A stretch of DNA of 64,000 nucleotides from Rhodoferax sp. TS-BS-61-7 (GTDB lineage: Bacteria; Pseudomonadota; Gammaproteobacteria; Burkholderiales; Burkholderiaceae_C), in contig NZ_PTQY01000001.1 in the NCBI RefSeq assembly GCF_002943465.1, positions 992,001 to 1,056,000 of the forward strand. Direction: 5' to 3'. Under the pieces are notes generated by a model. It made no database searches and was not told the origin of the DNA. It was given only the letters and a program-made list of their open reading frames with translations. The position numbers and the translations under genes are program-made. Shown piece by piece: positions 1 through 64,000 of the stretch (positions are counted from its first letter, which is position 1; every line of letters begins with the position of its first letter).

Positions 1-115
1 CCATGCCGGCTTCTTTGGCCCAGACGTCGATGGATTGCTTGGGTGGGAGTGCGTTGCCTAGGCTGTGCCAGGGTGTTGCGCCAACGTAGGCCATGGTTTG
101 AACTTGGTGTGCCAT
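1..115 (-). CDS. DUF932 phage/plasmid-like protein, N-terminal fragment
   Basis: The minus strand opens an ATG at 113-115 behind a good ribosome site (AAGGAG, about 6 nt away) and reads MAHQVQTMAYVGATPWHSLG and onward without a stop to the window edge. The motif MAYVGxxPWHxLG near the N-terminus is typical of the DUF932 family, often annotated as phage/plasmid-like protein and found on plasmids, integrative elements and phages. Its molecular role is not established. About 38 of the usual several hundred residues are visible. It marks the left end as part of a mobile element. Confidence 0.75.
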   Translation of the reverse strand, partial: MAHQVQTMAYVGATPWHSLGNALPPKQSIDVWAKEAGM

Positions 116-240
116 GTGGGGCTCCTTGTGAATGAGGGGGAATGGGGAATGACTTCGTGCGTGAAGCCAGGGAAACGAAGATGCAGACCGATCAATGGAC
201 TGCTATTGCGGGAACGCGCTGAGGCTGGGTAATTGGTGGT

Positions 241-570
241 TTATTCGGGAGCGCTGAAGACGTGCTCGCAAACCACACACTCCAAGTTGTCCAACACACG
301 CTGGTCCAGTACCGAGCCGATCTTGGCGCCAGCGACACCGCCAGTAGCAGCGCCAACCAGGCCGCCCACCAAAGCGCCGGCCACGCAGCCCAAGGCAATG
401 ACTGCAGGGCCACCCATCAAACCGACGGTCATACCTACACGTGCACCTGTAACGGCACTGGTCCAGCCGGTGACGCCGCCTGCAATGACACCAGTGGCGC
501 CACCGACTTTTTTACCGACATCTCGGGTGGTGATTCGGGTGGAACCACATTGAGGGCAATGAATACTCAT
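241..570 (-). CDS. Small zinc-ribbon protein with glycine-zipper membrane segment
   Basis: A 109-residue protein starting MSIHCPQCGSTRITTRDVGK. A CPxCG pair (C5, C8) at the N-terminus and a CxxC pair near the C-terminus (CVVCEHVF) would together bind one zinc as a ribbon. Between them lie about 70 residues of glycine- and alanine-rich repeats (GGATGV, GGVTGW, GGLVGAATGG) typical of glycine-zipper hairpins that insert in membranes. I chose the internal ATG because the zinc ribbon begins immediately after it; an upstream in-frame ATG at 654 would add 28 unrelated residues. Same strand as the DUF932 gene downstream. Function unknown. Confidence 0.6.
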   Translation of the reverse strand: MSIHCPQCGSTRITTRDVGKKVGGATGVIAGGVTGWTSAVTGARVGMTVGLMGGPAVIALGCVAGALVGGLVGAATGGVAGAKIGSVLDQRVLDNLECVVCEHVFSAPE

Positions 571-1244
571 GGGGATGCTTTCGTGAAAAGAGGGAATGAC
601 AGACGCATGTCTCCCTGCCATCCCAAAAGAGACAGGCATGGAAAAGTGCGGCACAAAGCCCAGAGCCGCTCAACGAGGTGTTGAGCGGTCTGGTGTGACT
701 ACAGCGGGGAAAGGTGGTAGGTCAGCTCCACAGAACGTGAAGCTGGGTTTCAGGCACCTGGATAGGGCTGAATGGCAGAGATGGCTAGGCTTAGGGCCTG
801 GTGGTGGTTATTCCCTGCTGGAGGTCAGGGGAAGTATGTGTGACTGAGTTTTTTTAGGAAGGGGAAAACAGCTCAAACCTACCTAAAGCGGACTTATGGC
901 AACTCTAATTCCTGGCCTGGTAACGGACGCTCAGACATTGCTTACCGGAGTGGGCAGAATAGCAACGTGCAGACAAGCAGACGCACTAAGAACCGCTGCC
1001 AATTCGTTGCAGCCCGTATCGCAGTTTGATCGGTGCAAAGGCGTTGCTATCGTGCAACCCTGCTCACTATCCGACCCCAGCCTTTCATCTTCATCTCTGA
1101 ATCGGGCTGGTCAGAGTCATTCGCGCATAGTCTCAGCACCTGTAGACACTGTCTCAGAACATTCGACGGATGTTGATTGGAAAAACTTCCCGGCGGTAAC
1201 TCAAGAAGCTTCTCCGGCCTAAAAGAACACTTGGCCACGATGGG
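571..1244. other. Intergenic stretch, no gene recognised
   Basis: About 670 bases between the helicase stop and the zinc-ribbon gene. Short ORFs exist on both strands but none has a convincing start or a recognisable product. I see no tRNA, clear terminator or repeat. Confidence 0.4.
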
Positions 1245-3767
1245 TCATTTCCGATCAACGGTCTTCTTAGTAAAGCCGCCAGCAAGCAGATTGTCCACGT
1301 CCAATGCATTCTCGACGAGGAGGTTTTGGATGTGCGGCAGAGATAAATCTTTGAAGTTGAGACGCTGAAAGGATTGGAAAAAAGTCTTCACGGCCTTCAC
1401 GAAGGACTTCAATTCTTTCTCACGCATCACCTTGACGTCCACCAAGAAGTTGGCAGCACTTTGTACCTGATACGCGGGGTGGACCTCAATATGGATGGCA
1501 GAACATCCTTCGTAGTGCTTCTTGAACCATGCCGCAGATCGATTCATCTGCTCGGCCTCCGTTTTATTGATCTCGGTCCTGCCTAAGTCGACCTCGTCCT
1601 TGCACTCCCACACGATGTAGTTGGCATCATCTAGCGCCCAGAGATTGTCTGGACCTTCCTTCCACTCCTTGTCAGGTCGCTCGCCAGCAAACCCAAGCGC
1701 GCGGCTGAGCTCATCAAGCGCTTGTTCAAACTTGTCAGCCTTGACACCAAAAACAAGACGCCCGAGGATGTCCGCCAACGCGACGTCTAGTTGGGCGTAA
1801 TCGTTGTGGTCTCGGATCCATTGCGCAATGCGCTCCACGCGCCCCTGGCTGATGAGAGACAACTTCGTGACCTTCAAGCCCTGCGGTGGCTTCATCACCA
1901 TGCGATTGGCTCCATGAGCCGCCAACTGTAGGCGATTGAACTCGGTCCGATCAAGCGGATAGCTATATCGTGCCATGATCTGAAGGTACCATCCACGGTC
2001 CGACGCATCGAACTTGTGAGCGTCCATCAACTTCTGAATGCGCCGTACAGCACCACCATAGTCTCCGGCCATGAAAAGCTCTTCGGCTTCGAGTTCAGCT
2101 GCATAGATGTCGAGCAACCGTTCATTGGCACCCCGCGCTTCAACTTTCTCCATGTGCTCTGAATAGAAAGCCTTCCAGCCCTCGTCACGCCCTAAGCATT
2201 GACGGATAAGTCCGAAGAAAGCTGTCTCAACGTCGACTCCAGAGGCAATATCGTCTTTTGCGTAACCAGCAACCTCAAGACCGATTTCGATTTGCGTGGC
2301 CATTTGGGACGACAGGTAGCTTCGCGAATGCTGGTCTCGAAGTGCTCGGGTGAGATCTGGACCTATTCCAAGAATCACGGAATAGTCCTTCTCACCTCGA
2401 ACACTTCGTCCCATGCCTTGCTCAATTGTTCGCACCATACGCATAAGAGTAGTGTCACTCGCAGGACGACATTCCTCTTGGTACAGGTCAATCAGGCTCT
2501 CTGAGTACGGCTTTCCGTCCACCACCAAGATTCGACATGCATCGTCAGGCAGATCAATGCCGTCGTAGCGATTGACCAGTACCATCGTCCGCTCGTAGCT
2601 ACCTTTACGTAGTCCATCGATATCCGTCCAAACCGTTTCCGTTGTTGCAATTTTGGCACCGTAGGCTTCCCAATCCGCGGTGTTTTTGAAAGAGGTGGCG
2701 AGGCTGACAACGCCGTACCGGCGTCGCGCATCCTTGGGGGCGAATTGAGCGACGATCGCTTCACGGCTCAGTAACGGATTGATCACGGAAGGCAGCAGCA
2801 CCATCTTCTCGCCAGACCAACTCTCATGGGAGTAGAGAAGCGGCGCGACGATCGTCGACGGCAGCAGCCGAAGCCCCTTGATCAAGAATGCATCGTCGGT
2901 CACAGTTGCTGACATGAATATCCGATGTTCCGCCTTCCAGTAGCTTCCGAATGACTGAAGCGGTGCAATCTGCGGCTCAATTTCGATCGAGGTTCCGGAG
3001 ACTATGCACTGGCAATGGGCGAGCATGTTGCGCAAGAGCGGCCATGCGAACTTGACGCTCTTCCGATCAGATGCTGCTGACAGGATCGCTGCTACGTCGG
3101 ACTCGCGATCGCGCCAAACCCAATAGGGAACCGGCAGAAGCGCATCATGTTTCCCATTGCAAATGTCTGCGTAGGTGCCGACGCCTTGTTGTTCGAGCTC
3201 GGCAGCAAACAGCGTTCGAAGCGCCTGATAGGCAGCGTCGCTGGTGTCGATACGGATCTTGCACTGCTCGCGGATAGTATCTGCACACGCGTGTGCATCG
3301 TCCATTAGCAGCGTCCCGACAGCAACTGAGTTGCGTTCTAGACCGAACTTCGTCAAGCCGTTAAAGAGCTTTTGCACCGATGTCACAAGAATTTGCTCGC
3401 TTGTGAGGAAAGCCTCAGGCAGATCTGGTTCTGTTTGACACGTAGCGATACCGAACTGACGCGCTTGCTCACACGTCTGTTCGATAAGGTAATTATTCGG
3501 GCACAGATATATAGCCGGACCTTTTCCTTCATTCAGGCGGGCCTGCAGCATAAGAAGACCAACCAATGTCTTACCTTGCCCGGTGTGCAGTTTGACGATG
3601 ATGTCGCGCTGACCGCGCCCTGTCACGTTCCATTCTTTCAGAATCGCATCCTGAGACGGACGTAGAGGACCTTTGTCGCTCGCTCGGTCAAGCCCTTTGT
3701 AGAGTTCAATTGGGTCCGATACCTTCGAGACCTTCTTATTTGCTAGCTTTTTGGTGAAATCAACCAC
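1245..3767 (-). CDS. SF2 DEAD/DEAH-type helicase with C-terminal PD-(D/E)xK-like nuclease motif
   Basis: An 840-residue protein begun by GTG behind a strong site (GGGAGGA). Helicase motifs are in order: RPSQ at 36-39, Walker A HTGQGKT at 61-67, DDAH Walker B at 156-159, SAT at 286-288 and motif VI QGMGRSVR at 450-457. Residues 480-690 are helical and unassigned. Near 706-723 the sequence PD..14 residues..ECK matches the PD-(D/E)xK nuclease pattern (D707, E721, K723). It is therefore probably a DNA or RNA translocase coupled to a nuclease. It lies downstream of the Septu genes on the same strand after a 320-base gap and next to mobile-element genes, which suggests phage defence. It matches no named defence protein that I can identify with confidence. 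The helicase call is firm, the nuclease call is inference. Confidence 0.8.
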   Translation of the reverse strand: MVDFTKKLANKKVSKVSDPIELYKGLDRASDKGPLRPSQDAILKEWNVTGRGQRDIIVKLHTGQGKTLVGLLMLQARLNEGKGPAIYLCPNNYLIEQTCEQARQFGIATCQTEPDLPEAFLTSEQILVTSVQKLFNGLTKFGLERNSVAVGTLLMDDAHACADTIREQCKIRIDTSDAAYQALRTLFAAELEQQGVGTYADICNGKHDALLPVPYWVWRDRESDVAAILSAASDRKSVKFAWPLLRNMLAHCQCIVSGTSIEIEPQIAPLQSFGSYWKAEHRIFMSATVTDDAFLIKGLRLLPSTIVAPLLYSHESWSGEKMVLLPSVINPLLSREAIVAQFAPKDARRRYGVVSLATSFKNTADWEAYGAKIATTETVWTDIDGLRKGSYERTMVLVNRYDGIDLPDDACRILVVDGKPYSESLIDLYQEECRPASDTTLMRMVRTIEQGMGRSVRGEKDYSVILGIGPDLTRALRDQHSRSYLSSQMATQIEIGLEVAGYAKDDIASGVDVETAFFGLIRQCLGRDEGWKAFYSEHMEKVEARGANERLLDIYAAELEAEELFMAGDYGGAVRRIQKLMDAHKFDASDRGWYLQIMARYSYPLDRTEFNRLQLAAHGANRMVMKPPQGLKVTKLSLISQGRVERIAQWIRDHNDYAQLDVALADILGRLVFGVKADKFEQALDELSRALGFAGERPDKEWKEGPDNLWALDDANYIVWECKDEVDLGRTEINKTEAEQMNRSAAWFKKHYEGCSAIHIEVHPAYQVQSAANFLVDVKVMREKELKSFVKAVKTFFQSFQRLNFKDLSLPHIQNLLVENALDVDNLLAGGFTKKTVDRK

Positions 3768-4087
3768 AAAAAATTCCTCCCGTTAACGTGTTCTTTGAGA
3801 ATCGGCAGCCACTCACGAGAACGAGCAAAAACATGTCACGCAGTCGCCACCCTAGCATGATGCATCAATAGTAAGACCGATGCCTTTGAGCTAGCGCTAA
3901 AGAGCGTCTACTCCCGACAAAGGCTTATCTTAAAACTGCTCCTCCGCGCCAGTGCAATCCATAAGATGAACTCGATTCATCTGGCGGCATGAAAATATCG
4001 GATCGGCAAAATACCATGTGGCGTCGATATAGCTAGGTATTTGACCGGCTTCTGTCACATCAGTGAGCTGATGTTGTGAGATCGAGG
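3768..4087. other. Gap between ptuB and helicase gene
   Basis: About 320 bases with no convincing gene. A 70-codon ORF (3930-4142, minus) overlaps the end of ptuB and has no family features. The helicase ribosome site lies at about 3773-3779, so a promoter for the helicase could be here, but I cannot point to one. Confidence 0.4.
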
Positions 4088-4900
4088 TCAGCCTTGGTAT
4101 TGGATTTGTTGTAGGTAGTCGTCCGATGCTGATCCCAAGCACATGCAGACTGTCGTGAAGAATCTAGGCCATGGCTTGTTCAAATAACGCACCGCCAAGT
4201 TGGCAAGGCCTTGTTCTGGTGTGCAACCTGCCAAGCGCTGCTTTTTCTTGTTGCGCTCAACGTCGTGTACCACCGCGAGCCGGGCCTGGCACAGCCGAGT
4301 GCAATTCAGGTTCAAGCTGACAATGGTGTGCTCAACCAAGGCTTTTGTATCTGCGTGTTGAATGTTGGGCCAAGGCGCTGCAGCCGCACAGTTGGCGTCA
4401 CTTGCACGCAGCTCGCCTGTGAGCTTGTTGATCTCGAACAAGCTGTGCCAAGCTTGCAATTGCAATGGGTTCAGGATCCAACCTTCGCATGCTTCAGCCA
4501 GAATTTTTTGCTGAATCAATCGATCCTTGTGCGCATCGCAGCTTAGATTCTCGGTCAACGGCTCCATCGTGTGTGGAGCAGCGCCATGCCTGTAGGAACC
4601 GCCCGCGCACACCGCGAACATGTTTCCCCACGCCAAGGCCCAGTTGATGGCAGTGCTCTTGTCGGACTTTGGGTGGAAGTGTTCGATGCGAGATTTCAGC
4701 GGGTCGTTGTCTTTAATATCAATTTCACAGTAAGCGCACAGGCCCTTTGAATCCGTGTGCGTCTGGTCTCTGATGTCTGTGTAGGCCTGCTTGCCCCCGT
4801 GTTGTGCATCGTTTTTGAGTTCGTCCCAAGAGGCTTGTGGCTGAGCCTGCCTGTAGGCCCTCAGAGAGGCAGGCTCATCACCTTTCAATACACGCTTCAC
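4088..4900 (-). CDS. ptuB: Septu-type HNH endonuclease PtuB
   Basis: A 270-residue HNH nuclease. CAYC at 55-58 gives the first zinc-binding pair, EHFHPKS at 73-79 holds the first HNH histidine, WGNMFAVC at 91-98 holds the central asparagine, and a later SCDAHK supplies further ligands. This arrangement is that of the TIGR02646/PtuB family, the effector of the Septu anti-phage system and of some retron systems. The ATG overlaps the ptuA stop by 4 bases (ATGA), so the two are translationally coupled. No reverse transcriptase is nearby, which favours stand-alone Septu over a retron. Confidence 0.87.
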   Translation of the reverse strand: MKRVLKGDEPASLRAYRQAQPQASWDELKNDAQHGGKQAYTDIRDQTHTDSKGLCAYCEIDIKDNDPLKSRIEHFHPKSDKSTAINWALAWGNMFAVCAGGSYRHGAAPHTMEPLTENLSCDAHKDRLIQQKILAEACEGWILNPLQLQAWHSLFEINKLTGELRASDANCAAAAPWPNIQHADTKALVEHTIVSLNLNCTRLCQARLAVVHDVERNKKKQRLAGCTPEQGLANLAVRYLNKPWPRFFTTVCMCLGSASDDYLQQIQYQG

Positions 4901-6270
4901 TCACCCAGCTCCCATTTACGGTTTTCGATGAGCAGGTCGGCCTCCAGAAGCGCGGGCTCATTGCCTTGGTATCGAGCGTCCAAAGTTTTGCGCAACGCCA
5001 AAGCCTCAGGACTGTTCCATTTGTCTTGGTCCACTAGTGCTAGGTAGGCCAAAAGCTCTTGAGTTGCTATGTTATTCGGCGGGCGCTCACTTTTAAGACC
5101 GAGGGCGGAGGTCAGTAGCCGTCCTGGCTCTGCACCCTCAGTACCTGCAGGCGCTCCATACACGTTGCCATCACTTAGGATGCGAATCGATTCGGATGCC
5201 ACAGTGGTTAGCACCTGTGGGCTATGCGTCGAAACGATGAACTGGACTTTGGGAAAAGCAGTGCGTAGTGACTTCAAAATCGTTTGCTGCCACGAAGGAT
5301 GCAGAAACATGTCCACTTCGTCGATCAGAGCAACGCCAGGGGTTTCCAAAGCAGCTTTAGCACCCAGGTGCGGGTTAAGTTTGGCGATGCGAAATGCCAA
5401 GGTAGCGACCATTGCGATGGTGTTTCGCAGGCCATCGCTGAGCATGTCTACAGGCATCGCACCATGTTCGTCGTGGTGCATCACCAATTGCTGATTGTGT
5501 CGCTGGCTAAATTCCAGGGTGTGCCAGCCGGTAGCTTCTTTCACCAGTGCATCAATGGCTTGCTTGATGACGTCGACGGCGTTCGCAAATCTTTGGCCTG
5601 TTTTATCCAGAGGGGATTGCTTTTCAAGCGCACTGATTTGACTTTCCAGGTAGCTGCGATAAAGCCAGCCGTACCAGGCAGTGAAAGCCTTGAAGCTCGA
5701 TGAATAAGACAGGCAGTTCAAGTAGCCCGAGGTCCGAGAGTATTCATTGTTGTCAAGCGTCGTGTCTTCGGCCACCGAAGTAAATCGGCCCTCAAACCAC
5801 AGCCGAGAAGTGCCAAGGTAAGAAATCAGCGGTAGCGTCACAATGGCCTGGCCATCACGAACGGCCTTCTGGAGTTGCTCCGCGTAGGCTGTAATTTTCC
5901 TGGTTTTGGCGTCTGCAAGGGTGTTTGTGCCAGCCTTGACGCGTTCGCGGGTCTGGGTCCAGCTCTCGATTGCATGTCCCTGTTCCCAATTGCCCTTGGC
6001 GGTGACTATGCAGGGCAGCTGGGGCTCCATATTCCCATCTTCTTGCTTCAGAAGACGAACATCCAGTGGGTGGATGTTGGCAGCCTTGCCTGTCTGGCTG
6101 CCCAGGTCAAATCCTTTGACGAATGGCCAGATCGCCACGCGTGCAGCATCCAAGAGGGTTGTTTTACCTGCGCCGTTAGGGGCGATCAACACCGTGAGCT
6201 CTGGGTGCAGCTCAATGGTGAGGTCGCCGAAACAGCGGTAATTCTGAATATAAAGTTGCTCTAGACGCAT
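4897..6270 (-). CDS. ptuA: Septu-type AAA ATPase PtuA
   Basis: A 457-residue SMC/ABC-like ATPase: MRLEQLYIQNYRCF opening, Walker A APNGAGKTT at 30-38, ABC signature LSDG at 277-280, Walker B ALIDEVD at 314-320 and a STHSP switch histidine at 347-351. The insertion between the ATPase halves (about 90-270) is helical. In Septu the PtuA oligomer holds PtuB and restrains or triggers its nuclease on infection. Here it is the first gene of a ptuAB pair overlapping by 4 bases. The length and all ATPase motifs appear intact, so the system should be functional. Confidence 0.88.
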   Translation of the reverse strand: MRLEQLYIQNYRCFGDLTIELHPELTVLIAPNGAGKTTLLDAARVAIWPFVKGFDLGSQTGKAANIHPLDVRLLKQEDGNMEPQLPCIVTAKGNWEQGHAIESWTQTRERVKAGTNTLADAKTRKITAYAEQLQKAVRDGQAIVTLPLISYLGTSRLWFEGRFTSVAEDTTLDNNEYSRTSGYLNCLSYSSSFKAFTAWYGWLYRSYLESQISALEKQSPLDKTGQRFANAVDVIKQAIDALVKEATGWHTLEFSQRHNQQLVMHHDEHGAMPVDMLSDGLRNTIAMVATLAFRIAKLNPHLGAKAALETPGVALIDEVDMFLHPSWQQTILKSLRTAFPKVQFIVSTHSPQVLTTVASESIRILSDGNVYGAPAGTEGAEPGRLLTSALGLKSERPPNNIATQELLAYLALVDQDKWNSPEALALRKTLDARYQGNEPALLEADLLIENRKWELGE

Positions 6271-6785
6271 GGGGTGACCCTAGTAAGCGGTCTGGATGAA
6301 ACAGTCATTATCCGCAATACGCGGCAGGGGCCGTGGCACTTGCCAGCTGGAGGGCTAAATCGAGGTTCATGCCGGCTTACGCATGACTGGTTCCTTGGCG
6401 AAGGGCAATGGGACTTCGTGCAAGGAATCCGGACGGTCTCCGTCAACCATCAATACGGCCGGAGCGAATTTTTCCCTCTGGTTCAGACCATGGCGAATAT
6501 CGTTGCTGGTTACGGTGAAGGTGTTTTGGCCCTTGGCTCACCCCTTCACTTCAGTGTGACTTTACAGTGCCAAGCCTTCTGCTTGGTTTAGTCGAACGTA
6601 CTTCATCCAGTGTGGCTGGCAGATTAAGAAATTCCATTGAATTGCACGTCTTCCGGACCAGGCGCAAAGGACCGCATGGATACTTCATGGGATGCAGCAC
6701 CTACCCAAAGTCCAAACACCAAAATAACTTAAACCCTCGATCGCCGTGTAACATTTAGTCACAACAACAATGCAGGGAGTGACGC
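6271..6785. other. Intergenic region between divergent ptuA and the PIN locus
   Basis: About 515 bases separate ptuA (minus) from the small ORF at 6786 (plus). It should hold both promoters. The longest plus-strand ORF (6274-6591) has no recognisable domain and no ribosome site. I see no repeat or RNA gene. Confidence 0.4.
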
Positions 6786-6920
6786 ATGGCTATTGCAGAC
6801 TATTTCAATGGGACCAAACACAGGCCTCACGCGGAGCAGCTTCGCGAGAGCCTTCGCATGGCAGTGCCTTCGGAGATCATACAGGCACAAGAGCGTGCAG
6901 CCGCTGCCACGACTACCTGA
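6786..6920 (+). CDS. 44-residue ORF upstream of the PIN-domain gene
   Basis: ATG at 6786 is preceded by GGGAGTGAC, a plausible ribosome site. The product starts MAIADYFNGTKHRPHAEQLR and is charged and helical, with an AAAATTT tail, ending at TGA 6918-6920. The next gene starts 38 bases further on in the same direction. It could be a small antitoxin-like partner of the PIN protein or the start of a decayed longer gene. There is no family match I can name. Confidence 0.4.
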   Translation: MAIADYFNGTKHRPHAEQLRESLRMAVPSEIIQAQERAAAATTT

Positions 6921-6958
6921 GAGAATTATCCAGTTACTCAATAATCTCGCTTGGTGGC

Positions 6959-7870
6959 ATGTCATCTGAACCTCATATTGACACGGGCTTTATTCGGCAT
7001 CTTCGAGACCTTGTTGGCCGACATCCTGAGTTGCTGAAGTCCATTGGACAGTTCGCCCAGTTCCGTGTCGTTATTGATGTAAATATGGTCATCAGCGATC
7101 TCCTGCTGAAGGTCAAATACCCCGAACGTGGAAATACTGCATTGGAGGAACTAGCGCATTCCTCTGTCCTGGAGATATTTGCGCCCCGATGGTTAGAAAA
7201 CGAGTTGCCGTCTGCATTCAATCAAGTCTCACAAAACGTGAGCATTGCTGAGGACGACTTGTGGGCTGCTTGGCGAAAGTACCAACTCATTCTCAAATGG
7301 GACGAGAGGTTTACATACCCAGCTGAGCTACCTGCTGAAAAAGCAGATCCAAAGGATTTTCCCTATATTCAGTTGGAAAAAGTGATAAACGCCGTCGGCA
7401 TCCTCAGCAAAGATCGGCACATAGAACGCATGGGGGGTAATCGACTCACTTTTGACTTTGTGTTTGACGCTAGACGCTACGCTAGAGCAGCAGCAATCTC
7501 AGTAACTATCCGAGTTTCTGGGATCTATCTAGGCACCATTACCTTGGCAAGCCTCTTACGACTCGCTGGCCGATTAAAGGGAAGCTTGGAGAACGTACGG
7601 CCAGAGCTGAAGGTGGCGGTGCTTGCAGGGGTTCTATTTGCTTTTTTTCACCCAACCTCGCGCGCATGGATCATTGGGAAGCTCAAAAAGCTCGCCCCAG
7701 CGGCGAAGTTTGCAATTGACGCTGGGATGGTCTTGGTGACTCTTGAACAGCAGAATCGCGAGGATGCAAAACTTCATTTGGCTAAAGTATCGGTCGCGGC
7801 AGACCCTGCCACCAATCCTGCGCGATTGAAAGTAAAAGGGGCCGCTGGGTCTCAAAGCAACCGAAAGTGA
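6959..7870 (+). CDS. PIN-domain protein with C-terminal membrane segments
   Basis: A 303-residue protein from ATG 6959, preceded by GGTGG. An upstream in-frame ATG at 6770 would add 63 residues that run in another frame across the small ORF, so I reject it. Residues 36-155 match a PIN ribonuclease fold: VVIDVN with D40, an acidic pair around E80/E82, D130/D133, and KD with D152, followed by an RM. Two hydrophobic stretches near 190-215 and 240-265 could anchor it in the membrane. PIN proteins are usually toxin ribonucleases. A membrane-tethered one beside Septu and a small ORF suggests a defence or toxin-antitoxin role, which is inference. Confidence 0.62.
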   Translation: MSSEPHIDTGFIRHLRDLVGRHPELLKSIGQFAQFRVVIDVNMVISDLLLKVKYPERGNTALEELAHSSVLEIFAPRWLENELPSAFNQVSQNVSIAEDDLWAAWRKYQLILKWDERFTYPAELPAEKADPKDFPYIQLEKVINAVGILSKDRHIERMGGNRLTFDFVFDARRYARAAAISVTIRVSGIYLGTITLASLLRLAGRLKGSLENVRPELKVAVLAGVLFAFFHPTSRAWIIGKLKKLAPAAKFAIDAGMVLVTLEQQNREDAKLHLAKVSVAADPATNPARLKVKGAAGSQSNRK

Positions 7871-7927
7871 CAACATGTGAAGAGCATTCACATTCGATAG
7901 TTGATTTGATAGTCAAAACATTAAGAC

Positions 7928-7960
7928 AAAAAAAAGCCCATGATTTACATGGGCTTTTTT
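7928..7960. terminator. Bidirectional intrinsic terminator
   Basis: GCCCATG (7936-7942), loop ATTTA, CATGGGC (7948-7954), flanked by eight A on the left and six T on the right. It can end transcription of tRNA-Ser from the right and of the PIN gene from the left. Confidence 0.8.
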
Positions 7961-7967
7961 AACTTTC

Positions 7968-8055
7968 TGGCGGAGAAGGAGGGATTCGAACCCTCGGTGC
8001 CTTGCGACACGCCTGATTTCGAGTCAGGTACATTCGACCACTCTGCCACTTCTCC
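7968..8055 (-). tRNA. tRNA-Ser (anticodon CGA)
   Basis: An 88-nt minus-strand tRNA with encoded CCA (TGG at 7968-7970). The acceptor arm GGAGAAG pairs with CTTCTCC, the T-loop is GGTTCGAATCC and the variable arm is long as in class II tRNAs. The anticodon loop CTCGAAA gives CGA, reading UCG serine codons. Its 3' end faces the island at 1-7.9 kb. serS lies just upstream on the same strand, 35 bases away, so enzyme and substrate tRNA may be co-transcribed. Confidence 0.93.
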
Positions 8056-8090
8056 TGATTCGTGTCGGTCGAAACGAAGGCGTGATTCTA

Positions 8091-9422
<1,332 letters not shown>

Positions 9423-9446
9423 TTAAGTCAAATCAGATTCAAATCG

Positions 9447-9494
9447 GGCTCTAGCCCTCTATTTTATTGCGCAAGCAGCTACTATTTTTATAGC
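9447..9494 (+). repeat. Short dispersed repeat, copy A
   Basis: Between ispH and serS. It contains the family core ATTGCGCAAGCAGCT (9466-9480) preceded by GGCTCTAGCCC and followed by a small hairpin of GCTA/TAGC arms around ACTATTTTTA. See the other copies at 13848, 15483, 26702, 34738, 37670, 41054, 54220, 59147 and 60748. Confidence 0.8.
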
Positions 9495-9508
9495 GCCCTT
9501 GCGAGCCC

Positions 9509-10468
9509 TCAGGTGTCCAGTTTCAGCCCCTTGGGCAGCGGGAACTTCACGGTCTCCTCGATCCCGTCCATCTTGCGCACCGACACGGCGCCCAGCGCCT
9601 TGATGCGGTCGATGACGGCTTTCACCAGAATCTCGGGGGCGCTGGCGCCGGCGGTCAAGCCCACGCGGGATCGGCCTTCAAACCATTCAGCCTGCAGTTC
9701 TTCGGCGTTGTCCACCATATAACTCTCGGTACCCAGCTTTTTGGCCACTTCGCGCAGGCGGTTGCTGTTGGAGCTGGTGGGGCTGCCCACCACGATCACG
9801 ATGTCCACCTGCGGGCTCATCACCTTGACCGCGTCCTGGCGGTTCTGGGTGGCGTAGCAAATGTCCTGCATCTTGGGCTTTTTGATCAGCGGGAAACGGG
9901 CGACCACCGCGGCGGTGATGTCGGCCGCATCGTCCACGCTCAGCGTAGTCTGCGTCACCACGGCCAGCTTGGTGGTCTGGCTGGGCTGCACCTTGGCCAC
10001 GTCGGCCACGTCTTCCACCAGGTGGATACCGCTCTCCAGCTGGCCCATGGTGCCTTCCACCTCGGGGTGGCCCTTGTGGCCGATCATGATGAATTCATAA
10101 CCCTCTTTGTGCAGCTTGGCTACTTCCACGTGCACTTTGGTCACCAGCGGACAGGTGGCATCAAAGATCTGAAAGCCGCGGCGTTCTGCCTCTTTCTGGA
10201 TAGCCTGGCTCACGCCGTGGGCCGAGAACACCAGCGTGGCGCCGGGAGGCACGTCGTCCAGCTCTTCGATGAAAATGGCACCGCGTGCCTTGAGGTCGTT
10301 CACCACATAGGTGTTGTGCACGATCTCGTGGCGCACATAGATGGGACGGCCAAATTTTTGCAGCGCCCGGTCCACGATCTCGATGGCGCGGTCCACACCC
10401 GCACAAAACCCACGCGGCTCGGCAAGGATGATTTCCTGCGGCAGCGTGATGTTCACGGCGCTGCTCAT
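9509..10468 (-). CDS. ispH: 4-hydroxy-3-methylbut-2-enyl diphosphate reductase
   Basis: A 319-residue IspH/LytB, the last enzyme of the MEP isoprenoid pathway, making IPP and DMAPP with a 4Fe-4S cluster. The opening LAEPRGFCAGVDRAI carries the first cluster cysteine. DATCPLVTKVH carries the second, and the third lies in DICYATQNRQ. HEIVHN and SAHGVS supply diphosphate-binding histidines. It starts inside the stop of the upstream prolyl isomerase gene (4-base overlap), as in many proteobacteria where slpA/fkpB precedes ispH. Confidence 0.96.
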   Translation of the reverse strand: MSSAVNITLPQEIILAEPRGFCAGVDRAIEIVDRALQKFGRPIYVRHEIVHNTYVVNDLKARGAIFIEELDDVPPGATLVFSAHGVSQAIQKEAERRGFQIFDATCPLVTKVHVEVAKLHKEGYEFIMIGHKGHPEVEGTMGQLESGIHLVEDVADVAKVQPSQTTKLAVVTQTTLSVDDAADITAAVVARFPLIKKPKMQDICYATQNRQDAVKVMSPQVDIVIVVGSPTSSNSNRLREVAKKLGTESYMVDNAEELQAEWFEGRSRVGLTAGASAPEILVKAVIDRIKALGAVSVRKMDGIEETVKFPLPKGLKLDT

Positions 10469-10920
10469 AGAACCCCGATCAGTTGCACTTCAAACGTCAC
10501 GGGCTGGCCGGCCAATGGGTGGTTGAAATCGAACAGCACGGCATCGTTGTCCCGCAGCTGCAGCACCACACCGGCAAACTGGCCTTGGCCATCGGGCGTG
10601 GGGAACTGCACCACATCACCCACGTTATAGGTCTCGTGCGGGTCGCCCATGTCGCGCAGCACTTTGCGCGCCAGCCACTGCTGCATGTCGGGGTTGCGCT
10701 CGCCAAAAGCGGCGCCTGCGGGCAGCTCGAATGTGGCCCGTGCGCCCTCTTCCATGTCCATCAGGCAGGCTTCCACCGCAGGGGACAATTCCCCCGTGCC
10801 CAGGCTCAACGTGGCAGGCTTGCCGGTGAAGGTGTTGATGATGTCCCCAGCCGGGCCGCCCAGGCGGTAGTGCAAGGTGAGGAAAGAGCCCGCTTGGACG
10901 CGGGGGGTCGTGGTGGTCAT
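10465..10920 (-). CDS. fkpB: FKBP-type peptidyl-prolyl isomerase (SlpA/FkpB-like)
   Basis: 151 residues from ATG 10920 ([20 protein letters not shown]). The upstream extension to 11166 is antisense to radC and is not used. The compact FKBP core contains [13 protein letters not shown] and [14 protein letters not shown], with the long insert-in-flap domain typical of SlpA-type proteins between about 65 and 130 ([15 protein letters not shown]). It catalyses proline isomerisation and acts as a chaperone. The stop overlaps the ispH start by 4 bases, so they form an operon. Confidence 0.9.
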
Positions 10921-10998
10921 AAAAGTCCCGATAAACTGCCCTCTATTGTAGAAAGCTTGCCCCGCCCGGCATTCCGCCCCCTGCTTCACCCCCACGCC

Positions 10999-11718
10999 AT
11001 GCCGCTCAAAGACCTGCCCCTGGATGCCCGCCCGCGCGAAAAGCTGCTGGCGCGTGGCCCCGGCGCGCTCAGCGATGCCGAGCTGCTGGCCATCCTGCTG
11101 CGCACCGGCATTGCGGGCAAAGGCGTGCTGCAGATGGCGGACGAGCTGCTGCAACTCAAAAACCATAGCACCCCGCGCAATACGGACCGGGGCCAGGGCG
11201 GGTTTGGAGGCATAGCGGGGCTCTTAAGCGCGACTGCGGACGACCTCAAGCGCGTCAAGGGCCTGGGCCCCGCCAAGCGCGCCGAGATTGTGGCGGTGCT
11301 GGAACTGGCGCGTCGCGCCATGGCCCAGCGCCTGCAGGAGCGCGAGGTGTTTGCCGACCCGCAGGCTGTGAAGCACTACCTGCAGTTGCACCTGGCGGCC
11401 AAGGGCCATGAAGTCTTTGCCGTGCTGTTTCTGGACACGCAAAACAAACTGCTGGCCATGGAAGAGCTGTTCCGCGGCACGCTGACCCAAACCTCGGTCT
11501 ACCCGCGCGAAGTCGTCATTCGCGCGCTGCACCACAGTGCGGCTGCCGTGGTGCTGGCGCACAACCACCCTAGCGGCACCGTGCAACCCAGCCGCGCGGA
11601 CGAAGCCCTGACCCAGACGCTGAAGGCCGCGCTGGCGCTGGTGGACGTGCGTGTGCTGGACCACATCATTGTTGGGCCAGGCCAGGCTCTGTCCATGGCC
11701 GAGGCCGGTTTACTCTAA
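10999..11718 (+). CDS. radC: RadC/JAB-domain DNA repair-type protein
   Basis: 239 residues starting [17 protein letters not shown]. The N-terminal helix-hairpin-helix region ([18 protein letters not shown]) is followed by an insertion ([17 protein letters not shown]) and then [18 protein letters not shown]. The C-terminal MPN/JAB metalloprotease-like domain carries [14 protein letters not shown] and the [10 protein letters not shown] strand. The family is widely conserved, but its true activity is unsettled despite the radC name. It is transcribed divergently from fkpB, 78 bases apart. Confidence 0.93.
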
Positions 11719-11727
11719 GGGGCTGCC

Positions 11728-12372
11728 ATGAAGATCAACGCCCTGTCCGACCTGAAGCTGGTCAAAAAAGAAATCGAAGCCCAGGCTGCGCGTGAGGCTG
11801 CCGTGGCCGCGCAAAAGGCGCTGGACGCCAAACGCAAGGCCGCCGCCAGCAACCTGTTCCAAGCCGCTATTGGCAAGGTCAAACCCATGGCCCCGCCCCA
11901 GCGGGCCGCACTGGCACCCGCGCCGCCCCAACCCATCCCCAAACAGCAGTTGCTGGACGATGCGGCCGCACTGCAAGAGGCCATCAGCGACGAGGTGGAC
12001 GTGACCACGCTGCTGGACACCGACGACAACCTGAGCTTTAGGCGCCCCGGCGTGGGCACCGACGTGACGCAGAAGCTGCGCAAGGGCAAGTGGAGCATCC
12101 AGAAGCAGATTGACCTGCACGGCTACCGCAGCGACGAGGCGCGCGAGGCGCTAGGTGCCTTCATCCGCGAATCGCACAAACAGGGCATACGCTGCGTGCG
12201 GGTGGTGCACGGCAAAGGCCTGGGCTCGCCCGGCAAGGCGCCGGTGCTCAAGGACAAAGTGCACAAGTGGCTGGTACAAAAAAGCGAGGTGGTGGCCTTT
12301 GTGCAGGCCCAGCCCGCACAGGGTGGCGCGGGGGCGCTAGTGGTACTGCTGCAGCCGCTGAACCGCGGCTAG
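11728..12372 (+). CDS. Smr-domain protein
   Basis: 214 residues. The N-terminal half is an alanine- and lysine-rich helical region with a proline-rich linker (APAPPQPIPK). From about 115 the Smr domain appears: IDLHGYRSDEAREALGAFI, then VRVVHGKGLGSPGKAPVLK, with the TGxG-type nucleic-acid loop here as HGKGLGS. Smr domains nick or bind DNA or RNA, and several act on stalled ribosomes. It starts 9 bases after radC, so they are probably co-transcribed. Confidence 0.88.
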   Translation: MKINALSDLKLVKKEIEAQAAREAAVAAQKALDAKRKAAASNLFQAAIGKVKPMAPPQRAALAPAPPQPIPKQQLLDDAAALQEAISDEVDVTTLLDTDDNLSFRRPGVGTDVTQKLRKGKWSIQKQIDLHGYRSDEAREALGAFIRESHKQGIRCVRVVHGKGLGSPGKAPVLKDKVHKWLVQKSEVVAFVQAQPAQGGAGALVVLLQPLNRG

Positions 12373-13407
12373 CTAACCCTCCAGCCCGCCCTTGGCGTGC
12401 GACACATCCACATCGCGCGGCAGGGCCACGCCGTTTTTCACGGCCAGTATTTCGGCCATCACGCTCACCGCAATCTCGGGCGGCGTCTTGCTGCCGATGT
12501 AAATACCGATGGGGCCACGCAAACGTGCCAGCATTTGTGGCGTCTGGCCCAGGTGCTCCACCATACGTTGGTGGCGCGCGGCGTTGTTGCGGCGCGAGCC
12601 AATGGCGCCAATGTAGAAAGCGTCGGACTTCAGCGCCTCCAGCAGCGCCAAGTCGTCCAGCTTGGGATCGTGCGTCAGCGCGATCACGCAGCTGCGGCGG
12701 TCGGGCGTAAAGGCAGTCACCACCTCGTCGGGCATGCCGCTGTTCACCACCACGCCGGGCACGGCCCAGGCGCCGCGGTACTCCTCGCGCGGGTCGCACA
12801 CGGTCACCGCAAAACCGCTGAACTTGGCCATGGTGGCGACGTACTCGCTGAGCTGGCCTGCGCCGATGATGAGCAGGCGGTATTCGGGCCCAAAGGTGTT
12901 GGTCAGTGTGCTGTCTGACAGGCTGAGTGCCGCCGGCGTGGTGGTGGCCTGCAGGCCCACCGCGCCATCGGCCAGTTGCACCGTGCGGCGCACCAGCTGG
13001 CCCCGCTCCAGCCGGACCACCAGATCGGCCAAGCTGGCCGCATCGGGATCAAACTCCAGCAGCAGCTCCAGCGTACCGCCACAGGGCAGGCCAAAACGGT
13101 GGGCCTCATCGGCGGTGATGCCGTACTTCACGCGCTGCGGCGGGCCGCTGGGGATCTGCTGCGCATCAGCGCCAGAGGCCGCACCGTCAGACGCGTAGGC
13201 CCGTGTAAAGCGAAAAATCAGATCGTCCTCAATGCAACCGCCCGATACCGAGCCGACCACGGCACCGTCCTCACATAGCGCCATGATGGACCCCACGGGC
13301 CGTGGCGATGAACCCCAGGTGCGCACCACCGTGGCCAGCAGCGCGCGCCGCCCGGCCTGGCGCCAGCCGCACAGGGCACGCAAGACCATCACATCAAGGT
13401 TTTCCAT
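12373..13407 (-). CDS. XdhC/CoxI-family molybdenum-cofactor insertion protein
   Basis: 344 residues. The N-terminal XdhC_CoxI domain (about 10-95) contains WGSSPRPVGSIMAL and VSGGCIEDDL with the conserved cysteine. The C-terminal Rossmann domain (about 195-330) contains LLIIGAGQLSEYVA and AIGSRRNNAARHQR. XdhC proteins protect and insert sulfurated Mo cofactor into xanthine-dehydrogenase-type enzymes. No xdhAB or coxLMS genes are in the window, so the client is elsewhere. The stop directly abuts the convergent Smr gene. Confidence 0.88.
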   Translation of the reverse strand: MENLDVMVLRALCGWRQAGRRALLATVVRTWGSSPRPVGSIMALCEDGAVVGSVSGGCIEDDLIFRFTRAYASDGAASGADAQQIPSGPPQRVKYGITADEAHRFGLPCGGTLELLLEFDPDAASLADLVVRLERGQLVRRTVQLADGAVGLQATTTPAALSLSDSTLTNTFGPEYRLLIIGAGQLSEYVATMAKFSGFAVTVCDPREEYRGAWAVPGVVVNSGMPDEVVTAFTPDRRSCVIALTHDPKLDDLALLEALKSDAFYIGAIGSRRNNAARHQRMVEHLGQTPQMLARLRGPIGIYIGSKTPPEIAVSVMAEILAVKNGVALPRDVDVSHAKGGLEG

Positions 13408-13430
13408 GGGGCTTGGTCCTTGCAGCAGGG

Positions 13431-13832
13431 CTAAGTGCCTACGTTGCGCATCCAGTCGGCGGTCTGGAAGAACGAGGTCTTGAGCCGTTCACGCAATTCG
13501 GTGGGGACAGCGCTGTCACCCATCGCCTGGTCCATACACGCCAACCACTGGTCGCGCTCCAGAATGCCAATCTTGAACGGCATGTGCCGCGCGCGCAGCC
13601 GCGGGTGGCCAAAACGCTCCACAAAATAATCGGGCCCGCCCAGCCAACCGCACAAGAACCAGAACAGATGGTCCCGCGCCTTGTCCAAGCTGCTGCCATG
13701 CGCGGCCCGCAACTCGGTATAGCCGGGCTCTAGGTCCATCAGGTCGTAAAAACGGTCCACCAGGCTGCGGACCACGGCTTCGCCACCTATCCATTCAAAG
13801 GGGGTGATGCCGGTGGGGGTTTCGTCAGTCAT
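13431..13832 (-). CDS. Group II truncated hemoglobin
   Basis: 133 residues of a 2/2 globin: FEWIGGEAVVRSLVDRFYDLM, the helix E/F region with LFWFLCGWLGGPDYFVERFGHPRLRARHMPF (H of HMPF region near the proximal site) and ACMDQAMGDS with a C-terminal helix holding W. Group II globins bind O2, NO or peroxide and support detoxification. The short repeat (copy B) and the TA cassette lie immediately upstream on the same strand. Confidence 0.9.
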   Translation of the reverse strand: MTDETPTGITPFEWIGGEAVVRSLVDRFYDLMDLEPGYTELRAAHGSSLDKARDHLFWFLCGWLGGPDYFVERFGHPRLRARHMPFKIGILERDQWLACMDQAMGDSAVPTELRERLKTSFFQTADWMRNVGT

Positions 13833-13847
13833 ACGTTTTTATAACAA

Positions 13848-13902
13848 ATCAGCCTCTAGCACCCATGAATATTGCGCAAGCAGCTCTCAAAAGAGGAGCA
13901 AA
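13848..13902 (+). repeat. Short dispersed repeat, copy B
   Basis: Begins ATCAGCCTCTAGCACCCATG, continues AATATTGCGCAAGCAGCT and ends with a hairpin GCTCTC..GAGGAGC. It lies 2 bases from the mqsC-like stop codon. Its best partner is copy C (15483), in the same orientation, on the far side of the toxin-antitoxin-chaperone cassette. Confidence 0.85.
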
Positions 13903-13904
13903 AA

Positions 13905-14327
13905 TCAAAGACCTAACGGTAGAACGCGTGCATCAAACCCCATTGACTGCAACTCACGCCTGAAATGCGTCATAGCCAATGGAAAAGCCTGTGCCACCAA
14001 CACGTATTGGTACTGCTCATGCTCAAACTTGGGCACAACAATTTCGTCCGTTACGCCTGCGGGGTAATCAAACTTAGCTTCGTACTCAGCCTGAAACGAT
14101 GCTTGATGAGCTGCATCGGTTTCGCTATTTGCGACAGTGCTCAGATCAATCTTCACTACAGCCTGCAGAATTCCACCTGGAAGGGTAGGTACAGCTAGGC
14201 CCACCTCAATGTTCTGTGTCAGCTGAAAATTCCACCCGCCTTTGCCCGTCGCTGGCGCTCTGTTTTCACCATGAAAAGCAATTGCGCGAAACGACACCAA
14301 TTTAGGCCGTTGCTCGATTACTTCCAC
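13905..14327 (-). CDS. SecB-like chaperone of an MqsRA toxin-antitoxin system
   Basis: 140 residues. The fold pattern resembles SecB: alternating strands (KLVSFRAIAFHGEN, WNFQLTQNIEVGLA, GGILQAVVKIDLS), an acidic middle (EAKFDYPAGVTDEI) and a C-terminal long helix (LAMTHFRRELQSMGF). Solitary SecB-like proteins next to an antitoxin stabilise that antitoxin in toxin-antitoxin-chaperone modules. The start overlaps the mqsA stop by 10 bases, so it is coupled to the antitoxin. The SecB-like call rests on pattern and context rather than strong identity. Confidence 0.7.
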   Translation of the reverse strand: MEVIEQRPKLVSFRAIAFHGENRAPATGKGGWNFQLTQNIEVGLAVPTLPGGILQAVVKIDLSTVANSETDAAHQASFQAEYEAKFDYPAGVTDEIVVPKFEHEQYQYVLVAQAFPLAMTHFRRELQSMGFDARVLPLGL

Positions 14328-14884
14328 CGTTTGGCCCCTTCTTGCCCATAGGGACGGAAAGTCACGGTCGAGGGGCTGCGTTGCTGATCTGCTCGATAGT
14401 TTTCCATCAAAACAACATTCGAACTAATGCTGGCAGTTGCAATGACTTTCTCTTTCGAGAACTCACTTGCCATTCCGCACTCTTCAACCAGCTCCCAAAA
14501 CGCGCTCTCACTGCGACGAACCAAACGGAGCAGCTTGTCCATTGACTCGGATTGCGCAACATCATCGTTCTCGTACTTGCTAAACGCCACAGGCCCGCCA
14601 CCAAACAGCTTTGCCGCCTGACTTTGTGTCAGCTTGTATTTATCACGCAGTGCGCAAATTTCGGTGCCCGTCAGCAAGCCATCTACAGACTTGCGAAAAG
14701 CCATCACGCCCCGCTTATTCAGCTTGCTTTCTTTCGTACCAGCAAAATCCGAATGGCAGACGTCGCACAGCCGATAGTGCAAGGGCAACAATTTTTTTTG
14801 CCCTTTGTATTCGCTCTCGACTTGGTCCACGTGGTCTGTCACGTGGCCCTCACCACAAATTGGGCAGAGCTCTTGCTTATCCAT
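14318..14884 (-). CDS. mqsA: MqsA-family antitoxin
   Basis: 188 residues from ATG 14884 behind AGGAAA. An alternative start at 14911 would overlap mqsR and is less likely because MqsA proteins begin close to the first CPxC. The N-terminal zinc domain has CPICGEG and CDVCH. The central helix-turn-helix is LTQSQAAKLFGGGPVAFSKY, the operator-binding part. A tail of about 50 residues (SISSNVVLMENYRADQQ) follows the HTH, longer than in classic MqsA, as expected for a chaperone-addiction region recognised by the SecB-like partner (inference). Confidence 0.85.
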   Translation of the reverse strand: MDKQELCPICGEGHVTDHVDQVESEYKGQKKLLPLHYRLCDVCHSDFAGTKESKLNKRGVMAFRKSVDGLLTGTEICALRDKYKLTQSQAAKLFGGGPVAFSKYENDDVAQSESMDKLLRLVRRSESAFWELVEECGMASEFSKEKVIATASISSNVVLMENYRADQQRSPSTVTFRPYGQEGAKRWK

Positions 14885-14898
14885 GTTTTTTCCTAATT

Positions 14899-15306
14899 TC
14901 AAGTGTGACAAGAAATCGTCAACACCATCGTGCCAAGTTTGTTAATTGCAAACTTCACGAAATACCCGATCAACATCTCTCTATTGGCCGTTTCGACCCA
15001 CTCTTTGACTCTCAGCGAATAAGCATCGCAGGCGGCATAGGCGCCCCTACCGTTTTCGCACCACTCAGAATCAATGTAGTCACCATCGCGCAATTGCAAA
15101 ACCAAATCAATGACATCGGAGTTCTCCCATCCAAGCTCTCTGACGTTGCTTACACAATCTTTGGTCCACAGCGTTAAGCCCTTGCCATCGTGAATGATCG
15201 ACTTGACGCGGCTCAGGTCATATATCGGCCCACCCGCAATCTTCTCGCCCCCTCCATAGGTGGGCGAAGTCAAACTGTACTCGGAAACGATGACAAAAGT
15301 TACCAT
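14899..15306 (-). CDS. mqsR: MqsR-family mRNA interferase toxin
   Basis: 135 residues. The region 26-135 follows MqsR: YDLSRVKSIIHDGK, a helix with LGW..SDVIDLVLQL, DGDYIDSEW and a C-terminal strand KLGTMVLTISCH. MqsR toxins are RelE-fold ribonucleases that cut mRNA, mostly at GCU. About 25 extra residues precede the usual start; a later start would remove them, but the ATG lies within the operator-like palindrome. The gap to mqsA is 14 bases. The region is more AT-rich than its neighbours, which suggests transfer. Confidence 0.78.
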   Translation of the reverse strand: MVTFVIVSEYSLTSPTYGGGEKIAGGPIYDLSRVKSIIHDGKGLTLWTKDCVSNVRELGWENSDVIDLVLQLRDGDYIDSEWCENGRGAYAACDAYSLRVKEWVETANREMLIGYFVKFAINKLGTMVLTISCHT

Positions 15307-15314
15307 TATGGTAA
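15300..15314. promoter_or_regulatory. Palindrome over the mqsR start, likely MqsA operator
   Basis: TTACCAT-T-ATGGTAA, 7-base perfect arms with a single central base, containing the mqsR initiation codon (15304-15306). A second imperfect half (GTAATTTTAC, 15311-15320) adjoins it. MqsA autoregulates through such palindromes, although the E. coli sequence differs. Confidence 0.55.
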
Positions 15315-15482
15315 TTTTACGGTTAAAAGTGCGGGTATTGCTGTACGTTTATCCATTGCTTTCGACGCTTTTGCCCCACATCGCAACGCAGGAAGCCACA
15401 AGATCGCATCTGTGTAGCCGTTTTCGCTTCGATGGAAGCCATTTTGGCTACCGACAGCTGAATTGCACCTATTTTTAAGCCT

Positions 15483-15541
15483 AATCAGCCTCTAGAGCCC
15501 ATGAATATTGCGCTAGCAACTATTGAAAGCATAGCAATCAG
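15483..15541 (+). repeat. Short dispersed repeat, copy C
   Basis: AATCAGCCTCTAGAGCCCAT, then GAATATTGCGCTAGCA and a terminal hairpin CTAT..ATAG. It shares almost the whole left half with copy B. Its last bases hold the stop codon of the downstream permease gene (TGA as tca at 15538-15540). Confidence 0.85.
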
Positions 15542-18054
15542 GTCGCCGCGCGGCGCAGCGTTTCCACCACCGGGCGGCGCAGCACATCGCGTAGGCCCCA
15601 CCAGCCAGCGGCCAGAGCCAGCACCGCGCCGGCCAGGGCGCCGACCAGCGGCACCCAGAGTTGCACGGTCCAGTCGAACTCGAACACAAAACGCGCCAGC
15701 GCCCAGCCTACCGCGGCAGCCACAATGGAGGCCAAGAAGCCGGCCAGCAGGCCCACACCGGCCAGTTCGGTGCGCTGCACCTGGCGCAGCAGGCTGCTGC
15801 CCGCGCCCACGGCGCGCATGATGGCGAACTCGCGTGCGCGGTCTTCGCGCGTAGCAGTGACTGCGGCAAACAGCACCACCAGGCCAGCGGCCAACGTAAA
15901 GCCAAACAAAAACTCCACCGCACGGATCACCTGGTCCAGCACACGCTGCACCTGGTTGATGGTGCTGGTCATGTCCACATTGGTGATGTTGGGGAACGCA
16001 CGCACCAGCGCGTTGTCAAAGCCTTTGGTTTCGGGCGCCTTGAAGGCCCCCATGTAGGTGCTGGGCACGTCCTTGAGCACGCCCACCGGGTACATCACAA
16101 AGAAGTTGGCGCGCATGGAGCCCCAGTCCACCTTGCGCAGCGAGGTGATCTTGGACTCGGTCTGCACCCCACCAATGTCAAACTGCAGGCTGTCGCCCAG
16201 CTTCAGGTTCAGCGTCTTGGCAATGCCCTCCTCCACACTCACCGCCCCCTCTTCGTCTTCGGTCCAGCGGCCGGCAATCACGTCGTTGTGCGGCGGATTT
16301 TTGCTGCTGTGGGAGAGGTTGAATTCGCGGTCCACCAGGCGTTTGGCACGGTCCTCGGTGTAGTCGTCGGGCGACACGGCCTTGCCGTTCACCGCCACCA
16401 GGCGGCCGCGGATCATGGGGTACCAATCGAACTTGGTCACGCCACCGTCAGTCAGTGCTTTCCGGAAGGCATCGGACTGCTCAGGCATCACGTTGATGAC
16501 AAAACGATTCGGTGCATCGGGTGGCGTGGCCTTGCGCCAGCTGCTGATCAGATCGGTGCGCAGCAGCACCAAGAGCACCAGCGCCAGCAGGCCGACCGAC
16601 AGCGCACTCACCTGCACCACGGTGTAGGCCGGGCGCGCCGAGATTTGGCGTGTGGCCAGCACCAGCCAGCGCGGGGCGGTGGCCTCGTTCACACTGCGGC
16701 GCAACACCTTCACGGCCACCCAGCTCAAGGCGGCAAACACCAGCACGGCCGCGGCAAAACCGCCTACCGCAATCAAGCCCAGCAGCAGATCGCTGCTCAC
16801 CGTCATCAACAGCGCGGCAAACCCCGCTACACCAATCGCCAGCACACCCAGCGACGCGGGGCGCAGGTTGCCCACATCACGGCGGATCACGCGCAGCGCG
16901 GGCACTTGGGCCAGCTGCAACACGGGTGGCAGGCCAAACGCCATGAGCAGCGTGAGGCCCATGCCCACGCCCAGCAACACTGGCCACAGCGAAGCCGCAG
17001 GCAAGGCCGCATCCACCAGCCCCGCCAGCAGCGCCACAAACAGGTAATGCACACCAAAGCCCAGCGCCACGCCCAGGCCGCTGGCAAACAGGCCGACCAG
17101 CGCAAACTCAAACGCGTAGGCGCTGGCAATGGTGCGCTGCGACAGGCCCAACACGCGCAGCATGGCGCAGTCGTCCAGGTGGTTGGCGGCAAAGGCGCGC
17201 GCGGCCAAGGCCACGGCCACGGCGCTCAGCAAGGCGGCCAAGAGCGCCACCAGGCTCAGGAATTTTTGCGCGCGGTCCAGCGTCTGGCTCATCTCAGGCC
17301 GGCCGCTTTGCAGAGACTCCACCCGCACGCCACGCACGCCACCTTTGACTTGCGCATCGGCCCAGTCCACAAAACGTTTGACCGCAGGCTCGTTACCGGC
17401 CACGGCCAGGCGGTAGTTCAGCCGGCTGGCCGGTTGCACCAGGCCGGTAGCAGCTAGGTCGGGCTGCGAGATCATCACGCGCGGCGCAAAGTTCATAAAG
17501 CCGCCCCCGCGATCGGGTTCGATCACGATGATGCGGTCCACCGTGAACTGGCTGTCGCCTAGCAGCAGCGTGTCGCCCACGTTCAGGCCAATCGCTTCCA
17601 GCAGCGGCGCATCCACCCAGGCTTTGCCTTTGGCGGGGGTGTCTTTGGTGGGTGCATCCGGGCCGTCGGCAGCCGTGCTCACACGCAGGCTGCCGCGCAG
17701 TGGGTAACCCGGCTCCACGACTTTGAGCGCCACCAGTTTGGCCGCCCCACCCTGCACTTCACTGGCGCGGGCCATGGTCGGAAAGCCCAGCGTGTGCACC
17801 ACCTGCAGGCCCAAGGCGCGGGCCTGTGCCTCAAAAGCTTCGGGCGGCGGGTTGTCGCTGGAAATAACGGCGTCGCCACCCAGCAGTTGGCGCGCATCGC
17901 GCTGCAGGCCGCCCTGCAAGCGGTCGGCAAAAAAACCCACCGCGGTCAACGCCGCCACCGCCAGCGTGACGGCCAGGATGAGCAGCCGCAATTCGCCCGA
18001 GCGCACATCGCGCCACAAGGTACGCCAGCCCAGGGCAAAAAAAGACAGTTTCAA
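15538..18054 (-). CDS. YbbP-like ABC transporter permease with two FtsX domains
   Basis: About 838 residues from a TTG at 18052-18054 preceded by GAGGAG. The ATG at 18099 is an alternative that adds MGDLRGVCASPEELP. An N-terminal membrane helix follows GELRLLILAVTLAVAALTAV, then a large periplasmic domain (DAVISSDNPPPEAF). Four helices around 265-420 form the first FtsX block, and the C-terminal FtsX block ends near the stop (LAAGLVVLFAAVTATREDRA). YbbP works with the ATPase YbbA and the esterase TesA in outer-membrane or lipid-related export. No ATPase partner is visible; it may lie elsewhere. The stop codon falls within repeat C. Confidence 0.87.
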   Translation of the reverse strand: MKLSFFALGWRTLWRDVRSGELRLLILAVTLAVAALTAVGFFADRLQGGLQRDARQLLGGDAVISSDNPPPEAFEAQARALGLQVVHTLGFPTMARASEVQGGAAKLVALKVVEPGYPLRGSLRVSTAADGPDAPTKDTPAKGKAWVDAPLLEAIGLNVGDTLLLGDSQFTVDRIIVIEPDRGGGFMNFAPRVMISQPDLAATGLVQPASRLNYRLAVAGNEPAVKRFVDWADAQVKGGVRGVRVESLQSGRPEMSQTLDRAQKFLSLVALLAALLSAVAVALAARAFAANHLDDCAMLRVLGLSQRTIASAYAFEFALVGLFASGLGVALGFGVHYLFVALLAGLVDAALPAASLWPVLLGVGMGLTLLMAFGLPPVLQLAQVPALRVIRRDVGNLRPASLGVLAIGVAGFAALLMTVSSDLLLGLIAVGGFAAAVLVFAALSWVAVKVLRRSVNEATAPRWLVLATRQISARPAYTVVQVSALSVGLLALVLLVLLRTDLISSWRKATPPDAPNRFVINVMPEQSDAFRKALTDGGVTKFDWYPMIRGRLVAVNGKAVSPDDYTEDRAKRLVDREFNLSHSSKNPPHNDVIAGRWTEDEEGAVSVEEGIAKTLNLKLGDSLQFDIGGVQTESKITSLRKVDWGSMRANFFVMYPVGVLKDVPSTYMGAFKAPETKGFDNALVRAFPNITNVDMTSTINQVQRVLDQVIRAVEFLFGFTLAAGLVVLFAAVTATREDRAREFAIMRAVGAGSSLLRQVQRTELAGVGLLAGFLASIVAAAVGWALARFVFEFDWTVQLWVPLVGALAGAVLALAAGWWGLRDVLRRPVVETLRRAAT

Positions 18055-18161
18055 GGGAAGCTCCTCAGGGGAGGCACACACGCCCCGCAAGTCGCCCATT
18101 ATTCACCCCGCCCCCTATTCCCCAGAGCCTTAGGGGCCAGCGGAGTCAGGCGTAGGCCGAC

Positions 18162-18986
18162 TCAGGGGGTGTAGAGGACTGCGCGTGGTGCGCGGCACAG
18201 GCCCCAGAGCTGCAGGCCGGCCTGCAGCGCCATGGCCACGGCCAGGTCGGTAGGGGCCGAAATGGTGGCCAGCAGCGGCACCTGCAGGCGCACACACTTG
18301 CGCACCAGCTCGTGGCTGGCGCGGCTGCTCATGAGCACCCAACCCGGCTCGCCGTTCGGGCCCAGGCGGCCGCTGCGGGCCAGTGTGCCCAGCAATTTGT
18401 CTAGCGCGTTGTGGCGGCCTACGTCTTCCATCAGCAGCGTCACCTCACCCTCCGGCGTGGCCCAGGCCGCGGCGTGCAGCGAGCCGCAGACCGCGTTGAG
18501 CACTTGCCGCGGCGCCATGGCCTCGAACGCACGCAGCACCGTGGCCACGGGCAGCGCACGCACCCAAGGTTGCTCGGGCATGCGGGGCGGCGCCAGGTCT
18601 AGCGCCTGCAGGCTGTCCAGCCCGCACACGCCACAACCGGTGCGGCCCGCCATGCTGCGGCGCTGGTCTTTCAGGCGGGCAAAACAGGGGGTGGCAATCT
18701 CCAGCTGCACTTCCAGCGCGGGGCTGCCGTCCATCTGCACCGGCAGCACTTCTATGCCAAAGCACTGGCTGGCGTGGTCCAGAATGCCTTCGCTCAGCGC
18801 AAAGCCCAGGGCAAAGGCTTCCAGGTCTTGCGGCGTGGCCATCATCACCGTGTGTGAGATGCCGTTGAACACCAGCGCCACAGGCACCTCGGCCGCCAAG
18901 GTGTCGCTCAGCAGCAGCCCGTCGGGCTGGCGCAGCACCTGGCTGCGACTGAGCGGGCCGGGCAGGTCCACCAGCGTGTCATCCAT
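18162..18986 (-). CDS. fdhD: Formate dehydrogenase accessory sulfurtransferase FdhD
   Basis: FdhD passes sulfur from a cysteine desulfurase to the Mo-bis-MGD cofactor of formate dehydrogenases. The sequence shows VPVALVFNGISHTVMMATP near the N-terminus, a GRTGCGVCG cysteine loop (the sulfur-carrying CxxC), LLMEDVGRHNALDKLLG and LMSSRASHELV. The start at ATG 18986 overlaps the previous gene by 8 bases; a GTG at 19001 is the alternative. It is the last gene of the transporter-molybdoenzyme-HTH-fdhD run, matching its role in maturing the FdhF-like protein. Confidence 0.94.
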   Translation of the reverse strand: MDDTLVDLPGPLSRSQVLRQPDGLLLSDTLAAEVPVALVFNGISHTVMMATPQDLEAFALGFALSEGILDHASQCFGIEVLPVQMDGSPALEVQLEIATPCFARLKDQRRSMAGRTGCGVCGLDSLQALDLAPPRMPEQPWVRALPVATVLRAFEAMAPRQVLNAVCGSLHAAAWATPEGEVTLLMEDVGRHNALDKLLGTLARSGRLGPNGEPGWVLMSSRASHELVRKCVRLQVPLLATISAPTDLAVAMALQAGLQLWGLCRAPRAVLYTP

Positions 18987-19233
18987 GGCTGCGTTGCGCA
19001 CAGTGCTGGCGCCCGGCTTCGGTCAGGCTCACCACCCAGCGCCCCTCTTCATGGCGCATATGCACCCAGCCCGGCCCGGCCTGGCCGCCCAGTACCGCAT
19101 CGCCCATGAGCGTCAGGGCCCGCATCACCACGCTGGCCCCCACGCCCAGGCGTTTGCCCAGGCGCGGAATCGAGACCGGAGCCCCATCCTCTGCCAAGGC
19201 GCGCAGCAAGGCGCCAGACAAGTCCTCACTCAT
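18979..19233 (-). CDS. Small winged-helix protein between fdhF-like gene and fdhD
   Basis: 84 residues starting MSEDLSGALLRALAEDGAPV. The pattern SIPRLGKRLGVGASVVMRAL is a helix-turn-helix, followed by GWVHMRHEEGRWVVSLTEAG, a wing and C-terminal strand of an ArsR/MarR-like winged helix. It overlaps fdhF (4 bases, ATGA) and fdhD (8 bases), so it is co-translated with both. Function unknown: a local regulator of the formate genes, or a MoCo-linked adaptor. Confidence 0.6.
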   Translation of the reverse strand: MSEDLSGALLRALAEDGAPVSIPRLGKRLGVGASVVMRALTLMGDAVLGGQAGPGWVHMRHEEGRWVVSLTEAGRQHCAQRSHG

Positions 19234-21533
19234 GCGGCCTGCGCCTCCTTGCGCTGGTGGGGCAGCATGAGCACAGGAATGCATTTGGACGTGGGCGTGC
19301 CCGCATTGGCCGCCACCGACGACAGTGGCACCAGCGGGTTGGTCTCGGGGTAGTAGGCGGCCACACAGCCGCGCGGGATGTTGTAGCTCACCAGCTTGAA
19401 GCCGTCGGCGCGGCGCTCTTCGCCATCGTCCCACACGGTCTGGAAGTCAATCCAGTCCCCGTCCTTCATGCCCAGGGCGTGGATGTCCTCGGCGTTGGCA
19501 AACACCACGCGGCGCTGGCCATAGACGCCGCGGTAGCGGTCGTCGGCCCCATAGATGGTGGTGTTGTACTGGTCGTGCGAGCGTGTGGTCATCAGTGCAA
19601 ACACAATCGCGTCGCCCTTGCGCTCGCGGGCGCGCTGCAGCGGCGTGCCGGTGGGCACCTGGTGGGTCTTGAACACGGCCTTGTGGCTCGCGGTGTTCCA
19701 CACCCGTTCGCTGGCGGTGTTGCGCAGGCGAAAGCCGCCGGGCACTTTGACGCGCTGATTGAAGTCTTTGAAGTCGGGGAACACGGCCTCGATCTTGTCG
19801 CGGATGCGGCTGTAGTCTTCCAGCAGCCAGAGCCAGGGCGTCTGGCTGCGGCCCGCCAAAGTAGCGGCGGCCAGGCGGGCCACGATGGCAGGCTCAGACA
19901 GCAGGTGTTCAGATGCTGGCGGGTTAATGCCCACCGAAATGTGCACCATGCTCATCGAATCTTCCACCGTCACGCCCTGCACGCCAGCGGCCTGCATGTC
20001 GATCTCGGTGCGGCCCAGGCAGGGCAAGATCAGCGCGGCCTTGCCATGCACGATGTGGCTGCGGTTGAGCTTGGTGGTCACATGCACCGTCAGGTCGCAG
20101 TTGCGCAGCGCCTTCCAGGTTTGCACGGTGTCGGGCGTGGCGGCGGCAAAGTTGCCCCCCAACGCAAAGAACACCTTGCCATGGCCGTCGAGCATGGCCT
20201 GGATGGACTCCACCGTGTTGTAGCCATGGGCGCGTGGGGGTTCAAAACCAAACACCTTTTGCAGGTTGTCGAGCAGCGCCACCGGCGGTGCCTCCCAAAT
20301 ACCCATGGTGCGGTCGCCCTGCACATTGCTGTGGCCACGCACCGGGCAAGGCCCGGCGCCGGGGCGGCCGATGTTGCCGCGCATGAGCAGCAGGTTGACG
20401 ATCATCTGAATGGTGGCCACCGAGTTCTGGTGCTGGGTGATGCCCATGCCCCAGCAAGCAATCACGCTGCGGGCCTGGCGGTACACCTCGGCGGCGGCGC
20501 GGATCTGCTCCTGCGCCAAGCCACATTCGGCCTCCAGCAGGTCCCACGACTCGGCGCGCAGGTTGGCCAGCAGCGCATCAAAACCCGTGGTGTGCTCGGC
20601 AATAAAGGCCTGGTCCAACACGTCCTCGCCCTGGTCTTGCAGCTCCACCAAGTGCTTCATCATGCCTTTGACAAAGGCAAAGTCGCCGCCAATGCGCAGC
20701 TGGAAATAGTGGGTGCTGATCTGCGTGTCGCCGCCCGTGGCCATCTGCAGCTTGTCCTGCGGGTCGGCAAAACGCTCCAGCCCGCGTTCGCGCAGCGGGT
20801 TCAGGCTCACAATGCGCGCGCCGCGCTTGGCGGCCTGGCGCAGCTCGCCCAGCATGCGCGGGTGGTTGGTGCCAGGGTTCTGGCCGAAGATGAAGATGGC
20901 GTCGGCCTGCTCAAAGTCGTCCAGCGTGACGGTGCCCTTGCCCACGCCCACGCTCTCGCGCATGCCGGTGCCGCTGGGCTCGTGGCACATATTGGAGCAG
21001 TCGGGAAAGTTGTTGGTGCCGTACTCGCGCACAAACAGCTGGTACAAAAAAGCGGCCTCGTTGCTGGCGCGGCCCGAGGTGTAGAAGATGGCCTCGTTCG
21101 GGTCGGGCAGCGCATTCAGGTATTTGGCAATCAACGCAAAGGCGTCGTCCCAGGCGATGGGTAAATATTTGTCAGTCGCCGCGTCATAGACCATGGGTTC
21201 GGTCAGGCGGCCCTGGTCTTCCAGGTAAAAGTCGCTTTGTGTGGCCAGCTCGGCCACGGTGTGCTGCGCAAAAAAATCAGCCGTCACACGGCGTGCGGTC
21301 GCCTCGGCGGCCACGGCCTTGGCGCCGTTTTCGCAAAATTCAAACGTGGAGGCATGGTTGCGGTCGGGCCAGGCACAACCCGGGCAGTCAAAACCATCGG
21401 GCTGGTTGGCGGACAGCAGGGTCTTGGCTCCCTTGATGGGAATGTCCTGCTTGAGCAAGGCCTTGCCCACACTGCGCAAGGCACCCCAGCCACCGGCCGG
21501 GCCGTTGTACAACACCACTTTCTGCTCACTCAT
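19230..21533 (-). CDS. FdhF/YdeP-family molybdopterin oxidoreductase
   Basis: 767 residues. The N-terminus has FDCPGCAWPDRNH and FCENG, cysteines suited to an Fe-S cluster. TSGRASNEAAFLYQLFVREYG and SNMCHEPSG supply the likely Mo-coordinating cysteine, and FGQNPGTNHPRML and NPLRERGLERF bind the pterins. FALMTTRSHDQYNTTIYG begins the C-terminal dinucleotide-binding domain. The family includes E. coli YdeP, linked to acid resistance, and formate-dehydrogenase-like enzymes. There is no NADH or quinone partner subunit. Tight coupling to fdhD and an oxalate/formate transporter suggests formate or a related small acid as substrate (inference). Confidence 0.88.
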   Translation of the reverse strand: MSEQKVVLYNGPAGGWGALRSVGKALLKQDIPIKGAKTLLSANQPDGFDCPGCAWPDRNHASTFEFCENGAKAVAAEATARRVTADFFAQHTVAELATQSDFYLEDQGRLTEPMVYDAATDKYLPIAWDDAFALIAKYLNALPDPNEAIFYTSGRASNEAAFLYQLFVREYGTNNFPDCSNMCHEPSGTGMRESVGVGKGTVTLDDFEQADAIFIFGQNPGTNHPRMLGELRQAAKRGARIVSLNPLRERGLERFADPQDKLQMATGGDTQISTHYFQLRIGGDFAFVKGMMKHLVELQDQGEDVLDQAFIAEHTTGFDALLANLRAESWDLLEAECGLAQEQIRAAAEVYRQARSVIACWGMGITQHQNSVATIQMIVNLLLMRGNIGRPGAGPCPVRGHSNVQGDRTMGIWEAPPVALLDNLQKVFGFEPPRAHGYNTVESIQAMLDGHGKVFFALGGNFAAATPDTVQTWKALRNCDLTVHVTTKLNRSHIVHGKAALILPCLGRTEIDMQAAGVQGVTVEDSMSMVHISVGINPPASEHLLSEPAIVARLAAATLAGRSQTPWLWLLEDYSRIRDKIEAVFPDFKDFNQRVKVPGGFRLRNTASERVWNTASHKAVFKTHQVPTGTPLQRARERKGDAIVFALMTTRSHDQYNTTIYGADDRYRGVYGQRRVVFANAEDIHALGMKDGDWIDFQTVWDDGEERRADGFKLVSYNIPRGCVAAYYPETNPLVPLSSVAANAGTPTSKCIPVLMLPHQRKEAQAA

Positions 21534-21550
21534 ATCACCCCCAGTCGTTA

Positions 21551-21595
21551 CTGCCCCAAAGGGCAGACAGGCGCGGAAAAAAGTCTCCGCGCCTG
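21551..21595. promoter_or_regulatory. Two tandem hairpins upstream of the molybdoenzyme gene
   Basis: CTGCCC-CAAA-GGGCAG (21551-21566) is followed by CAGGCGCGGA (21568-21577) paired with TCCGCGCCTG (21586-21595). Both are perfect. There is no T-run on either side, so they look like a processing, stability or attenuation element between the OFA transporter stop and the fdhF-like start rather than a plain terminator. Confidence 0.4.
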
Positions 21596-21722
21596 CCTTG
21601 GTTCATACCCGCAATCCTCGCCTCAGCGCAATGCCCAACCCAAAACCTGTTTTGCAAGTGGGGGTAAGGCTGCGCACAGCGGGGAAAGCGGTCTTCGTTA
21701 CGTGTCTGCCGTTATCGGCCGA

Positions 21723-23351
21723 TCAGGCAAAGAACTTGGCCACGCTCAGCAAGGTGCGGTACACACCCCATGCCAAGGGCAGGCCCACGGCCAACCAGGC
21801 AAAAGCCACCACCCAGGTAGGGATGGTGTCTGCGCCGCCAGAGCTGGTGCCAACTTCCGATGCCGCAGCACGCTCGTGCGCCAGCTTCTTCTCATCTGCC
21901 AGTTCAGCGTCGGTCATGAACCACTTGTTGTCCAGCGGACGCACCAGCAGGTTGCAGATCAAGCCCACCACCAGCATGCCCACCAGGATGTACATGGTCT
22001 GGTTGTAGACCTGTTCACGCGGAAGGCCCAGACCCAACTGGTACTCACGCATGTAGTTCACCACCACCGGGCCCAACACGCCAGCGGTCGCCCAGGCGGT
22101 CAACAAACGGCCGTGGATCGCGCCCACCATCTGGGTGCCGAAGATGTCGGCCAGGTAGGCGGGCACGGTGGCAAAGCCGCCGCCGTACATACTCAAGATC
22201 ACGCAGAAGGCACCCACAAACAGCACAATGCTGCCCGCTGCAGCGCTGCCGGGAACGCTGAAGTACATCAGGCCACCCAACACGAAGAACACGATGTAGG
22301 TGATCTTGCGACCCATCTTGTCGGACAGACTGGCCCAGAAGAAACGGCCACCAATGTTGAACAGCGAGAGCAGCGCAGTAAAGCCGGCGGCCACCGTGGC
22401 AATTGCGGCCAGCTGGGTTTTGTCCAGCTCACCGAATTTGGCGGGGATACCGATCAAGGAACCGCCGAACACTTCTTGCAACATGGGCGAAGCCATACCG
22501 ATCACACCGATGCCGGCGCTCACGTTCATGCACAGCACCATCCAGATGAGCCAGAACTGGGGAATGCCCCAGACCTTTTTCACGTGCACGTGTTTTTGCG
22601 TGATCATGGCGTTGTTCACCTGTGCGGGCGGAGGGGTCCAGCCTGCGGGCTTCCAGCCAGTTTCAGGCACGCGGTAGCCAAAGGCACCGGCCATCATGAA
22701 CACAAAGTAGATCAGCGCCATCACCACGAAGGTCTGCATCACGCCCACATCGGTGGGGGTGGCAAAGTACTTCATCAGGTCAGCCGCCAGCGGGGAGCCG
22801 ATCATGGCACCGCCGCCAAAGCCCATGATGGCCATGCCGGTGGCCATGCCACGGCGGTCCGGGAACCACTTGATCAGCGTAGATACGGGCGAGATGTAGC
22901 CCAGGCCCAGGCCAATGCCGCCAATGACGCCGGAGCCCAGAATCATGAGCCAGAACTGGTGGGTCTTGATACCGATGGCAGAGATCAACATACCGCCACA
23001 CCAGCAAACCGCCGACACCACGCCGGCCTTGCGCGGACCAGCACGTTCCAGCCAACCGCCCCATGTGGCAGCGCTGGAACCCAGCAACACAAAGAACAGG
23101 GTGTACATCCAACCCAGGGTGGAGATTTGCCAATCACAACTGGTGGTGAACAGCTGCCCCCAAAAACCGACATCGGGAGCGCATTTGATGGCGTCCTTGA
23201 TACCTAAAGCTTTGGACAGGGGCAACCAGAACACCGAGAAGCCATAGGCCATGCCGATGCACAAGTGAATGGCCAGAGCGGCTGGGGGTACCAGCCATCG
23301 GTTGAAGCCGGGACCGGCAATGATCCGTTCCTTATCGAGTAATCCAGACAT
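21723..23351 (-). CDS. OFA-family oxalate/formate antiporter (MFS)
   Basis: A 542-residue major facilitator with about 12 membrane helices: WLVPPAALAIHLCIGMAYGF, ISTLGWMYTLFFVLLGSSAA, MILGSGVIGGIGLGLGY, PVSTLIKWFPDRRGMATGMA (the MFS signature loop). A soluble loop of about 45 residues lies between helices 6 and 7 (VPETGWKPAGWTPPP). The OFA family includes OxlT, which swaps oxalate for formate. The C-terminus has an extra helix. Downstream on the same strand are the molybdoenzyme and fdhD, so the cluster probably imports and oxidises formate or related acids. Confidence 0.88.
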   Translation of the reverse strand: MSGLLDKERIIAGPGFNRWLVPPAALAIHLCIGMAYGFSVFWLPLSKALGIKDAIKCAPDVGFWGQLFTTSCDWQISTLGWMYTLFFVLLGSSAATWGGWLERAGPRKAGVVSAVCWCGGMLISAIGIKTHQFWLMILGSGVIGGIGLGLGYISPVSTLIKWFPDRRGMATGMAIMGFGGGAMIGSPLAADLMKYFATPTDVGVMQTFVVMALIYFVFMMAGAFGYRVPETGWKPAGWTPPPAQVNNAMITQKHVHVKKVWGIPQFWLIWMVLCMNVSAGIGVIGMASPMLQEVFGGSLIGIPAKFGELDKTQLAAIATVAAGFTALLSLFNIGGRFFWASLSDKMGRKITYIVFFVLGGLMYFSVPGSAAAGSIVLFVGAFCVILSMYGGGFATVPAYLADIFGTQMVGAIHGRLLTAWATAGVLGPVVVNYMREYQLGLGLPREQVYNQTMYILVGMLVVGLICNLLVRPLDNKWFMTDAELADEKKLAHERAAASEVGTSSGGADTIPTWVVAFAWLAVGLPLAWGVYRTLLSVAKFFA

Positions 23352-23430
23352 TAAGTCTCCTTTGGGATTGATGAAAACACTGGCTCACCAGCATCCAACG
23401 TGGCGGGCCGAAGTGTCACAGGTCAAGCCG

Positions 23431-23451
23431 GATGAATCCAATTGATTCATC
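23431..23451. promoter_or_regulatory. Inverted repeat upstream of the OFA transporter
   Basis: GATGAATC-CAATT-GATTCATC with 8-base perfect arms, about 80 bases upstream of the transporter start and followed by a third half-site (TTGATTCA, 23459-23466). The arrangement suits a dimeric regulator, possibly the LysR protein at 25143-26090, but no binding site is known here. Confidence 0.45.
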
Positions 23452-23465
23452 ACATGCATTGATTC

Positions 23466-23495
23466 AAAAAATAAATGCTGCGCAGCAGCATTTAT
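23466..23495 (-). terminator. Intrinsic terminator of the chemoreceptor gene
   Basis: ATAAATGCTGC (23471-23481) and GCAGCATTTAT (23485-23495) form an 11-base-pair stem that includes the chemoreceptor stop codon (23492-23494). On the minus strand it is followed by a run of T. Confidence 0.75.
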
Positions 23496-25033
23496 GAATG
23501 GGTCTTGAAGCTGTTGACTGCCGCGCCCAGGGTGTGAGCTTGGTCGCGCATCTTCATGGCGGCGGCGGCGGCTTGCTCCACCAGCGCGGCGTTTTGCTGC
23601 GTCATCTGGTCGATCTCGGAGACGCTGCGGTTCACGCTCTCGATGCCAGCGCGCTGCTCCTGGCTGGCGTGGGCAATGCCGTCGATGTAGCGCACCACCT
23701 CGGAGATGGAGCCAGTGATGTGCTCCATGGCCTCGCGCGTCTTGTCTACCAGGGTGCTGCCAGCGGCCACGCTGCTGACCGACGCACTGATGAGGTCCTT
23801 GATCTCATGGGCGGCATTGGCCGAGCGCTGCGCCAGGCTGCGCACCTCGGATGCCACCACCGCAAAACCGCGCCCCTGCTCGCCAGCACGGGCGGCTTCC
23901 ACCGCAGCGTTCAGGGCCAGGATGTTGGTCTGGAAAGCAATGCCTTCAATGAGCGCAATGATGTCGTTGATCTTGTGGGCGCTGGCCGAAATCTGCCCCA
24001 TGGTGTGCACCACCTGCTGCACCACAGCACCGCCGTTGCTAGCCACCCCGGAAACCGACGCGACCAGGCTGTTGAGCTGGGCCGCCTGATCGGCCGTTTG
24101 CGCCACAGTGGCGGTCAGCTCATGCACGGCAGAGGCCGCTGCATTCACTTCGCTGGCCTGTTTTTCCGTGCGATTGGCCAAGTCCACGTTGCCATCGGCA
24201 ATTTCGTTGGTGCCCATGGACACCACGGACGCCGAGCCACGCACCTTGTCGATCAACACCGTCAGCCCCACATTGATGCTGTTGATGGCCAACAGCACCT
24301 GGCCAATGTCGTCGCTGGAGTTGACATGCACCTGCTGGGTCAGATCGCCAGAGGCCATGCGCTGCGAAGCCGCCCTGCCCGCACTGAGAGGCCGGGCCAC
24401 AAAGTGGTTCATGAGCCCATAGGTGCTGATCCACAACAGCACCAGCATCACGGCGACCATCCCCCATTCCATGGGTTGGTCCAGCTGTCCGCCCAAGCCC
24501 AGAAATATGGCTTGCACCACCGCATACACCGCGGAGACACGCCATGCCATAGCGGCCGACAACCCCATGCCGGGCGAGGCGGTGATGTCCAGCCCCACAA
24601 ACAAAATTCCGATCACACGGCCCGAGGCATCGTGCACCGGCTCGTAACGCGTCAGGTACTGCTTGCCAAAAATGGTGGCGTACCCCAGATGTGCACGACC
24701 TTGTAACAAATCGTTATAGGCCGGCTGCGACCGGTCCAAAGGCGTGCCGATCGCACGCTGACCGTCCTGCTTGCGCACCGAGGTGGTGATGCGGATGAAG
24801 TCATCGCCATCGCGCACAAACACCGTGGCCACCAAACCAGTGGCCTGGCTAAAACCATCGGGCAGTGCGAAGTCGAGATTGAGGGTGTGCTGGCCATTGC
24901 GCAGCACAGCGACCTGGCGGTCTTGCACCAGAACACGCTGCTTGCCATCCAGAGAAAAAACGCCTGGCAGGCTGGCAGCGAACTTGCGGGCCGCCGCATT
25001 GACCCGCCGTGCGGGACCGGTAAAAGGAAACAT
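23492..25033 (-). CDS. Methyl-accepting chemotaxis protein with Cache 3/Cache 2-like sensor
   Basis: 513 residues from ATG 25033 ([17 protein letters not shown]); a GTG at 25120 would add 29 residues with no typical features. The sensor domain (about 10-150) contains [12 protein letters not shown] and [19 protein letters not shown] as in single-Cache periplasmic sensors. Two hydrophobic helices (about 165-215) follow, then a HAMP-like linker ([19 protein letters not shown]) and the signalling hairpin with [20 protein letters not shown]. The C-terminus lacks a CheR pentapeptide. Its position beside an oxalate/formate transporter suggests taxis to such acids (inference). Confidence 0.87.
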
Positions 25034-25142
25034 CGATGTCCAATCCAAAACTGCAGGACCTCCCCCGCAGACTACGAAATAACCTTTAAAAACCAGGGTC
25101 GCTAGCCGGCGTTTGTACACCAGTTTTCTTGACCAAAATCAA

Positions 25143-26090
25143 TTAAAACGGTAACAAAAGCCCGCTATATGTCGCCGCATGGCGCAACCATGCGGCATCG
25201 TGCGCCAGCGCCTGGGCGGCCTCCATCGCCCTGGAAGGCCGCACCTGCGCATGGCTCATAAAACCGATGGGCGTGAGCACCTGCGGGCTCTCCAACGGCA
25301 GTGCCTCCAGCTCACGGTAGCCACGCACTGCCGCCACCAATGCCCCCGGCATCACACTGCACACCTGCCCGTCCACCACGCTCAAGGCCATGGTCAAGAT
25401 GGAGTTGGTTTCAATGCTGGCCTGCACCTGGCAGCCCACACTGGCAAAGGCGGCGTTAACGATGGTGCGGTTGTGCATGTCGGGCGTGAGTAAGCACAGA
25501 GCGTGCCCAGCGGCGGCCTGCCAAGTGAGTGGCGCCCCCACCTGCAATTCAACCGCATGTGGCACGGCAGCACGACGTAACAAAAAGTAATGTTCCACAT
25601 ACTGCGGCAGGGCCTTGAGCTTGCCGCCACGCAAGCCCATGCGCTCGGTGTAACCCAGGCCCAAATCGATCGAGAGGTTGTCCAGCCGGTTCTCCAGCTC
25701 CGACGAACTAAGGGACAGCACCACCGGCATGATGCCCGGGTGGCGTGCCTGCAGCATGGCGGCAAAACGCGCTGCAATCGGCATGGCCGTGGGCACCGCC
25801 CCGATGGTCAAGCCACCGGCCGGGCGGTCCACCGTGCTCTTGAGTGTTTGCTGCAACACCAACTGCTCATGCAGCATGCGCTGCGCAGCCGACAGCACCT
25901 GCTCGCCCTCCTGGGTCAGCCCTGCAAACGTGCGCCCCCGGTGAACAATCACCACCCCAAACTCCTCCTCCAGCGCACGCAAGGCATTGGAGAGCGCGGG
26001 CTGGGTGATGTGACAGGCCTCGGCAGCGCGCGCAAAGTGGCGGTGCTCATTCAGCGCCACCAGATATTTCATGGAAGCCAGAAGGTTCAT
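25143..26090 (-). CDS. LysR-family regulator upstream of the formate/oxalate cluster
   Basis: 315 residues. The N-terminal winged HTH is MKYLVALNEHRHFARAAEAC with ITQPALSNALRALEEEFG. The effector domain (about 92-300) begins GGLTIGAVPTAMP. It belongs to the group of LysR proteins often found beside fdhD/formate-dehydrogenase genes. It is the most upstream gene on the minus strand of this cluster and probably controls it, although not from an adjacent divergent promoter. Confidence 0.87.
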   Translation of the reverse strand: MNLLASMKYLVALNEHRHFARAAEACHITQPALSNALRALEEEFGVVIVHRGRTFAGLTQEGEQVLSAAQRMLHEQLVLQQTLKSTVDRPAGGLTIGAVPTAMPIAARFAAMLQARHPGIMPVVLSLSSSELENRLDNLSIDLGLGYTERMGLRGGKLKALPQYVEHYFLLRRAAVPHAVELQVGAPLTWQAAAGHALCLLTPDMHNRTIVNAAFASVGCQVQASIETNSILTMALSVVDGQVCSVMPGALVAAVRGYRELEALPLESPQVLTPIGFMSHAQVRPSRAMEAAQALAHDAAWLRHAATYSGLLLPF

Positions 26091-26155
26091 GTCGCAAAGT
26101 CCGGTGGTTGAGGGGAGCGCGATTATGCGGGCGCGCCTGCTATTCTTGCCCCGCC

Positions 26156-26719
26156 ATGAACACCTCTACCGCACTCGACACCCTGCTCAGCCGCTATTCG
26201 CTGGGCGTGAAACACCTGACCGAACCCGCCCCCGATACCGCCCAGCTGCAGACCATGGTGGCCGCTGCGCTGCGCGCGCCCGACCATGCCGAGCTGGTGC
26301 CGTTCCGGCTGGTGGTGGTGCGGGAACACGCGCGCGACCGGCTGGCCGATCTGTTTGCCGAGCACGCCCTGCGCAAGGGCAAAGACACGGAGGGCGTGGC
26401 CATGGAACGCGAGCGCGCCCTGCGTGCGCCAGTGACGGTAGCGGTGCTGGCCCGCATCGACCTGGGCCACCCGCTGGTGCCCGCGCACGAGCAGTGGATG
26501 TGTGTGGGTGGTGCCGTTACCAACTTTTTGAACGCGGCCCATGCGCTGGGTTTTGCCGGCAAGATGCTCAGCGGCGACAAGGCACGCGCGCCGCACATCG
26601 CACAGGCCTTTTGCGAGCCTGGCGAAACCCTGGTGGGCTGGATTGCGCTGGGCACGCCTACCCGCACACCGCACGGCGAAGCACGCAAAGACACGACACA
26701 AGCGCTACGTTTTTGGTAG
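26156..26719 (+). CDS. NAD(P)H nitroreductase (YdjA-like)
   Basis: 187 residues from ATG 26156; upstream in-frame codons to 26108 are not needed. SRYSLGVKHLTEPAPD, AALRAPDHAELVPFRLVVV and AVTNFLNAAHALGFAGKMLSG are the FMN-binding pattern of the small YdjA nitroreductases that work as dimers. FCEPGETLVGWIALGTP closes the fold. The natural substrate is unknown. The stop codon (TAG 26717-26719) lies within repeat copy D, so the repeat set the C-terminus. Confidence 0.88.
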   Translation: MNTSTALDTLLSRYSLGVKHLTEPAPDTAQLQTMVAAALRAPDHAELVPFRLVVVREHARDRLADLFAEHALRKGKDTEGVAMERERALRAPVTVAVLARIDLGHPLVPAHEQWMCVGGAVTNFLNAAHALGFAGKMLSGDKARAPHIAQAFCEPGETLVGWIALGTPTRTPHGEARKDTTQALRFW

Positions 26720-26757
26720 CTTCTCGCGCAATATTCATGGGCCTTATAGCCCTATTT
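26702..26757 (-). repeat. Short dispersed repeat, copy D
   Basis: Inverted copy. Read on the minus strand it gives GGGCTATAAGGCCCATGAAT, ATTGCGCGAG, AAGCTACCAAAAACGTAGC. It lies between the converging nitroreductase and Mrp genes and overlaps the last codons of the former. Confidence 0.8.
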
Positions 26758-26767
26758 CATCTAAAAA

Positions 26768-27859
26768 TCAGCTGTTCTTGCTGATCGTGATGGTGGGGAA
26801 CTTGCTGGAAAAGTCTTTGGCCTGCGCCGCAATCTTCACCGCTACCTGGCGCGCCATGCGCTTGTAGATACTGGCCACCTCGCCATCGGGCTCGGCCACC
26901 ACGGTGGGGCGGCCGCTGTCGGCCTGTTCACGGATGTGCAAGGCCAGCGGCAAGGCGCCCAGGTAGTCCATGCCGTAGCCCTCGGCCATCTTCTTACCGC
27001 CATCGGCGCCAAAGATGTGTTCCACGTGGCCGCAGTTCGTGCACACGTGCACCGCCATGTTTTCCACAATGCCCAAGATGGGCACGCCCACCTTCTCGAA
27101 CATCTTGATGCCCTTCCTGGCATCCAAGAGCGCAATGTCCTGCGGCGTGGTCACCACCACGGCGCCGGTCATGGGCACGCGCTGGCTCAGCGTGAGCTGG
27201 ATGTCGCCGGTGCCGGGTGGCATGTCGACGATGAGGTAGTCCAGGTCTTTCCAGTTGGTCTGGCGCAGCAGCTGCTCCAGCGCCTGCGTGGCCATGGGGC
27301 CGCGCCAGATCATGGCCTGGTCGCCGTCCACCAAAAAACCGATGGACATGACCTGCACACCGTGGTTGCGCATGGGGTCCATGGTCTTGCCGTCGTCGGA
27401 TTCGGGGCGGCCTTCGATGCCCATCATCATGGGCTGGCTGGGGCCGTAGATGTCGGCGTCCAGCAGGCCCACGGTGGCGCCCTCGGCGGCCAGGGCCAGG
27501 GCCAGGTTGGCGGCGGTGGTGCTCTTGCCCACGCCGCCCTTGCCGGAGGCCACGGCCACGATGTTCTTCACACCCGGCAACAGCTGCACACCACGCTGCA
27601 CGGCATGCGGAATCACCTTGGTGCTGGGCGTGATTTGCACGCTGGTGACACCGGGCACCGTCTTGGCGGCGGCGCTCAGCGCATCCACCATCGCGGGCCA
27701 CTGGCTCTTGCACGGGTAGGCCAACTCCAGGTCCAGGCGCACGTCGCCGCCCTGTACCGTGAGGTTCTTGAGGGCCTTGGTGCTGGCAAAGGTCTGCTGG
27801 GTGTTGGGGTCGATGACGCCTTGCAAGGCGTCGTGGATAACTTGTGCGGTCACGGACAT
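26768..27859 (-). CDS. Mrp/ApbC-family Fe-S cluster carrier ATPase
   Basis: 363 residues. An N-terminal MIP18-like domain (about 1-85, QVIHDALQGVIDPNTQQTF) precedes the P-loop domain: VASGKGGVGKSTTAANLALA (deviant Walker A), LDADIYGPSQPMMMG (switch I), and a VENMAVHVCTNCGHVEHIFG motif whose CxxC carries the cluster between two subunits. It delivers 4Fe-4S clusters to apo-proteins. Here it probably serves generally rather than one neighbour. Confidence 0.93.
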   Translation of the reverse strand: MSVTAQVIHDALQGVIDPNTQQTFASTKALKNLTVQGGDVRLDLELAYPCKSQWPAMVDALSAAAKTVPGVTSVQITPSTKVIPHAVQRGVQLLPGVKNIVAVASGKGGVGKSTTAANLALALAAEGATVGLLDADIYGPSQPMMMGIEGRPESDDGKTMDPMRNHGVQVMSIGFLVDGDQAMIWRGPMATQALEQLLRQTNWKDLDYLIVDMPPGTGDIQLTLSQRVPMTGAVVVTTPQDIALLDARKGIKMFEKVGVPILGIVENMAVHVCTNCGHVEHIFGADGGKKMAEGYGMDYLGALPLALHIREQADSGRPTVVAEPDGEVASIYKRMARQVAVKIAAQAKDFSSKFPTITISKNS

Positions 27860-27958
27860 GAATGAAAACTCCTGAATGCTGGGAGTCTATCGAACTGCTA
27901 GGGTTTACCCCGCGCATTTAACTGTTTACAAGCCCGGGCGGCTTTTCATAATGGACCC

Positions 27959-29242
27959 ATGCACCAAGCCCCACCACCCCCGCCCACCACTGGCCTGCTG
28001 CTGACCGGTGGTGGCGCCCGCGCGGCCTACCAGGTGGGCGTGCTCGAAGCCATTGCCGACATCCGCCTGGCCTGTGGCGCGGGTGACCAGCCCAACCCCT
28101 TCCCCATCATTGCAGGCACCTCCGCCGGTGCCATCAACGCCGCCGCGCTGGCCTGCGGTGCCGACAACTTTGACACCACAGTGCGCATGATTGCCCACAC
28201 CTGGCGCAACTTCCGCGCCGAGCAGGTCTACCGCGCCGACCACCTGAGCATGCTGCGCTCCGGTGCGACTTGGCTCACGCTGCTCTCGGTAGGTTGGCTG
28301 CTGGCCAAGTGGCGGCGCATCAAGCCACGCTCGCTACTGGACAACACACCACTGGGCGAACTGCTGCACAAGCTGGTGCCGCTGGAGCGCATCCCTGACC
28401 TGGTGCGCGAGGGGCATCTGCAAGCGCTGGCCGTTACCGCATCGAGCTACAGCACGGGCGACCACGTCACGTTTTTTGAGGGCGACAAGCGCCTCATGCC
28501 CTGGGTGCGCACGCAGCGTTTTGCGGTGCGCGACCGCATCACCCACGCGCACCTGCTGGCGTCCAGCGCCATCCCGTTTGTGTTTCCGGCCACGCAGCTG
28601 CACATCAACGGGCGCGACGAATACTTTGGCGACGGCTCTATGCGGCAGAGTGCGCCGGTGGCACCCGCTATCCATTTAGGCGCTGAACGCATTCTGGTGG
28701 TGGGCGCCGGGCGTATGCACGAGCCCAAAAACGAAGCCCACCTGCACACCACCAACACCTACCCCAGCATCGCCCAGATTGCCGGCCACGCGCTGTCCAA
28801 CATCTTTTTGGATGCGCTGGCAGTGGATGTGGAGCGGGTACAGCGGGTCAACCAGACCATCAAGCTGGTGCCCGAAGAAGCGCGCAAGGCCAGCGCCCTG
28901 AAACCCGTGGATCTGCTGGTGATTGCCCCCAGCCAGCGGCTGGACGCCGTGGCCTCGCGCCACGTGGGTGACCTGCCACACGCCGTGCGCACCATGCTGG
29001 GCGGCGTGGGCGTGTCGTCCCAAAAGGCGGATGTGAAAGGCGCCGCACTGGCCAGCTACCTGCTGTTTGAAAGCGGCTACACCAGCGAGCTGATGGCCCT
29101 GGGTTACGCCGATACCCAACGCCAGCGCGCCGAGGTCTGCAAGTTTTTTGGCTGGGTAGACCCCGAGGCCATCACCGAGCCCGGCGCCCTGGCCTCCACC
29201 ACCCGGCCTGAGCGACGCTTGGACCCACTGCGCCTGCGCTGA
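27959..29242 (+). CDS. Patatin-like phospholipase
   Basis: 427 residues. The oxyanion hole GGGARAAYQVGVLEA follows the start, and the nucleophile elbow is GTSAGAINAA. The catalytic Asp lies in DGSMRQSAPV, where the usual DGG/A is DGS. The C-terminal half (about 250-420) is helical and typical of the longer bacterial RssA-like members. These serine acyl hydrolases act on membrane lipids. It is divergent from the Mrp gene. Confidence 0.9.
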   Translation: MHQAPPPPPTTGLLLTGGGARAAYQVGVLEAIADIRLACGAGDQPNPFPIIAGTSAGAINAAALACGADNFDTTVRMIAHTWRNFRAEQVYRADHLSMLRSGATWLTLLSVGWLLAKWRRIKPRSLLDNTPLGELLHKLVPLERIPDLVREGHLQALAVTASSYSTGDHVTFFEGDKRLMPWVRTQRFAVRDRITHAHLLASSAIPFVFPATQLHINGRDEYFGDGSMRQSAPVAPAIHLGAERILVVGAGRMHEPKNEAHLHTTNTYPSIAQIAGHALSNIFLDALAVDVERVQRVNQTIKLVPEEARKASALKPVDLLVIAPSQRLDAVASRHVGDLPHAVRTMLGGVGVSSQKADVKGAALASYLLFESGYTSELMALGYADTQRQRAEVCKFFGWVDPEAITEPGALASTTRPERRLDPLRLR

Positions 29243-30178
29243 TCAATCGATCGAGGGGCATCCCGGCGGCAGCTTGGGCATGCCCTCGTTGTTGGTGTGT
29301 TCGTCCAAAAAATCTAGAAACCGCCGCACCGCCGGCACCATGCCGCGGCGAGACGGATACACCGCGTGGAAGATGCCGCGTGGCGGCGCCCAGCCCGGCA
29401 GCACATGCACCAGGCGGCCTTCTTCCATTTCGCGGCGGCACATGTAGTCGGGCAAAAAACACATGCCCGTGCCCTGCAGGGCGGCAAATTTGAGCGTGAG
29501 CAGGTCGTCGGCCACATAACGTGGCTGGTGCACCAGGGTGTGCACCGCACCGCCGGGGCCATGCAGCACCAGCGTGGCACGGCCATCCACCGCAGACATG
29601 GAAACCGTGTCCATGCGCGCCAGGTCGTCGATGGAGGCGGGTTGCCCCTGGCGCTCCAGCTGCAGCGGGCTAGCCACCAGCACCGTGTTGGATTCGCCCA
29701 ACTTCTTCACCACCAGGCTGCCGCTGTCGTCCAGCGTGGGGCGCACGCGCAGGGCTACATCCACCCCCTCCTCCACCAGGTCCACCACACGGTTGCTCAC
29801 CCGCATGTCCACCCGCACCAGCGGATGGCGCGCCAGAAACAGCGCCATGATGGGCCCCACCGTGCTCTGCGCCAGCGTCACCGGGCAGGCCACACGGATG
29901 GTGCCCCGTGGCTCGGTCTGCACCTGCTCCACCGCCTCGGCTGCCGCCTCGGCCGCATCGCGCATGGCGATGCAGTGGCGCAGGTACACCTCGCCCACCT
30001 CGGTGACCGAGAGCTTGCGCGTGGTGCGTTGCAGCAGGCGCACGCCCAGGCGGGTTTCCAGCTCGGCCACGCGGCGCGAGAGTTTGGATTTGGGGATGCC
30101 CAGGTGCCGGCCCGCGGCCGCAAAACCACCGCGCTCCACCACCTCGGCAAAGTACAGCATGTCATTGGTGTCTTGCAT
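29243..30178 (-). CDS. LysR-family regulator, divergent from azoR
   Basis: 311 residues. MLYFAEVVERGGFAAAGRHLG and PKSKLSRRVAELETRLGVRL form the winged HTH. The effector domain starts TIRVACPVTLAQST. The sequence RLLQRTTRKLSVTEVGEVYL is characteristic of the AaeR/DsdC-like LTTR group often divergent from a quinone or azo reductase. The stop abuts the patatin stop. The 120 bases to azoR hold the shared control region. Confidence 0.9.
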   Translation of the reverse strand: MQDTNDMLYFAEVVERGGFAAAGRHLGIPKSKLSRRVAELETRLGVRLLQRTTRKLSVTEVGEVYLRHCIAMRDAAEAAAEAVEQVQTEPRGTIRVACPVTLAQSTVGPIMALFLARHPLVRVDMRVSNRVVDLVEEGVDVALRVRPTLDDSGSLVVKKLGESNTVLVASPLQLERQGQPASIDDLARMDTVSMSAVDGRATLVLHGPGGAVHTLVHQPRYVADDLLTLKFAALQGTGMCFLPDYMCRREMEEGRLVHVLPGWAPPRGIFHAVYPSRRGMVPAVRRFLDFLDEHTNNEGMPKLPPGCPSID

Positions 30179-30297
30179 ATAAACGCCTTACATTGTTCTA
30201 AATTCAGGACAATCTAACGCAAATATGCTGACTTATCAAACATTCGACTTTCAATGAAACTAGTCCCATCGAACAACCACCTCTTGAAGGACCTGTC

Positions 30298-30909
30298 ATG
30301 AAACTCTTGCACATCGACTCCAGCATCCTGAGCGCCAACTCCGTGTCCCGCCAATTGACCAAGGACACCGTGGCCCAGTGGGTGAGCAACCACCCCGGCA
30401 CCACCGTGGACTACCTGGACCTGGCCGTGGACACCCCCAGCCACCTGTCTGCTGACTCCCTGGGCTTCCGCGCCCCGGCCGGTGCCGAGCAGAGCGACGT
30501 GCAGAAGCGTGAAAACGCCATCTCCGAAGCCCTGGTGACCCAGTTCCTGGCGGCCGACGTGATCGTGGTGGGCGCACCGCTGTACAACTTCAGCATCCCC
30601 AGCCAGCTCAAGGCCTGGATTGACCGTATCGCCCAAGTCGGCCGCACCTTTAAGTACACCGAAACAGGCCCACAAGGCCTGGCTGGCGGCAAGACCGTGA
30701 TCGTGGCCTCCACCCGCGGCGGCGTGTACTCCACCAACGACTGGGGCCGCGCGGCTGAACACCAAGAGAGCTACCTGCAAACCGTGTTCGGTTTCCTGGG
30801 CATCACCGACGTGCGCTTTGTGCGCGCCGAAGGCGTGGCCATGGGTGACGCGAAGAAGGCGGAAGCCCTGCAAGAAGCCGCCAACGGGATTGCCAAGCTG
30901 GCAGCCTGA
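30298..30909 (+). CDS. azoR: FMN-dependent NADH azoreductase
   Basis: 203 residues. [20 protein letters not shown] is the flavodoxin-like FMN-binding loop. [19 protein letters not shown] and [12 protein letters not shown] bind the isoalloxazine. The homodimer reduces azo dyes and quinones with two electrons, which protects from redox stress. AAGGAC precedes the ATG. A LysR gene faces it from the other side, so quinone- or electrophile-responsive control is likely. Confidence 0.93.
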
Positions 30910-30926
30910 ACGGTAGATTGAGCGGC

Positions 30927-30946
30927 GCTGGTTCATATGAACCAGC
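30927..30946. promoter_or_regulatory. Perfect 20-base palindrome after azoR
   Basis: GCTGGTTCATATGAACCAGC between the azoR stop and its terminator. It could be an operator for the AT-rich gene beyond or a secondary hairpin in the mRNA tail. No match to a known site. Confidence 0.4.
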
Positions 30947-30955
30947 ACTGCAAAA

Positions 30956-30998
30956 ACGACAAAGCCCGGCATCGAGAGATGTCGGGCTTTGTCGTTTT
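30956..30998 (+). terminator. Intrinsic terminator of azoR
   Basis: ACGACAAAGCCCG..CGGGCTTTGTCGT stem (30956-30995), 13 pairs before the loop, followed by TTTT. Confidence 0.8.
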
Positions 30999-31020
30999 GA
31001 GGATCCTATTTCGAACACAA

Positions 31021-31515
31021 CTAATTAGCGGCAGACAAATGAGTTTTTTTATTTTTTCTACTTGATTTGAATTTTCTCATTATTAGAAAAAATATCACCC
31101 CAACAAATATTTTGACGATCCAGACTTCTGCGTAATCGTTTTCATCATGCTTGTAAAGCGCAAGCCTCTCGTCGGCTGGAATGCCATAGATTTTTTGAGT
31201 TTTCACATCACTTATTTGCACCAAAACACGCGAAGAAGGATCTGTTGATTCAATCCAACGAATCTCGACTATGTTGCCAATCAAGTCGCTGCTACAAGAT
31301 GTAGAGGTAAAACCAAACAAACGACTAAAACCACCAACATATTTCTTGTCATTCACAACATATGTTCCGCCATTTGCTTTGTTGGATGGTCCTCCGTAAC
31401 ACTTGGCAACTCCTATTTCACTATGGATGCTTTCATATTCAAAATGAGGAAAAGGAAAGCCATTCCATAAGAATACAAATAACCCATAAAAAATACCGAA
31501 TGCCAGATATTTCAT
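31021..31515 (-). CDS. AT-rich hypothetical membrane protein
   Basis: 164 residues. MKYLAFGIFYGLFVFLWNGF is a signal or anchor helix, the middle is a soluble domain with two cysteines (CYGG, SCSS) and strands (VLVQISDVKTQKIYGIP), and WIVKIFVGVIFFLIMRKF near the end is a second membrane helix followed by a lysine-rich tail. I recognise no family. Its base composition is strikingly AT-rich beside its neighbours, which points to recent acquisition. Confidence 0.6.
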   Translation of the reverse strand: MKYLAFGIFYGLFVFLWNGFPFPHFEYESIHSEIGVAKCYGGPSNKANGGTYVVNDKKYVGGFSRLFGFTSTSCSSDLIGNIVEIRWIESTDPSSRVLVQISDVKTQKIYGIPADERLALYKHDENDYAEVWIVKIFVGVIFFLIMRKFKSSRKNKKTHLSAAN

Positions 31516-31551
31516 AGTTGATTTAATTAAGACGGAATTATCATTTTCTTT

Positions 31552-32088
31552 TCACCCAAGCTCCAAAACCCCCAACGCCTCCCGCGCCCAGGCGATGCTC
31601 CCCTCCTCATACATGATCCCCTTCTTCAAGATCAGGTGCTGCAACCGCGCAGCCCGCGGCATCGCGTCACCCCGCGCAAAGTCGCGCGCCTCAATCGCGC
31701 GGTAGTGCGCCAGGCGCTCTGTGTGGTGGGCGATGCGTTCGTGCAGTTCGCCGCTTAAATCCACCTCACCCAGCGCCGCATCGGCGCGCAGCTTCACGGT
31801 GAATTCGTCGCGCAGGTCGATAGGGGCCGTGGGCTCCTGCGTCCAGCGCACCAGCTCGGCACGGCCGGCGGGCAGCACCTTGTATTCGCGCTTGCGGGTG
31901 GCGCCGGCGTCGGGGGCGGTGTCGGAAACGATCCAGCCTTTGTCTTCCATGCGGGCCAGTTCGCGGTAGATCTGCTGGTGGGTGGCGTGCCAGAAGTAGC
32001 CGATGGACTTGTCAAAGCGGCGCGCCAGCTCGTAGCCGGAGGACGGTTTTTCGATCAGGGAAGTGAGCACAGCGTGGGCAAGCGACAT
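31552..32088 (-). CDS. PadR-family transcriptional regulator
   Basis: 178 residues. The winged HTH reads AVLTSLIEKPSSGYELARRF, IYRELARMEDKGWI and REYKVLPAGRAELVRW, followed by the helical PadR C-terminal dimerisation domain (about 90-178). PadR repressors respond to small aromatic or lipid-like effectors. It diverges from the dienoyl-CoA-reductase fusion gene, with two matching palindromes between them (32113-32180). Confidence 0.9.
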   Translation of the reverse strand: MSLAHAVLTSLIEKPSSGYELARRFDKSIGYFWHATHQQIYRELARMEDKGWIVSDTAPDAGATRKREYKVLPAGRAELVRWTQEPTAPIDLRDEFTVKLRADAALGEVDLSGELHERIAHHTERLAHYRAIEARDFARGDAMPRAARLQHLILKKGIMYEEGSIAWAREALGVLELG

Positions 32089-32112
32089 GCGGGCGAGTCT
32101 AAGGGCAGCCCT

Positions 32113-34723
<2,611 letters not shown>

Positions 34724-34737
34724 CTGCGCACGCCTTA

Positions 34738-34793
34738 GACGCTATATTTTTTATAGCTTCTTGCGCATATTCCACCTGGGCTAGCGGCCTAAA
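34738..34793 (-). repeat. Short dispersed repeat, copy E
   Basis: Inverted copy. On the minus strand: GGCCGCTAGCCCAGGTGG, AATATGCGCAAGAAGCTATA, AAAAATATAGC. It fills the gap between the fusion gene and the crotonase gene. Confidence 0.8.
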
Positions 34794-34816
34794 ACACTTA
34801 TAAACAGGAGACACAC

Positions 34817-35629
34817 ATGCAATTTGAAACCCTCAGCGTCACGCTGGAAGCGCACATCGCCACCGTGCGCCTGAACCGGCCCGACAAGGCCAACGCCATG
34901 AACGCCACCATGTGGCAAGAAATCCGCCAGGCCTTTGAATGGGTGGACCGCACACCCGAGGCACGTGTAGCCGTGTTGCAGGGCGAAGGCAAGCTGTTTT
35001 GCGCGGGCATCGACCTGCAGATGATGATGGGCATGAACGCGCAGATTGCCAACGACTGCGACGGCCGCTCCCGCGAGGCCATGCGCCGCGTGATCCTGGA
35101 CATGCAGGACACGCTGACCAGCCTGGAACGCTGCCGCAAGCCTGTGCTGGCCGCCATCCACGGCGGCTGCATCGGCGGTGGTATCGACCTCATCACCTGT
35201 GCCGACATGCGCTACGCCAGTGCCGACGCCTACTTCAGCATCAAGGAAATCGACATTGGCATGACCGCCGACGTGGGCACCCTGCAGCGCCTGCCTAAGC
35301 TGGTGGGCGACGGCATCACGCGCGAGCTGGCCTACACCGGCCGCAAGCTGGAAGCCGAAGAGGCGCAGAGAATCGGCCTGGTGAACCGCGTGTTCGAGAG
35401 CCGCGAGGCGCTGTACGCCGGGGTGCAAGAGATTGCGGCCACCATCGCTGCCAAGTCACCCCTGTCCATCCGCGGCACCAAGGAAATGATCACCTACGCC
35501 CGCGACCACAGCGTGGCAGACAGCCTGAACTACATCGCCACCTGGAACTCCGCCATGCTGATGAGCCAGGATTTGACCGAGGCGATGACGGCGAACATGC
35601 AGAAGCGGGCGCCGGTGTTTAAGGACTGA
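34817..35629 (+). CDS. Crotonase-family protein, dienoyl-CoA isomerase-like
   Basis: 270 residues of a crotonase fold: VRLNRPDKANAMNATMWQEI, FCAGIDLQMM (oxyanion hole strand), HGGCIGGGIDLITCADMRYA and DIGMTADVGTLQRLPKLVG. The last motif with its aspartate matches delta3,5-delta2,4-dienoyl-CoA isomerases (ECH1) better than plain hydratases. It would shift double bonds during oxidation of unsaturated fatty acids, and its neighbour reduces 2,4-dienoyl-CoA, so the pair makes a coherent route. AGGAGA precedes the ATG. Confidence 0.87.
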   Translation: MQFETLSVTLEAHIATVRLNRPDKANAMNATMWQEIRQAFEWVDRTPEARVAVLQGEGKLFCAGIDLQMMMGMNAQIANDCDGRSREAMRRVILDMQDTLTSLERCRKPVLAAIHGGCIGGGIDLITCADMRYASADAYFSIKEIDIGMTADVGTLQRLPKLVGDGITRELAYTGRKLEAEEAQRIGLVNRVFESREALYAGVQEIAATIAAKSPLSIRGTKEMITYARDHSVADSLNYIATWNSAMLMSQDLTEAMTANMQKRAPVFKD

Positions 35630-35663
35630 ACGTCCCTTCGCTCATCCGTCTTTGGCTGAGCCC

Positions 35664-35894
35664 GCAGCAGGCTTGGGGTACGTACCTCCGCTCGTGTCCC
35701 CCGCCCGCTCCAGCGGGCTCCTCCTTTACCTCGCTGCGGCACGCACCCCAAACCTGCTGCTGCGAAGAGAGGAGTTTCTTGCTGGCGAATCAAGACGCAC
35801 CACGCAGGATCAGGTGGGCTGGGCGTTTTGCGTAGGTAAAGGAGGAGGCCGAAGGCCGGGGGACACGTAGCAAAACGTCCAGCCCACCTGATCC
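35664..35894. repeat. Head-to-head pair of structured repeat elements (locus 1)
   Basis: Unit 1a (35664-35760, minus sense): outer arms 35664-35683 and 35741-35760 pair 18 of 20; the core at 35693-35732 is the reverse complement of the unit core. Unit 1b (35807-35894, plus sense): outer arms 35807-35831 and 35870-35894 pair 24 of 25 and enclose 38 bases. The core reads GTAGGTAAAGGAGGAG, a small variable hairpin (GGCC-GAA-GGCC in 1b), then GGGGGACACG. The core is shared with the pair at 62344-62584, while the outer arms differ. It fills the gap between the crotonase gene and metG. Function unknown. Confidence 0.88.
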
Positions 35895-35950
35895 CCTACA
35901 AACGGGGGCCGACTAAAATCCCCAGTTCCTCCGTGAAAGTCGATTTCCCC

Positions 35951-38137
35951 ATGCCCCGCCAACTCTTCGTCACCACCGCCCTGCCCTACGCCAACGGCAA
36001 CTTCCACATCGGCCACATCATGGAATACATCCAGGCAGACATCTGGGTGCGGTTCCAGCGCATGCAGGGCAATGCGGTGAACTTTGTGGGCGCGGACGAC
36101 ACGCACGGCGCGCCCATCATGATTGCGGCCGAGAAGGCCGGTGTCACGCCCGAGCAGTTTGTCGCCAACATCGCCGCAGGCCGCAAACAGTACCTGGACG
36201 GTTTTCACATCAGCTTTGACAACTGGCACAGCACCCACTCGCCCGAAAACACCGAGTTGGCCCGCCAGATCTACCGTGACCTGCGTGACCGTGCCGACGG
36301 CTCGCTGATCGAAGTGCGCACGATTGAGCAGTTCTTCGACCCCGCGAAGAACATGTTCCTGCCCGACCGCTACATCAAAGGCGAGTGCCCCAAGTGCCAC
36401 GCCAAAGACCAGTACGGCGACAACTGCGAGGTGTGCGGCTCGGTCTACGCGCCCACCGACCTGATCAACCCGTTCTCGGCCCTCTCCGGCGCCAAGCCCG
36501 AACTCAAAAATTCCGAGCACTTCTTCTTCAAGCTCTCTGACCCGCGCTGCGTGGAGTTTCTGGAGAACTGGACACAAGGCCCTGATGAAACTGGCAAGCC
36601 GCGACTGCAGCCCGAAGTGGCCAACAAGATCAAGGAATGGTTCAGTGTGCGCACCAACCCTGATGGCACCACCAGCGAAGGCCTGGGCGACTGGGACATC
36701 AGCCGCGATGCGCCCTACTTCGGCATCGAGATTCCCGATGCGCCGGGCAAGTACTTCTACGTGTGGCTGGACGCCCCCGTGGGCTACCTGGCCTCCCTGA
36801 AAAACTGGTTCGACAAGGGCGGCCCCAAAACCAAGCACGGTGACACGCGCAGCTTTGACGAGTACATGGCCGCTGCCGACACCGAGCAGTACCACTTCAT
36901 CGGTAAAGACATCGTCACCTTCCACACGCTGTTCTGGCCCGCCATGCTGAAGTTCAGCGGCCGCAAGACGCCGAACAACGTGTTTGTGCACGGCTTCCTG
37001 ACCGTGAACAACGGCGAGAAGATGAGCAAGAGCCGCGGCACCGGTCTGGACCCGCTCAAGTACCTGAGCCTGGGCATGAACGCCGAGTGGCTGCGCTACT
37101 ACCTTGCGGCCAAGTTGTCCAACCGCAATGAGGATATTGACTTCAACGCCGATGACTTCATGCTGCGGGTGAACAGCGATTTGATTGGCAAGTTCGTGAA
37201 CATTGCGTCCCGTGCGGCAGGCTTTTTGACCAAGCGCTTTGACGGCAAGCTGACCAGCGACTTTGGCACCCAAGGCAGCGCGCTGCTGGCAGAAATCCGG
37301 GGTGCTTCCGGCGCTTTGGCAGCCAACTTTGAAGCCCGCGAGTACAGCAAGGCCACCCGCGAAGTCATGCTGCTGGCCGACAAAGTCAACGCGTATGTCG
37401 ACCAGAACAAGCCCTGGGATCTGGCCAAAGATGTCGCAAACAACGAAGCCCTGCACCAGGTGTGCTCAGTTCTGATCAACGCATTTGACGCATTGAGCCG
37501 CTATCTGGCCCCTGTGCTGCCAGGCTTGGCGCAAGCGGTGCAAAGCTTTGTGGGCCGCCCCATGGACACCTGGGCCGTGGCCGGCGATGTGCAAGCCATC
37601 CAGCCCTACCAGCACCTGATGCAACGTGTCACCCCCGAGCAACTCGACGCACTTTTTGAGCCTAAAGAACCTCTAGCCCCCGCAGAACCTGCGCAAGCAG
37701 CTCCTAAAAAGGTAGCAAAGTCCGCGCCTGCTGCTATCCCCGCAGACCCCAACGCCCCCGGTGGCGAGGCCTTGGCGCCCACCATCAGCATCGACGACTT
37801 CGCCAAGATCGACCTGCGCATTGCAAAGATCGTGAACTGCGAAGCCGTGGAAGGCTCCACCAAGCTGCTGCGCCTCACGCTCGACGTGGGCGAGAAAAAT
37901 GCCGAAGGCCAGCCCACTACGCGCAATGTGTTCAGCGGCATCGCCAGCATGTACAAGCCCGAAGAGCTGGTGGGCCAGCTCACCGTGCTGGTGGCCAATC
38001 TGGCGCCGCGCAAGATGAAGTTCGGGATGTCCGAAGGCATGGTCATGGCGGCCAGCCATGCCGATGAAGGCGCCAACCCCGGCATCTACATCCTCAACCC
38101 CTGGCCCGGCGCCCAGCCCGGCATGCGCATCCACTAA
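35951..38137 (+). CDS. metG: Methionyl-tRNA synthetase
   Basis: 728 residues from ATG 35951 ([16 protein letters not shown]); the upstream GTG codon is not supported. HIGH-type motif NGNFHIGH, a zinc region with [19 protein letters not shown], and KMSKSRG (KMSKS) mark the class I enzyme. After the anticodon-binding helices there is a low-complexity proline/alanine linker (about 572-608), then a C-terminal tRNA-binding OB fold of the Trbp111 type ([18 protein letters not shown]). The linker is encoded in part by a copy of the short dispersed repeat (37670-37719). Charges tRNA-Met. Confidence 0.97.
37670..37719 (+). repeat. Short dispersed repeat inside metG, copy F
   Basis: CCTCTAGCCCCCGCAGAACC, TGCGCAAGCAGCTCCTAAAA, AGGTAGCAAA within the metG reading frame. 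It encodes [19 protein letters not shown] of the linker between the synthetase body and the Trbp111 domain. Confidence 0.7.
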
Positions 38138-38170
38138 GGCCCCCCCTTTACGCTCCAGCCCCCGCGCCGC

Positions 38171-39841
38171 ATGCAAGCTCCATTGGAATTCCGCCCCAAG
38201 CTCTTGCAGGCTTTACAGGGCTATTCCCGCCAGCAGTTTTGGGGCGATGTGGGAGCCGGGCTCACAGTGGGCGTGGTCGCGCTGCCCCTGGCCATGGCCT
38301 TTGCCATTGCCAGTGGGCTCAAGCCTGAGGCGGGGCTGTTCACCGCCATCATTGCGGGCTTTCTCATATCGGCCCTGGGTGGCAGCCGTGTGCAGATTGG
38401 CGGCCCGGCCGGCGCCTTCATCGTCATCGTGTATGGCATTGTGGAGCGTTATGGCCTGGCCAACCTGATCATTGCCACGGCCATGTCGGGCGTCATGCTG
38501 TTTGCATTTGGCCTGTTCAAGCTGGGCACGCTGGTTCGCTTCATTCCCATCGCGGTGGTGATCGGTTTTACCAACGGCATTGCGGTGCTGATTGCGGTGT
38601 CGCAGGTCAAAGAGTTTCTGGGCCTGCAGGTGCCCCACATGCCGGGTAACTTCTTTGGCATTGTGCAAACCGTTTTCCAATCGCTGCACACCCTCAACGG
38701 CTATGCCACCCTGCTGGCACTGGCCTGCCTGGGCCTGATCGTGGGTTGGCAATGGGGCGTGCCGCGCCTAGCCCTCACACGGCCCTGGGCGCGCAAGTGG
38801 ACACTGGTGCCGGGCTCCATCGTGGCGCTGGTACTGGCCACGCTGCTGGTCACGTTTTTCGGCATTCCGGTGGAAACCATTGGCACCCGGTTTGGCGGCG
38901 TGCCCAGCAGCCTGCCCACGCTGGACTGGCCCGAATTTTCGTGGGAAACCGCGCGCTTTTTGTTGCTGCCGGCCTTCACGCTGGCGCTGTTGGGCGCGAT
39001 TGAATCATTGCTGTGCGCACGTATTGCCGACAGCATCATCGACGACCGCCACAATCCCAACCAGGAGCTGATGGCCCAGGGCATTGCCAACTTTGTGACG
39101 CCGTTTTTTGGTGGCATGCCCGCCACCGGCACCATTGCCCGCACGGTAACCAACGCCAAAAGCGGCGCCACCAGCCCGGTGGCCGGCATGGTGCATGCAG
39201 CCACACTCTTGCTGGTCGTGCTGGTGGCCGCACCGCTGGCGCACAACATTCCGCTGGCGGCCATGGCCGCCATCCTGATGTTTGTGGCCTGGAACATGGG
39301 CGAGTGGCGCGAGTTTGTGCACTTGCGCCAATACCGCCTGCCCTACCGCGCCACGCTGTTGGCGGTGTTTTTTCTCACCGTGGTGTTTGACCTGACGGTG
39401 GCGGTGGAAGTGGGCCTGGTGGCCGCCTGCATGACCTTCATTTACCGCATCTCCAGCCTCTCGCGCTGCGAACAGGTCAGCACGCAAGACTACCCGCCGC
39501 TGGCCGGGCTGGAGGCGCGTGTGGCGGCCCACCGGCTGCACGGCGCCATCTTTTTTGGCGCGGTCAAACTCATCGAAACGCTGGAAGACCGGCTACCCCA
39601 GCGCGTGCTGGTGCTGGACTTCAAGAACGTGCTCTACATCGACTCGTCGGGTGCCGATACGGTGGCCGACCTGGTGCGCACCTGCCATAAGCGGGGCGTG
39701 CGTTTTATCGCCTGTGGGCTGGCCTTCCAGCCACAGGATATTTTGCTGCGCTGTGGTGTGATCGAGGCCCTGGGCCCCGAAAACCTCAGCGCCACGCTGG
39801 CCCAGGCCCTGGAGCTGGCGGTGCACGACGCCCAAGGCTAG
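38171..39841 (+). CDS. SulP-family anion transporter with STAS domain
   Basis: 556 residues. About 12-14 membrane segments: VGVVALPLAMAFAIASGL, GLFTAIIAGFLISALGGSR and GGPAGAFIVIVYGIV are SulP signatures. A cytoplasmic STAS domain occupies about 430-550 (HRLHGAIFFGAVKLIETL, VLVLDFKNVLYIDSSGADT). SulP carriers import sulfate, bicarbonate or dicarboxylates with protons or sodium. The exact anion cannot be told. It starts 33 bases after metG and 30 bases before nadB. Confidence 0.9.
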   Translation: MQAPLEFRPKLLQALQGYSRQQFWGDVGAGLTVGVVALPLAMAFAIASGLKPEAGLFTAIIAGFLISALGGSRVQIGGPAGAFIVIVYGIVERYGLANLIIATAMSGVMLFAFGLFKLGTLVRFIPIAVVIGFTNGIAVLIAVSQVKEFLGLQVPHMPGNFFGIVQTVFQSLHTLNGYATLLALACLGLIVGWQWGVPRLALTRPWARKWTLVPGSIVALVLATLLVTFFGIPVETIGTRFGGVPSSLPTLDWPEFSWETARFLLLPAFTLALLGAIESLLCARIADSIIDDRHNPNQELMAQGIANFVTPFFGGMPATGTIARTVTNAKSGATSPVAGMVHAATLLLVVLVAAPLAHNIPLAAMAAILMFVAWNMGEWREFVHLRQYRLPYRATLLAVFFLTVVFDLTVAVEVGLVAACMTFIYRISSLSRCEQVSTQDYPPLAGLEARVAAHRLHGAIFFGAVKLIETLEDRLPQRVLVLDFKNVLYIDSSGADTVADLVRTCHKRGVRFIACGLAFQPQDILLRCGVIEALGPENLSATLAQALELAVHDAQG

Positions 39842-39871
39842 TGCGCCCTCCCCAACCAACCTTCTTTTTGC

Positions 39872-41470
39872 ATGTCCGCTTCTACTTCCACCTCCCTGTC
39901 CTTTGACGTGCTCATCGTGGGCAGCGGCCTGGCCGGGCTCAGCGCAGCGCTCTTGCTGGCCTCCACCCACAAGGTAGCCATCCTCACCAAACGCGCTGTG
40001 CGCGAAGGCAGCAGTGGCTGGGCGCAAGGCGGCATTGCCGCGGTGTGGGACAAGGATGACAGCTTTGCCGCCCACGTGGACGACACGCTGGTGGCCGGTG
40101 CCGGCCTGTGCGACCTGGCGGCCACCCAGTTTGTGGTGGAGCAGGCGCCGCAGGCCATTGCCTGGTTGCAGAAGCTGGGCGTGCCGTTTTCGCAAGAAGA
40201 CGGCCACCTGCACCTCACCCGCGAAGGCGGCCACAGCGCGCGGCGCATCGTGCATGTGACGGACGCCACGGGTGCGGCCGTGCAGCAAACGCTGATCGAA
40301 AAGGTCAAGGCCAGCCCCAACATCACCCTGTTTGAACACCACACGCTGGTGGACTTGATCACCACCGCCAAGCTGGGCCAAGCTGGGCCCAACCGCTGCG
40401 TGGGCTTGTACGCGCTGGACGACGACACCGACGAGGTGCTGACTTTCCAGGCGCCCCACACCATTTTGGCCACCGGCGGCGCTGGCAAGGTGTACCTCTA
40501 CACCACCAACCCCGACACGGCGACGGGCGACGGCATTGCCGCGGCTTGGCGCGCGGGCTGCGCGGTGCAAAACATGGAGTTCATCCAGTTCCACCCCACC
40601 TGCCTGTACCACCCGCACGCCAAGAGTTTTCTCATCAGTGAAGCCGTGCGTGGCGAAGGTGGCCGCCTGCTGCTGCCCGACGGCACCCGCTTCATGCCCG
40701 CGCACGATCCGCGTGCCGAGCTGGCGCCGCGCGATGTGGTGGCGCGCGCCATCGATTTTGAAATGAAAAAAGGCGGCTTTGATTGCGTCTACCTCGACAT
40801 CTCGCACCAGCCGCTGGCCTTCATCCAGGAGCACTTCCCCAACATCTACGCGCGTTGCCTGGAGCTGGGCATCGACATGTCCAAGCAGCCCATCCCGGTG
40901 GTGCCAGCGGCGCACTACACCTGCGGTGGCGTGCGCACCGACCTCTCGGCCCGCACCGAAGTGGCGGGCTTGTACGCCGTGGGCGAGACCGCTTGCACCG
41001 GCCTGCATGGCGCCAACCGTTTGGCATCGAATTCTCTGGTGGAGTGCATGGTGTTTGCGCGAGCAGCTACACATTTGATAGCAGATGAACTTACCCAAAG
41101 TGGAGGCACTGCCACCCTGACCCTGCCCGCCTGGGACGACAGCCGCGTGACCGATTCGGACGAGAGTGTGGTGATCTCGCACAACTGGGACGAACTGCGC
41201 CGCTTTATGTGGGACTACGTGGGCATTGTGCGTACCAACAAACGGCTGGACCGCGCCGCCCACCGCATTGCGCTGCTGCAAGGTGAGATTCAGGAGTTCT
41301 ACGCACACTTCCACGTCACGCGCGATCTGCTGGAGCTACGCAACCTGGTGCAGGTGGCTGACCTCATCGTGCGCAGTGCCCAGGCCCGCCACGAGAGCCG
41401 CGGCCTGCACTTCAGCCGGGACTACCCCGGCATGCTGGAAGATGCGGTGCCGACCACGCTCACGCCTTAG
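39872..41470 (+). CDS. nadB: L-aspartate oxidase
   Basis: 532 residues. FDVLIVGSGLAGLSAALLLA (FAD Rossmann), AVREGSSGWAQGGIAAVWD, ILATGGAGKVYLYTTNPDTATGDG and GLYAVGETACTGLHGANRLA place it firmly as NadB, which oxidises aspartate to iminoaspartate for quinolinate and NAD synthesis. The segment FARAATHLIADELTQSGG is encoded across a copy of the short repeat (41054-41085). nadA and nadC are not in the window. The stop overlaps the convergent LysR gene by 4 bases. Confidence 0.95.
   Translation: MSASTSTSLSFDVLIVGSGLAGLSAALLLASTHKVAILTKRAVREGSSGWAQGGIAAVWDKDDSFAAHVDDTLVAGAGLCDLAATQFVVEQAPQAIAWLQKLGVPFSQEDGHLHLTREGGHSARRIVHVTDATGAAVQQTLIEKVKASPNITLFEHHTLVDLITTAKLGQAGPNRCVGLYALDDDTDEVLTFQAPHTILATGGAGKVYLYTTNPDTATGDGIAAAWRAGCAVQNMEFIQFHPTCLYHPHAKSFLISEAVRGEGGRLLLPDGTRFMPAHDPRAELAPRDVVARAIDFEMKKGGFDCVYLDISHQPLAFIQEHFPNIYARCLELGIDMSKQPIPVVPAAHYTCGGVRTDLSARTEVAGLYAVGETACTGLHGANRLASNSLVECMVFARAATHLIADELTQSGGTATLTLPAWDDSRVTDSDESVVISHNWDELRRFMWDYVGIVRTNKRLDRAAHRIALLQGEIQEFYAHFHVTRDLLELRNLVQVADLIVRSAQARHESRGLHFSRDYPGMLEDAVPTTLTP
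41054..41085 (+). repeat. Short dispersed repeat inside nadB, copy G (partial)
   Basis: TTTGCGCGAGCAGCTACACA, TTTGATAGCAGA lies in frame in nadB. It matches copy I (59147) very closely, including the GCTAC..GATAGC hairpin. The left half of the repeat is absent. Confidence 0.6.
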
Positions 41471-42375
41471 GCTTTTTTCTTGGCTTGGAGTGCTGCGCGC
41501 AGGTGTTCGTAAAACACCTGCGACGGTGCGCTCAGGGTGGCACCGCGCAAAGTAGTGAGCCCCAGCTGCCGCGAGACCGCGGGCTGCAGCAAAGTTACGC
41601 CCACCAATGTGTGGTGATTTGCAGGTAGTGCTAGGCGAGGCACGGCTGCCATACCCAAACCCGCCTCCACCATGCCCAGCAAGGTGGCAATGTGGCTGAC
41701 CTCAAAGCGATAAGAGGGGTTACAACCGGCCCGGGCCAAAGCGTCATCGAGCAACTGGCGGTTGCCACTGCTGCGCGCGACTGCAATCAACTTTTCATCC
41801 GACAAATCGGCCCAAGCAACTGAACGGCGCTTGGCCATGGCATGCCCGCGGGGCATGGCCAGCACAAACTCGTCATCGTAGATCGGCAGAAAGTCCACCC
41901 CGGGCACCTGGTTGCCCATGAAGCCGATGCCGAAGTCGCACTCGCCAGCCAGCACACTGGCAACGACCTGGCCGGCTGCCTCATCCATCAAGCGGATGCG
42001 GATCTTCGGAAACTTGTCGCTGAAGGAGCTGACCACCGCGGGCAAAAAGTGCAGCGCCGCCGAAGGCACGCAAGCCACGGTCACCCGTCCTATCCGGCTT
42101 CCTGCAATGTCAGAAATGCCCAGCATGGCCGCTTCGAGGTCGTCCAATGCCGCACGGGCGCGCTCTAGGAAAGTGCGTCCCAGCGGCGTCAACTTCACAT
42201 CGCGGGTAGTCCGGTTAAACAGTTTGGCCCCCAAGATAGATTCCAGCCTCTCGATGCGCCGGCTCAACGCCGGAGACGACAGGTGGATCTCGTCCGCCGC
42301 AGCGCGGAAGCTACCTCGCTCCGCCACTGCTACAAAGGCCTGTAATTGCTGCAAGTCGAAATTGATGCGTGCCAT
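41467..42375 (-). CDS. LysR-family regulator of the carboxylate operon
   Basis: 302 residues. The winged HTH begins NFDLQQLQAFVAVAERGSF and has ALSRRIERLESILG. The effector domain starts about 90 (RVTVACVPSAALHFLPA). It is divergent from the Bug receptor gene with an 83-base gap, the normal position for an LTTR that activates the operon when its substrate is present. The stop overlaps nadB by 4 bases. Confidence 0.9.
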   Translation of the reverse strand: MARINFDLQQLQAFVAVAERGSFRAAADEIHLSSPALSRRIERLESILGAKLFNRTTRDVKLTPLGRTFLERARAALDDLEAAMLGISDIAGSRIGRVTVACVPSAALHFLPAVVSSFSDKFPKIRIRLMDEAAGQVVASVLAGECDFGIGFMGNQVPGVDFLPIYDDEFVLAMPRGHAMAKRRSVAWADLSDEKLIAVARSSGNRQLLDDALARAGCNPSYRFEVSHIATLLGMVEAGLGMAAVPRLALPANHHTLVGVTLLQPAVSRQLGLTTLRGATLSAPSQVFYEHLRAALQAKKKA

Positions 42376-42458
42376 GCACTAATACTAGCAAAAGTTGCAA
42401 TTCACAAAATGACGGGCCAAGCGCAACATCCGCTCCATAACGATCTGGAGACAAGGCT

Positions 42459-43433
42459 ATGCCCATGAAAAATTTGCTCACCGCCACGGTTGCCCTAGGT
42501 GCACTGTTTACACCGCTTACAAAGGCAATCGCCCAGGCGTGGCCTGAAAAAACCATCACCATCGTGGTCCCCACGGCTGCGGGGGGAGCCAATGACGCCA
42601 TCGCCCGCATCATCGGCCAGGGCCTCAGTGCCAGACTTGGTCAGCCGGTGGTAGTTGAAAACAAGGCAGGCGCCGGAGGAGCCATTGCGTCCGATCACGT
42701 CGCGAAAGCCGCACCCGACGGCTACACCATCATGTTGGGCTACATCGCCACCCATGGCATCAACCCGGCCCTGCAGAAGCTGAAGTACGACCCGGTCAAT
42801 GACTTCGAACCCATTGGCATGATTGCCGCATCCCCGACTGTGCTGGTGGTCAACAACAATGTGCCAGCCAAGAATGCGAAGGAATTGGTCCAGCTGATTA
42901 AAGCGAAACCCAACACCTTCAACTACGCCAGTGCAGGAAACGGCACAGCGCCTCACATTGCGGGCGAGTTGTTCAAGATGTCTGCATCTCTGGAAATGCA
43001 GGGCATCCCTTACAAGGGTTCGGCCCCCGCTGTGGTGGACACCATTGCAGGCAGCACCCAGCTCATGTTCCCCAGCATGTTTACCGCCTACCCCCAGGTC
43101 AAGGGCGGCAAGCTGCGCGCCTTGGGCATTGCCGGCGAGAAGCGTTCGATCGTGATGCCGGAGTTGCCAACGCTGGCCGAACAGGGCATTGCCAACGTGA
43201 ACATGTCGCAGTGGTATGCGATGTTTGCACCTGCCAAAACGCCCAAGGCCGTCATCGACAAGCTGAACAAGGAAATGAATGCCATCCTGAACGACAAGGC
43301 GACCGAGAAAAAGATTGAGGACCAGGGCGCAGAAGTCGAGACAGGCACCCCAGACCAGCTCAAAGCATTCGTCAAAAAAGAAGCGGCCCATTGGAAATCG
43401 GTTGTGACGGCTGCCAAGATCCAAGTCGAGTGA
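42459..43433 (+). CDS. Bug-family tripartite tricarboxylate transporter receptor (TctC)
   Basis: 324 residues with a signal peptide (LLTATVALGALFTPLTKAIA, cut after AQA). The mature part has AWPEKTITIVVPTAAGGAND, LSARLGQPVVVENKAGAGGA and DGYTIMLGYIATH as in Bug periplasmic receptors, which hold carboxylates with two loops and water bridges. It begins the operon and works with TctB and TctA at the far end. GGAGACAAGGCT precedes the ATG. Confidence 0.92.
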   Translation: MPMKNLLTATVALGALFTPLTKAIAQAWPEKTITIVVPTAAGGANDAIARIIGQGLSARLGQPVVVENKAGAGGAIASDHVAKAAPDGYTIMLGYIATHGINPALQKLKYDPVNDFEPIGMIAASPTVLVVNNNVPAKNAKELVQLIKAKPNTFNYASAGNGTAPHIAGELFKMSASLEMQGIPYKGSAPAVVDTIAGSTQLMFPSMFTAYPQVKGGKLRALGIAGEKRSIVMPELPTLAEQGIANVNMSQWYAMFAPAKTPKAVIDKLNKEMNAILNDKATEKKIEDQGAEVETGTPDQLKAFVKKEAAHWKSVVTAAKIQVE

Positions 43434-43449
43434 GCCAGGAGCACACAGC

Positions 43450-44307
43450 ATGAATTTGCAAGACTGGATCGGCCGCAGCGAGACCGTGGACGACATCGCG
43501 ACTGCGACGCCCTACGCAGCGTTGTCAGCCACCCTGGACTGGCCTGCACCCTTGGCAGGACAACGCCCCCCTAAAGGGACGCCTCTGCCGTACCTGTGGC
43601 ACTGGCTGTATTTCCTGCCGATGGTTGCCCAATCGGAAATCGGTGCGGACGGCCATGCCAAGCGTGGAAGCTTCTTGCCACCTGTTCCTTTACCACGCCG
43701 TATGTGGGCTGGCAGCGATTTCACATTTCACCAACCCTTGCTTCTTGGTGACTCGCTGCGACGTACGTCCACCATCGTGGACGTAAAAGAAAAATCCGGA
43801 CGCACCGGCAACCTGATCTTTGTGAAGGTGCGCCACGAAATCAGCCGTAACGGGGAAGGCCAACCGGCCCTCACCGAGCACCACAACATCGTGTACCGCG
43901 ATGCCCCCAAGCCCGATGACGTGGTGCCCGCACCCACGCCTACCCCGGCAAGCTCTGCGTGGGAGCGCCGCATCGTGCCGGACGACGTGCTGTTGTTCCG
44001 CTACTCCGCGCTGACGTTCAACGGCCACCGTATCCACTACGACCGGAAGTACGTGACTGAAGTAGAAGGCTACCCCGGCCTCATCGTTCACGGCCCGCTG
44101 ATCGCCACCTTGCTGATGGACCTGTTGCGCAGCAACAAGCCCGATGCGGTGGTCAACCATTTCGAATTCAAGGCCGTACGGCCCACGTTTGACATTCACC
44201 CCTTCTCCGTGCACGGAGAGCCGTCTGCCGACGGAAAAACGGTGCGCCTCTGGGGCAGAGACCACGAAGGGTTTCTGACCATGGATGCCACCGCCACGCT
44301 CGTCTGA
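43450..44307 (+). CDS. MaoC/HTD2-type hydratase, itaconyl- or mesaconyl-CoA hydratase-like
   Basis: 285 residues with two hotdog repeats. The N-terminal one (about 20-140) is FAS1-like; the C-terminal one carries the hydratase signature FRYSALTFNGHRIHYDRKY (N/H pair). Fungal HTD2 and bacterial mesaconyl-C4-CoA or itaconyl-CoA hydratases share this shape. It would add water to an unsaturated acyl-CoA to give citramalyl-CoA or malyl-CoA for the CitE-like lyase two genes down. A 16-base gap from the receptor gene. Confidence 0.85.
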   Translation: MNLQDWIGRSETVDDIATATPYAALSATLDWPAPLAGQRPPKGTPLPYLWHWLYFLPMVAQSEIGADGHAKRGSFLPPVPLPRRMWAGSDFTFHQPLLLGDSLRRTSTIVDVKEKSGRTGNLIFVKVRHEISRNGEGQPALTEHHNIVYRDAPKPDDVVPAPTPTPASSAWERRIVPDDVLLFRYSALTFNGHRIHYDRKYVTEVEGYPGLIVHGPLIATLLMDLLRSNKPDAVVNHFEFKAVRPTFDIHPFSVHGEPSADGKTVRLWGRDHEGFLTMDATATLV

Positions 44308-44328
44308 CACCTGACCTTCTTCATCGCT

Positions 44329-45510
44329 ATGCAACCACTCCAAGGCATTACCGTTGTCACGCTGGAACACGCCATTGCGGCTCCATTTGCCACCCGCCAG
44401 CTGGCCGACATGGGTGCCCGTGTCATCAAGATTGAACGCCCGGGCACCGGGGACTTTGCCCGGGGCTACGACGAACGTGTGCGTGGTCTGGCCTCGCACT
44501 TTGTCTGGACCAACCGCTCCAAAGAGAGCCTGACCCTGGACGTCAAACACGAGGAAGCGCAAAAAATCCTGATGCGCCTGATCATCGAGGAAGCTGACGT
44601 CGTGGTGCAAAACCTCGCACCGGGCGCCGCAGCGCGTCTGGGCTTGTCCTATGAAGCGCTTTCCAAGGTCAAGCCCGGCATCATCGTTTGTGACATCTCG
44701 GGCTACGGCAGCGATGGCCCCTACCGCGACAAAAAAGCCTACGACCTGTTGATCCAGAGCGAAGCCGGTTTCGTCTCCGTCACCGGCACGCCGGACACGC
44801 CTTCCAAAGCCGGCCCGTCGATTGCCGATATTGCCGCCGGCATGTATGCCTACACCAACATCTTGGCCGCGCTGATGCACCGCCAGCAAACCGGCCAGGG
44901 GCAGCGCATCGACATTTCCATGCTCGAGGCTCTGGGCGAGTGGATGAACTACCCGCTGTACTACGCGTTCGAAGGTGCGACTCCCCCGGCGCGCACCGGT
45001 GCCAGCCACGCCACCATTTACCCCTATGGCCCTTTTGCCGCCGGAGATGGCAAAACCGTCATGCTGGGCCTGCAAAACGAACGGGAGTGGAAGATCTTCT
45101 GTGACAAGGTTTTGCTGCAACCCCAACTGGCCAGCGAAGAACGCTTCTCCAGCAACGCCAAGCGCAGTGCCAAGCGCGCAGAGTTGTCTGCCCTGATACT
45201 GCAAGCCTTCTCCAGCCTCACCGCCGCTGATGTGGCGCAGCGATTGGAAGAAGCCGGCATCGCGAATGCCCAGGTCAACACCATGGCAGAGGTATGGGAG
45301 CACCCCCAGCTCAAGGCACGCCAGCGCTGGACCACCGTAGAAACCGCCAAAGGCACTGTGCCGGCCCTCATACCACCCGGCAGTTGGCAACACAGCGCTG
45401 CCCGCATGGACCCGGTGCCGGCACTGGGTCAGCACACTGATGCCATCCTCGCCCAGCAGGGCTACGACTCAGCCCGGATTGAGGCTCTGCGCGCGGAAGG
45501 CGCAGTCTGA
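44329..45510 (+). CDS. CaiB/BaiF class III CoA-transferase
   Basis: 393 residues. MQPLQGITVVTLEHAIAAPF opening, IKIERPGTGDFARGYDERVRG, ILDV-type DVKHEEAQKILMRLI, and DKKAYDLLIQSEAGF with the conserved catalytic aspartate. Class III transferases move CoA between acids through an aspartyl-CoA thioester. Here it most likely activates the diacid imported or formed by this operon, with succinyl-CoA or acetyl-CoA as donor (inference). Confidence 0.9.
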   Translation: MQPLQGITVVTLEHAIAAPFATRQLADMGARVIKIERPGTGDFARGYDERVRGLASHFVWTNRSKESLTLDVKHEEAQKILMRLIIEEADVVVQNLAPGAAARLGLSYEALSKVKPGIIVCDISGYGSDGPYRDKKAYDLLIQSEAGFVSVTGTPDTPSKAGPSIADIAAGMYAYTNILAALMHRQQTGQGQRIDISMLEALGEWMNYPLYYAFEGATPPARTGASHATIYPYGPFAAGDGKTVMLGLQNEREWKIFCDKVLLQPQLASEERFSSNAKRSAKRAELSALILQAFSSLTAADVAQRLEEAGIANAQVNTMAEVWEHPQLKARQRWTTVETAKGTVPALIPPGSWQHSAARMDPVPALGQHTDAILAQQGYDSARIEALRAEGAV

Positions 45511-45517
45511 CTGCTGC

Positions 45518-46372
45518 ATGAGCATGGCAGCCCCTTACACCTACCTTTTTGTTCCGGGTAACCGGCCCGAGCGCTTCACCAAAGCGGCGGCCAGCGACTC
45601 TGAGCGTGTCATCCTCGATCTGGAAGATGCGGTTGCACCCGCCGACAAAGCCGGTGCACGCATGGCCATTCACGACTGGATGCACGCCATCGCCCCCAAT
45701 CACAAGCCTCAACGCTTGATGGTGCGCATCAACGACGCCCGCAGCAAATTCTTTGCCGACGACCTGGCCCTTCTGCGCACCTTGCCTGCCTGCGGAGTCA
45801 TGCTGGCCAAAGCGGAGCGCGCTGAGGACCTGCAAATGGTTCGTGACGCCATGCAACCGGAAACAGAGTTGCTAGCCTTGGTGGAAACCGCCGCCGGCAT
45901 CGCAGCTAGCCAATCCATAGCTAGCCACCCTAAGGTCACGCGACTCGCTTTGGGCGCGCTGGATCTGATGGTGGACCTGAACATCCCCGCCGACAGCCCC
46001 ACGCTCACGCTGGCAGCCTCTCAGCTGGTATTGGCTTCGCGGGCCGCAGGGCTCGCTGCACCGGTGGCGGGCGTTACGCCCTCGGTTCTGGCTGAGCACA
46101 CCCAGGCCGATATGCAGGACGCCTTGCGCATCGGGTTCGGCGCCAAGATGTGTATCCACCCCACCCAATTGGCAGGTGTACGTCGCGCGCTGGCGCCTCT
46201 CCCTGCAGAAGTCCAGTGGGCACAGGAAGTTGTCACTGCCTGGGATGCTGCCCATGCAGGCCAGGCCCCTACCGGAGCGCTCCAGGTGCAGGGAAAGATG
46301 GTGGACAAACCCGTCTACCTGCGGGCCTTGCGCCTCCTGGACCTCCATCACTTTTCACAAGCGGCCACCTGA
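45518..46372 (+). CDS. CitE-like HpcH/HpaI-family lyase (citramalyl- or malyl-CoA lyase)
   Basis: 284 residues from ATG 45518; the ORF is open further upstream within the CoA-transferase gene. TYLFVPGNRPERFTKAAASD, RVILDLEDAVAPADKAGAR (metal-binding acids), VRINDARSKFFADDLALL, LALVETAAGIA and KMCIHPTQLAGV are the family motifs. These TIM barrels cleave 3-hydroxyacyl-CoA such as citramalyl-CoA to acetyl-CoA and pyruvate, or malyl-CoA to acetyl-CoA and glyoxylate. The upstream hydratase and CoA-transferase favour the citramalyl-CoA type. Confidence 0.87.
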   Translation: MSMAAPYTYLFVPGNRPERFTKAAASDSERVILDLEDAVAPADKAGARMAIHDWMHAIAPNHKPQRLMVRINDARSKFFADDLALLRTLPACGVMLAKAERAEDLQMVRDAMQPETELLALVETAAGIAASQSIASHPKVTRLALGALDLMVDLNIPADSPTLTLAASQLVLASRAAGLAAPVAGVTPSVLAEHTQADMQDALRIGFGAKMCIHPTQLAGVRRALAPLPAEVQWAQEVVTAWDAAHAGQAPTGALQVQGKMVDKPVYLRALRLLDLHHFSQAAT

Positions 46373-46412
46373 GTCGCATCCCTATTCATTACGTCTCCAT
46401 AGAAGGAAAAAA

Positions 46413-47762
46413 ATGTCTTCCACCATCATCGACTCCAAGATCTTCACCGACATGTTCAGTGACGCTGCGATGCGCCAAGTCTGGTCGGACGAAAACCGCA
46501 CTGCGAAGTACCTCGACATCGAACGCGCCCTGGCCAAAGTGCAAGGCGAGTTGGGCATCATCCCCAAAGAAGCGGCTGACGAAATCGTGAAGAACTGCGA
46601 ACCCAGCCAGATTGACTGGGTCAAACTCAAAGCTAAAACCGAGCAGATCGGCTACCCCATCATTGCGGTGGTCAACCAGATCAACGCCAACTGCCGCGAC
46701 AAGCTGGGCGAATACTGCCACTGGGGCGCTACCACCCAGGACATTACAGACACAGCGGCGGTACTCCAGATCCGTGAAGCTTTGGCCTTGGTCGAAGCTG
46801 ACTTGAAAGACATCTCCGCTTCTCTCGCCAAGTTGGCCAAAGCGCACCGCGACACCCCCATCATCGGCCGCAGCAACCTGCAGCAAGCCACCCCCATCAC
46901 CTTCGGCTACAAAATGGCGAGCATCCTCGCGGGCATTGAGCGTCACCGCGAGCGCTTGGAACAACTCAAGCCCCGCGTGTTGATCGGTGAGTTCGGCGGC
47001 GCATCGGGCACCTTGTCCTCGCTGGAAACCGGCGCCATGGAAACCCAGGCCGGATTGATGAAAGAACTGGGCCTGGGCCAACCGCTGATCTCCTGGCACA
47101 CCGTGCGTGACAACTTTGCAGAAGTGGGCGCCTTCCTCGGCATCGTGGGTGGCTCGCTGGGCAAGATCGCCATGGACGTAAAGCTGCTCATGCAAACCGA
47201 AGTGGCCGAAGTGTTCGAACCCTATGCCCCCGGCCGTGGCTCGTCATCCACCATGCCGCAAAAGCGCAACCCGATTTCCTGCCTCTACATCCACGCCAAC
47301 ATTTCGGTGGTGCGCCAGTTGGCCGCATCCCTGATGGACGCCATGGTGGCCGACCACGAGCGCTCCACCGGCCCTTGGGAAATTGAATGGGTGGCCATGC
47401 CCGAGATCTTCTGCCTGATGTCCGGCGCACTCAAGCAAACCAAGTTCATCCTGGCCGGCCTGGAAGTGGACGCCGCCCAGATGCGCAGCAACATCGACAT
47501 GACCCATGGTTTGGTGATGTCCGAAGCCGTGATGATGGGCATGGGCCCCTACATCGGCCGTGAGTACGCGCACGACCTGGTCTATGACATCTGCCGCGAA
47601 GCACTCAAGCAAAAGCGCCATCTGATCGAGCTGTTGGCGGAGCACCCCGAGATCAACAAACACGTCACCCGCGAACAACTGGAAGGCTTCTGCGATCCGA
47701 TGAATAACCTCGGTCAAGCTGGCGTCATGGTCGACCGGGTACTGAACTCTTTGAAGGACTGA
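46413..47762 (+). CDS. Fumarase/PurB-superfamily lyase of unknown substrate
   Basis: 449 residues from ATG 46413 behind AGAAGGAA. YCHWGATTQDITDTA, TPIIGRSNLQQATPITFG and GSSSTMPQKRNPISC are the three conserved blocks of the adenylosuccinate lyase / 3-carboxymuconate cycloisomerase branch, including the catalytic flexible loop serines. The true purB is unlikely to be here inside a carboxylate operon. Such enzymes cleave C-N or C-C adducts of succinate and release fumarate or a substituted fumarate. The product may feed the CoA-transferase and hydratase next door (inference). Confidence 0.85.
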   Translation: MSSTIIDSKIFTDMFSDAAMRQVWSDENRTAKYLDIERALAKVQGELGIIPKEAADEIVKNCEPSQIDWVKLKAKTEQIGYPIIAVVNQINANCRDKLGEYCHWGATTQDITDTAAVLQIREALALVEADLKDISASLAKLAKAHRDTPIIGRSNLQQATPITFGYKMASILAGIERHRERLEQLKPRVLIGEFGGASGTLSSLETGAMETQAGLMKELGLGQPLISWHTVRDNFAEVGAFLGIVGGSLGKIAMDVKLLMQTEVAEVFEPYAPGRGSSSTMPQKRNPISCLYIHANISVVRQLAASLMDAMVADHERSTGPWEIEWVAMPEIFCLMSGALKQTKFILAGLEVDAAQMRSNIDMTHGLVMSEAVMMGMGPYIGREYAHDLVYDICREALKQKRHLIELLAEHPEINKHVTREQLEGFCDPMNNLGQAGVMVDRVLNSLKD

Positions 47763-47801
47763 GAACTTTCACGTTTCAAAAAATAATGAGCGAGACATAT
47801 C

Positions 47802-48290
47802 GTGAAAATCCAAAGTCAAAAAGACTTCTTTGCCGGACTGATGTTCACGGTGGTGGGAGGCAGCTTTGCGGCCGGCGCCAGCCAGTACAGCCTGGGCAGT
47901 GGCGCAAAAATGGGCCCGGGCTACTTCCCCCTCATTCTGGGCATCATGCTGTCTTTACTGGGCTGTGCGATTGCCATTAAAAGCTTGATCACCCCCACGG
48001 AAGACGGCGACAAGATCGGCAAGATAGCGTGGAAGCCGCTGTTCTTCATCATCCTGGCCAACCTCGTGTTTGGCGCCTGCATAGGCGGCCTGCCCCTGAT
48101 TGGCTTGAAACCCCTGGGCCTGATCATCGGCATCTACCTGCTCACCTTCATCGCCAGCAACGCCGGCGAAGAATTTGCCTTCAAGCCCGTGCTCATCCTG
48201 GCCACCCTGCTGGCCATCCTGAGCTACCTGGCCTTCATCGTGCTGCTCAAACTGCAGTTCCCCGTCTGGCCCGCCTACTTCACGGCCTAA
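47802..48290 (+). CDS. tctB: TctB, small membrane subunit of TTT transporter
   Basis: 162 residues from a GTG at 47802. About four membrane helices: FFAGLMFTVVGGSFAAGASQ, GPGYFPLILGIMLSLLGCA, FFIILANLVFGACIGGLPL and a C-terminal pair. YSLGSGAKMGPGYFP is the TctB signature. Poorly conserved but required for transport with TctA. Confidence 0.88.
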   Translation: MKIQSQKDFFAGLMFTVVGGSFAAGASQYSLGSGAKMGPGYFPLILGIMLSLLGCAIAIKSLITPTEDGDKIGKIAWKPLFFIILANLVFGACIGGLPLIGLKPLGLIIGIYLLTFIASNAGEEFAFKPVLILATLLAILSYLAFIVLLKLQFPVWPAYFTA

Positions 48291-48324
48291 GCCCTCCCAG
48301 GCATCGATACCAGGACACCCCACC

Positions 48325-49836
48325 ATGGATCTCTTTAACAACCTCGCCCTGGGCTTTGGCGTCGCCTTCACCTTCCAGAACCTGATCTACGCCTTCATCG
48401 GCTGTTTGCTCGGTACTTTGATCGGCGTCTTGCCCGGCATTGGCCCCCTGGCCACCATCGCCATGTTGCTGCCCGCCACCTATGCCTTGCCCCCCGTGGC
48501 GGCCTTGATCATGCTGGCCGGTATTTACTACGGCGCCCAGTACGGTGGCTCCACCACCGCCATCCTGGTGAACCTGCCCGGGGAGTCATCGTCGGTCGTG
48601 ACCGTGATTGACGGTTACCAGATGGCCCGTAACGGCCGTGCCGGCCCGGCTCTGGCCGCTGCCGGTATGGGTTCTTTCTTTGCTGGTTGTGTGGGTACCC
48701 TGATCCTGGCCGCCTTCGCTGCGCCGCTCACTGAGCTGGCCTTCAAGTTCGGCCCGGCGGAGTACTTCAGCCTGATGATCCTGGGCCTGATTGGCGCCGT
48801 GGTGCTGGCGTCTGGCTCGCTCATCAAGGCGGTGGCCATGATTGTGCTGGGCCTCTTGCTGGGCATGGTCGGTACCGATGTGAACTCGGGGGTGGCCCGT
48901 TTCAGCTTTGACATCCCCGAACTGACCGACGGCATTGGCTTCATCGTCATCGCCATGGGCGTGTTCGGGTACGGAGAAATCATCCACAACCTGTCCAAAC
49001 ACGCCAGTGAGCGTGAAGTGTTTGCCGCCTCGGTGACCGGACTGATGCCCACCAAGGAAGACTTCAAGAACATGGTGCCGGCTGTGCTGCGTGGTACCGC
49101 CCTGGGTTCACTCTTGGGTATCTTGCCCGGTGGCGGTGCGGTGATGGCAGCCTTTGCGGCCTACACCATCGAGAAGAAGACCAAGCTCAACCCCGGTGAA
49201 GTGCCGTTTGGCAAGGGCAACATCCGCGGTGTGGCAGCCCCGGAAGCCGCCAACAACGCAGGTTCCCAAACTTCCTTCATCCCCTTGCTGACCCTGGGTA
49301 TCCCTCCCAATGCGGTGATGGCGCTGATGGTGGGGGCCATGACCATCCACAACATCCAGCCCGGTCCGCAGGTGATGACGGCCAACCCGGAGCTGTTCTG
49401 GGGCCTGATTGCCTCGATGTGGATTGGCAACCTGATGCTGATTGTGCTGAACCTGCCGCTGATCGGGATCTGGATCAAGCTGCTCACAGTTCCCTACCGC
49501 TGGTTGTTCCCCTCCATCGTGTTGTTCTGTGCGATTGGGGTGTATTCCACCAACAACAACACTTGGGATATCTGGATGGTGGCGCTGTTTGGCATCATTG
49601 GCTACGCGTTCATCAAGCTGGGCACGGAACCTGCTCCGCTCTTGCTGGGCTTTATCCTGGGGCCGATGATGGAGGAGTATCTGCGTCGGGCGCTGCTCCT
49701 GTCCCGTGGTGACTGGAGTGTGTTCCTGACGCGGCCGCTCTCGGCGGGCTTGCTAGCCGCTGCCGTGCTGCTGCTGGTCGTCGTGCTCATGCCGTCTATC
49801 AAGGCCAAGCGGGAAGAGGCGTTTGTTGAGGATTGA
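48325..49836 (+). CDS. tctA: TctA, large membrane subunit of TTT transporter
   Basis: 503 residues with about 12 helices. LLGTLIGVLPGIGPLATIAM and GGSTTAILVNLPGESSSVVT are the first half of the internal repeat, and GSLLGILPGGGAVMAAFAAY with PEAANNAGSQTSFIPLLTLG the second. This fold couples carboxylate uptake to ion gradients. It closes the operon started by the Bug receptor at 42459. Confidence 0.95.
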   Translation: MDLFNNLALGFGVAFTFQNLIYAFIGCLLGTLIGVLPGIGPLATIAMLLPATYALPPVAALIMLAGIYYGAQYGGSTTAILVNLPGESSSVVTVIDGYQMARNGRAGPALAAAGMGSFFAGCVGTLILAAFAAPLTELAFKFGPAEYFSLMILGLIGAVVLASGSLIKAVAMIVLGLLLGMVGTDVNSGVARFSFDIPELTDGIGFIVIAMGVFGYGEIIHNLSKHASEREVFAASVTGLMPTKEDFKNMVPAVLRGTALGSLLGILPGGGAVMAAFAAYTIEKKTKLNPGEVPFGKGNIRGVAAPEAANNAGSQTSFIPLLTLGIPPNAVMALMVGAMTIHNIQPGPQVMTANPELFWGLIASMWIGNLMLIVLNLPLIGIWIKLLTVPYRWLFPSIVLFCAIGVYSTNNNTWDIWMVALFGIIGYAFIKLGTEPAPLLLGFILGPMMEEYLRRALLLSRGDWSVFLTRPLSAGLLAAAVLLLVVVLMPSIKAKREEAFVED

Positions 49837-49900
49837 GTGGAGTTAACACGACTTGTGGGCATGCTGTAATCCGGTCATCAAAAAAAACTAGGAGACTCCC

Positions 49901-51007
49901 ATGACATCCCTGCGTTCTGCGCTACTTGGACTTTGTCTTGCCAGTGTCGGCTTCACGGCCTATGGTCAGATCAAGATAGGGCAAACCACGGGGGTCACGG
50001 GAGCAGTGGCAGCAACGGTCAAGGAAAGCAGCTTAGGCGCCCAGCTTTACCTGGACGCCACCAACGCCAAAGGTGGTGTGAACGGCGAGAAGATCGAGCT
50101 GATCACGCTTGACGACAAGTTCGACACCAAGCTGGCCGCCGCCAATGCACGCGAGCTGATCGAGCAGCGGGGCGTGCTGGCACTGTTCATGACACGCGGC
50201 ACGCCACACACCGAGGGCATCATCCCCATCCTCGACCAGCACGGTGTGCCACTGGTGGCTCCATCCACGGGCGCCATGGTGCTACACCAGCCCCTGAAAA
50301 AACATGTGTTCAACGTACGCGCCACCTACCAGCGCGAGGCTGAACGCGCGATCACCCACTTGGCAGCCACCGGCGTCAACCGCATTGGCGTGGTACACGT
50401 GGACGACAGTTTTGGCGCCGACGGCCTGGAGGGCACCCAAAAAGGCCTGACCGCCTCCAAACTGACCGCGATCGCCATTTCCAAGTTTGACCGCAGCAAG
50501 CCGGACTTCTCGCAAATTGCGCCGGCCATGGCAAAACTGAGCCCCCAAGCCGTCATGGTGATTGGCTCGGGCACCGCCGTGGTGGACGCCATCAGGGCAC
50601 TCAAAGCCGCAGGCAGCGGTGCACAGTTCGTCACCCTGTCCAACAACGCATCCGGCGGCTTCATCAAACTGCTGGGCGACGACGCGCGGGGTGTGATCGT
50701 GAGCCAGGTGCTGCCGCAATCGCAAAACTACGCCCTGGTGCAGGAAGCTGCCACCCTGGCCAAGACGCGTGACATCCTCGAAGTCAGCCCCGCCATGCTG
50801 GAGGGTTTTGCATCGGCCAAGGTGTTGGTGGAGGCCTTGCGCCGCGCAGGCCCCAAACCCACGCGCGAAAAACTGCAATCTGCACTGGAAAACCTGGGCA
50901 AGTTCGACCTGGGCGGCCTCATCCTGACCTTCACACCCACCGACCACACCGGCCTGGACTTCGCCGACCTGTCCATCATCTCGGCATCGGGCAAGTTCCG
51001 GCGCTAA
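49901..51007 (+). CDS. Branched-chain-type ABC periplasmic binding protein, orphan
   Basis: 368 residues with a signal peptide (LLGLCLASVGFTAYG). IKIGQTTGVTGAVAATVKES, GGVNGEKIELITLDDKFDTK and FVTLSNNASGGFIKLLG mark a Leu/Ile/Val-type (Peripla_BP_6) receptor. No ABC permease or ATPase genes are near. The next gene is a membrane GGDEF cyclase with a periplasmic sensor, so this receptor may present a ligand to it (inference). TAGGAGACTCCC precedes the ATG. Confidence 0.88.
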   Translation: MTSLRSALLGLCLASVGFTAYGQIKIGQTTGVTGAVAATVKESSLGAQLYLDATNAKGGVNGEKIELITLDDKFDTKLAAANARELIEQRGVLALFMTRGTPHTEGIIPILDQHGVPLVAPSTGAMVLHQPLKKHVFNVRATYQREAERAITHLAATGVNRIGVVHVDDSFGADGLEGTQKGLTASKLTAIAISKFDRSKPDFSQIAPAMAKLSPQAVMVIGSGTAVVDAIRALKAAGSGAQFVTLSNNASGGFIKLLGDDARGVIVSQVLPQSQNYALVQEAATLAKTRDILEVSPAMLEGFASAKVLVEALRRAGPKPTREKLQSALENLGKFDLGGLILTFTPTDHTGLDFADLSIISASGKFRR

Positions 51008-51095
51008 ACCTAGGGCACTCCATTCTTCAGGGGCGTTTTCACCCGGGTAGCACAAACACCACAACAGGCCGGGTGGCGTTGGAAAGCAAAACCGC

Positions 51096-52808
51096 ATGTC
51101 GGTATACAAGCTGAAGAAATTCCATATCCACAGCCTGCGCGGTCGCCTTACCCTGTGGTTTGTGGGCCTGGCCTTGCTGACCCTGCTCAGCGTGGGGCTC
51201 TATGTCGGCCAGTTGGCCACCCAGCAACGTGCGGCCTCGGTCGGGCAGGCATTGCATGCCACCGCCACAGCAGCAGCGCAACTGATGGGTGCCAGCCTGC
51301 GCGAGCGGGAGCTGGACATCGCGCTGCTCAGCCAGGAACTCCACGTCACACGGGGCCCGCTGGACCACCCGGACCTGCTGCAATCGTTGCAACTGCGCCG
51401 CCAGGCCCGCAATGAACTGGTGTGGCTAGGGGTGGTGGACGCGAATGGCACGGTCATACAGGCCATTGACGGCCTGCTGCAGGGCCAGTCGGTCGCCAAG
51501 CGGCCGTGGTTCGTGGCGGGCAAGGAGCGTGTGTTCACTGGCGACGTACACGAGGCCTTGCTGCTGGCCAAGCTCTTGCCTGCCAACACGTCGGGCGAAC
51601 CCCTGCGCTTTATTGACTTTGCAGCACCCATCCGGGGTCGGGACGGGCAGCTGCTGGGCGTGGTGGGGGCCCATGCCAGCTGGAGCTGGGTGACCGATAC
51701 GGTGCAGGCCGCCGTACAACAAACCGGCCGCAGCGCAGGAACCCAAATCTTGATCGTGGACCGCCAGGGCGCCGTGCTCTATCCGCAAACCCTGGTAGAC
51801 CAAGCCCGGCTAAAAAACGGTGTGGCCAACCCGCTACCGTATGCCACCGTGACCTGGGACGACGGACGTGACTACCTCACCAGCGAAGTGGTGGTGGATG
51901 CCCAAACCGACAACAACCTGGGCTGGCGCATTGTGGTGCGCCAGCCGCTGGACGACGCCCTGGCGCCCGCCCATGCCCTTCGCAACCGCCTGATCGGCCT
52001 GGGCGTGGTGGCAGCCATCCTGTTTGGCCTGCTGGCCCTGCCCCTGGCCCACACGGTGAGTCAGCCCATCGAAGAACTGGCCGAAGCGGCCCACCGGGTC
52101 GAGCAGCGTGTAGGTGAACCCCAGTACCCACAAAGCACCCGCTTGTTGGAGGTGCTGCAGCTCGGGCAATCCATGCGTTCGATGACAGCCTCGCTGCTGG
52201 CACGCGAGCAGGAGCTGGAAACCCTGAACCTGACCCTGGAGGCCCAGGTGCTGCAACGCACCCATGCACTGGCCGCAGCCAACCAGGAGCTGGAACGGCT
52301 GGCCACCCACGATGCACTGACCGGGCTGCACAACCGCCGCCACTGCGATGAACGGGTGGCCGAATGTATGGCAATCAGCCAGCGCACCGGACACGCCTTT
52401 GCCCTGCTGATACTGGATGCCGACCATTTCAAGCGCATCAACGACCGCTTTGGACATGCCACCGGCGATGCCGTGCTGCAACAGCTGGCCGAGGTGCTGC
52501 GTGCCCACACCCGCACCACCGATCTGGTTGCCCGCTACGGGGGGGAAGAGTTCGTCGTCGTGCTGTCGCAAAACCAGACCACCGAGGCGGTGGCGCTGGT
52601 GGCAGAAAAAATCCGTGCCGCCGTGGAAGCAACCGTCTTTCCCGAGGTCGGCCACGCCACGGTCAGCATTGGCACTTGCATGTGGGCCCCCGCGGACCGC
52701 AGTGTGGCGGCCCTGGTGCACCGCGCCGATGTGGCGCTCTACCAGGCCAAACACAACGGGCGCAACCGGGTGGTGGCCGCACCGCCGCCCGGGCTGGCGC
52801 CCACTTGA
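51096..52808 (+). CDS. Membrane diguanylate cyclase with Cache-type sensor, HAMP and GGDEF
   Basis: 570 residues. First membrane helix (RLTLWFVGLALLTLLSVGLY), a periplasmic Cache-like domain (about 45-290), second helix (GLGVVAAILFGLLALPLA), HAMP (TVSQPIEELAEAAHRVEQRV), a coiled coil, and GGDEF from about 405. RYGGEEFVVVL is the active A-site (GGEEF), and RTTD five residues earlier is an intact inhibitory I-site. It makes c-di-GMP in response to a periplasmic ligand. The binding-protein gene lies just upstream. Confidence 0.92.
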   Translation: MSVYKLKKFHIHSLRGRLTLWFVGLALLTLLSVGLYVGQLATQQRAASVGQALHATATAAAQLMGASLRERELDIALLSQELHVTRGPLDHPDLLQSLQLRRQARNELVWLGVVDANGTVIQAIDGLLQGQSVAKRPWFVAGKERVFTGDVHEALLLAKLLPANTSGEPLRFIDFAAPIRGRDGQLLGVVGAHASWSWVTDTVQAAVQQTGRSAGTQILIVDRQGAVLYPQTLVDQARLKNGVANPLPYATVTWDDGRDYLTSEVVVDAQTDNNLGWRIVVRQPLDDALAPAHALRNRLIGLGVVAAILFGLLALPLAHTVSQPIEELAEAAHRVEQRVGEPQYPQSTRLLEVLQLGQSMRSMTASLLAREQELETLNLTLEAQVLQRTHALAAANQELERLATHDALTGLHNRRHCDERVAECMAISQRTGHAFALLILDADHFKRINDRFGHATGDAVLQQLAEVLRAHTRTTDLVARYGGEEFVVVLSQNQTTEAVALVAEKIRAAVEATVFPEVGHATVSIGTCMWAPADRSVAALVHRADVALYQAKHNGRNRVVAAPPPGLAPT

Positions 52809-52871
52809 CAGTGGCCCGACCATCGCCGTGTTTATAGTGCGACCTCTGCCTCCCGGAACAGGTACCACACC

Positions 52872-53294
52872 ATGCGCATTTGGCAACAAGCAGTCTCTAT
52901 CGACATCCTGACCCAATCCAGCCGGAACACGGCAATCGAACACCTGGGCATAGAGTTCCTGGAAGTGGGCGACGATTTTTTAAGCGCGCGCGTGCCGGTG
53001 GACCCGCGCACCCACCAGCCGTATGGCCTGTTGCACGGCGGCGTGTCGGTGGTGTTGGCAGAGACCCTGGGCTCCTGCGGTGCTTTCTATTCCTCGCCCG
53101 AGGGCCACAGCGCCGTGGGCCTGGACATCAATGCCAACCACCTCAAGGGCGTGAAGACCGGCTGGGTCACTGGCGTGGCGCGCCCGGTACACCGGGGCCG
53201 CAGCACCCATGTGTGGCAGATTGACCTGCGCAACGAAGCGGGTGAGTTGACGTGTGTGTCACGTATCACCATGGCCATTCTTTCGCCGCGTTAG
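52872..53294 (+). CDS. Hotdog-fold acyl-CoA thioesterase (PaaI/MenI-like)
   Basis: 140 residues. HLGIEFLEVGDDFLSARVPV, LLHGGVSVVLAETLGSCGAF and GLDINANHLKGVKTGWVTGV are the signature of the 4HBT/YdiI group, whose HGG..E motif hydrolyses acyl- or aryl-CoA. The natural substrate here is unknown. Confidence 0.9.
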   Translation: MRIWQQAVSIDILTQSSRNTAIEHLGIEFLEVGDDFLSARVPVDPRTHQPYGLLHGGVSVVLAETLGSCGAFYSSPEGHSAVGLDINANHLKGVKTGWVTGVARPVHRGRSTHVWQIDLRNEAGELTCVSRITMAILSPR

Positions 53295-53328
53295 AACAGC
53301 GATACTGGGCGCACCACCGCAAACCACC

Positions 53329-54225
53329 GTGTCCTCCCGCCCCCATCCCCTGCTCACGCGCCGTGCGCTGCTGCTGGCCGCCGCCACTGGCGCAACCATG
53401 GGTGTGGATGCGCAGGAGAGCCGCCTGCTGCGGGTGGCGGTCCCTGAAGACGTGGCCTATGACTACGCCTTGTTTCTGGGTGCACGTGATGTTCAAAGCC
53501 TGCGAAGTTTTGACGGGCCGCATGCGCGACGCGATGTGATCGAGCTGGCGCTGCTGCTGCGCGAGGTCGCCCGCGCCCTGCCCGGCACCAAGGTTCAACT
53601 GGTGCGCATCGACAGCTACCAGCGCACCCTGCTGGAGCTGCGCGCAGGCCGCGTAGACGTGCTAGGCACCACGGTGTGGAACAGCGACCTGCAAGGCCTG
53701 GGCGCCAGCACCCTGCCCTCGCCCGCGCTGATTGCCGATGGCGACTTTGTGGTGGGCCTGTTCACCGCCCCCAACAACACAGCGGCCCAACAAGCCCAAT
53801 CCTTGCCCGCATTGCAAACCCTCAGGGTCGTCTCCAACAGCGACTGGAGTGCCGACTGGCGCACCTTGCAGGCCTTGGGCGTGCGCTCGCTGATGGATGT
53901 GAAAACCTGGCGCCAGATGGTGCTGGCCGTGGCCCGCGGGCGGGCCGATGTGCTGCTGGCGCCGTTTCCCGCCACCCAAGACCTGCGCCTGGACGCCGAA
54001 GGCCAGCAGCTGGTGCCGCTGCGTGGCCGCGCCCTGGCCCTGGTGGGCTCGCGCCACCTGGCCGCCGCGGCCACACCCGCCGGCCGAGCCGTGGCCGACA
54101 AGGTGTTCCCCGCGCTGGCCGCCCTGGTCAACACCGGCGCCGTGCGCCGCGCCTACCAAGAGTGCGGTTTTTACAACCCACGCACCAGTGGTTGGCGGGT
54201 AATTAATAGCCAAATACGGCCCTAG
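53329..54225 (+). CDS. Periplasmic substrate-binding protein with Tat-like signal
   Basis: 298 residues from GTG 53329; the ATG at 53254 lies inside the thioesterase gene. LLTRRALLLAAATGAT resembles a twin-arginine signal. The rest is an SBP_bac_3-like protein (LLRVAVPEDVAYDYALFLGA, VDVLGTTVWN, FLQ-free). No transporter subunits nearby. The stop (TAG 54223-54225) is the CCCTAGCCC of repeat copy H, so the repeat defines the C-terminus. Confidence 0.7.
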   Translation: MSSRPHPLLTRRALLLAAATGATMGVDAQESRLLRVAVPEDVAYDYALFLGARDVQSLRSFDGPHARRDVIELALLLREVARALPGTKVQLVRIDSYQRTLLELRAGRVDVLGTTVWNSDLQGLGASTLPSPALIADGDFVVGLFTAPNNTAAQQAQSLPALQTLRVVSNSDWSADWRTLQALGVRSLMDVKTWRQMVLAVARGRADVLLAPFPATQDLRLDAEGQQLVPLRGRALALVGSRHLAAAATPAGRAVADKVFPALAALVNTGAVRRAYQECGFYNPRTSGWRVINSQIRP

Positions 54226-54270
54226 CCCTTTTGGATACTGCGCAAGCAGCTATTGTTTTAGTAGCGCATC
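54220..54270 (+). repeat. Short dispersed repeat, copy H
   Basis: CCCTAGCCCTTTTGGATACT, GCGCAAGCAGCTATTGTTTT, AGTAGCGCATC. Sits between two converging genes and overlaps both stop codons (54223-54225 and 54269-54271). Confidence 0.8.
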
Positions 54271-54844
54271 AGCTCTGGTCTTTGGCCAACCGTTCGCTTT
54301 TCCAGTACACATCGTCGCCCACCGTGCCGTCCGTGCGGTAGCGGTTGAGCACCCGGGCCAGCACAAACATCAGGTCCGACAAGCGGTTCAGGTACTGGCG
54401 CGGCGTGTCTTTCAGGGCCTCTTGCGCTTCCAGCGCCACCACGGCGCGTTCGGCGCGGCGCGCCACGGTGCGGCACACGTGGGCCTGACTGGCTGCGCGC
54501 GTGCCCGCGGGCAAGATGAACTCCTGCAGGCGCGGCAGATCTGCGTTGTGCTCGGCCAGCGCCTCGTCCAACGCCAGCACCGCCTCGGGCTTGAGCAGCT
54601 CAAAGCCGGGGATGGACAGCTCGCCGCCCAGATTGAACAGCTGGTGCTGAATCTCCACCAGCAGCGTGCGCACGCCTTCGGGCATGGGCTCACACAACAA
54701 CAAGCCGATGTGGCTGTTGAGTTCGTCCACATCGCCCATGGCGTGCACACGCAGGCTGTCCTTGCTGACGCGGGTGTTGTCGCCCAGGCCGGTGGTGCCG
54801 TTGTCCCCGGTGCGGGTGGCGATTTGGGTGAGTCGATTGGCCAT
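54269..54844 (-). CDS. PduO-type cob(I)yrinic/cobalamin adenosyltransferase
   Basis: 191 residues. TQIATRTGDNGTTGLGDNTR (ATP-binding P-loop-like), VHAMGDVDELNSHIGLLL and PRQYLNRLSDLMFVLARVLN are the PduO trimer motifs. It converts cob(I)alamin with ATP to adenosylcobalamin. No B12-dependent enzyme is in the window. Confidence 0.93.
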   Translation of the reverse strand: MANRLTQIATRTGDNGTTGLGDNTRVSKDSLRVHAMGDVDELNSHIGLLLCEPMPEGVRTLLVEIQHQLFNLGGELSIPGFELLKPEAVLALDEALAEHNADLPRLQEFILPAGTRAASQAHVCRTVARRAERAVVALEAQEALKDTPRQYLNRLSDLMFVLARVLNRYRTDGTVGDDVYWKSERLAKDQS

Positions 54845-54895
54845 GGGGGATTGTTGTCGATTCTTGTACTTGTGGGGGCGTCGATATACGACTCG

Positions 54896-55198
54896 TTAAG
54901 GCACAGCTCGTCTGGATACGGCCAAGTCTTGGACCGACGCATAAAACCGGAGAAACTCCTGTCCCAGCGGGGTATTGGAAAGACTATCACGCTGTTGAGC
55001 TGGGAGCGAAGGAACGGGCGCATACCCATGTGGGCCTTCCCTAAGCAATCTTTCTGCCACCGACACGTACTGACGGACGGCATTCGCATACTCAGACTGG
55101 TCTTCTCGCTCTGGATTGTCGATCTGCGTACACCAGCCAAAGCCACGCCTGGGCTCAAGAAAGGTTCGAACACGATATGCATGAGTCTCGAAGGTCAT
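54896..55198 (-). CDS. Hypothetical protein
   Basis: 100 residues from ATG 55198, with TTGGAGC 9 bases upstream; the longer ORF to 55309 has no ribosome site. It begins MTFETHAYRVRTFLEPRRGF and has a charged helical C-terminus. No recognised family. Flanked by pduO and the FAD-oxidase gene. Confidence 0.5.
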   Translation of the reverse strand: MTFETHAYRVRTFLEPRRGFGWCTQIDNPEREDQSEYANAVRQYVSVAERLLREGPHGYAPVPSLPAQQRDSLSNTPLGQEFLRFYASVQDLAVSRRAVP

Positions 55199-55356
55199 TT
55201 TGAAGCTCCAATGTGAATGGAACTCCAGAATGCACGCTCGACAAGGAAGTTTTTTCCTTAAATATTCTCCGACGGTCTCCTCCGTTCCACCCGTCAGCTT
55301 TCGAGCCAACGAATCTCCGCCACCTTCCTACAATGGGGAAAACAAGGAGACTGCCC

Positions 55357-56781
55357 ATGAACGCCCCCACCGCCGCCAACCATCTGCTGCCCCAAGTACA
55401 GGCTCGCAATGTGCCCCAGGCCCTGCTGGACGCCCTGCAGGTCCGCTTCGGCGCGCAGTTTTCCACTGCCCTGGTGGTGCGCGAGCAGCATGGGCGCGAC
55501 GAGTCGGCGTTTGACATTCCGCCACCCGCGGCCGTGGTGTTTGCGCAGGACACGCAGGATGTGAGCGATGCCGTGAAGCTGGCCGCGCAGTACCGCGTTC
55601 CGGTGATCCCCTTTGGCGTGGGTTCGTCGCTGGAAGGCCACCTGCTCGCCGTGCAAGGCGGCATTAGCCTGGACGTGAGCCGCATGAATGCGGTGTTGTC
55701 CATCAACGCCGAAGACCTGACCGTGACCGTGCAACCCGGCGTGACACGCAAGCAGCTCAATGACGAGATCAAATCCACCGGCCTGTTCTTCCCCATCGAC
55801 CCCGGCGCAGACGCCACCATTGGCGGCATGAGCGCCACGCGTGCCAGCGGCACCAACGCCGTGCGCTACGGCACCATGCGCGAGAACGTGCTCGCACTGG
55901 AGGTGGTGACGGCCAGCGGCGAAGTCATTCGCACCGGCACACGCGCCAAGAAAAGCAGCGCTGGCTACGACCTGACGCGCCTGCTGGTGGGCAGCGAAGG
56001 CACGCTGGGCGTGATCACCGAAGTGACCGTCAAGCTCTACCCGCTGCCCGAGGCTGTGATGGCCGCTACCTGCTCCTTCAACAGCCTGGCCGACGCGGTG
56101 AACACCACCATCCAGATCATCCAGCTGGGCATACCGATTGCGCGCTGCGAGCTGCTGGACGCCAACACCATCCGCATGGTCAACGCGCACTCCAAACTCA
56201 CACTGCGCGAAGGCGCCATGCTGTTGATGGAGTTCCACGGCTCGCCCGACAGCGTGAAGGAGCAGGTGCAGACCGTGCAGGACATTGCGGCCGACTTCGG
56301 CGGCGCAGCCTTCGAGTGGGCCGAGACGCCCGAGGAACGCACCCGCCTGTGGACCGCGCGGCACAACGCCTACTTTGCCGGCGTGCAGTCACGCCCGGGC
56401 TGCAAGGCCATCACCACCGATGCTTGCGTCCCCATCTCGCACCTGGCCGACGCGCTACTGGACAGCGTGACCGAGGCGCAAGAGGCCGGCCTGCCCTACT
56501 TCCTGGTGGGCCACGTGGGCGACGGTAACTTCCACATGGGCTACCTGATCGACCCCAAACTGCCCGCCGAACGCGAGCTGGCCGAGAAGCTGAACCACCA
56601 GCTGGTGGAGCGTGCCCTCAAGCTGGGCGGCACCTGCACGGGTGAACACGGTGTGGGCCTGCACAAACAGGGCTTTCTGGTGGAAGAAACCGGCAACGGC
56701 GCGGTGGACATGATGCGAACCATCAAGCGCGCGCTGGACCCGCACAACATCCTGAACCCGGGCAAGATCTTCGCGTTGTAA
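55357..56781 (+). CDS. FAD-linked oxidase, D-lactate/glycolate dehydrogenase-like
   Basis: 474 residues from ATG 55357 behind AAGGAGA. The FAD-binding PCMH domain reads VIPFGVGSSLEGHLLAVQGG and GADATIGGMSATRASGTNAV. The C-terminal oxidase domain carries VGHVGDGNFHMGYLIDP, TCTGEHGVGLHKQGFL and ALDPHNILNPGKIFAL, with the catalytic histidines of the GlcD/Dld family. It oxidises D-lactate or glycolate into the quinone pool or cytochrome c. No GlcE/GlcF subunits follow, so the single-subunit Dld type is favoured. Confidence 0.92.
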   Translation: MNAPTAANHLLPQVQARNVPQALLDALQVRFGAQFSTALVVREQHGRDESAFDIPPPAAVVFAQDTQDVSDAVKLAAQYRVPVIPFGVGSSLEGHLLAVQGGISLDVSRMNAVLSINAEDLTVTVQPGVTRKQLNDEIKSTGLFFPIDPGADATIGGMSATRASGTNAVRYGTMRENVLALEVVTASGEVIRTGTRAKKSSAGYDLTRLLVGSEGTLGVITEVTVKLYPLPEAVMAATCSFNSLADAVNTTIQIIQLGIPIARCELLDANTIRMVNAHSKLTLREGAMLLMEFHGSPDSVKEQVQTVQDIAADFGGAAFEWAETPEERTRLWTARHNAYFAGVQSRPGCKAITTDACVPISHLADALLDSVTEAQEAGLPYFLVGHVGDGNFHMGYLIDPKLPAERELAEKLNHQLVERALKLGGTCTGEHGVGLHKQGFLVEETGNGAVDMMRTIKRALDPHNILNPGKIFAL

Positions 56782-56792
56782 GCGCCTGCCGC

Positions 56793-57593
56793 TTATTTGC
56801 AGCCAATCTGGTCTGCCGACACTGGGCAAGGCACATACCGCTCGCGGATCTGACGGAGCTCGCCGTCTTTGACCATGGCGTCCAGCGCGCGGTCAAAGTC
56901 GGCTGCAAACTGGGGCGTCAGTGCCTTTTTGCTCAACGCAAACATGCCGGGTTCCGAGGTGGTCACGATGGGCGTTTTGACGATGGCCTGCGACAGGCCC
57001 AGTGATTGGATCTCCAGCAGGCCGGTAGTTTCATCGGCAATCAGGCCGTCCAGCCGGTCCATGTCCATCATCTGCCAGGCACCTCGCCGGGCCGTGAACG
57101 GGGTGAGCAAAGCGGCAAAACGCGGGTCTTTTTGCAAGGCCTCAAACGAGGGGCCGTAGGCCACCCCCATCTGGGCACCCATGCGAAACGGCGTACCCAG
57201 CAGATCGGCGAGTTTGGTGATTTTGTATTTGTCGGCCACGGCCTTGCGCATGAACAGCACATTGGGCGAGCGGTTGACCGGCCGGGAGAACATGGCATAG
57301 ACCTCGCGCTCGGGCCTGCGCAAGGCGCCCGGCAAGATGTCCAAGTGGCCCTCTTCGAGTTCCACCAGTGCGCGGGCCCAGGGCCGTTCTACAAACTGCG
57401 GCTGACAGCCCAGACGCCTGAGTGCCGCACGCACCGTGTCTACATGCAGGCCTTTGAGTTCGCCATCGGGCCCGCGAAACGCATAGGGCGCGTCGTCAGA
57501 CCAGCGAACGGACTTGGTACATTCGGCGGCCGTGGCGGTGGCGGCGATCAGGCACACCACGCCCCCCCAGACCCAGGGCCTCAGACTTCTCAC
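56793..57593 (-). CDS. Periplasmic substrate-binding protein (SBP_bac_3-like)
   Basis: 266 residues with a signal peptide (VWGGVVCLIAATATAAE). VRWSDDAPYAFRGPDGELKG, GHLDILPGALRRPEREVY and DRLDGLIADETTGLLE are the amino-acid-type SBP pattern. Two cysteine pairs (C in mature start and C-terminal CPVSADQIGCK) could form disulfides. It stands alone, upstream of HD-GYP on the same strand by 4 bases, so it may report to signalling rather than transport. Confidence 0.82.
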   Translation of the reverse strand: MRSLRPWVWGGVVCLIAATATAAECTKSVRWSDDAPYAFRGPDGELKGLHVDTVRAALRRLGCQPQFVERPWARALVELEEGHLDILPGALRRPEREVYAMFSRPVNRSPNVLFMRKAVADKYKITKLADLLGTPFRMGAQMGVAYGPSFEALQKDPRFAALLTPFTARRGAWQMMDMDRLDGLIADETTGLLEIQSLGLSQAIVKTPIVTTSEPGMFALSKKALTPQFAADFDRALDAMVKDGELRQIRERYVPCPVSADQIGCK

Positions 57594-57597
57594 CGGC

Positions 57598-58359
57598 TCA
57601 GATCACTGCCACTTCGGCAATGGCATTGGCCATGTACTCAATCTTTTGCTGCATGTCCGCGTCGGTGTCGGCATGGCGCTGGGCGATGCTGCGGAAGGTG
57701 TCCTGCACCTGCAGGAAGGCATCGACCACATCGGGGTCGAAGTGGGCGCCACGGCCCTCGGTGAGGATCTCGACCGCACGTTCGTGCGGCACGCCATCCT
57801 TGTAGACCTTGTTGCTGATCAACGCGTCGTACACATCCGCCAGCGCCACGATGCGTGCCGAGAGCGGAATCTGCGCGCCCCACAGGCCCTTGGGGTAACC
57901 GGAGCCGTCCCACTTCTCCTGGTGGCACAGGGTGATTTCTTTGGCGATGGTGAGCAGCGGTGAGACGCGGCCCAGCGTCTTCTCGGCACGCGCCAGGGCG
58001 TCGTGGCCCAGCGTGGTGTGGGTGCGCATGATGGCCACTTCTTCGGGCGTCAGGCGACCGGGTTTGAGCAAGATGCGATCAGGAATACCCACGGTGCCCA
58101 TGTCGTAGATCGGCACGCTGGTGAGCAGCATTTCCACATAGGTCGGCGTCAGCACATCGGCGTACGCCGGCAGGGTTTGCAGCTGGGTGCACAAGGCGCG
58201 CACATAGCGCTGCACACGCAGCATGTGGCTCTCGGTGTCGGAGTCGCGCAGCTCGGACAAGGTGGCCAGAGCAAATACCACCACCTGGGTGGCCTGCAGG
58301 GCATCCGCGGGGTCCAGGGTCGTGGCCACGGTGGGTGGGGTGGTGGTATCGGATGTCAT
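57598..58359 (-). CDS. HD-GYP-type protein with a degenerate metal site
   Basis: 253 residues from ATG 58359 behind AGGAG. It has no receiver domain. The HD-GYP fold is clear: GIPDRILLKPGRLTPEE, THTTLGHDALA, CHQEKWDGSGYPKGLWG, ALADVYDALISNKVYKDG and AHFDPDVVDAFLQV. The normal LHDIGK (HD) segment reads IYDMGT, so the first metal histidine is tyrosine, and HHE is HQE (the latter occurs in related proteins). It may therefore sense rather than hydrolyse c-di-GMP, or have weak activity. Overlaps the methyltransferase gene by 4 bases. Confidence 0.87.
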   Translation of the reverse strand: MTSDTTTPPTVATTLDPADALQATQVVVFALATLSELRDSDTESHMLRVQRYVRALCTQLQTLPAYADVLTPTYVEMLLTSVPIYDMGTVGIPDRILLKPGRLTPEEVAIMRTHTTLGHDALARAEKTLGRVSPLLTIAKEITLCHQEKWDGSGYPKGLWGAQIPLSARIVALADVYDALISNKVYKDGVPHERAVEILTEGRGAHFDPDVVDAFLQVQDTFRSIAQRHADTDADMQQKIEYMANAIAEVAVI

Positions 58360-59147
58360 GGGTTTTCTCCTGCAGGCGCAGACAGGGGCGCCTGGTACAG
58401 CCACACCATTTTGCCACCGGGTGTGCGCAAGCTGGCGGTACAAATGTGCGGTGTTGCTTCAAAGTCCAAACTGACCAGCCAGGCGCCGGGGCGCAGCTCG
58501 GCGCGCGCCTTGTCCATGGCGCGGCCCATGCTCTCGGGCCGCTGGAATAGGTACACCATGTCGTAGGCCGACCAGTCAGCTTTCCAGATATCGCCCTGGC
58601 GCACCCGCGCCCAAGGGCAGCGCAGCGCACACAGGGCGCGCAGCGGCCAGCTCCATTCGATGCCGTGCAGCTGGGCTTGCGGGTAGGCCAGGCGCAGCGC
58701 CTGCAGGCCATGGCCCAGGCCACAGCCAGCGTCCAGCACTTGCGCACCGGCGGGCAAAGGCGCGTGGGTGGGCAGCTCGGTCAGCGCGTTCAGGGGTGTG
58801 GGAAACAGCGGCGCGTCGCGCCAGGCGTTTACGGGGTAGACCAACAGCAACAGACCCAGAGGTAAGAGCCAGGCCCAGGCCGGCACCGCGCTGCCGCCCA
58901 GCACGCCCAAGGTGAGCGCCAGCGACACCGGAAAGCCCGCCGCAATCAGTGCACGACGCCACCAGCTCGCACCCCACAGGCTGAGCAACACGCCCAGAGC
59001 ACTGGCCAGGGCCAATGACCAAGGCAATGCCAAGCCCTGCTCCCACACGGTGCGAAACAGGGTCCAGCACAACACCCAGGCCACGATGGCCGGCAGCGGC
59101 CAGAGCCAGGTGGCCGGGTTCAGGCGCTGCCAGGGTTTAGGGGTCAA
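58356..59147 (-). CDS. Class I SAM methyltransferase fused to N-terminal membrane helices
   Basis: 263 residues from TTG 59147 behind GGAGG (the site itself lies in repeat I). Four membrane helices (LPAIVAWVLCWTLFRTV, LPWSLALASALGVLLSLW, and two more to about 115) precede a methyltransferase domain with AQVLDAGCGLGHGLQALRL (SAM motif I). The substrate is unknown. The stop overlaps the HD-GYP start by 4 bases, so the two are made together. Confidence 0.75.
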   Translation of the reverse strand: MTPKPWQRLNPATWLWPLPAIVAWVLCWTLFRTVWEQGLALPWSLALASALGVLLSLWGASWWRRALIAAGFPVSLALTLGVLGGSAVPAWAWLLPLGLLLLVYPVNAWRDAPLFPTPLNALTELPTHAPLPAGAQVLDAGCGLGHGLQALRLAYPQAQLHGIEWSWPLRALCALRCPWARVRQGDIWKADWSAYDMVYLFQRPESMGRAMDKARAELRPGAWLVSLDFEATPHICTASLRTPGGKMVWLYQAPLSAPAGENP

Positions 59148-59202
59148 ATAGGCCTCCAGCGCTTATAGAGTCTGCGCGAGCAGCTACTATTTTGATAGCG
59201 AC
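59147..59202 (+). repeat. Short dispersed repeat, copy I
   Basis: AAATAGGCCTCCAGCGCTTA, TAGAGTCTGCGCGAGCAGCT, ACTATTTTGATAGC. It sits exactly between the methyltransferase start and the parB stop. Confidence 0.8.
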
Positions 59203-60161
59203 TAGCGGTTGCCGCCAGGGGCCAGTCGTTCGATCAGGCCATTGAGCTCGTCGAGTGAGCCGAACTGGATCACCACCTCGCCCATCTCCTCTACACGGCC
59301 ATGGCGCTTGACGCGTTTTTTCACCACCACCTCCACCTGCGCCATCAGCAGGTCAGACAGCTCTTCTTCCACGCGCTTCAAGTCGCGCGATTTTTCCTTG
59401 GTCGGCTTTTGCGGCGTGAGCGAGAACTCGGCGCTGAGTTTCTTGACCAGGCTTTCCGCTTCGCGCACCGACATTTTCTTGGTGGCGATCTGGTTGGCCG
59501 CGGTGATTTGCGTGCCGCGGTCCAGCGCCAGCAGCGCACGCGCATGGCCCATGTCCAGGTCGCCGGCCATCAGCATGGTCTGCACCGGGTCAGCCAGGTT
59601 CAGCAGACGCAGCAGGTTGCTGGCGGCGCTGCGCGAGCGGCCCACGGCCTGGGCCGCAGTCTCGTGCGTGAGGCCAAATTCCTTGATCAGGCGTTGCAGG
59701 CCCTGCGCTTCTTCCAGCGGGTTCAGGTCTTCGCGCTGGATGTTCTCGATGAGCGCCATGGCCGCGGCGGCCTCGTTGGGCACGTCGCGCACCAGCACCG
59801 GCACGCTGTCCAGCCCGGCCAGCTTGGCCGCGCGGAATCGGCGTTCGCCAGCGATGATTTCGTAGATGGCCCGCTTGCGGCCGTCACCGATATGTTTAGC
59901 CGCGTCCGCCTCGTCGAGCTGGCGCACGAGGATGGGTTGCATGATGCCCTGCGCCTTGATGGACTCGGCCAGCTCGTACAGCGCGCCCTCGTCCATGCGC
60001 GTGCGTGGCTGGTAGACGCCGGCCACCATGTCAGTCAGCAGCAGGGTGTTGGGTGTGCCGGGGTTGCTGGGTGCCGCGTCAGCCGCGGGCGTGTCCTTCA
60101 CCTTGGGGCCCAACAGGGCTTCCAGTCCCATGCCCAAACCTTTGGGTTTCTTCGTGACCAT
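59202..60161 (-). CDS. parB: Chromosome partitioning protein ParB
   Basis: 319 residues. The N-terminal CTP-binding/ParBc domain has IMQPILVR, AGERRFRAAKLAGLDSVPVL and ENIQREDLNPLEEAQ; the central HTH is LTHETAAQAVGRSRSAASNL for parS; the C-terminal dimerisation helix follows. ParB spreads from parS as a CTP clamp and loads SMC. A parS-like site lies within rsmG (62678-62693). The N-terminus begins VTKKPKGLGMGLEALLG, the ParA-stimulating peptide. Confidence 0.95.
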   Translation of the reverse strand: MVTKKPKGLGMGLEALLGPKVKDTPAADAAPSNPGTPNTLLLTDMVAGVYQPRTRMDEGALYELAESIKAQGIMQPILVRQLDEADAAKHIGDGRKRAIYEIIAGERRFRAAKLAGLDSVPVLVRDVPNEAAAAMALIENIQREDLNPLEEAQGLQRLIKEFGLTHETAAQAVGRSRSAASNLLRLLNLADPVQTMLMAGDLDMGHARALLALDRGTQITAANQIATKKMSVREAESLVKKLSAEFSLTPQKPTKEKSRDLKRVEEELSDLLMAQVEVVVKKRVKRHGRVEEMGEVVIQFGSLDELNGLIERLAPGGNR

Positions 60162-60188
60162 GTTGTTCTCTTTCTTTGAAATGCGGGT

Positions 60189-60746
60189 TCAGGCAGTGCG
60201 TGCTGAACTGCGTGTGATGAGGGCTTGCAGCCGGGCTTGACCATCCGCCCAGTCGCCCAGGCCGGTGTCGGCGTTGATGTGGCCGGCGGCGCCGTAGTCC
60301 ACCAAGTCGGCACCCCAGGCAGCGGCAAATTGCTGCGCGCGGGCATAAGTGCAATATGGGTCGTTCTGGCTGCCCAGCAGCTCGGCGGCAAAGGGCAGCG
60401 TGTCCATCACCACGGGCCACCAGCTTTTGAGCGCAGCGCGCAGTTCTTCACGTTCGGGGTCACCAGGTGCCACCAAGAAAGCAGCTTGCACCTTGTGCGT
60501 GTTTTGCGAATGCTGGGCCCAGGCGGCGGTGAGCATGCAGCCCAGGCTGTGCGCCACCAGCACCACGGGGGTGGGCGCGGCCAGCACCGCCTCTTCCAGC
60601 TGCATCATCCAGTCGCCCCGCAGCGGCTGCATCCAGTCGTGCTGCTGCACGCGCGTGTAGCCGTGCAGCGCCTCCCAGCGGCTTTGCCAGTGGGCGGGGC
60701 CGGAGTTCTGCCAGCCAGGCAGGATGAGAATGGTGGGGGCAGACAT
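60189..60746 (-). CDS. RBBP9/YdeN-family alpha/beta hydrolase
   Basis: 185 residues. ILPGWQNSGPAHWQSRWE, VVLVAHSLGCMLTAAW (nucleophile Ser), SQNDPYC (Asp) and GAAGHINADTGLG (His) give the full triad of the family. The substrate is unknown. It sits between parB and parA, which interrupts the usual parAB pair. Confidence 0.9.
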   Translation of the reverse strand: MSAPTILILPGWQNSGPAHWQSRWEALHGYTRVQQHDWMQPLRGDWMMQLEEAVLAAPTPVVLVAHSLGCMLTAAWAQHSQNTHKVQAAFLVAPGDPEREELRAALKSWWPVVMDTLPFAAELLGSQNDPYCTYARAQQFAAAWGADLVDYGAAGHINADTGLGDWADGQARLQALITRSSARTA

Positions 60747-60747
60747 A

Positions 60748-60804
60748 TTTGCTATGAATTCAGGAGCTGCTTGCGCAATATCGACGGGGGCTAGAGGCCT
60801 ATTT
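60748..60804 (-). repeat. Short dispersed repeat, copy J
   Basis: Inverted copy: on the minus strand AAATAGGCCTCTAGCCCCCG, TCGATATTGCGCAAGCAGCT, CCTGAATTCATAGC. It lies immediately upstream of the hydrolase start codon, so it is the 5' leader of that gene. Confidence 0.8.
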
Positions 60805-60817
60805 GGCTTGCAAACGC

Positions 60818-61603
60818 CTACATGGCCTTGATGCGGTCCACCATCTCTTGCGCGAAGGTGACGAAGGCCTGCGCGCCCTTGGAATTGGGGTCAAACACCA
60901 CGCCGGGCACACCGTAGCTGGGCGCTTCGGCCAGGCGCACATTGCGCGGGATCACGGTGTTGAACACCTTGTCGCCAAAGTGCGCCTTGAGCTGGTCGCT
61001 GACCTGCTGCTGCAGGGTGATGCGCGGGTCGAACATCACGCGCAGCAGGCCAATGATTTGCAGGTCGTCGTTGAGGTTGGCCTTGACCTGCTTGATGGTA
61101 TTGACCAGATCGGTCAGGCCTTCGAGCGCAAAGTACTCACACTGCATGGGAACGATGACGCCATGCGCGCAGCACAGGCCGTTCAGGGTCAACATGCTCA
61201 AAGACGGGGGGCAGTCGATCAGCACAAAGTCGTATTCGGCATCCACCACGGCCAGCGCCTGCTTGAGGCGCTTCTCGCGGCGCTCCACTTCCACCAGCTC
61301 GACCTCGGCGCCGGCCAGTTCACGGTTGGCACCTAGGATGTCGTAGCCGCAGCCTCCTTCGATCAACTTGGCGCTGGTGGTGCGGGCCTCGGCGACCGAG
61401 GCGGATTCGAGCAACACGTCGTAAATGGTCAGCTCCAGCTTGCGCTTGTCCACGCCCGAACCCATGGTGGCATTGCCCTGCGGGTCCAGGTCAATCATCA
61501 GCACGCGCTGACCCACCTTGGCCAAACCTGCTGCCAGATTAACAGTGGTGGTGGTCTTGCCAACGCCACCCTTTTGGTTGGCAACGCAGAAAATTTTGGC
61601 CAT
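60818..61603 (-). CDS. parA: Chromosome partitioning ATPase ParA
   Basis: 261 residues. IFCVANQKGGVGKTTTTVNL (deviant Walker A, KGGVGKTT), LMIDLDPQGNATMGSGVD and DFVLIDCPPSLSMLTLNGL are the ParA/Soj motifs. It binds DNA in the ATP state and moves the ParB-parS complexes of the origin apart. Preceded upstream by LysE and rsmG. Confidence 0.97.
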   Translation of the reverse strand: MAKIFCVANQKGGVGKTTTTVNLAAGLAKVGQRVLMIDLDPQGNATMGSGVDKRKLELTIYDVLLESASVAEARTTSAKLIEGGCGYDILGANRELAGAEVELVEVERREKRLKQALAVVDAEYDFVLIDCPPSLSMLTLNGLCCAHGVIVPMQCEYFALEGLTDLVNTIKQVKANLNDDLQIIGLLRVMFDPRITLQQQVSDQLKAHFGDKVFNTVIPRNVRLAEAPSYGVPGVVFDPNSKGAQAFVTFAQEMVDRIKAM

Positions 61604-61655
61604 AGAGCGCTTTACGTGAAGAGACTAGAAAACGGGTGCGGGGGAAGGCAGGCGC

Positions 61656-62273
61656 TCAGCGCGACTGCAGGGCCAACTTGATGCCGAAGCCGACCAGGAA
61701 CAGGCCGGCGACTTTTTCCAGCACGCGGCCGATCTTGGGGTTGGCGCGCATGCGCTCGGCCAGAAAGTGCGTGAGCAGCGTGGCGCCCAGGCCATACAAA
61801 AAAGTGAGGAAGGCGATGGTGGCGGCCATGAAGCCATAAGTCACCAGACCTTGCTGGCTGGCGCGGTCCACAAACAACGGAAAGAAAGCCATGTAAAACA
61901 GAATGGCCTTGGGGTTGAGCAAGGTGATGAGCAAGGCCTGGCGCAGGTAGTGGCCGGCCTTGATGTTGAGCACGGGTGCCGCGCCGGGTTTGGCGGTGAG
62001 CATTTTGAAACCCAAATAGGCCAGGTAGGCAGCACCGGCCCACTGCACGGCGTGGAAGGCTTCGGGGTACGCGGCCAACAAGGCAGCCACACCGGCCACC
62101 GCCGACCACATGAGCACCTGGTCTCCGAGGATGACGCCCAGCGTAGCGGCCAGTCCACCCGCGATGCCGCCCTTGCTGGTAGACGTCACCAAGGCCAGAT
62201 TACCCGGGCCGGGGATGGCCAGAAACACGATGATGGTGATGACAAAAGTGCCGTAATCGGTGACGCCGAGCAT
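61656..62273 (-). CDS. LysE-family amino-acid exporter (RhtB type)
   Basis: 205 residues with six helices. FLAIPGPGNLALVTSTSKGG is the RhtB signature and LLITLLNPKAILFYMAFFPL is the second conserved block. Probably exports an amino acid or homoserine lactone-type compound. It is between parA and rsmG on the same strand. Confidence 0.9.
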   Translation of the reverse strand: MLGVTDYGTFVITIIVFLAIPGPGNLALVTSTSKGGIAGGLAATLGVILGDQVLMWSAVAGVAALLAAYPEAFHAVQWAGAAYLAYLGFKMLTAKPGAAPVLNIKAGHYLRQALLITLLNPKAILFYMAFFPLFVDRASQQGLVTYGFMAATIAFLTFLYGLGATLLTHFLAERMRANPKIGRVLEKVAGLFLVGFGIKLALQSR

Positions 62274-62343
62274 AGGTTCTTTCTTTCGGGGGAAGGGGTG
62301 AGTTTACGTTGGAAAAGTAGCGGCGCTACTTTGTGCTGAACCC

Positions 62344-62584
62344 GCTGCGCGCCAGGGATACACCCCGCCGTTCGTGTCCCCCGGGCCGTGAGGGCCCTCC
62401 TCCTTTACCTCACTTTGGGGCGCACCCCTGCCACGCAGCTGCGAACGAGCGAGTGGGTCCCCCACCGCTGACACGCACACACCACCTCTGCAGGCTGGGT
62501 TGGGTAACGCGTTTTGCGTAGGTAAAGGAGGAGCCCGCGCAGCGGGCGGGGGACACGAAGCAAAACGCGTTACCCAACCCAGCC
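62344..62584. repeat. Head-to-head pair of structured repeat elements (locus 2)
   Basis: Unit 2a (62344-62439, minus sense): arms 62344-62366 and 62417-62439 pair 18 of 23, core at 62373-62411. Unit 2b (62493-62584, plus sense): arms 62493-62517 and 62560-62584 pair perfectly over 25 bases and enclose 42 bases with the same core GTAGGTAAAGGAGGAG..GGGGGACACG around an inner hairpin (GCCCGC-GCA-GCGGGC). The outer arms differ from those of locus 1 (35664-35894). It fills the 340-base gap between lysE and rsmG. Confidence 0.88.
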
Positions 62585-62610
62585 CTCACACAAAGCGGAA
62601 CGCGAGGGGC

Positions 62611-63294
62611 TTAGGCAGCCGCCCTCTTCCTCATCCAAACAATGCACCGCTCCGCGTCCAACCCCGGCACATCCAGTTGTTCCACGTGAAACACCTCCAC
62701 CGAGCCAGGCAGCGCAGCCATCTCCTCCGCCGGATGTTTGCCCTTCATCCCCATCCAGATCCCCTGCCCCGCCAGCGCCTTCTCCGACCAGGTCGTGAAA
62801 TCCACCAAGGACGCAAAAGCCCGCGAACTCACCACGTCGTACGGCTCGGTCAAACTTTCCACCCGCGCATGGATGCCCCGCAGATTGGGCAACTTCAGTG
62901 TCACTGCCACTTGCTGGATAAAGGCGGCTTTCTTGGCCACCGTGTCCACACAGTGCACCGTGATGTGCGGGCAGCAAATGGCAATCACTATGCCGGGCAG
63001 CCCGGCACCCGAACCCACATCGAGCAAACGGGGTTTGTCGCCCACTACGCCCTGCCCGGCCAGCACCGCCAGTTGCTTTTGCAATGGCGTGATCACCGCC
63101 AAGCTGTCCAGCAGGTGGTGCGTCAGCATCTCATCGGGGTCACGCACGGCGGTCAGGTTGTAGACCTTGGTCCATTTCTGGATCAGGGCCAGGTAGTCCA
63201 GCAGTGCGGTGATCTGCGCGTCATCCAACGACAGACCCAAGGCTGGCAGCGATTGCGCCAGTACTTCGCGGTGGTTCAGGTTAGGGGCAGGCAA
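62611..63294 (-). CDS. rsmG: 16S rRNA (guanine527-N7)-methyltransferase RsmG
   Basis: 227 residues. NLTAVRDPDEMLTHHLLDSL, RLLDVGSGAGLPGIVIAICC (SAM loop) and VVSSRAFASLVDFTTWSEKA are the GidB/RsmG motifs. It methylates G527 of 16S rRNA; loss gives low-level streptomycin resistance. The C-terminal VEVFHVEQLDVPG is encoded across a parS site. Near parAB, as commonly found close to the chromosome origin. Confidence 0.95.
   Translation of the reverse strand: MPAPNLNHREVLAQSLPALGLSLDDAQITALLDYLALIQKWTKVYNLTAVRDPDEMLTHHLLDSLAVITPLQKQLAVLAGQGVVGDKPRLLDVGSGAGLPGIVIAICCPHITVHCVDTVAKKAAFIQQVAVTLKLPNLRGIHARVESLTEPYDVVSSRAFASLVDFTTWSEKALAGQGIWMGMKGKHPAEEMAALPGSVEVFHVEQLDVPGLDAERCIVWMRKRAAA
62678..62693. 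other. parS centromere-like site inside rsmG
   Basis: TGTTCCACGTGAAACA differs from the classic TGTTTCACGTGAAACA at one base and fits the TGTTNCACGTGAAACA consensus. It is the expected binding site of the ParB encoded at 59202. In the protein it encodes FHVEQ of RsmG. Confidence 0.85.
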
Positions 63295-63862
63295 CAGACA
63301 CCTCGTTGTTCAGTTTTGCGTAATCCATTTTTTCCTTGTCAGTCATTTTGGCCAACCGGGCGCGGCTCTTGTCCACCAACTGCCGCAACTGGCGGCAACT
63401 GGCCAAGTCCAAGGGCAGGTTGGCACCCCGAGCCTGCTCCGCTTTCCATACCTTCGCAAACTCCGTCATGCAACGCTGCTGAAACTCGTTCAACAGACGC
63501 TTGGAGTCTGCCAGTTCCGCAGTCGAATCATGGCGCAGGGTCTGGCCCAGCTGCTCACCAATGCTGCGGCACTCGGGTGACATGCCGGCCGATATGCGCC
63601 GGTTCAGGGCGCTCTGCTTCGCATCGTGCGCTGCGCTGGCAAGGCTGGAGTCCGGTGCTTGATCTGGCGACACCGACGCTTTGGGCGCCGACTTGGTGAT
63701 GCCCGGCACCGACGAACTGGTCTGATCCGCCGCACAAGCATGGTCGCTGAACACCACCTTGCCATCGGCACCTTTGCACTTGTAGACCTCGGCCTGCGCG
63801 GGAACGCCAAAGACCAACAGCCCTGCAGCCACCAGGCCGATGCGAAAAAACGGCATCGCCAT
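63281..63862 (-). CDS. DUF4124-domain periplasmic protein
   Basis: 193 residues from ATG 63862, which overlaps the upstream stop as TGATG. A signal peptide (FRIGLVAAGLLVFGVPAQA) is followed by EVYKCKGADGKVVFSDHACA, the DUF4124 motif with two cysteines. The rest is a charged helical region. Role unknown. Its 3' end overlaps the rsmG start by 14 bases. Confidence 0.85.
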   Translation of the reverse strand: MAMPFFRIGLVAAGLLVFGVPAQAEVYKCKGADGKVVFSDHACAADQTSSSVPGITKSAPKASVSPDQAPDSSLASAAHDAKQSALNRRISAGMSPECRSIGEQLGQTLRHDSTAELADSKRLLNEFQQRCMTEFAKVWKAEQARGANLPLDLASCRQLRQLVDKSRARLAKMTDKEKMDYAKLNNEVSVACP

Positions 63863-64000
63863 CAATCCCAGCAGTTGGCCGTCTGGCCCTGCGAGTGCAC
63901 CCAGTAACGGCCGTAGCCACCAATGCCGGGCCCCAGTTTGCCTTGCAGCGCCCAGACATCGCCACGGGCTTCGTGGTCGTAATGCTGGTCGTCCATGTGG
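63862..64000 (-). CDS. Hypothetical protein, C-terminal fragment
   Basis: The visible end reads GRYWVHSQGQTANCWD before TGA (63862-63864), with GPGIGGYGRY upstream. It continues beyond the window. The stop shares one base with the ATG of the DUF4124 gene, so the two are co-translated. I cannot name the family. Confidence 0.6.
   Translation of the reverse strand, partial: HMDDQHYDHEARGDVWALQGKLGPGIGGYGRYWVHSQGQTANCWD

Follow-up and report, generated by a model that had tools for sequence, protein, structure and literature searches.

A palindromic repeat, each unit of which is conserved as a hairpin that folds on one defined strand, is found at two loci in a 64,000-nt stretch of DNA from Rhodoferax sp. 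TS-BS-61-7 (contig NZ_PTQY01000001.1, positions 992,001 to 1,056,000; hereafter the window). The overall interpretation favored here, with a probability of about 0.5, is that of a palindromic interspersed repeat family in which a strand-foldable hairpin is the building block and the divergent doublet is the resident and moving unit; we read it as a mobile palindromic repeat of the REPIN/RPE type that carries an unusual, RNA-like core. The unit is a hairpin of ~100 nt in which a conserved internal loop lies between an outer stem (P1) and an inner hairpin (P2), and its sense strand retains the ability to fold; the usual resident, and probable moving, form is the divergent doublet, with the two 5' ends facing each other ~45 nt apart. 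The structure, its strand specificity, the geometry of the doublets, their association with gene 3' ends and their past multiplication are directly apparent from the copies compared, and it is from these that the function of the repeat is inferred.

The conserved 14-mer AGGTAAAGGAGGAG is present in exactly four exact copies in the window, compared with 0.10 expected in shuffled sequences, at 35718-35731 (-), 35834-35847 (+), 62397-62410 (-) and 62520-62533 (+), in agreement with the original observation of four units, two per locus. Each is accompanied on the same strand by an exact copy of the second shared sequence, GGGGGACACG, a 10-mer that, with one mismatch allowed, is not rare by itself (11 in the window versus 6.7 expected). 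The span given earlier for the first locus, 35664-35894, is exact, because the stems end at 35664-35760 (-) and 35807-35894 (+). Unit 1 of this locus (35664..35760, -) belongs to type B, which is characterized by G·A and A·G mismatches adjoining the core, and scores 82.6 bits with profile R1, which was built from 30 units of the host genome with this unit among them. Its P1 arms (35733-35760 and 35664-35691) enclose the internal loop and P2: the 5' side of the loop (35718..35731, -) is the conserved AGGTAAAGGAGGAG, the last G of which closes P2, the inner hairpin itself (35703..35718, -) is variable apart from its nearly invariant closing G-C pair, and the 3' side (35693..35702, -) is the conserved GGGGGACACG. 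A spacer of 46 nt (35761..35806) separates the 5' end of this unit from that of unit 2 (35807..35894, +; 94 bits with R1), a type A unit with P1 arms at 35807-35831 and 35870-35894, conserved 5' and 3' loop sides at 35834..35847 (+) and 35858..35867 (+), and a P2 (35847..35857, +) with GCCGAAGGC inside the G-C closing pair. The second locus consists of a type B unit (62344..62439, -; 81.5 bits), a 53-nt spacer (62440..62492) and a type A unit (62493..62584, +; 104.7 bits). At the first locus, the outward flank of unit 1 (35630..35663, -) lies between the doublet and the stop codon of an enoyl-CoA hydratase gene (34817-35629, +), and that of unit 2 (35895..35950, +), for which a U-poor, A/C-rich tendency was measured family-wide rather than in this copy alone, extends to a gene which, from its sequence, we take to be metG.

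The outer arms are self-complementary, as had been noted, but the accompanying statement that they differ completely between loci goes too far: next to the core, the + units of both window loci have the sequence CGTTTTGC in common, and arms that are recognisably related occur in many units within the genus. Similarly, an earlier hand count of seven wobbles among eight imperfect outer pairs is adjusted by a recount to 8 G·T and 1 other mismatch over the four units, a figure that excludes the mismatches adjoining the core (purine-purine, plus one A·C). The inner hairpin does change in sequence while remaining paired. A Shine-Dalgarno role for AAGGAGG is rejected, because this motif lies within the folded internal loop and the sequence that follows it is variable.

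The host genome (4.19 Mb, 14 contigs) contains considerably more than the four copies of the window, with 27 exact and 4 one-mismatch matches to the 14-mer. One of these 31, at C9:342427, is attributed to chance because it is without the second half; in total there are 30 full units and at least one further, diverged copy (C1:466470). In a 99-column alignment of the 30 units, RNAalifold returns the outer stem P1, the internal loop and the inner hairpin P2, and the covariation that had been proposed as a check is pronounced: 26 of 31 pairs show changes on both sides, 96.3% of pairs are standard, and cells changed on both sides number 252, versus 70.5 after shuffling. The covariation score of 0.777 (0.202 shuffled) is reached by none of 500 shuffles, and sliding the partner leaves no more than 0.124; the least discriminating measure, the number of pairs with a two-sided change, is reached by 6 of 500.

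Across all loci, 322 distinct units were compared, which are related to one another rather than independent and in which the named loci over-represent intact cores, having been fetched by the type-B core. Fourteen of 280 first matches, without a P1 stem by score, had been dropped; some of these are code-like or unrelated, and others seem damaged or composite. The units have a mean length of 102 nt (range 72-137) and a loop whose 5' and 3' sides have the consensus AAGGRGGA and GGRGGACA, respectively, next to which G·A and A·G mismatches recur. P2 is represented by 206 distinct sequences of 3-28 nt, and yet its closing G-C pair is nearly invariant and is followed by at least three consecutive pairs in 242 of the 322 units, compared with 17 after shuffling. 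The arms are often perfect over at least 25 bp and drift while the cores remain common to the units, and the flank columns outside the arms are weakly conserved. Also notable is the distribution of the loop purines R5/R4' in 288 units (A/G 255, G/A 21, A/A 11, C/G 1, G/G 0): as the two are never both G, the two sides of the loop must touch or otherwise constrain each other.

The presence of GGRGGA, nearly invariant, on both sides of P2, in a repeat with many copies per genome, could be taken to indicate an RNA acting in trans as a decoy, in which GGA motifs (AAGGAGGA, GGGGGA) in outward transcripts would titrate a CsrA/RsmA-like protein, the CsrA motif being GGA, or to indicate a two-layer G-quadruplex between P1 and P2. 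Either is improbable, as conservation extends beyond GGA and, moreover, a variant ending in CGGGTGACA (mostly together with AAGAAGGAG), found in genomes G198 and G255, in a Rhodocyclaceae MAG and at one G880 locus, has neither the 3' GGA nor one of the G tracts, which weakens the case for the quadruplex in particular.

The strand on which the hairpin is maintained is revealed by its mismatches. Read in the sense of the unit, the P1 stems of the 322 units contain 700 G·U and 91 A·C mismatches, an excess with a p value of about 1e-117 if the units were independent, which they are not. The ratio of G·U to A·C is 193:28 in 88 units that are antisense to co-directional genes and 195:16 in 81 that are sense (Fisher p = 0.11), and within ORFs it is 8:0 for nine sense and 8:3 for three antisense units; because the excess is alike in both settings, one single strand is kept foldable independently of the host transcript. 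The sense strand is also the better fold in 316 of 322 units, a figure to which the loop itself contributes part. The repeat is thus a structured element with covarying helices and strand-specific wobble pairs. These data bear directly on the possibility that the palindromes are passive, with template switching during replication copying one arm onto the other (quasipalindrome correction) and no selection for folding. Arms that are often perfect, and cores that stay common while the arms drift, would be expected from such a process; however, arm correction takes no account of strand and should give as many A·C as G·T mismatches, so that it does not produce the 700:91 asymmetry, and it leaves the G·A/A·G mismatches, the near-invariant loop and the R5/R4' exclusion unexplained. 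Passive origin is therefore largely refuted and is very improbable.

Selection on the fold is also seen in copies that have remained in place. The region upstream of metG, fetched with a metG query that contained just the 3' arm of unit 2, holds at least one unit in 13 of 30 loci, the window locus included (two of the loci end at metG). Unit 1 of the window locus, which is antisense to both flanking genes, is common to five genomes, beside the same enoyl-CoA hydratase gene. Among the five orthologues, six P1 pairs vary and all remain standard: two have changed on both sides, one of them through T-A, G-C and A-T states, and the other four alternate between G-C and G-T or between C-G and T-G, with none being A-C. 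In locus L355 of genome G020 (about 2510-3672), the two hairpins of this locus are separated by ~1 kb of different sequence, compared with the 46-nt spacer of the window, and the spacer can therefore gain or lose DNA. A further feature of the region upstream of metG is the sequence GACTAAAAT (window 35911-35919), which resembles a -10 element. It occurs in 7 of the 9 relatives compared, and GTCTAAAAT in another, irrespective of the presence of a hairpin; at filled sites the hairpin stops just upstream of GACTAAAAT.

A second set of resident copies follows a gene that is presumably pccB, and precedes one that is presumably pccA where the locus extends so far (propionyl-CoA carboxylase, both names being assigned from the sequences), at seven loci from different assemblies and at least three genera (L067, L084, L115, L122, L138, L179 and L211). 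In an alignment of five distal units, those of L138 and L211 failing to align, 15 pairs vary and 7 have changed on both sides; three of the 15 include non-standard cells (CA 2, GG 2, GA 1), and four further pairs, of which two adjoin the core and two lie at the outer end, are non-standard in all five units. Over all seven loci, the proximal (antisense) units contain 11 G·U and 1 A·C, and the distal units 21 and 3. These comparisons show that resident copies are kept folded in place, also on the strand antisense to the operon, and the pcc gap is a candidate place for a functional test at a single locus. Together with the shuffling result for covariation (0/500) and the 700:91 asymmetry, the compensatory changes among orthologues sustain the original view that an RNA or single-stranded DNA structure is under selection.

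The arrangement of the units is equally regular. Neighbors at most 150 nt apart are divergent, with their 5' ends facing, in 99 cases and convergent in one, and within 600 nt there is one tandem pair in the -- and none in the ++ orientation. No enrichment of divergent pairs is seen at distances above 600 nt (3 divergent, 4 convergent, one of the latter being the two loci of the window, 26 kb apart), which does not favor an autonomous element carrying a gene flanked by outward-facing units. The spacers measure 36-59 nt in 74 of 101 cases and 14-32 or 74-145 nt in the others, and their sequences seem unrelated. Gene context was evaluated for 122 cases, leaving aside 38 clusters at the edges of loci and 4 inside ORFs, using gene calls from a purpose-written script that was checked against a few genes; protein names other than CobB, Mur ligase, MutL, DnaE and enoyl-CoA hydratase were assigned from the sequence. 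Interior doublets (74) lie between ++ genes in 29 cases, -- genes in 24, convergent genes in 18 and divergent genes in 3, compared with 315, 249, 106 and 94, respectively, for all 764 adjacent gene pairs in the loci. Where a doublet has a stop-codon side, it lies within 60 nt of the stop codon in 52 of 71 cases (median 35), and start codons that face a doublet do so at a median distance of 74 (59 cases). Single units in co-directional settings show no orientation preference (12 with the genes, 17 against).

The outward flanks, read in the sense of the unit, have the composition A 0.26, C 0.355, G 0.257 and T 0.128, with A exceeding T in 187 of 230 flanks and T exceeding A in 25, toward gene ends and gene starts alike. 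The corresponding counts are 100:100 (of 211) and 174:140 (of 335) in control flanks and 34:25 (of 63) in the inward flanks of single units. TTTT is absent from the first 15 nt outside the hairpin in all 320 units scored, and an intrinsic terminator is ruled out by this lack of U tracts (0/320) and of terminator-like sites at the locus (0). The A/C-rich flank could instead reflect an insertion preference or strand-biased mutation.

Doublets have multiplied in the past. In genome G198, nine doublets at separate locations were compared: eight have 80-92% similarity to one another over 266-394 nt, and the ninth (L234) is 66-71% alike to the other eight; part of the left flank is common to most copies, which blurs the boundary of the copied segment. 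No clean target-site duplication and, at cobB and metG, no exact insertion boundary could be defined. Four units of the host genome lie in frame and without stop codons inside the ORFs for CobB (L012:1080-2639), MutL (L023:2406-4400), DnaE (L028:1588-4842) and a Mur ligase (L022:2130-3566), between annotated domains in CobB and MutL and inside the middle domain of the Mur ligase. As a side observation, the four occupy three distinct peptide frames, of which two belong to the antisense strand. The CobB linker of relatives contains the unit in either orientation or is without it; the cobB query included a whole unit, so that L313-L318, L320 and L321 were retrieved through the unit and not through cobB.

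Candidates for the enzyme that moves the repeat were sought among Y1 transposases, which occur in 30 of 33 genomes tested (44 matches) and are absent from G184, G198 and G270; the 30 loci fetched from among the 44 matches contain no unit. The suggested association with RAYT is not supported by these results, and neither is a REP mobilised by RAYT: G184 and G198 are without Y1 despite 18 and 54 pattern matches. This comparison of copy number with RAYT is drawn from these two genomes and is otherwise weak, because the 'zero-copy' class was assigned with an exact pattern, which overlooks GGTCAAGG variants; in fact, G007, with 0 matches to the exact pattern, has units at metG. The host genome has a single RAYT-like Y1 gene (C12:223407-223733, L328; open frame of 261 aa), with no unit within 1.5 kb. 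By eye, no mobile gene is recognized in the 25 largest clusters of the 691 neighboring proteins from 199 loci, these clusters being ordinary families such as ABC ATPases, dehydrogenases and acyl-CoA/propionyl-CoA carboxylases. By analogy, spread of the doublet in the manner of REPIN doublets, through some enzyme that need not be a RAYT, has the somewhat better odds.

Selection for mobility rather than for an RNA would be the basis of a competing explanation, in which each hairpin, exposed as single-stranded DNA on the lagging strand, is a strand-specific site for an HUH-type or other single-strand recombinase, as in IS200/IS605 ends, attC sites and REP. A strand constraint that is unaffected by the orientation of host genes would agree with this, as would the multiplication of doublets and their patchy copy number, and G·T, among the least harmful of DNA mismatches, is mild in DNA also. 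However, orthologous copies are constrained in place, for which selection acting when the element moves gives no explanation, the weakly conserved flank columns are unlike a REP foot, and the Y1 results for G184, G198 and the 30 fetched loci give such a recombinase no support from that family. This explanation is rather unlikely, and the selected single strand is probably RNA, which is favored because it fits the asymmetric flank, the loop with its adjoining G·A mismatches and the excess of wobble pairs.

The divergent layout has a simple consequence, in that a transcript entering from either direction contains one sense hairpin only, that of the far unit, and after it the U-poor, A/C-rich tail. 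Tentatively, and with less than even odds, the sense hairpin and its unstructured tail may constitute a two-way module for transcript 3' ends with a protein-bound loop, a role with which the location downstream of stop codons, the flank and the two-way arrangement agree. RNA would be carried out of the doublet on both strands, the hairpin would act as a putative barrier to 3' exonucleases after factor-dependent (Rho-type) termination, and the conserved internal loop would be the putative protein-binding site; an involvement of Rho is suggested by base composition alone (C 0.355, G 0.257). Single units within ORFs cannot be 3'-end modules, and the lack of orientation preference among single units speaks against a simple cis-acting terminator, which would show one.

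The family is widespread but patchy. The closest named locus to that of the host is from Rhodoferax sp. TH121 (86.6% identity over 5.3 kb). The matches listed in a scan of named sequences (at least 119 stretches) comprise Comamonadaceae (30; a search of this family had been proposed), Sphaerotilaceae (27), Sterolibacteriaceae (5), Rhodocyclales (4), Lysobacterales (3), Burkholderiaceae (1), one gammaproteobacterium and 48 that are placed to order or class only or unplaced; no stretch labelled Bordetella is among them. Of 300 sampled genomes of the order, 16 contain the core pattern, four of these matches being attributed to chance because they are without the stem, compared with 3 genomes for a reversed control pattern. 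The corresponding numbers are 1 of 200 (without the stem; control 3) in the family of G262, 0 of 42 (control 1) in the family of G028 and 6 of 392 genomes from 44 genera (two without the P1 stem; control 2) in the family of G080, where three genomes of one genus account for 80, 23 and 1 matches and the other 31 have none. Among the 41 genomes nearest to the host, a stricter pattern that misses variants matched 19 of 25 within the genus and 0 of 16 outside it. With one unit as query, phages gave no match and plasmids gave two Variovorax records, in which the match consists of 27 bases of the core only. A 42.8-kb viral contig (L029, IMGVR_UViG_3300024949_000020) carries one unit near its end, at 7368-7413.

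A stronger claim, that the doublets represent a new class of two-way intergenic RNA element in Betaproteobacteria and Lysobacterales, a mobile pair of outward hairpins with a shared, putative protein-binding loop and continuing selection at individual loci on both outward strands, the one antisense to the operon included, is doubtful at present. If it were true, a dedicated factor would functionally cap or terminate the antisense transcripts that leave gene 3' ends. Palindromic repeats in bacteria are commonly regarded as dead or selfish DNA, and here the asymmetry of the mismatches tells which strand is read. Whether the hairpin acts as RNA, as DNA or not at all is a question directly testable at a single site, and the defined internal loop offers a bait for a binding partner.

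Compared with known systems, the anatomy described here is seemingly undescribed, no earlier account having been found in a literature search thin on subscription papers. At gathering score, Rfam identifies just a tRNA in the window and no family that matches the repeat; at E values up to 10, miRNA-type stems and one isrA match appear around locus 1, all far below gathering scores. A text search of the literature with the core sequence found no repeat paper among the matches listed. BIMEs form long RNA hairpins in intercistronic and 3' regions. The passages available on ERIC describe long RNA hairpins in the same kinds of region with an orientation-dependent action on mRNA (PMC2229807), and the present family, judged by description, is unlike both in that both outward strands of each doublet are constrained.

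A rival explanation concerns the published Beta-proteobacterial repeat element, BRE (Hot et al., 2011; PMC3110155): that the present family is this element in another genus, with just its anatomy added, is plausible, although at a little under even odds. The sections available on BRE describe sequences of about 90 bp, or partial but conserved ones of 40-60 bp, that are intergenic and at times within coding sequences, were found through RNAz prediction and are of unknown function, one copy coinciding with an sRNA seen on Northern blots; hosts are Bordetella (with a copy at B. pertussis Tohama I 3605317-3605401), Rhodoferax ferrireducens (4), Polaromonas JS666 (29), Delftia (13) and Azoarcus (1) (PMC3110155). 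Length, the intergenic and occasional intragenic location, the origin in structured-RNA prediction and the host groups, including a Rhodoferax-like host, all correspond to the present family. In contrast, BRE copies are reported to lie in tandem, separated by few bases or none, and 99 of 100 close pairs here are divergent with a spacer; the comparison is by description only, and the portions of that account available contain no internal-loop core, doublets or strand bias (PMC3110155). The sparse matches in the family of G080 (6 of 392 genomes, two of the six without P1) also argue against identity. At lexA loci of that family (57 of 60 genomes matched, 30 scanned), one short repeat of period 73 is present, which is not a hairpin array. 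A full-text literature search for the full name of BRE returned Hot et al. (2011) alone. Two further reports, in the parts available, describe Bor-1 of Bordetella, likened here by description as a structured intergenic repeat of 93-117 nt from a betaproteobacterium (PMC2267715), and untagged palindromic families in Bordetellae (PMC3733652).

In behavior, the nearest kinds, by analogy and as far as the excerpts available describe them, are REPIN (PMC3116915) and palindromes fused to ORFs (PMC2229807). The Rickettsia palindromic elements and coding MITEs are palindromes of 105-146 bp that also occur in frame within conserved proteins (PMC2229807), as do the units in CobB, the Mur ligase, MutL and DnaE, all without stops; the likeness is one of description, and the present family has other hosts, is dominated by divergent intergenic doublets and has in-frame copies that are read in either orientation. 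REP and REPIN, in the text available, are palindromic, extragenic and dispersed in many copies, form inverted-pair doublets with a less conserved spacer, and have single units that are proposed to derive from doublets (PMC3116915); the preferred spacing that defines such doublets is found here as well (99:1 divergent, 74 of 101 spacers of 36-59 nt). However, REP measure 20-40 bp, according to the portion of the source available (PMC3733652), versus ~100 nt for the unit described here, which has no foot tetranucleotide of the GTAG type, its conservation being in the internal loop and its flank columns weak. The hairpin family thus differs from REPIN in that the conserved part is a loop inside the hairpin, with arms that drift and no RAYT linkage found, and in that its constraint is strand-specific and acts on resident copies.
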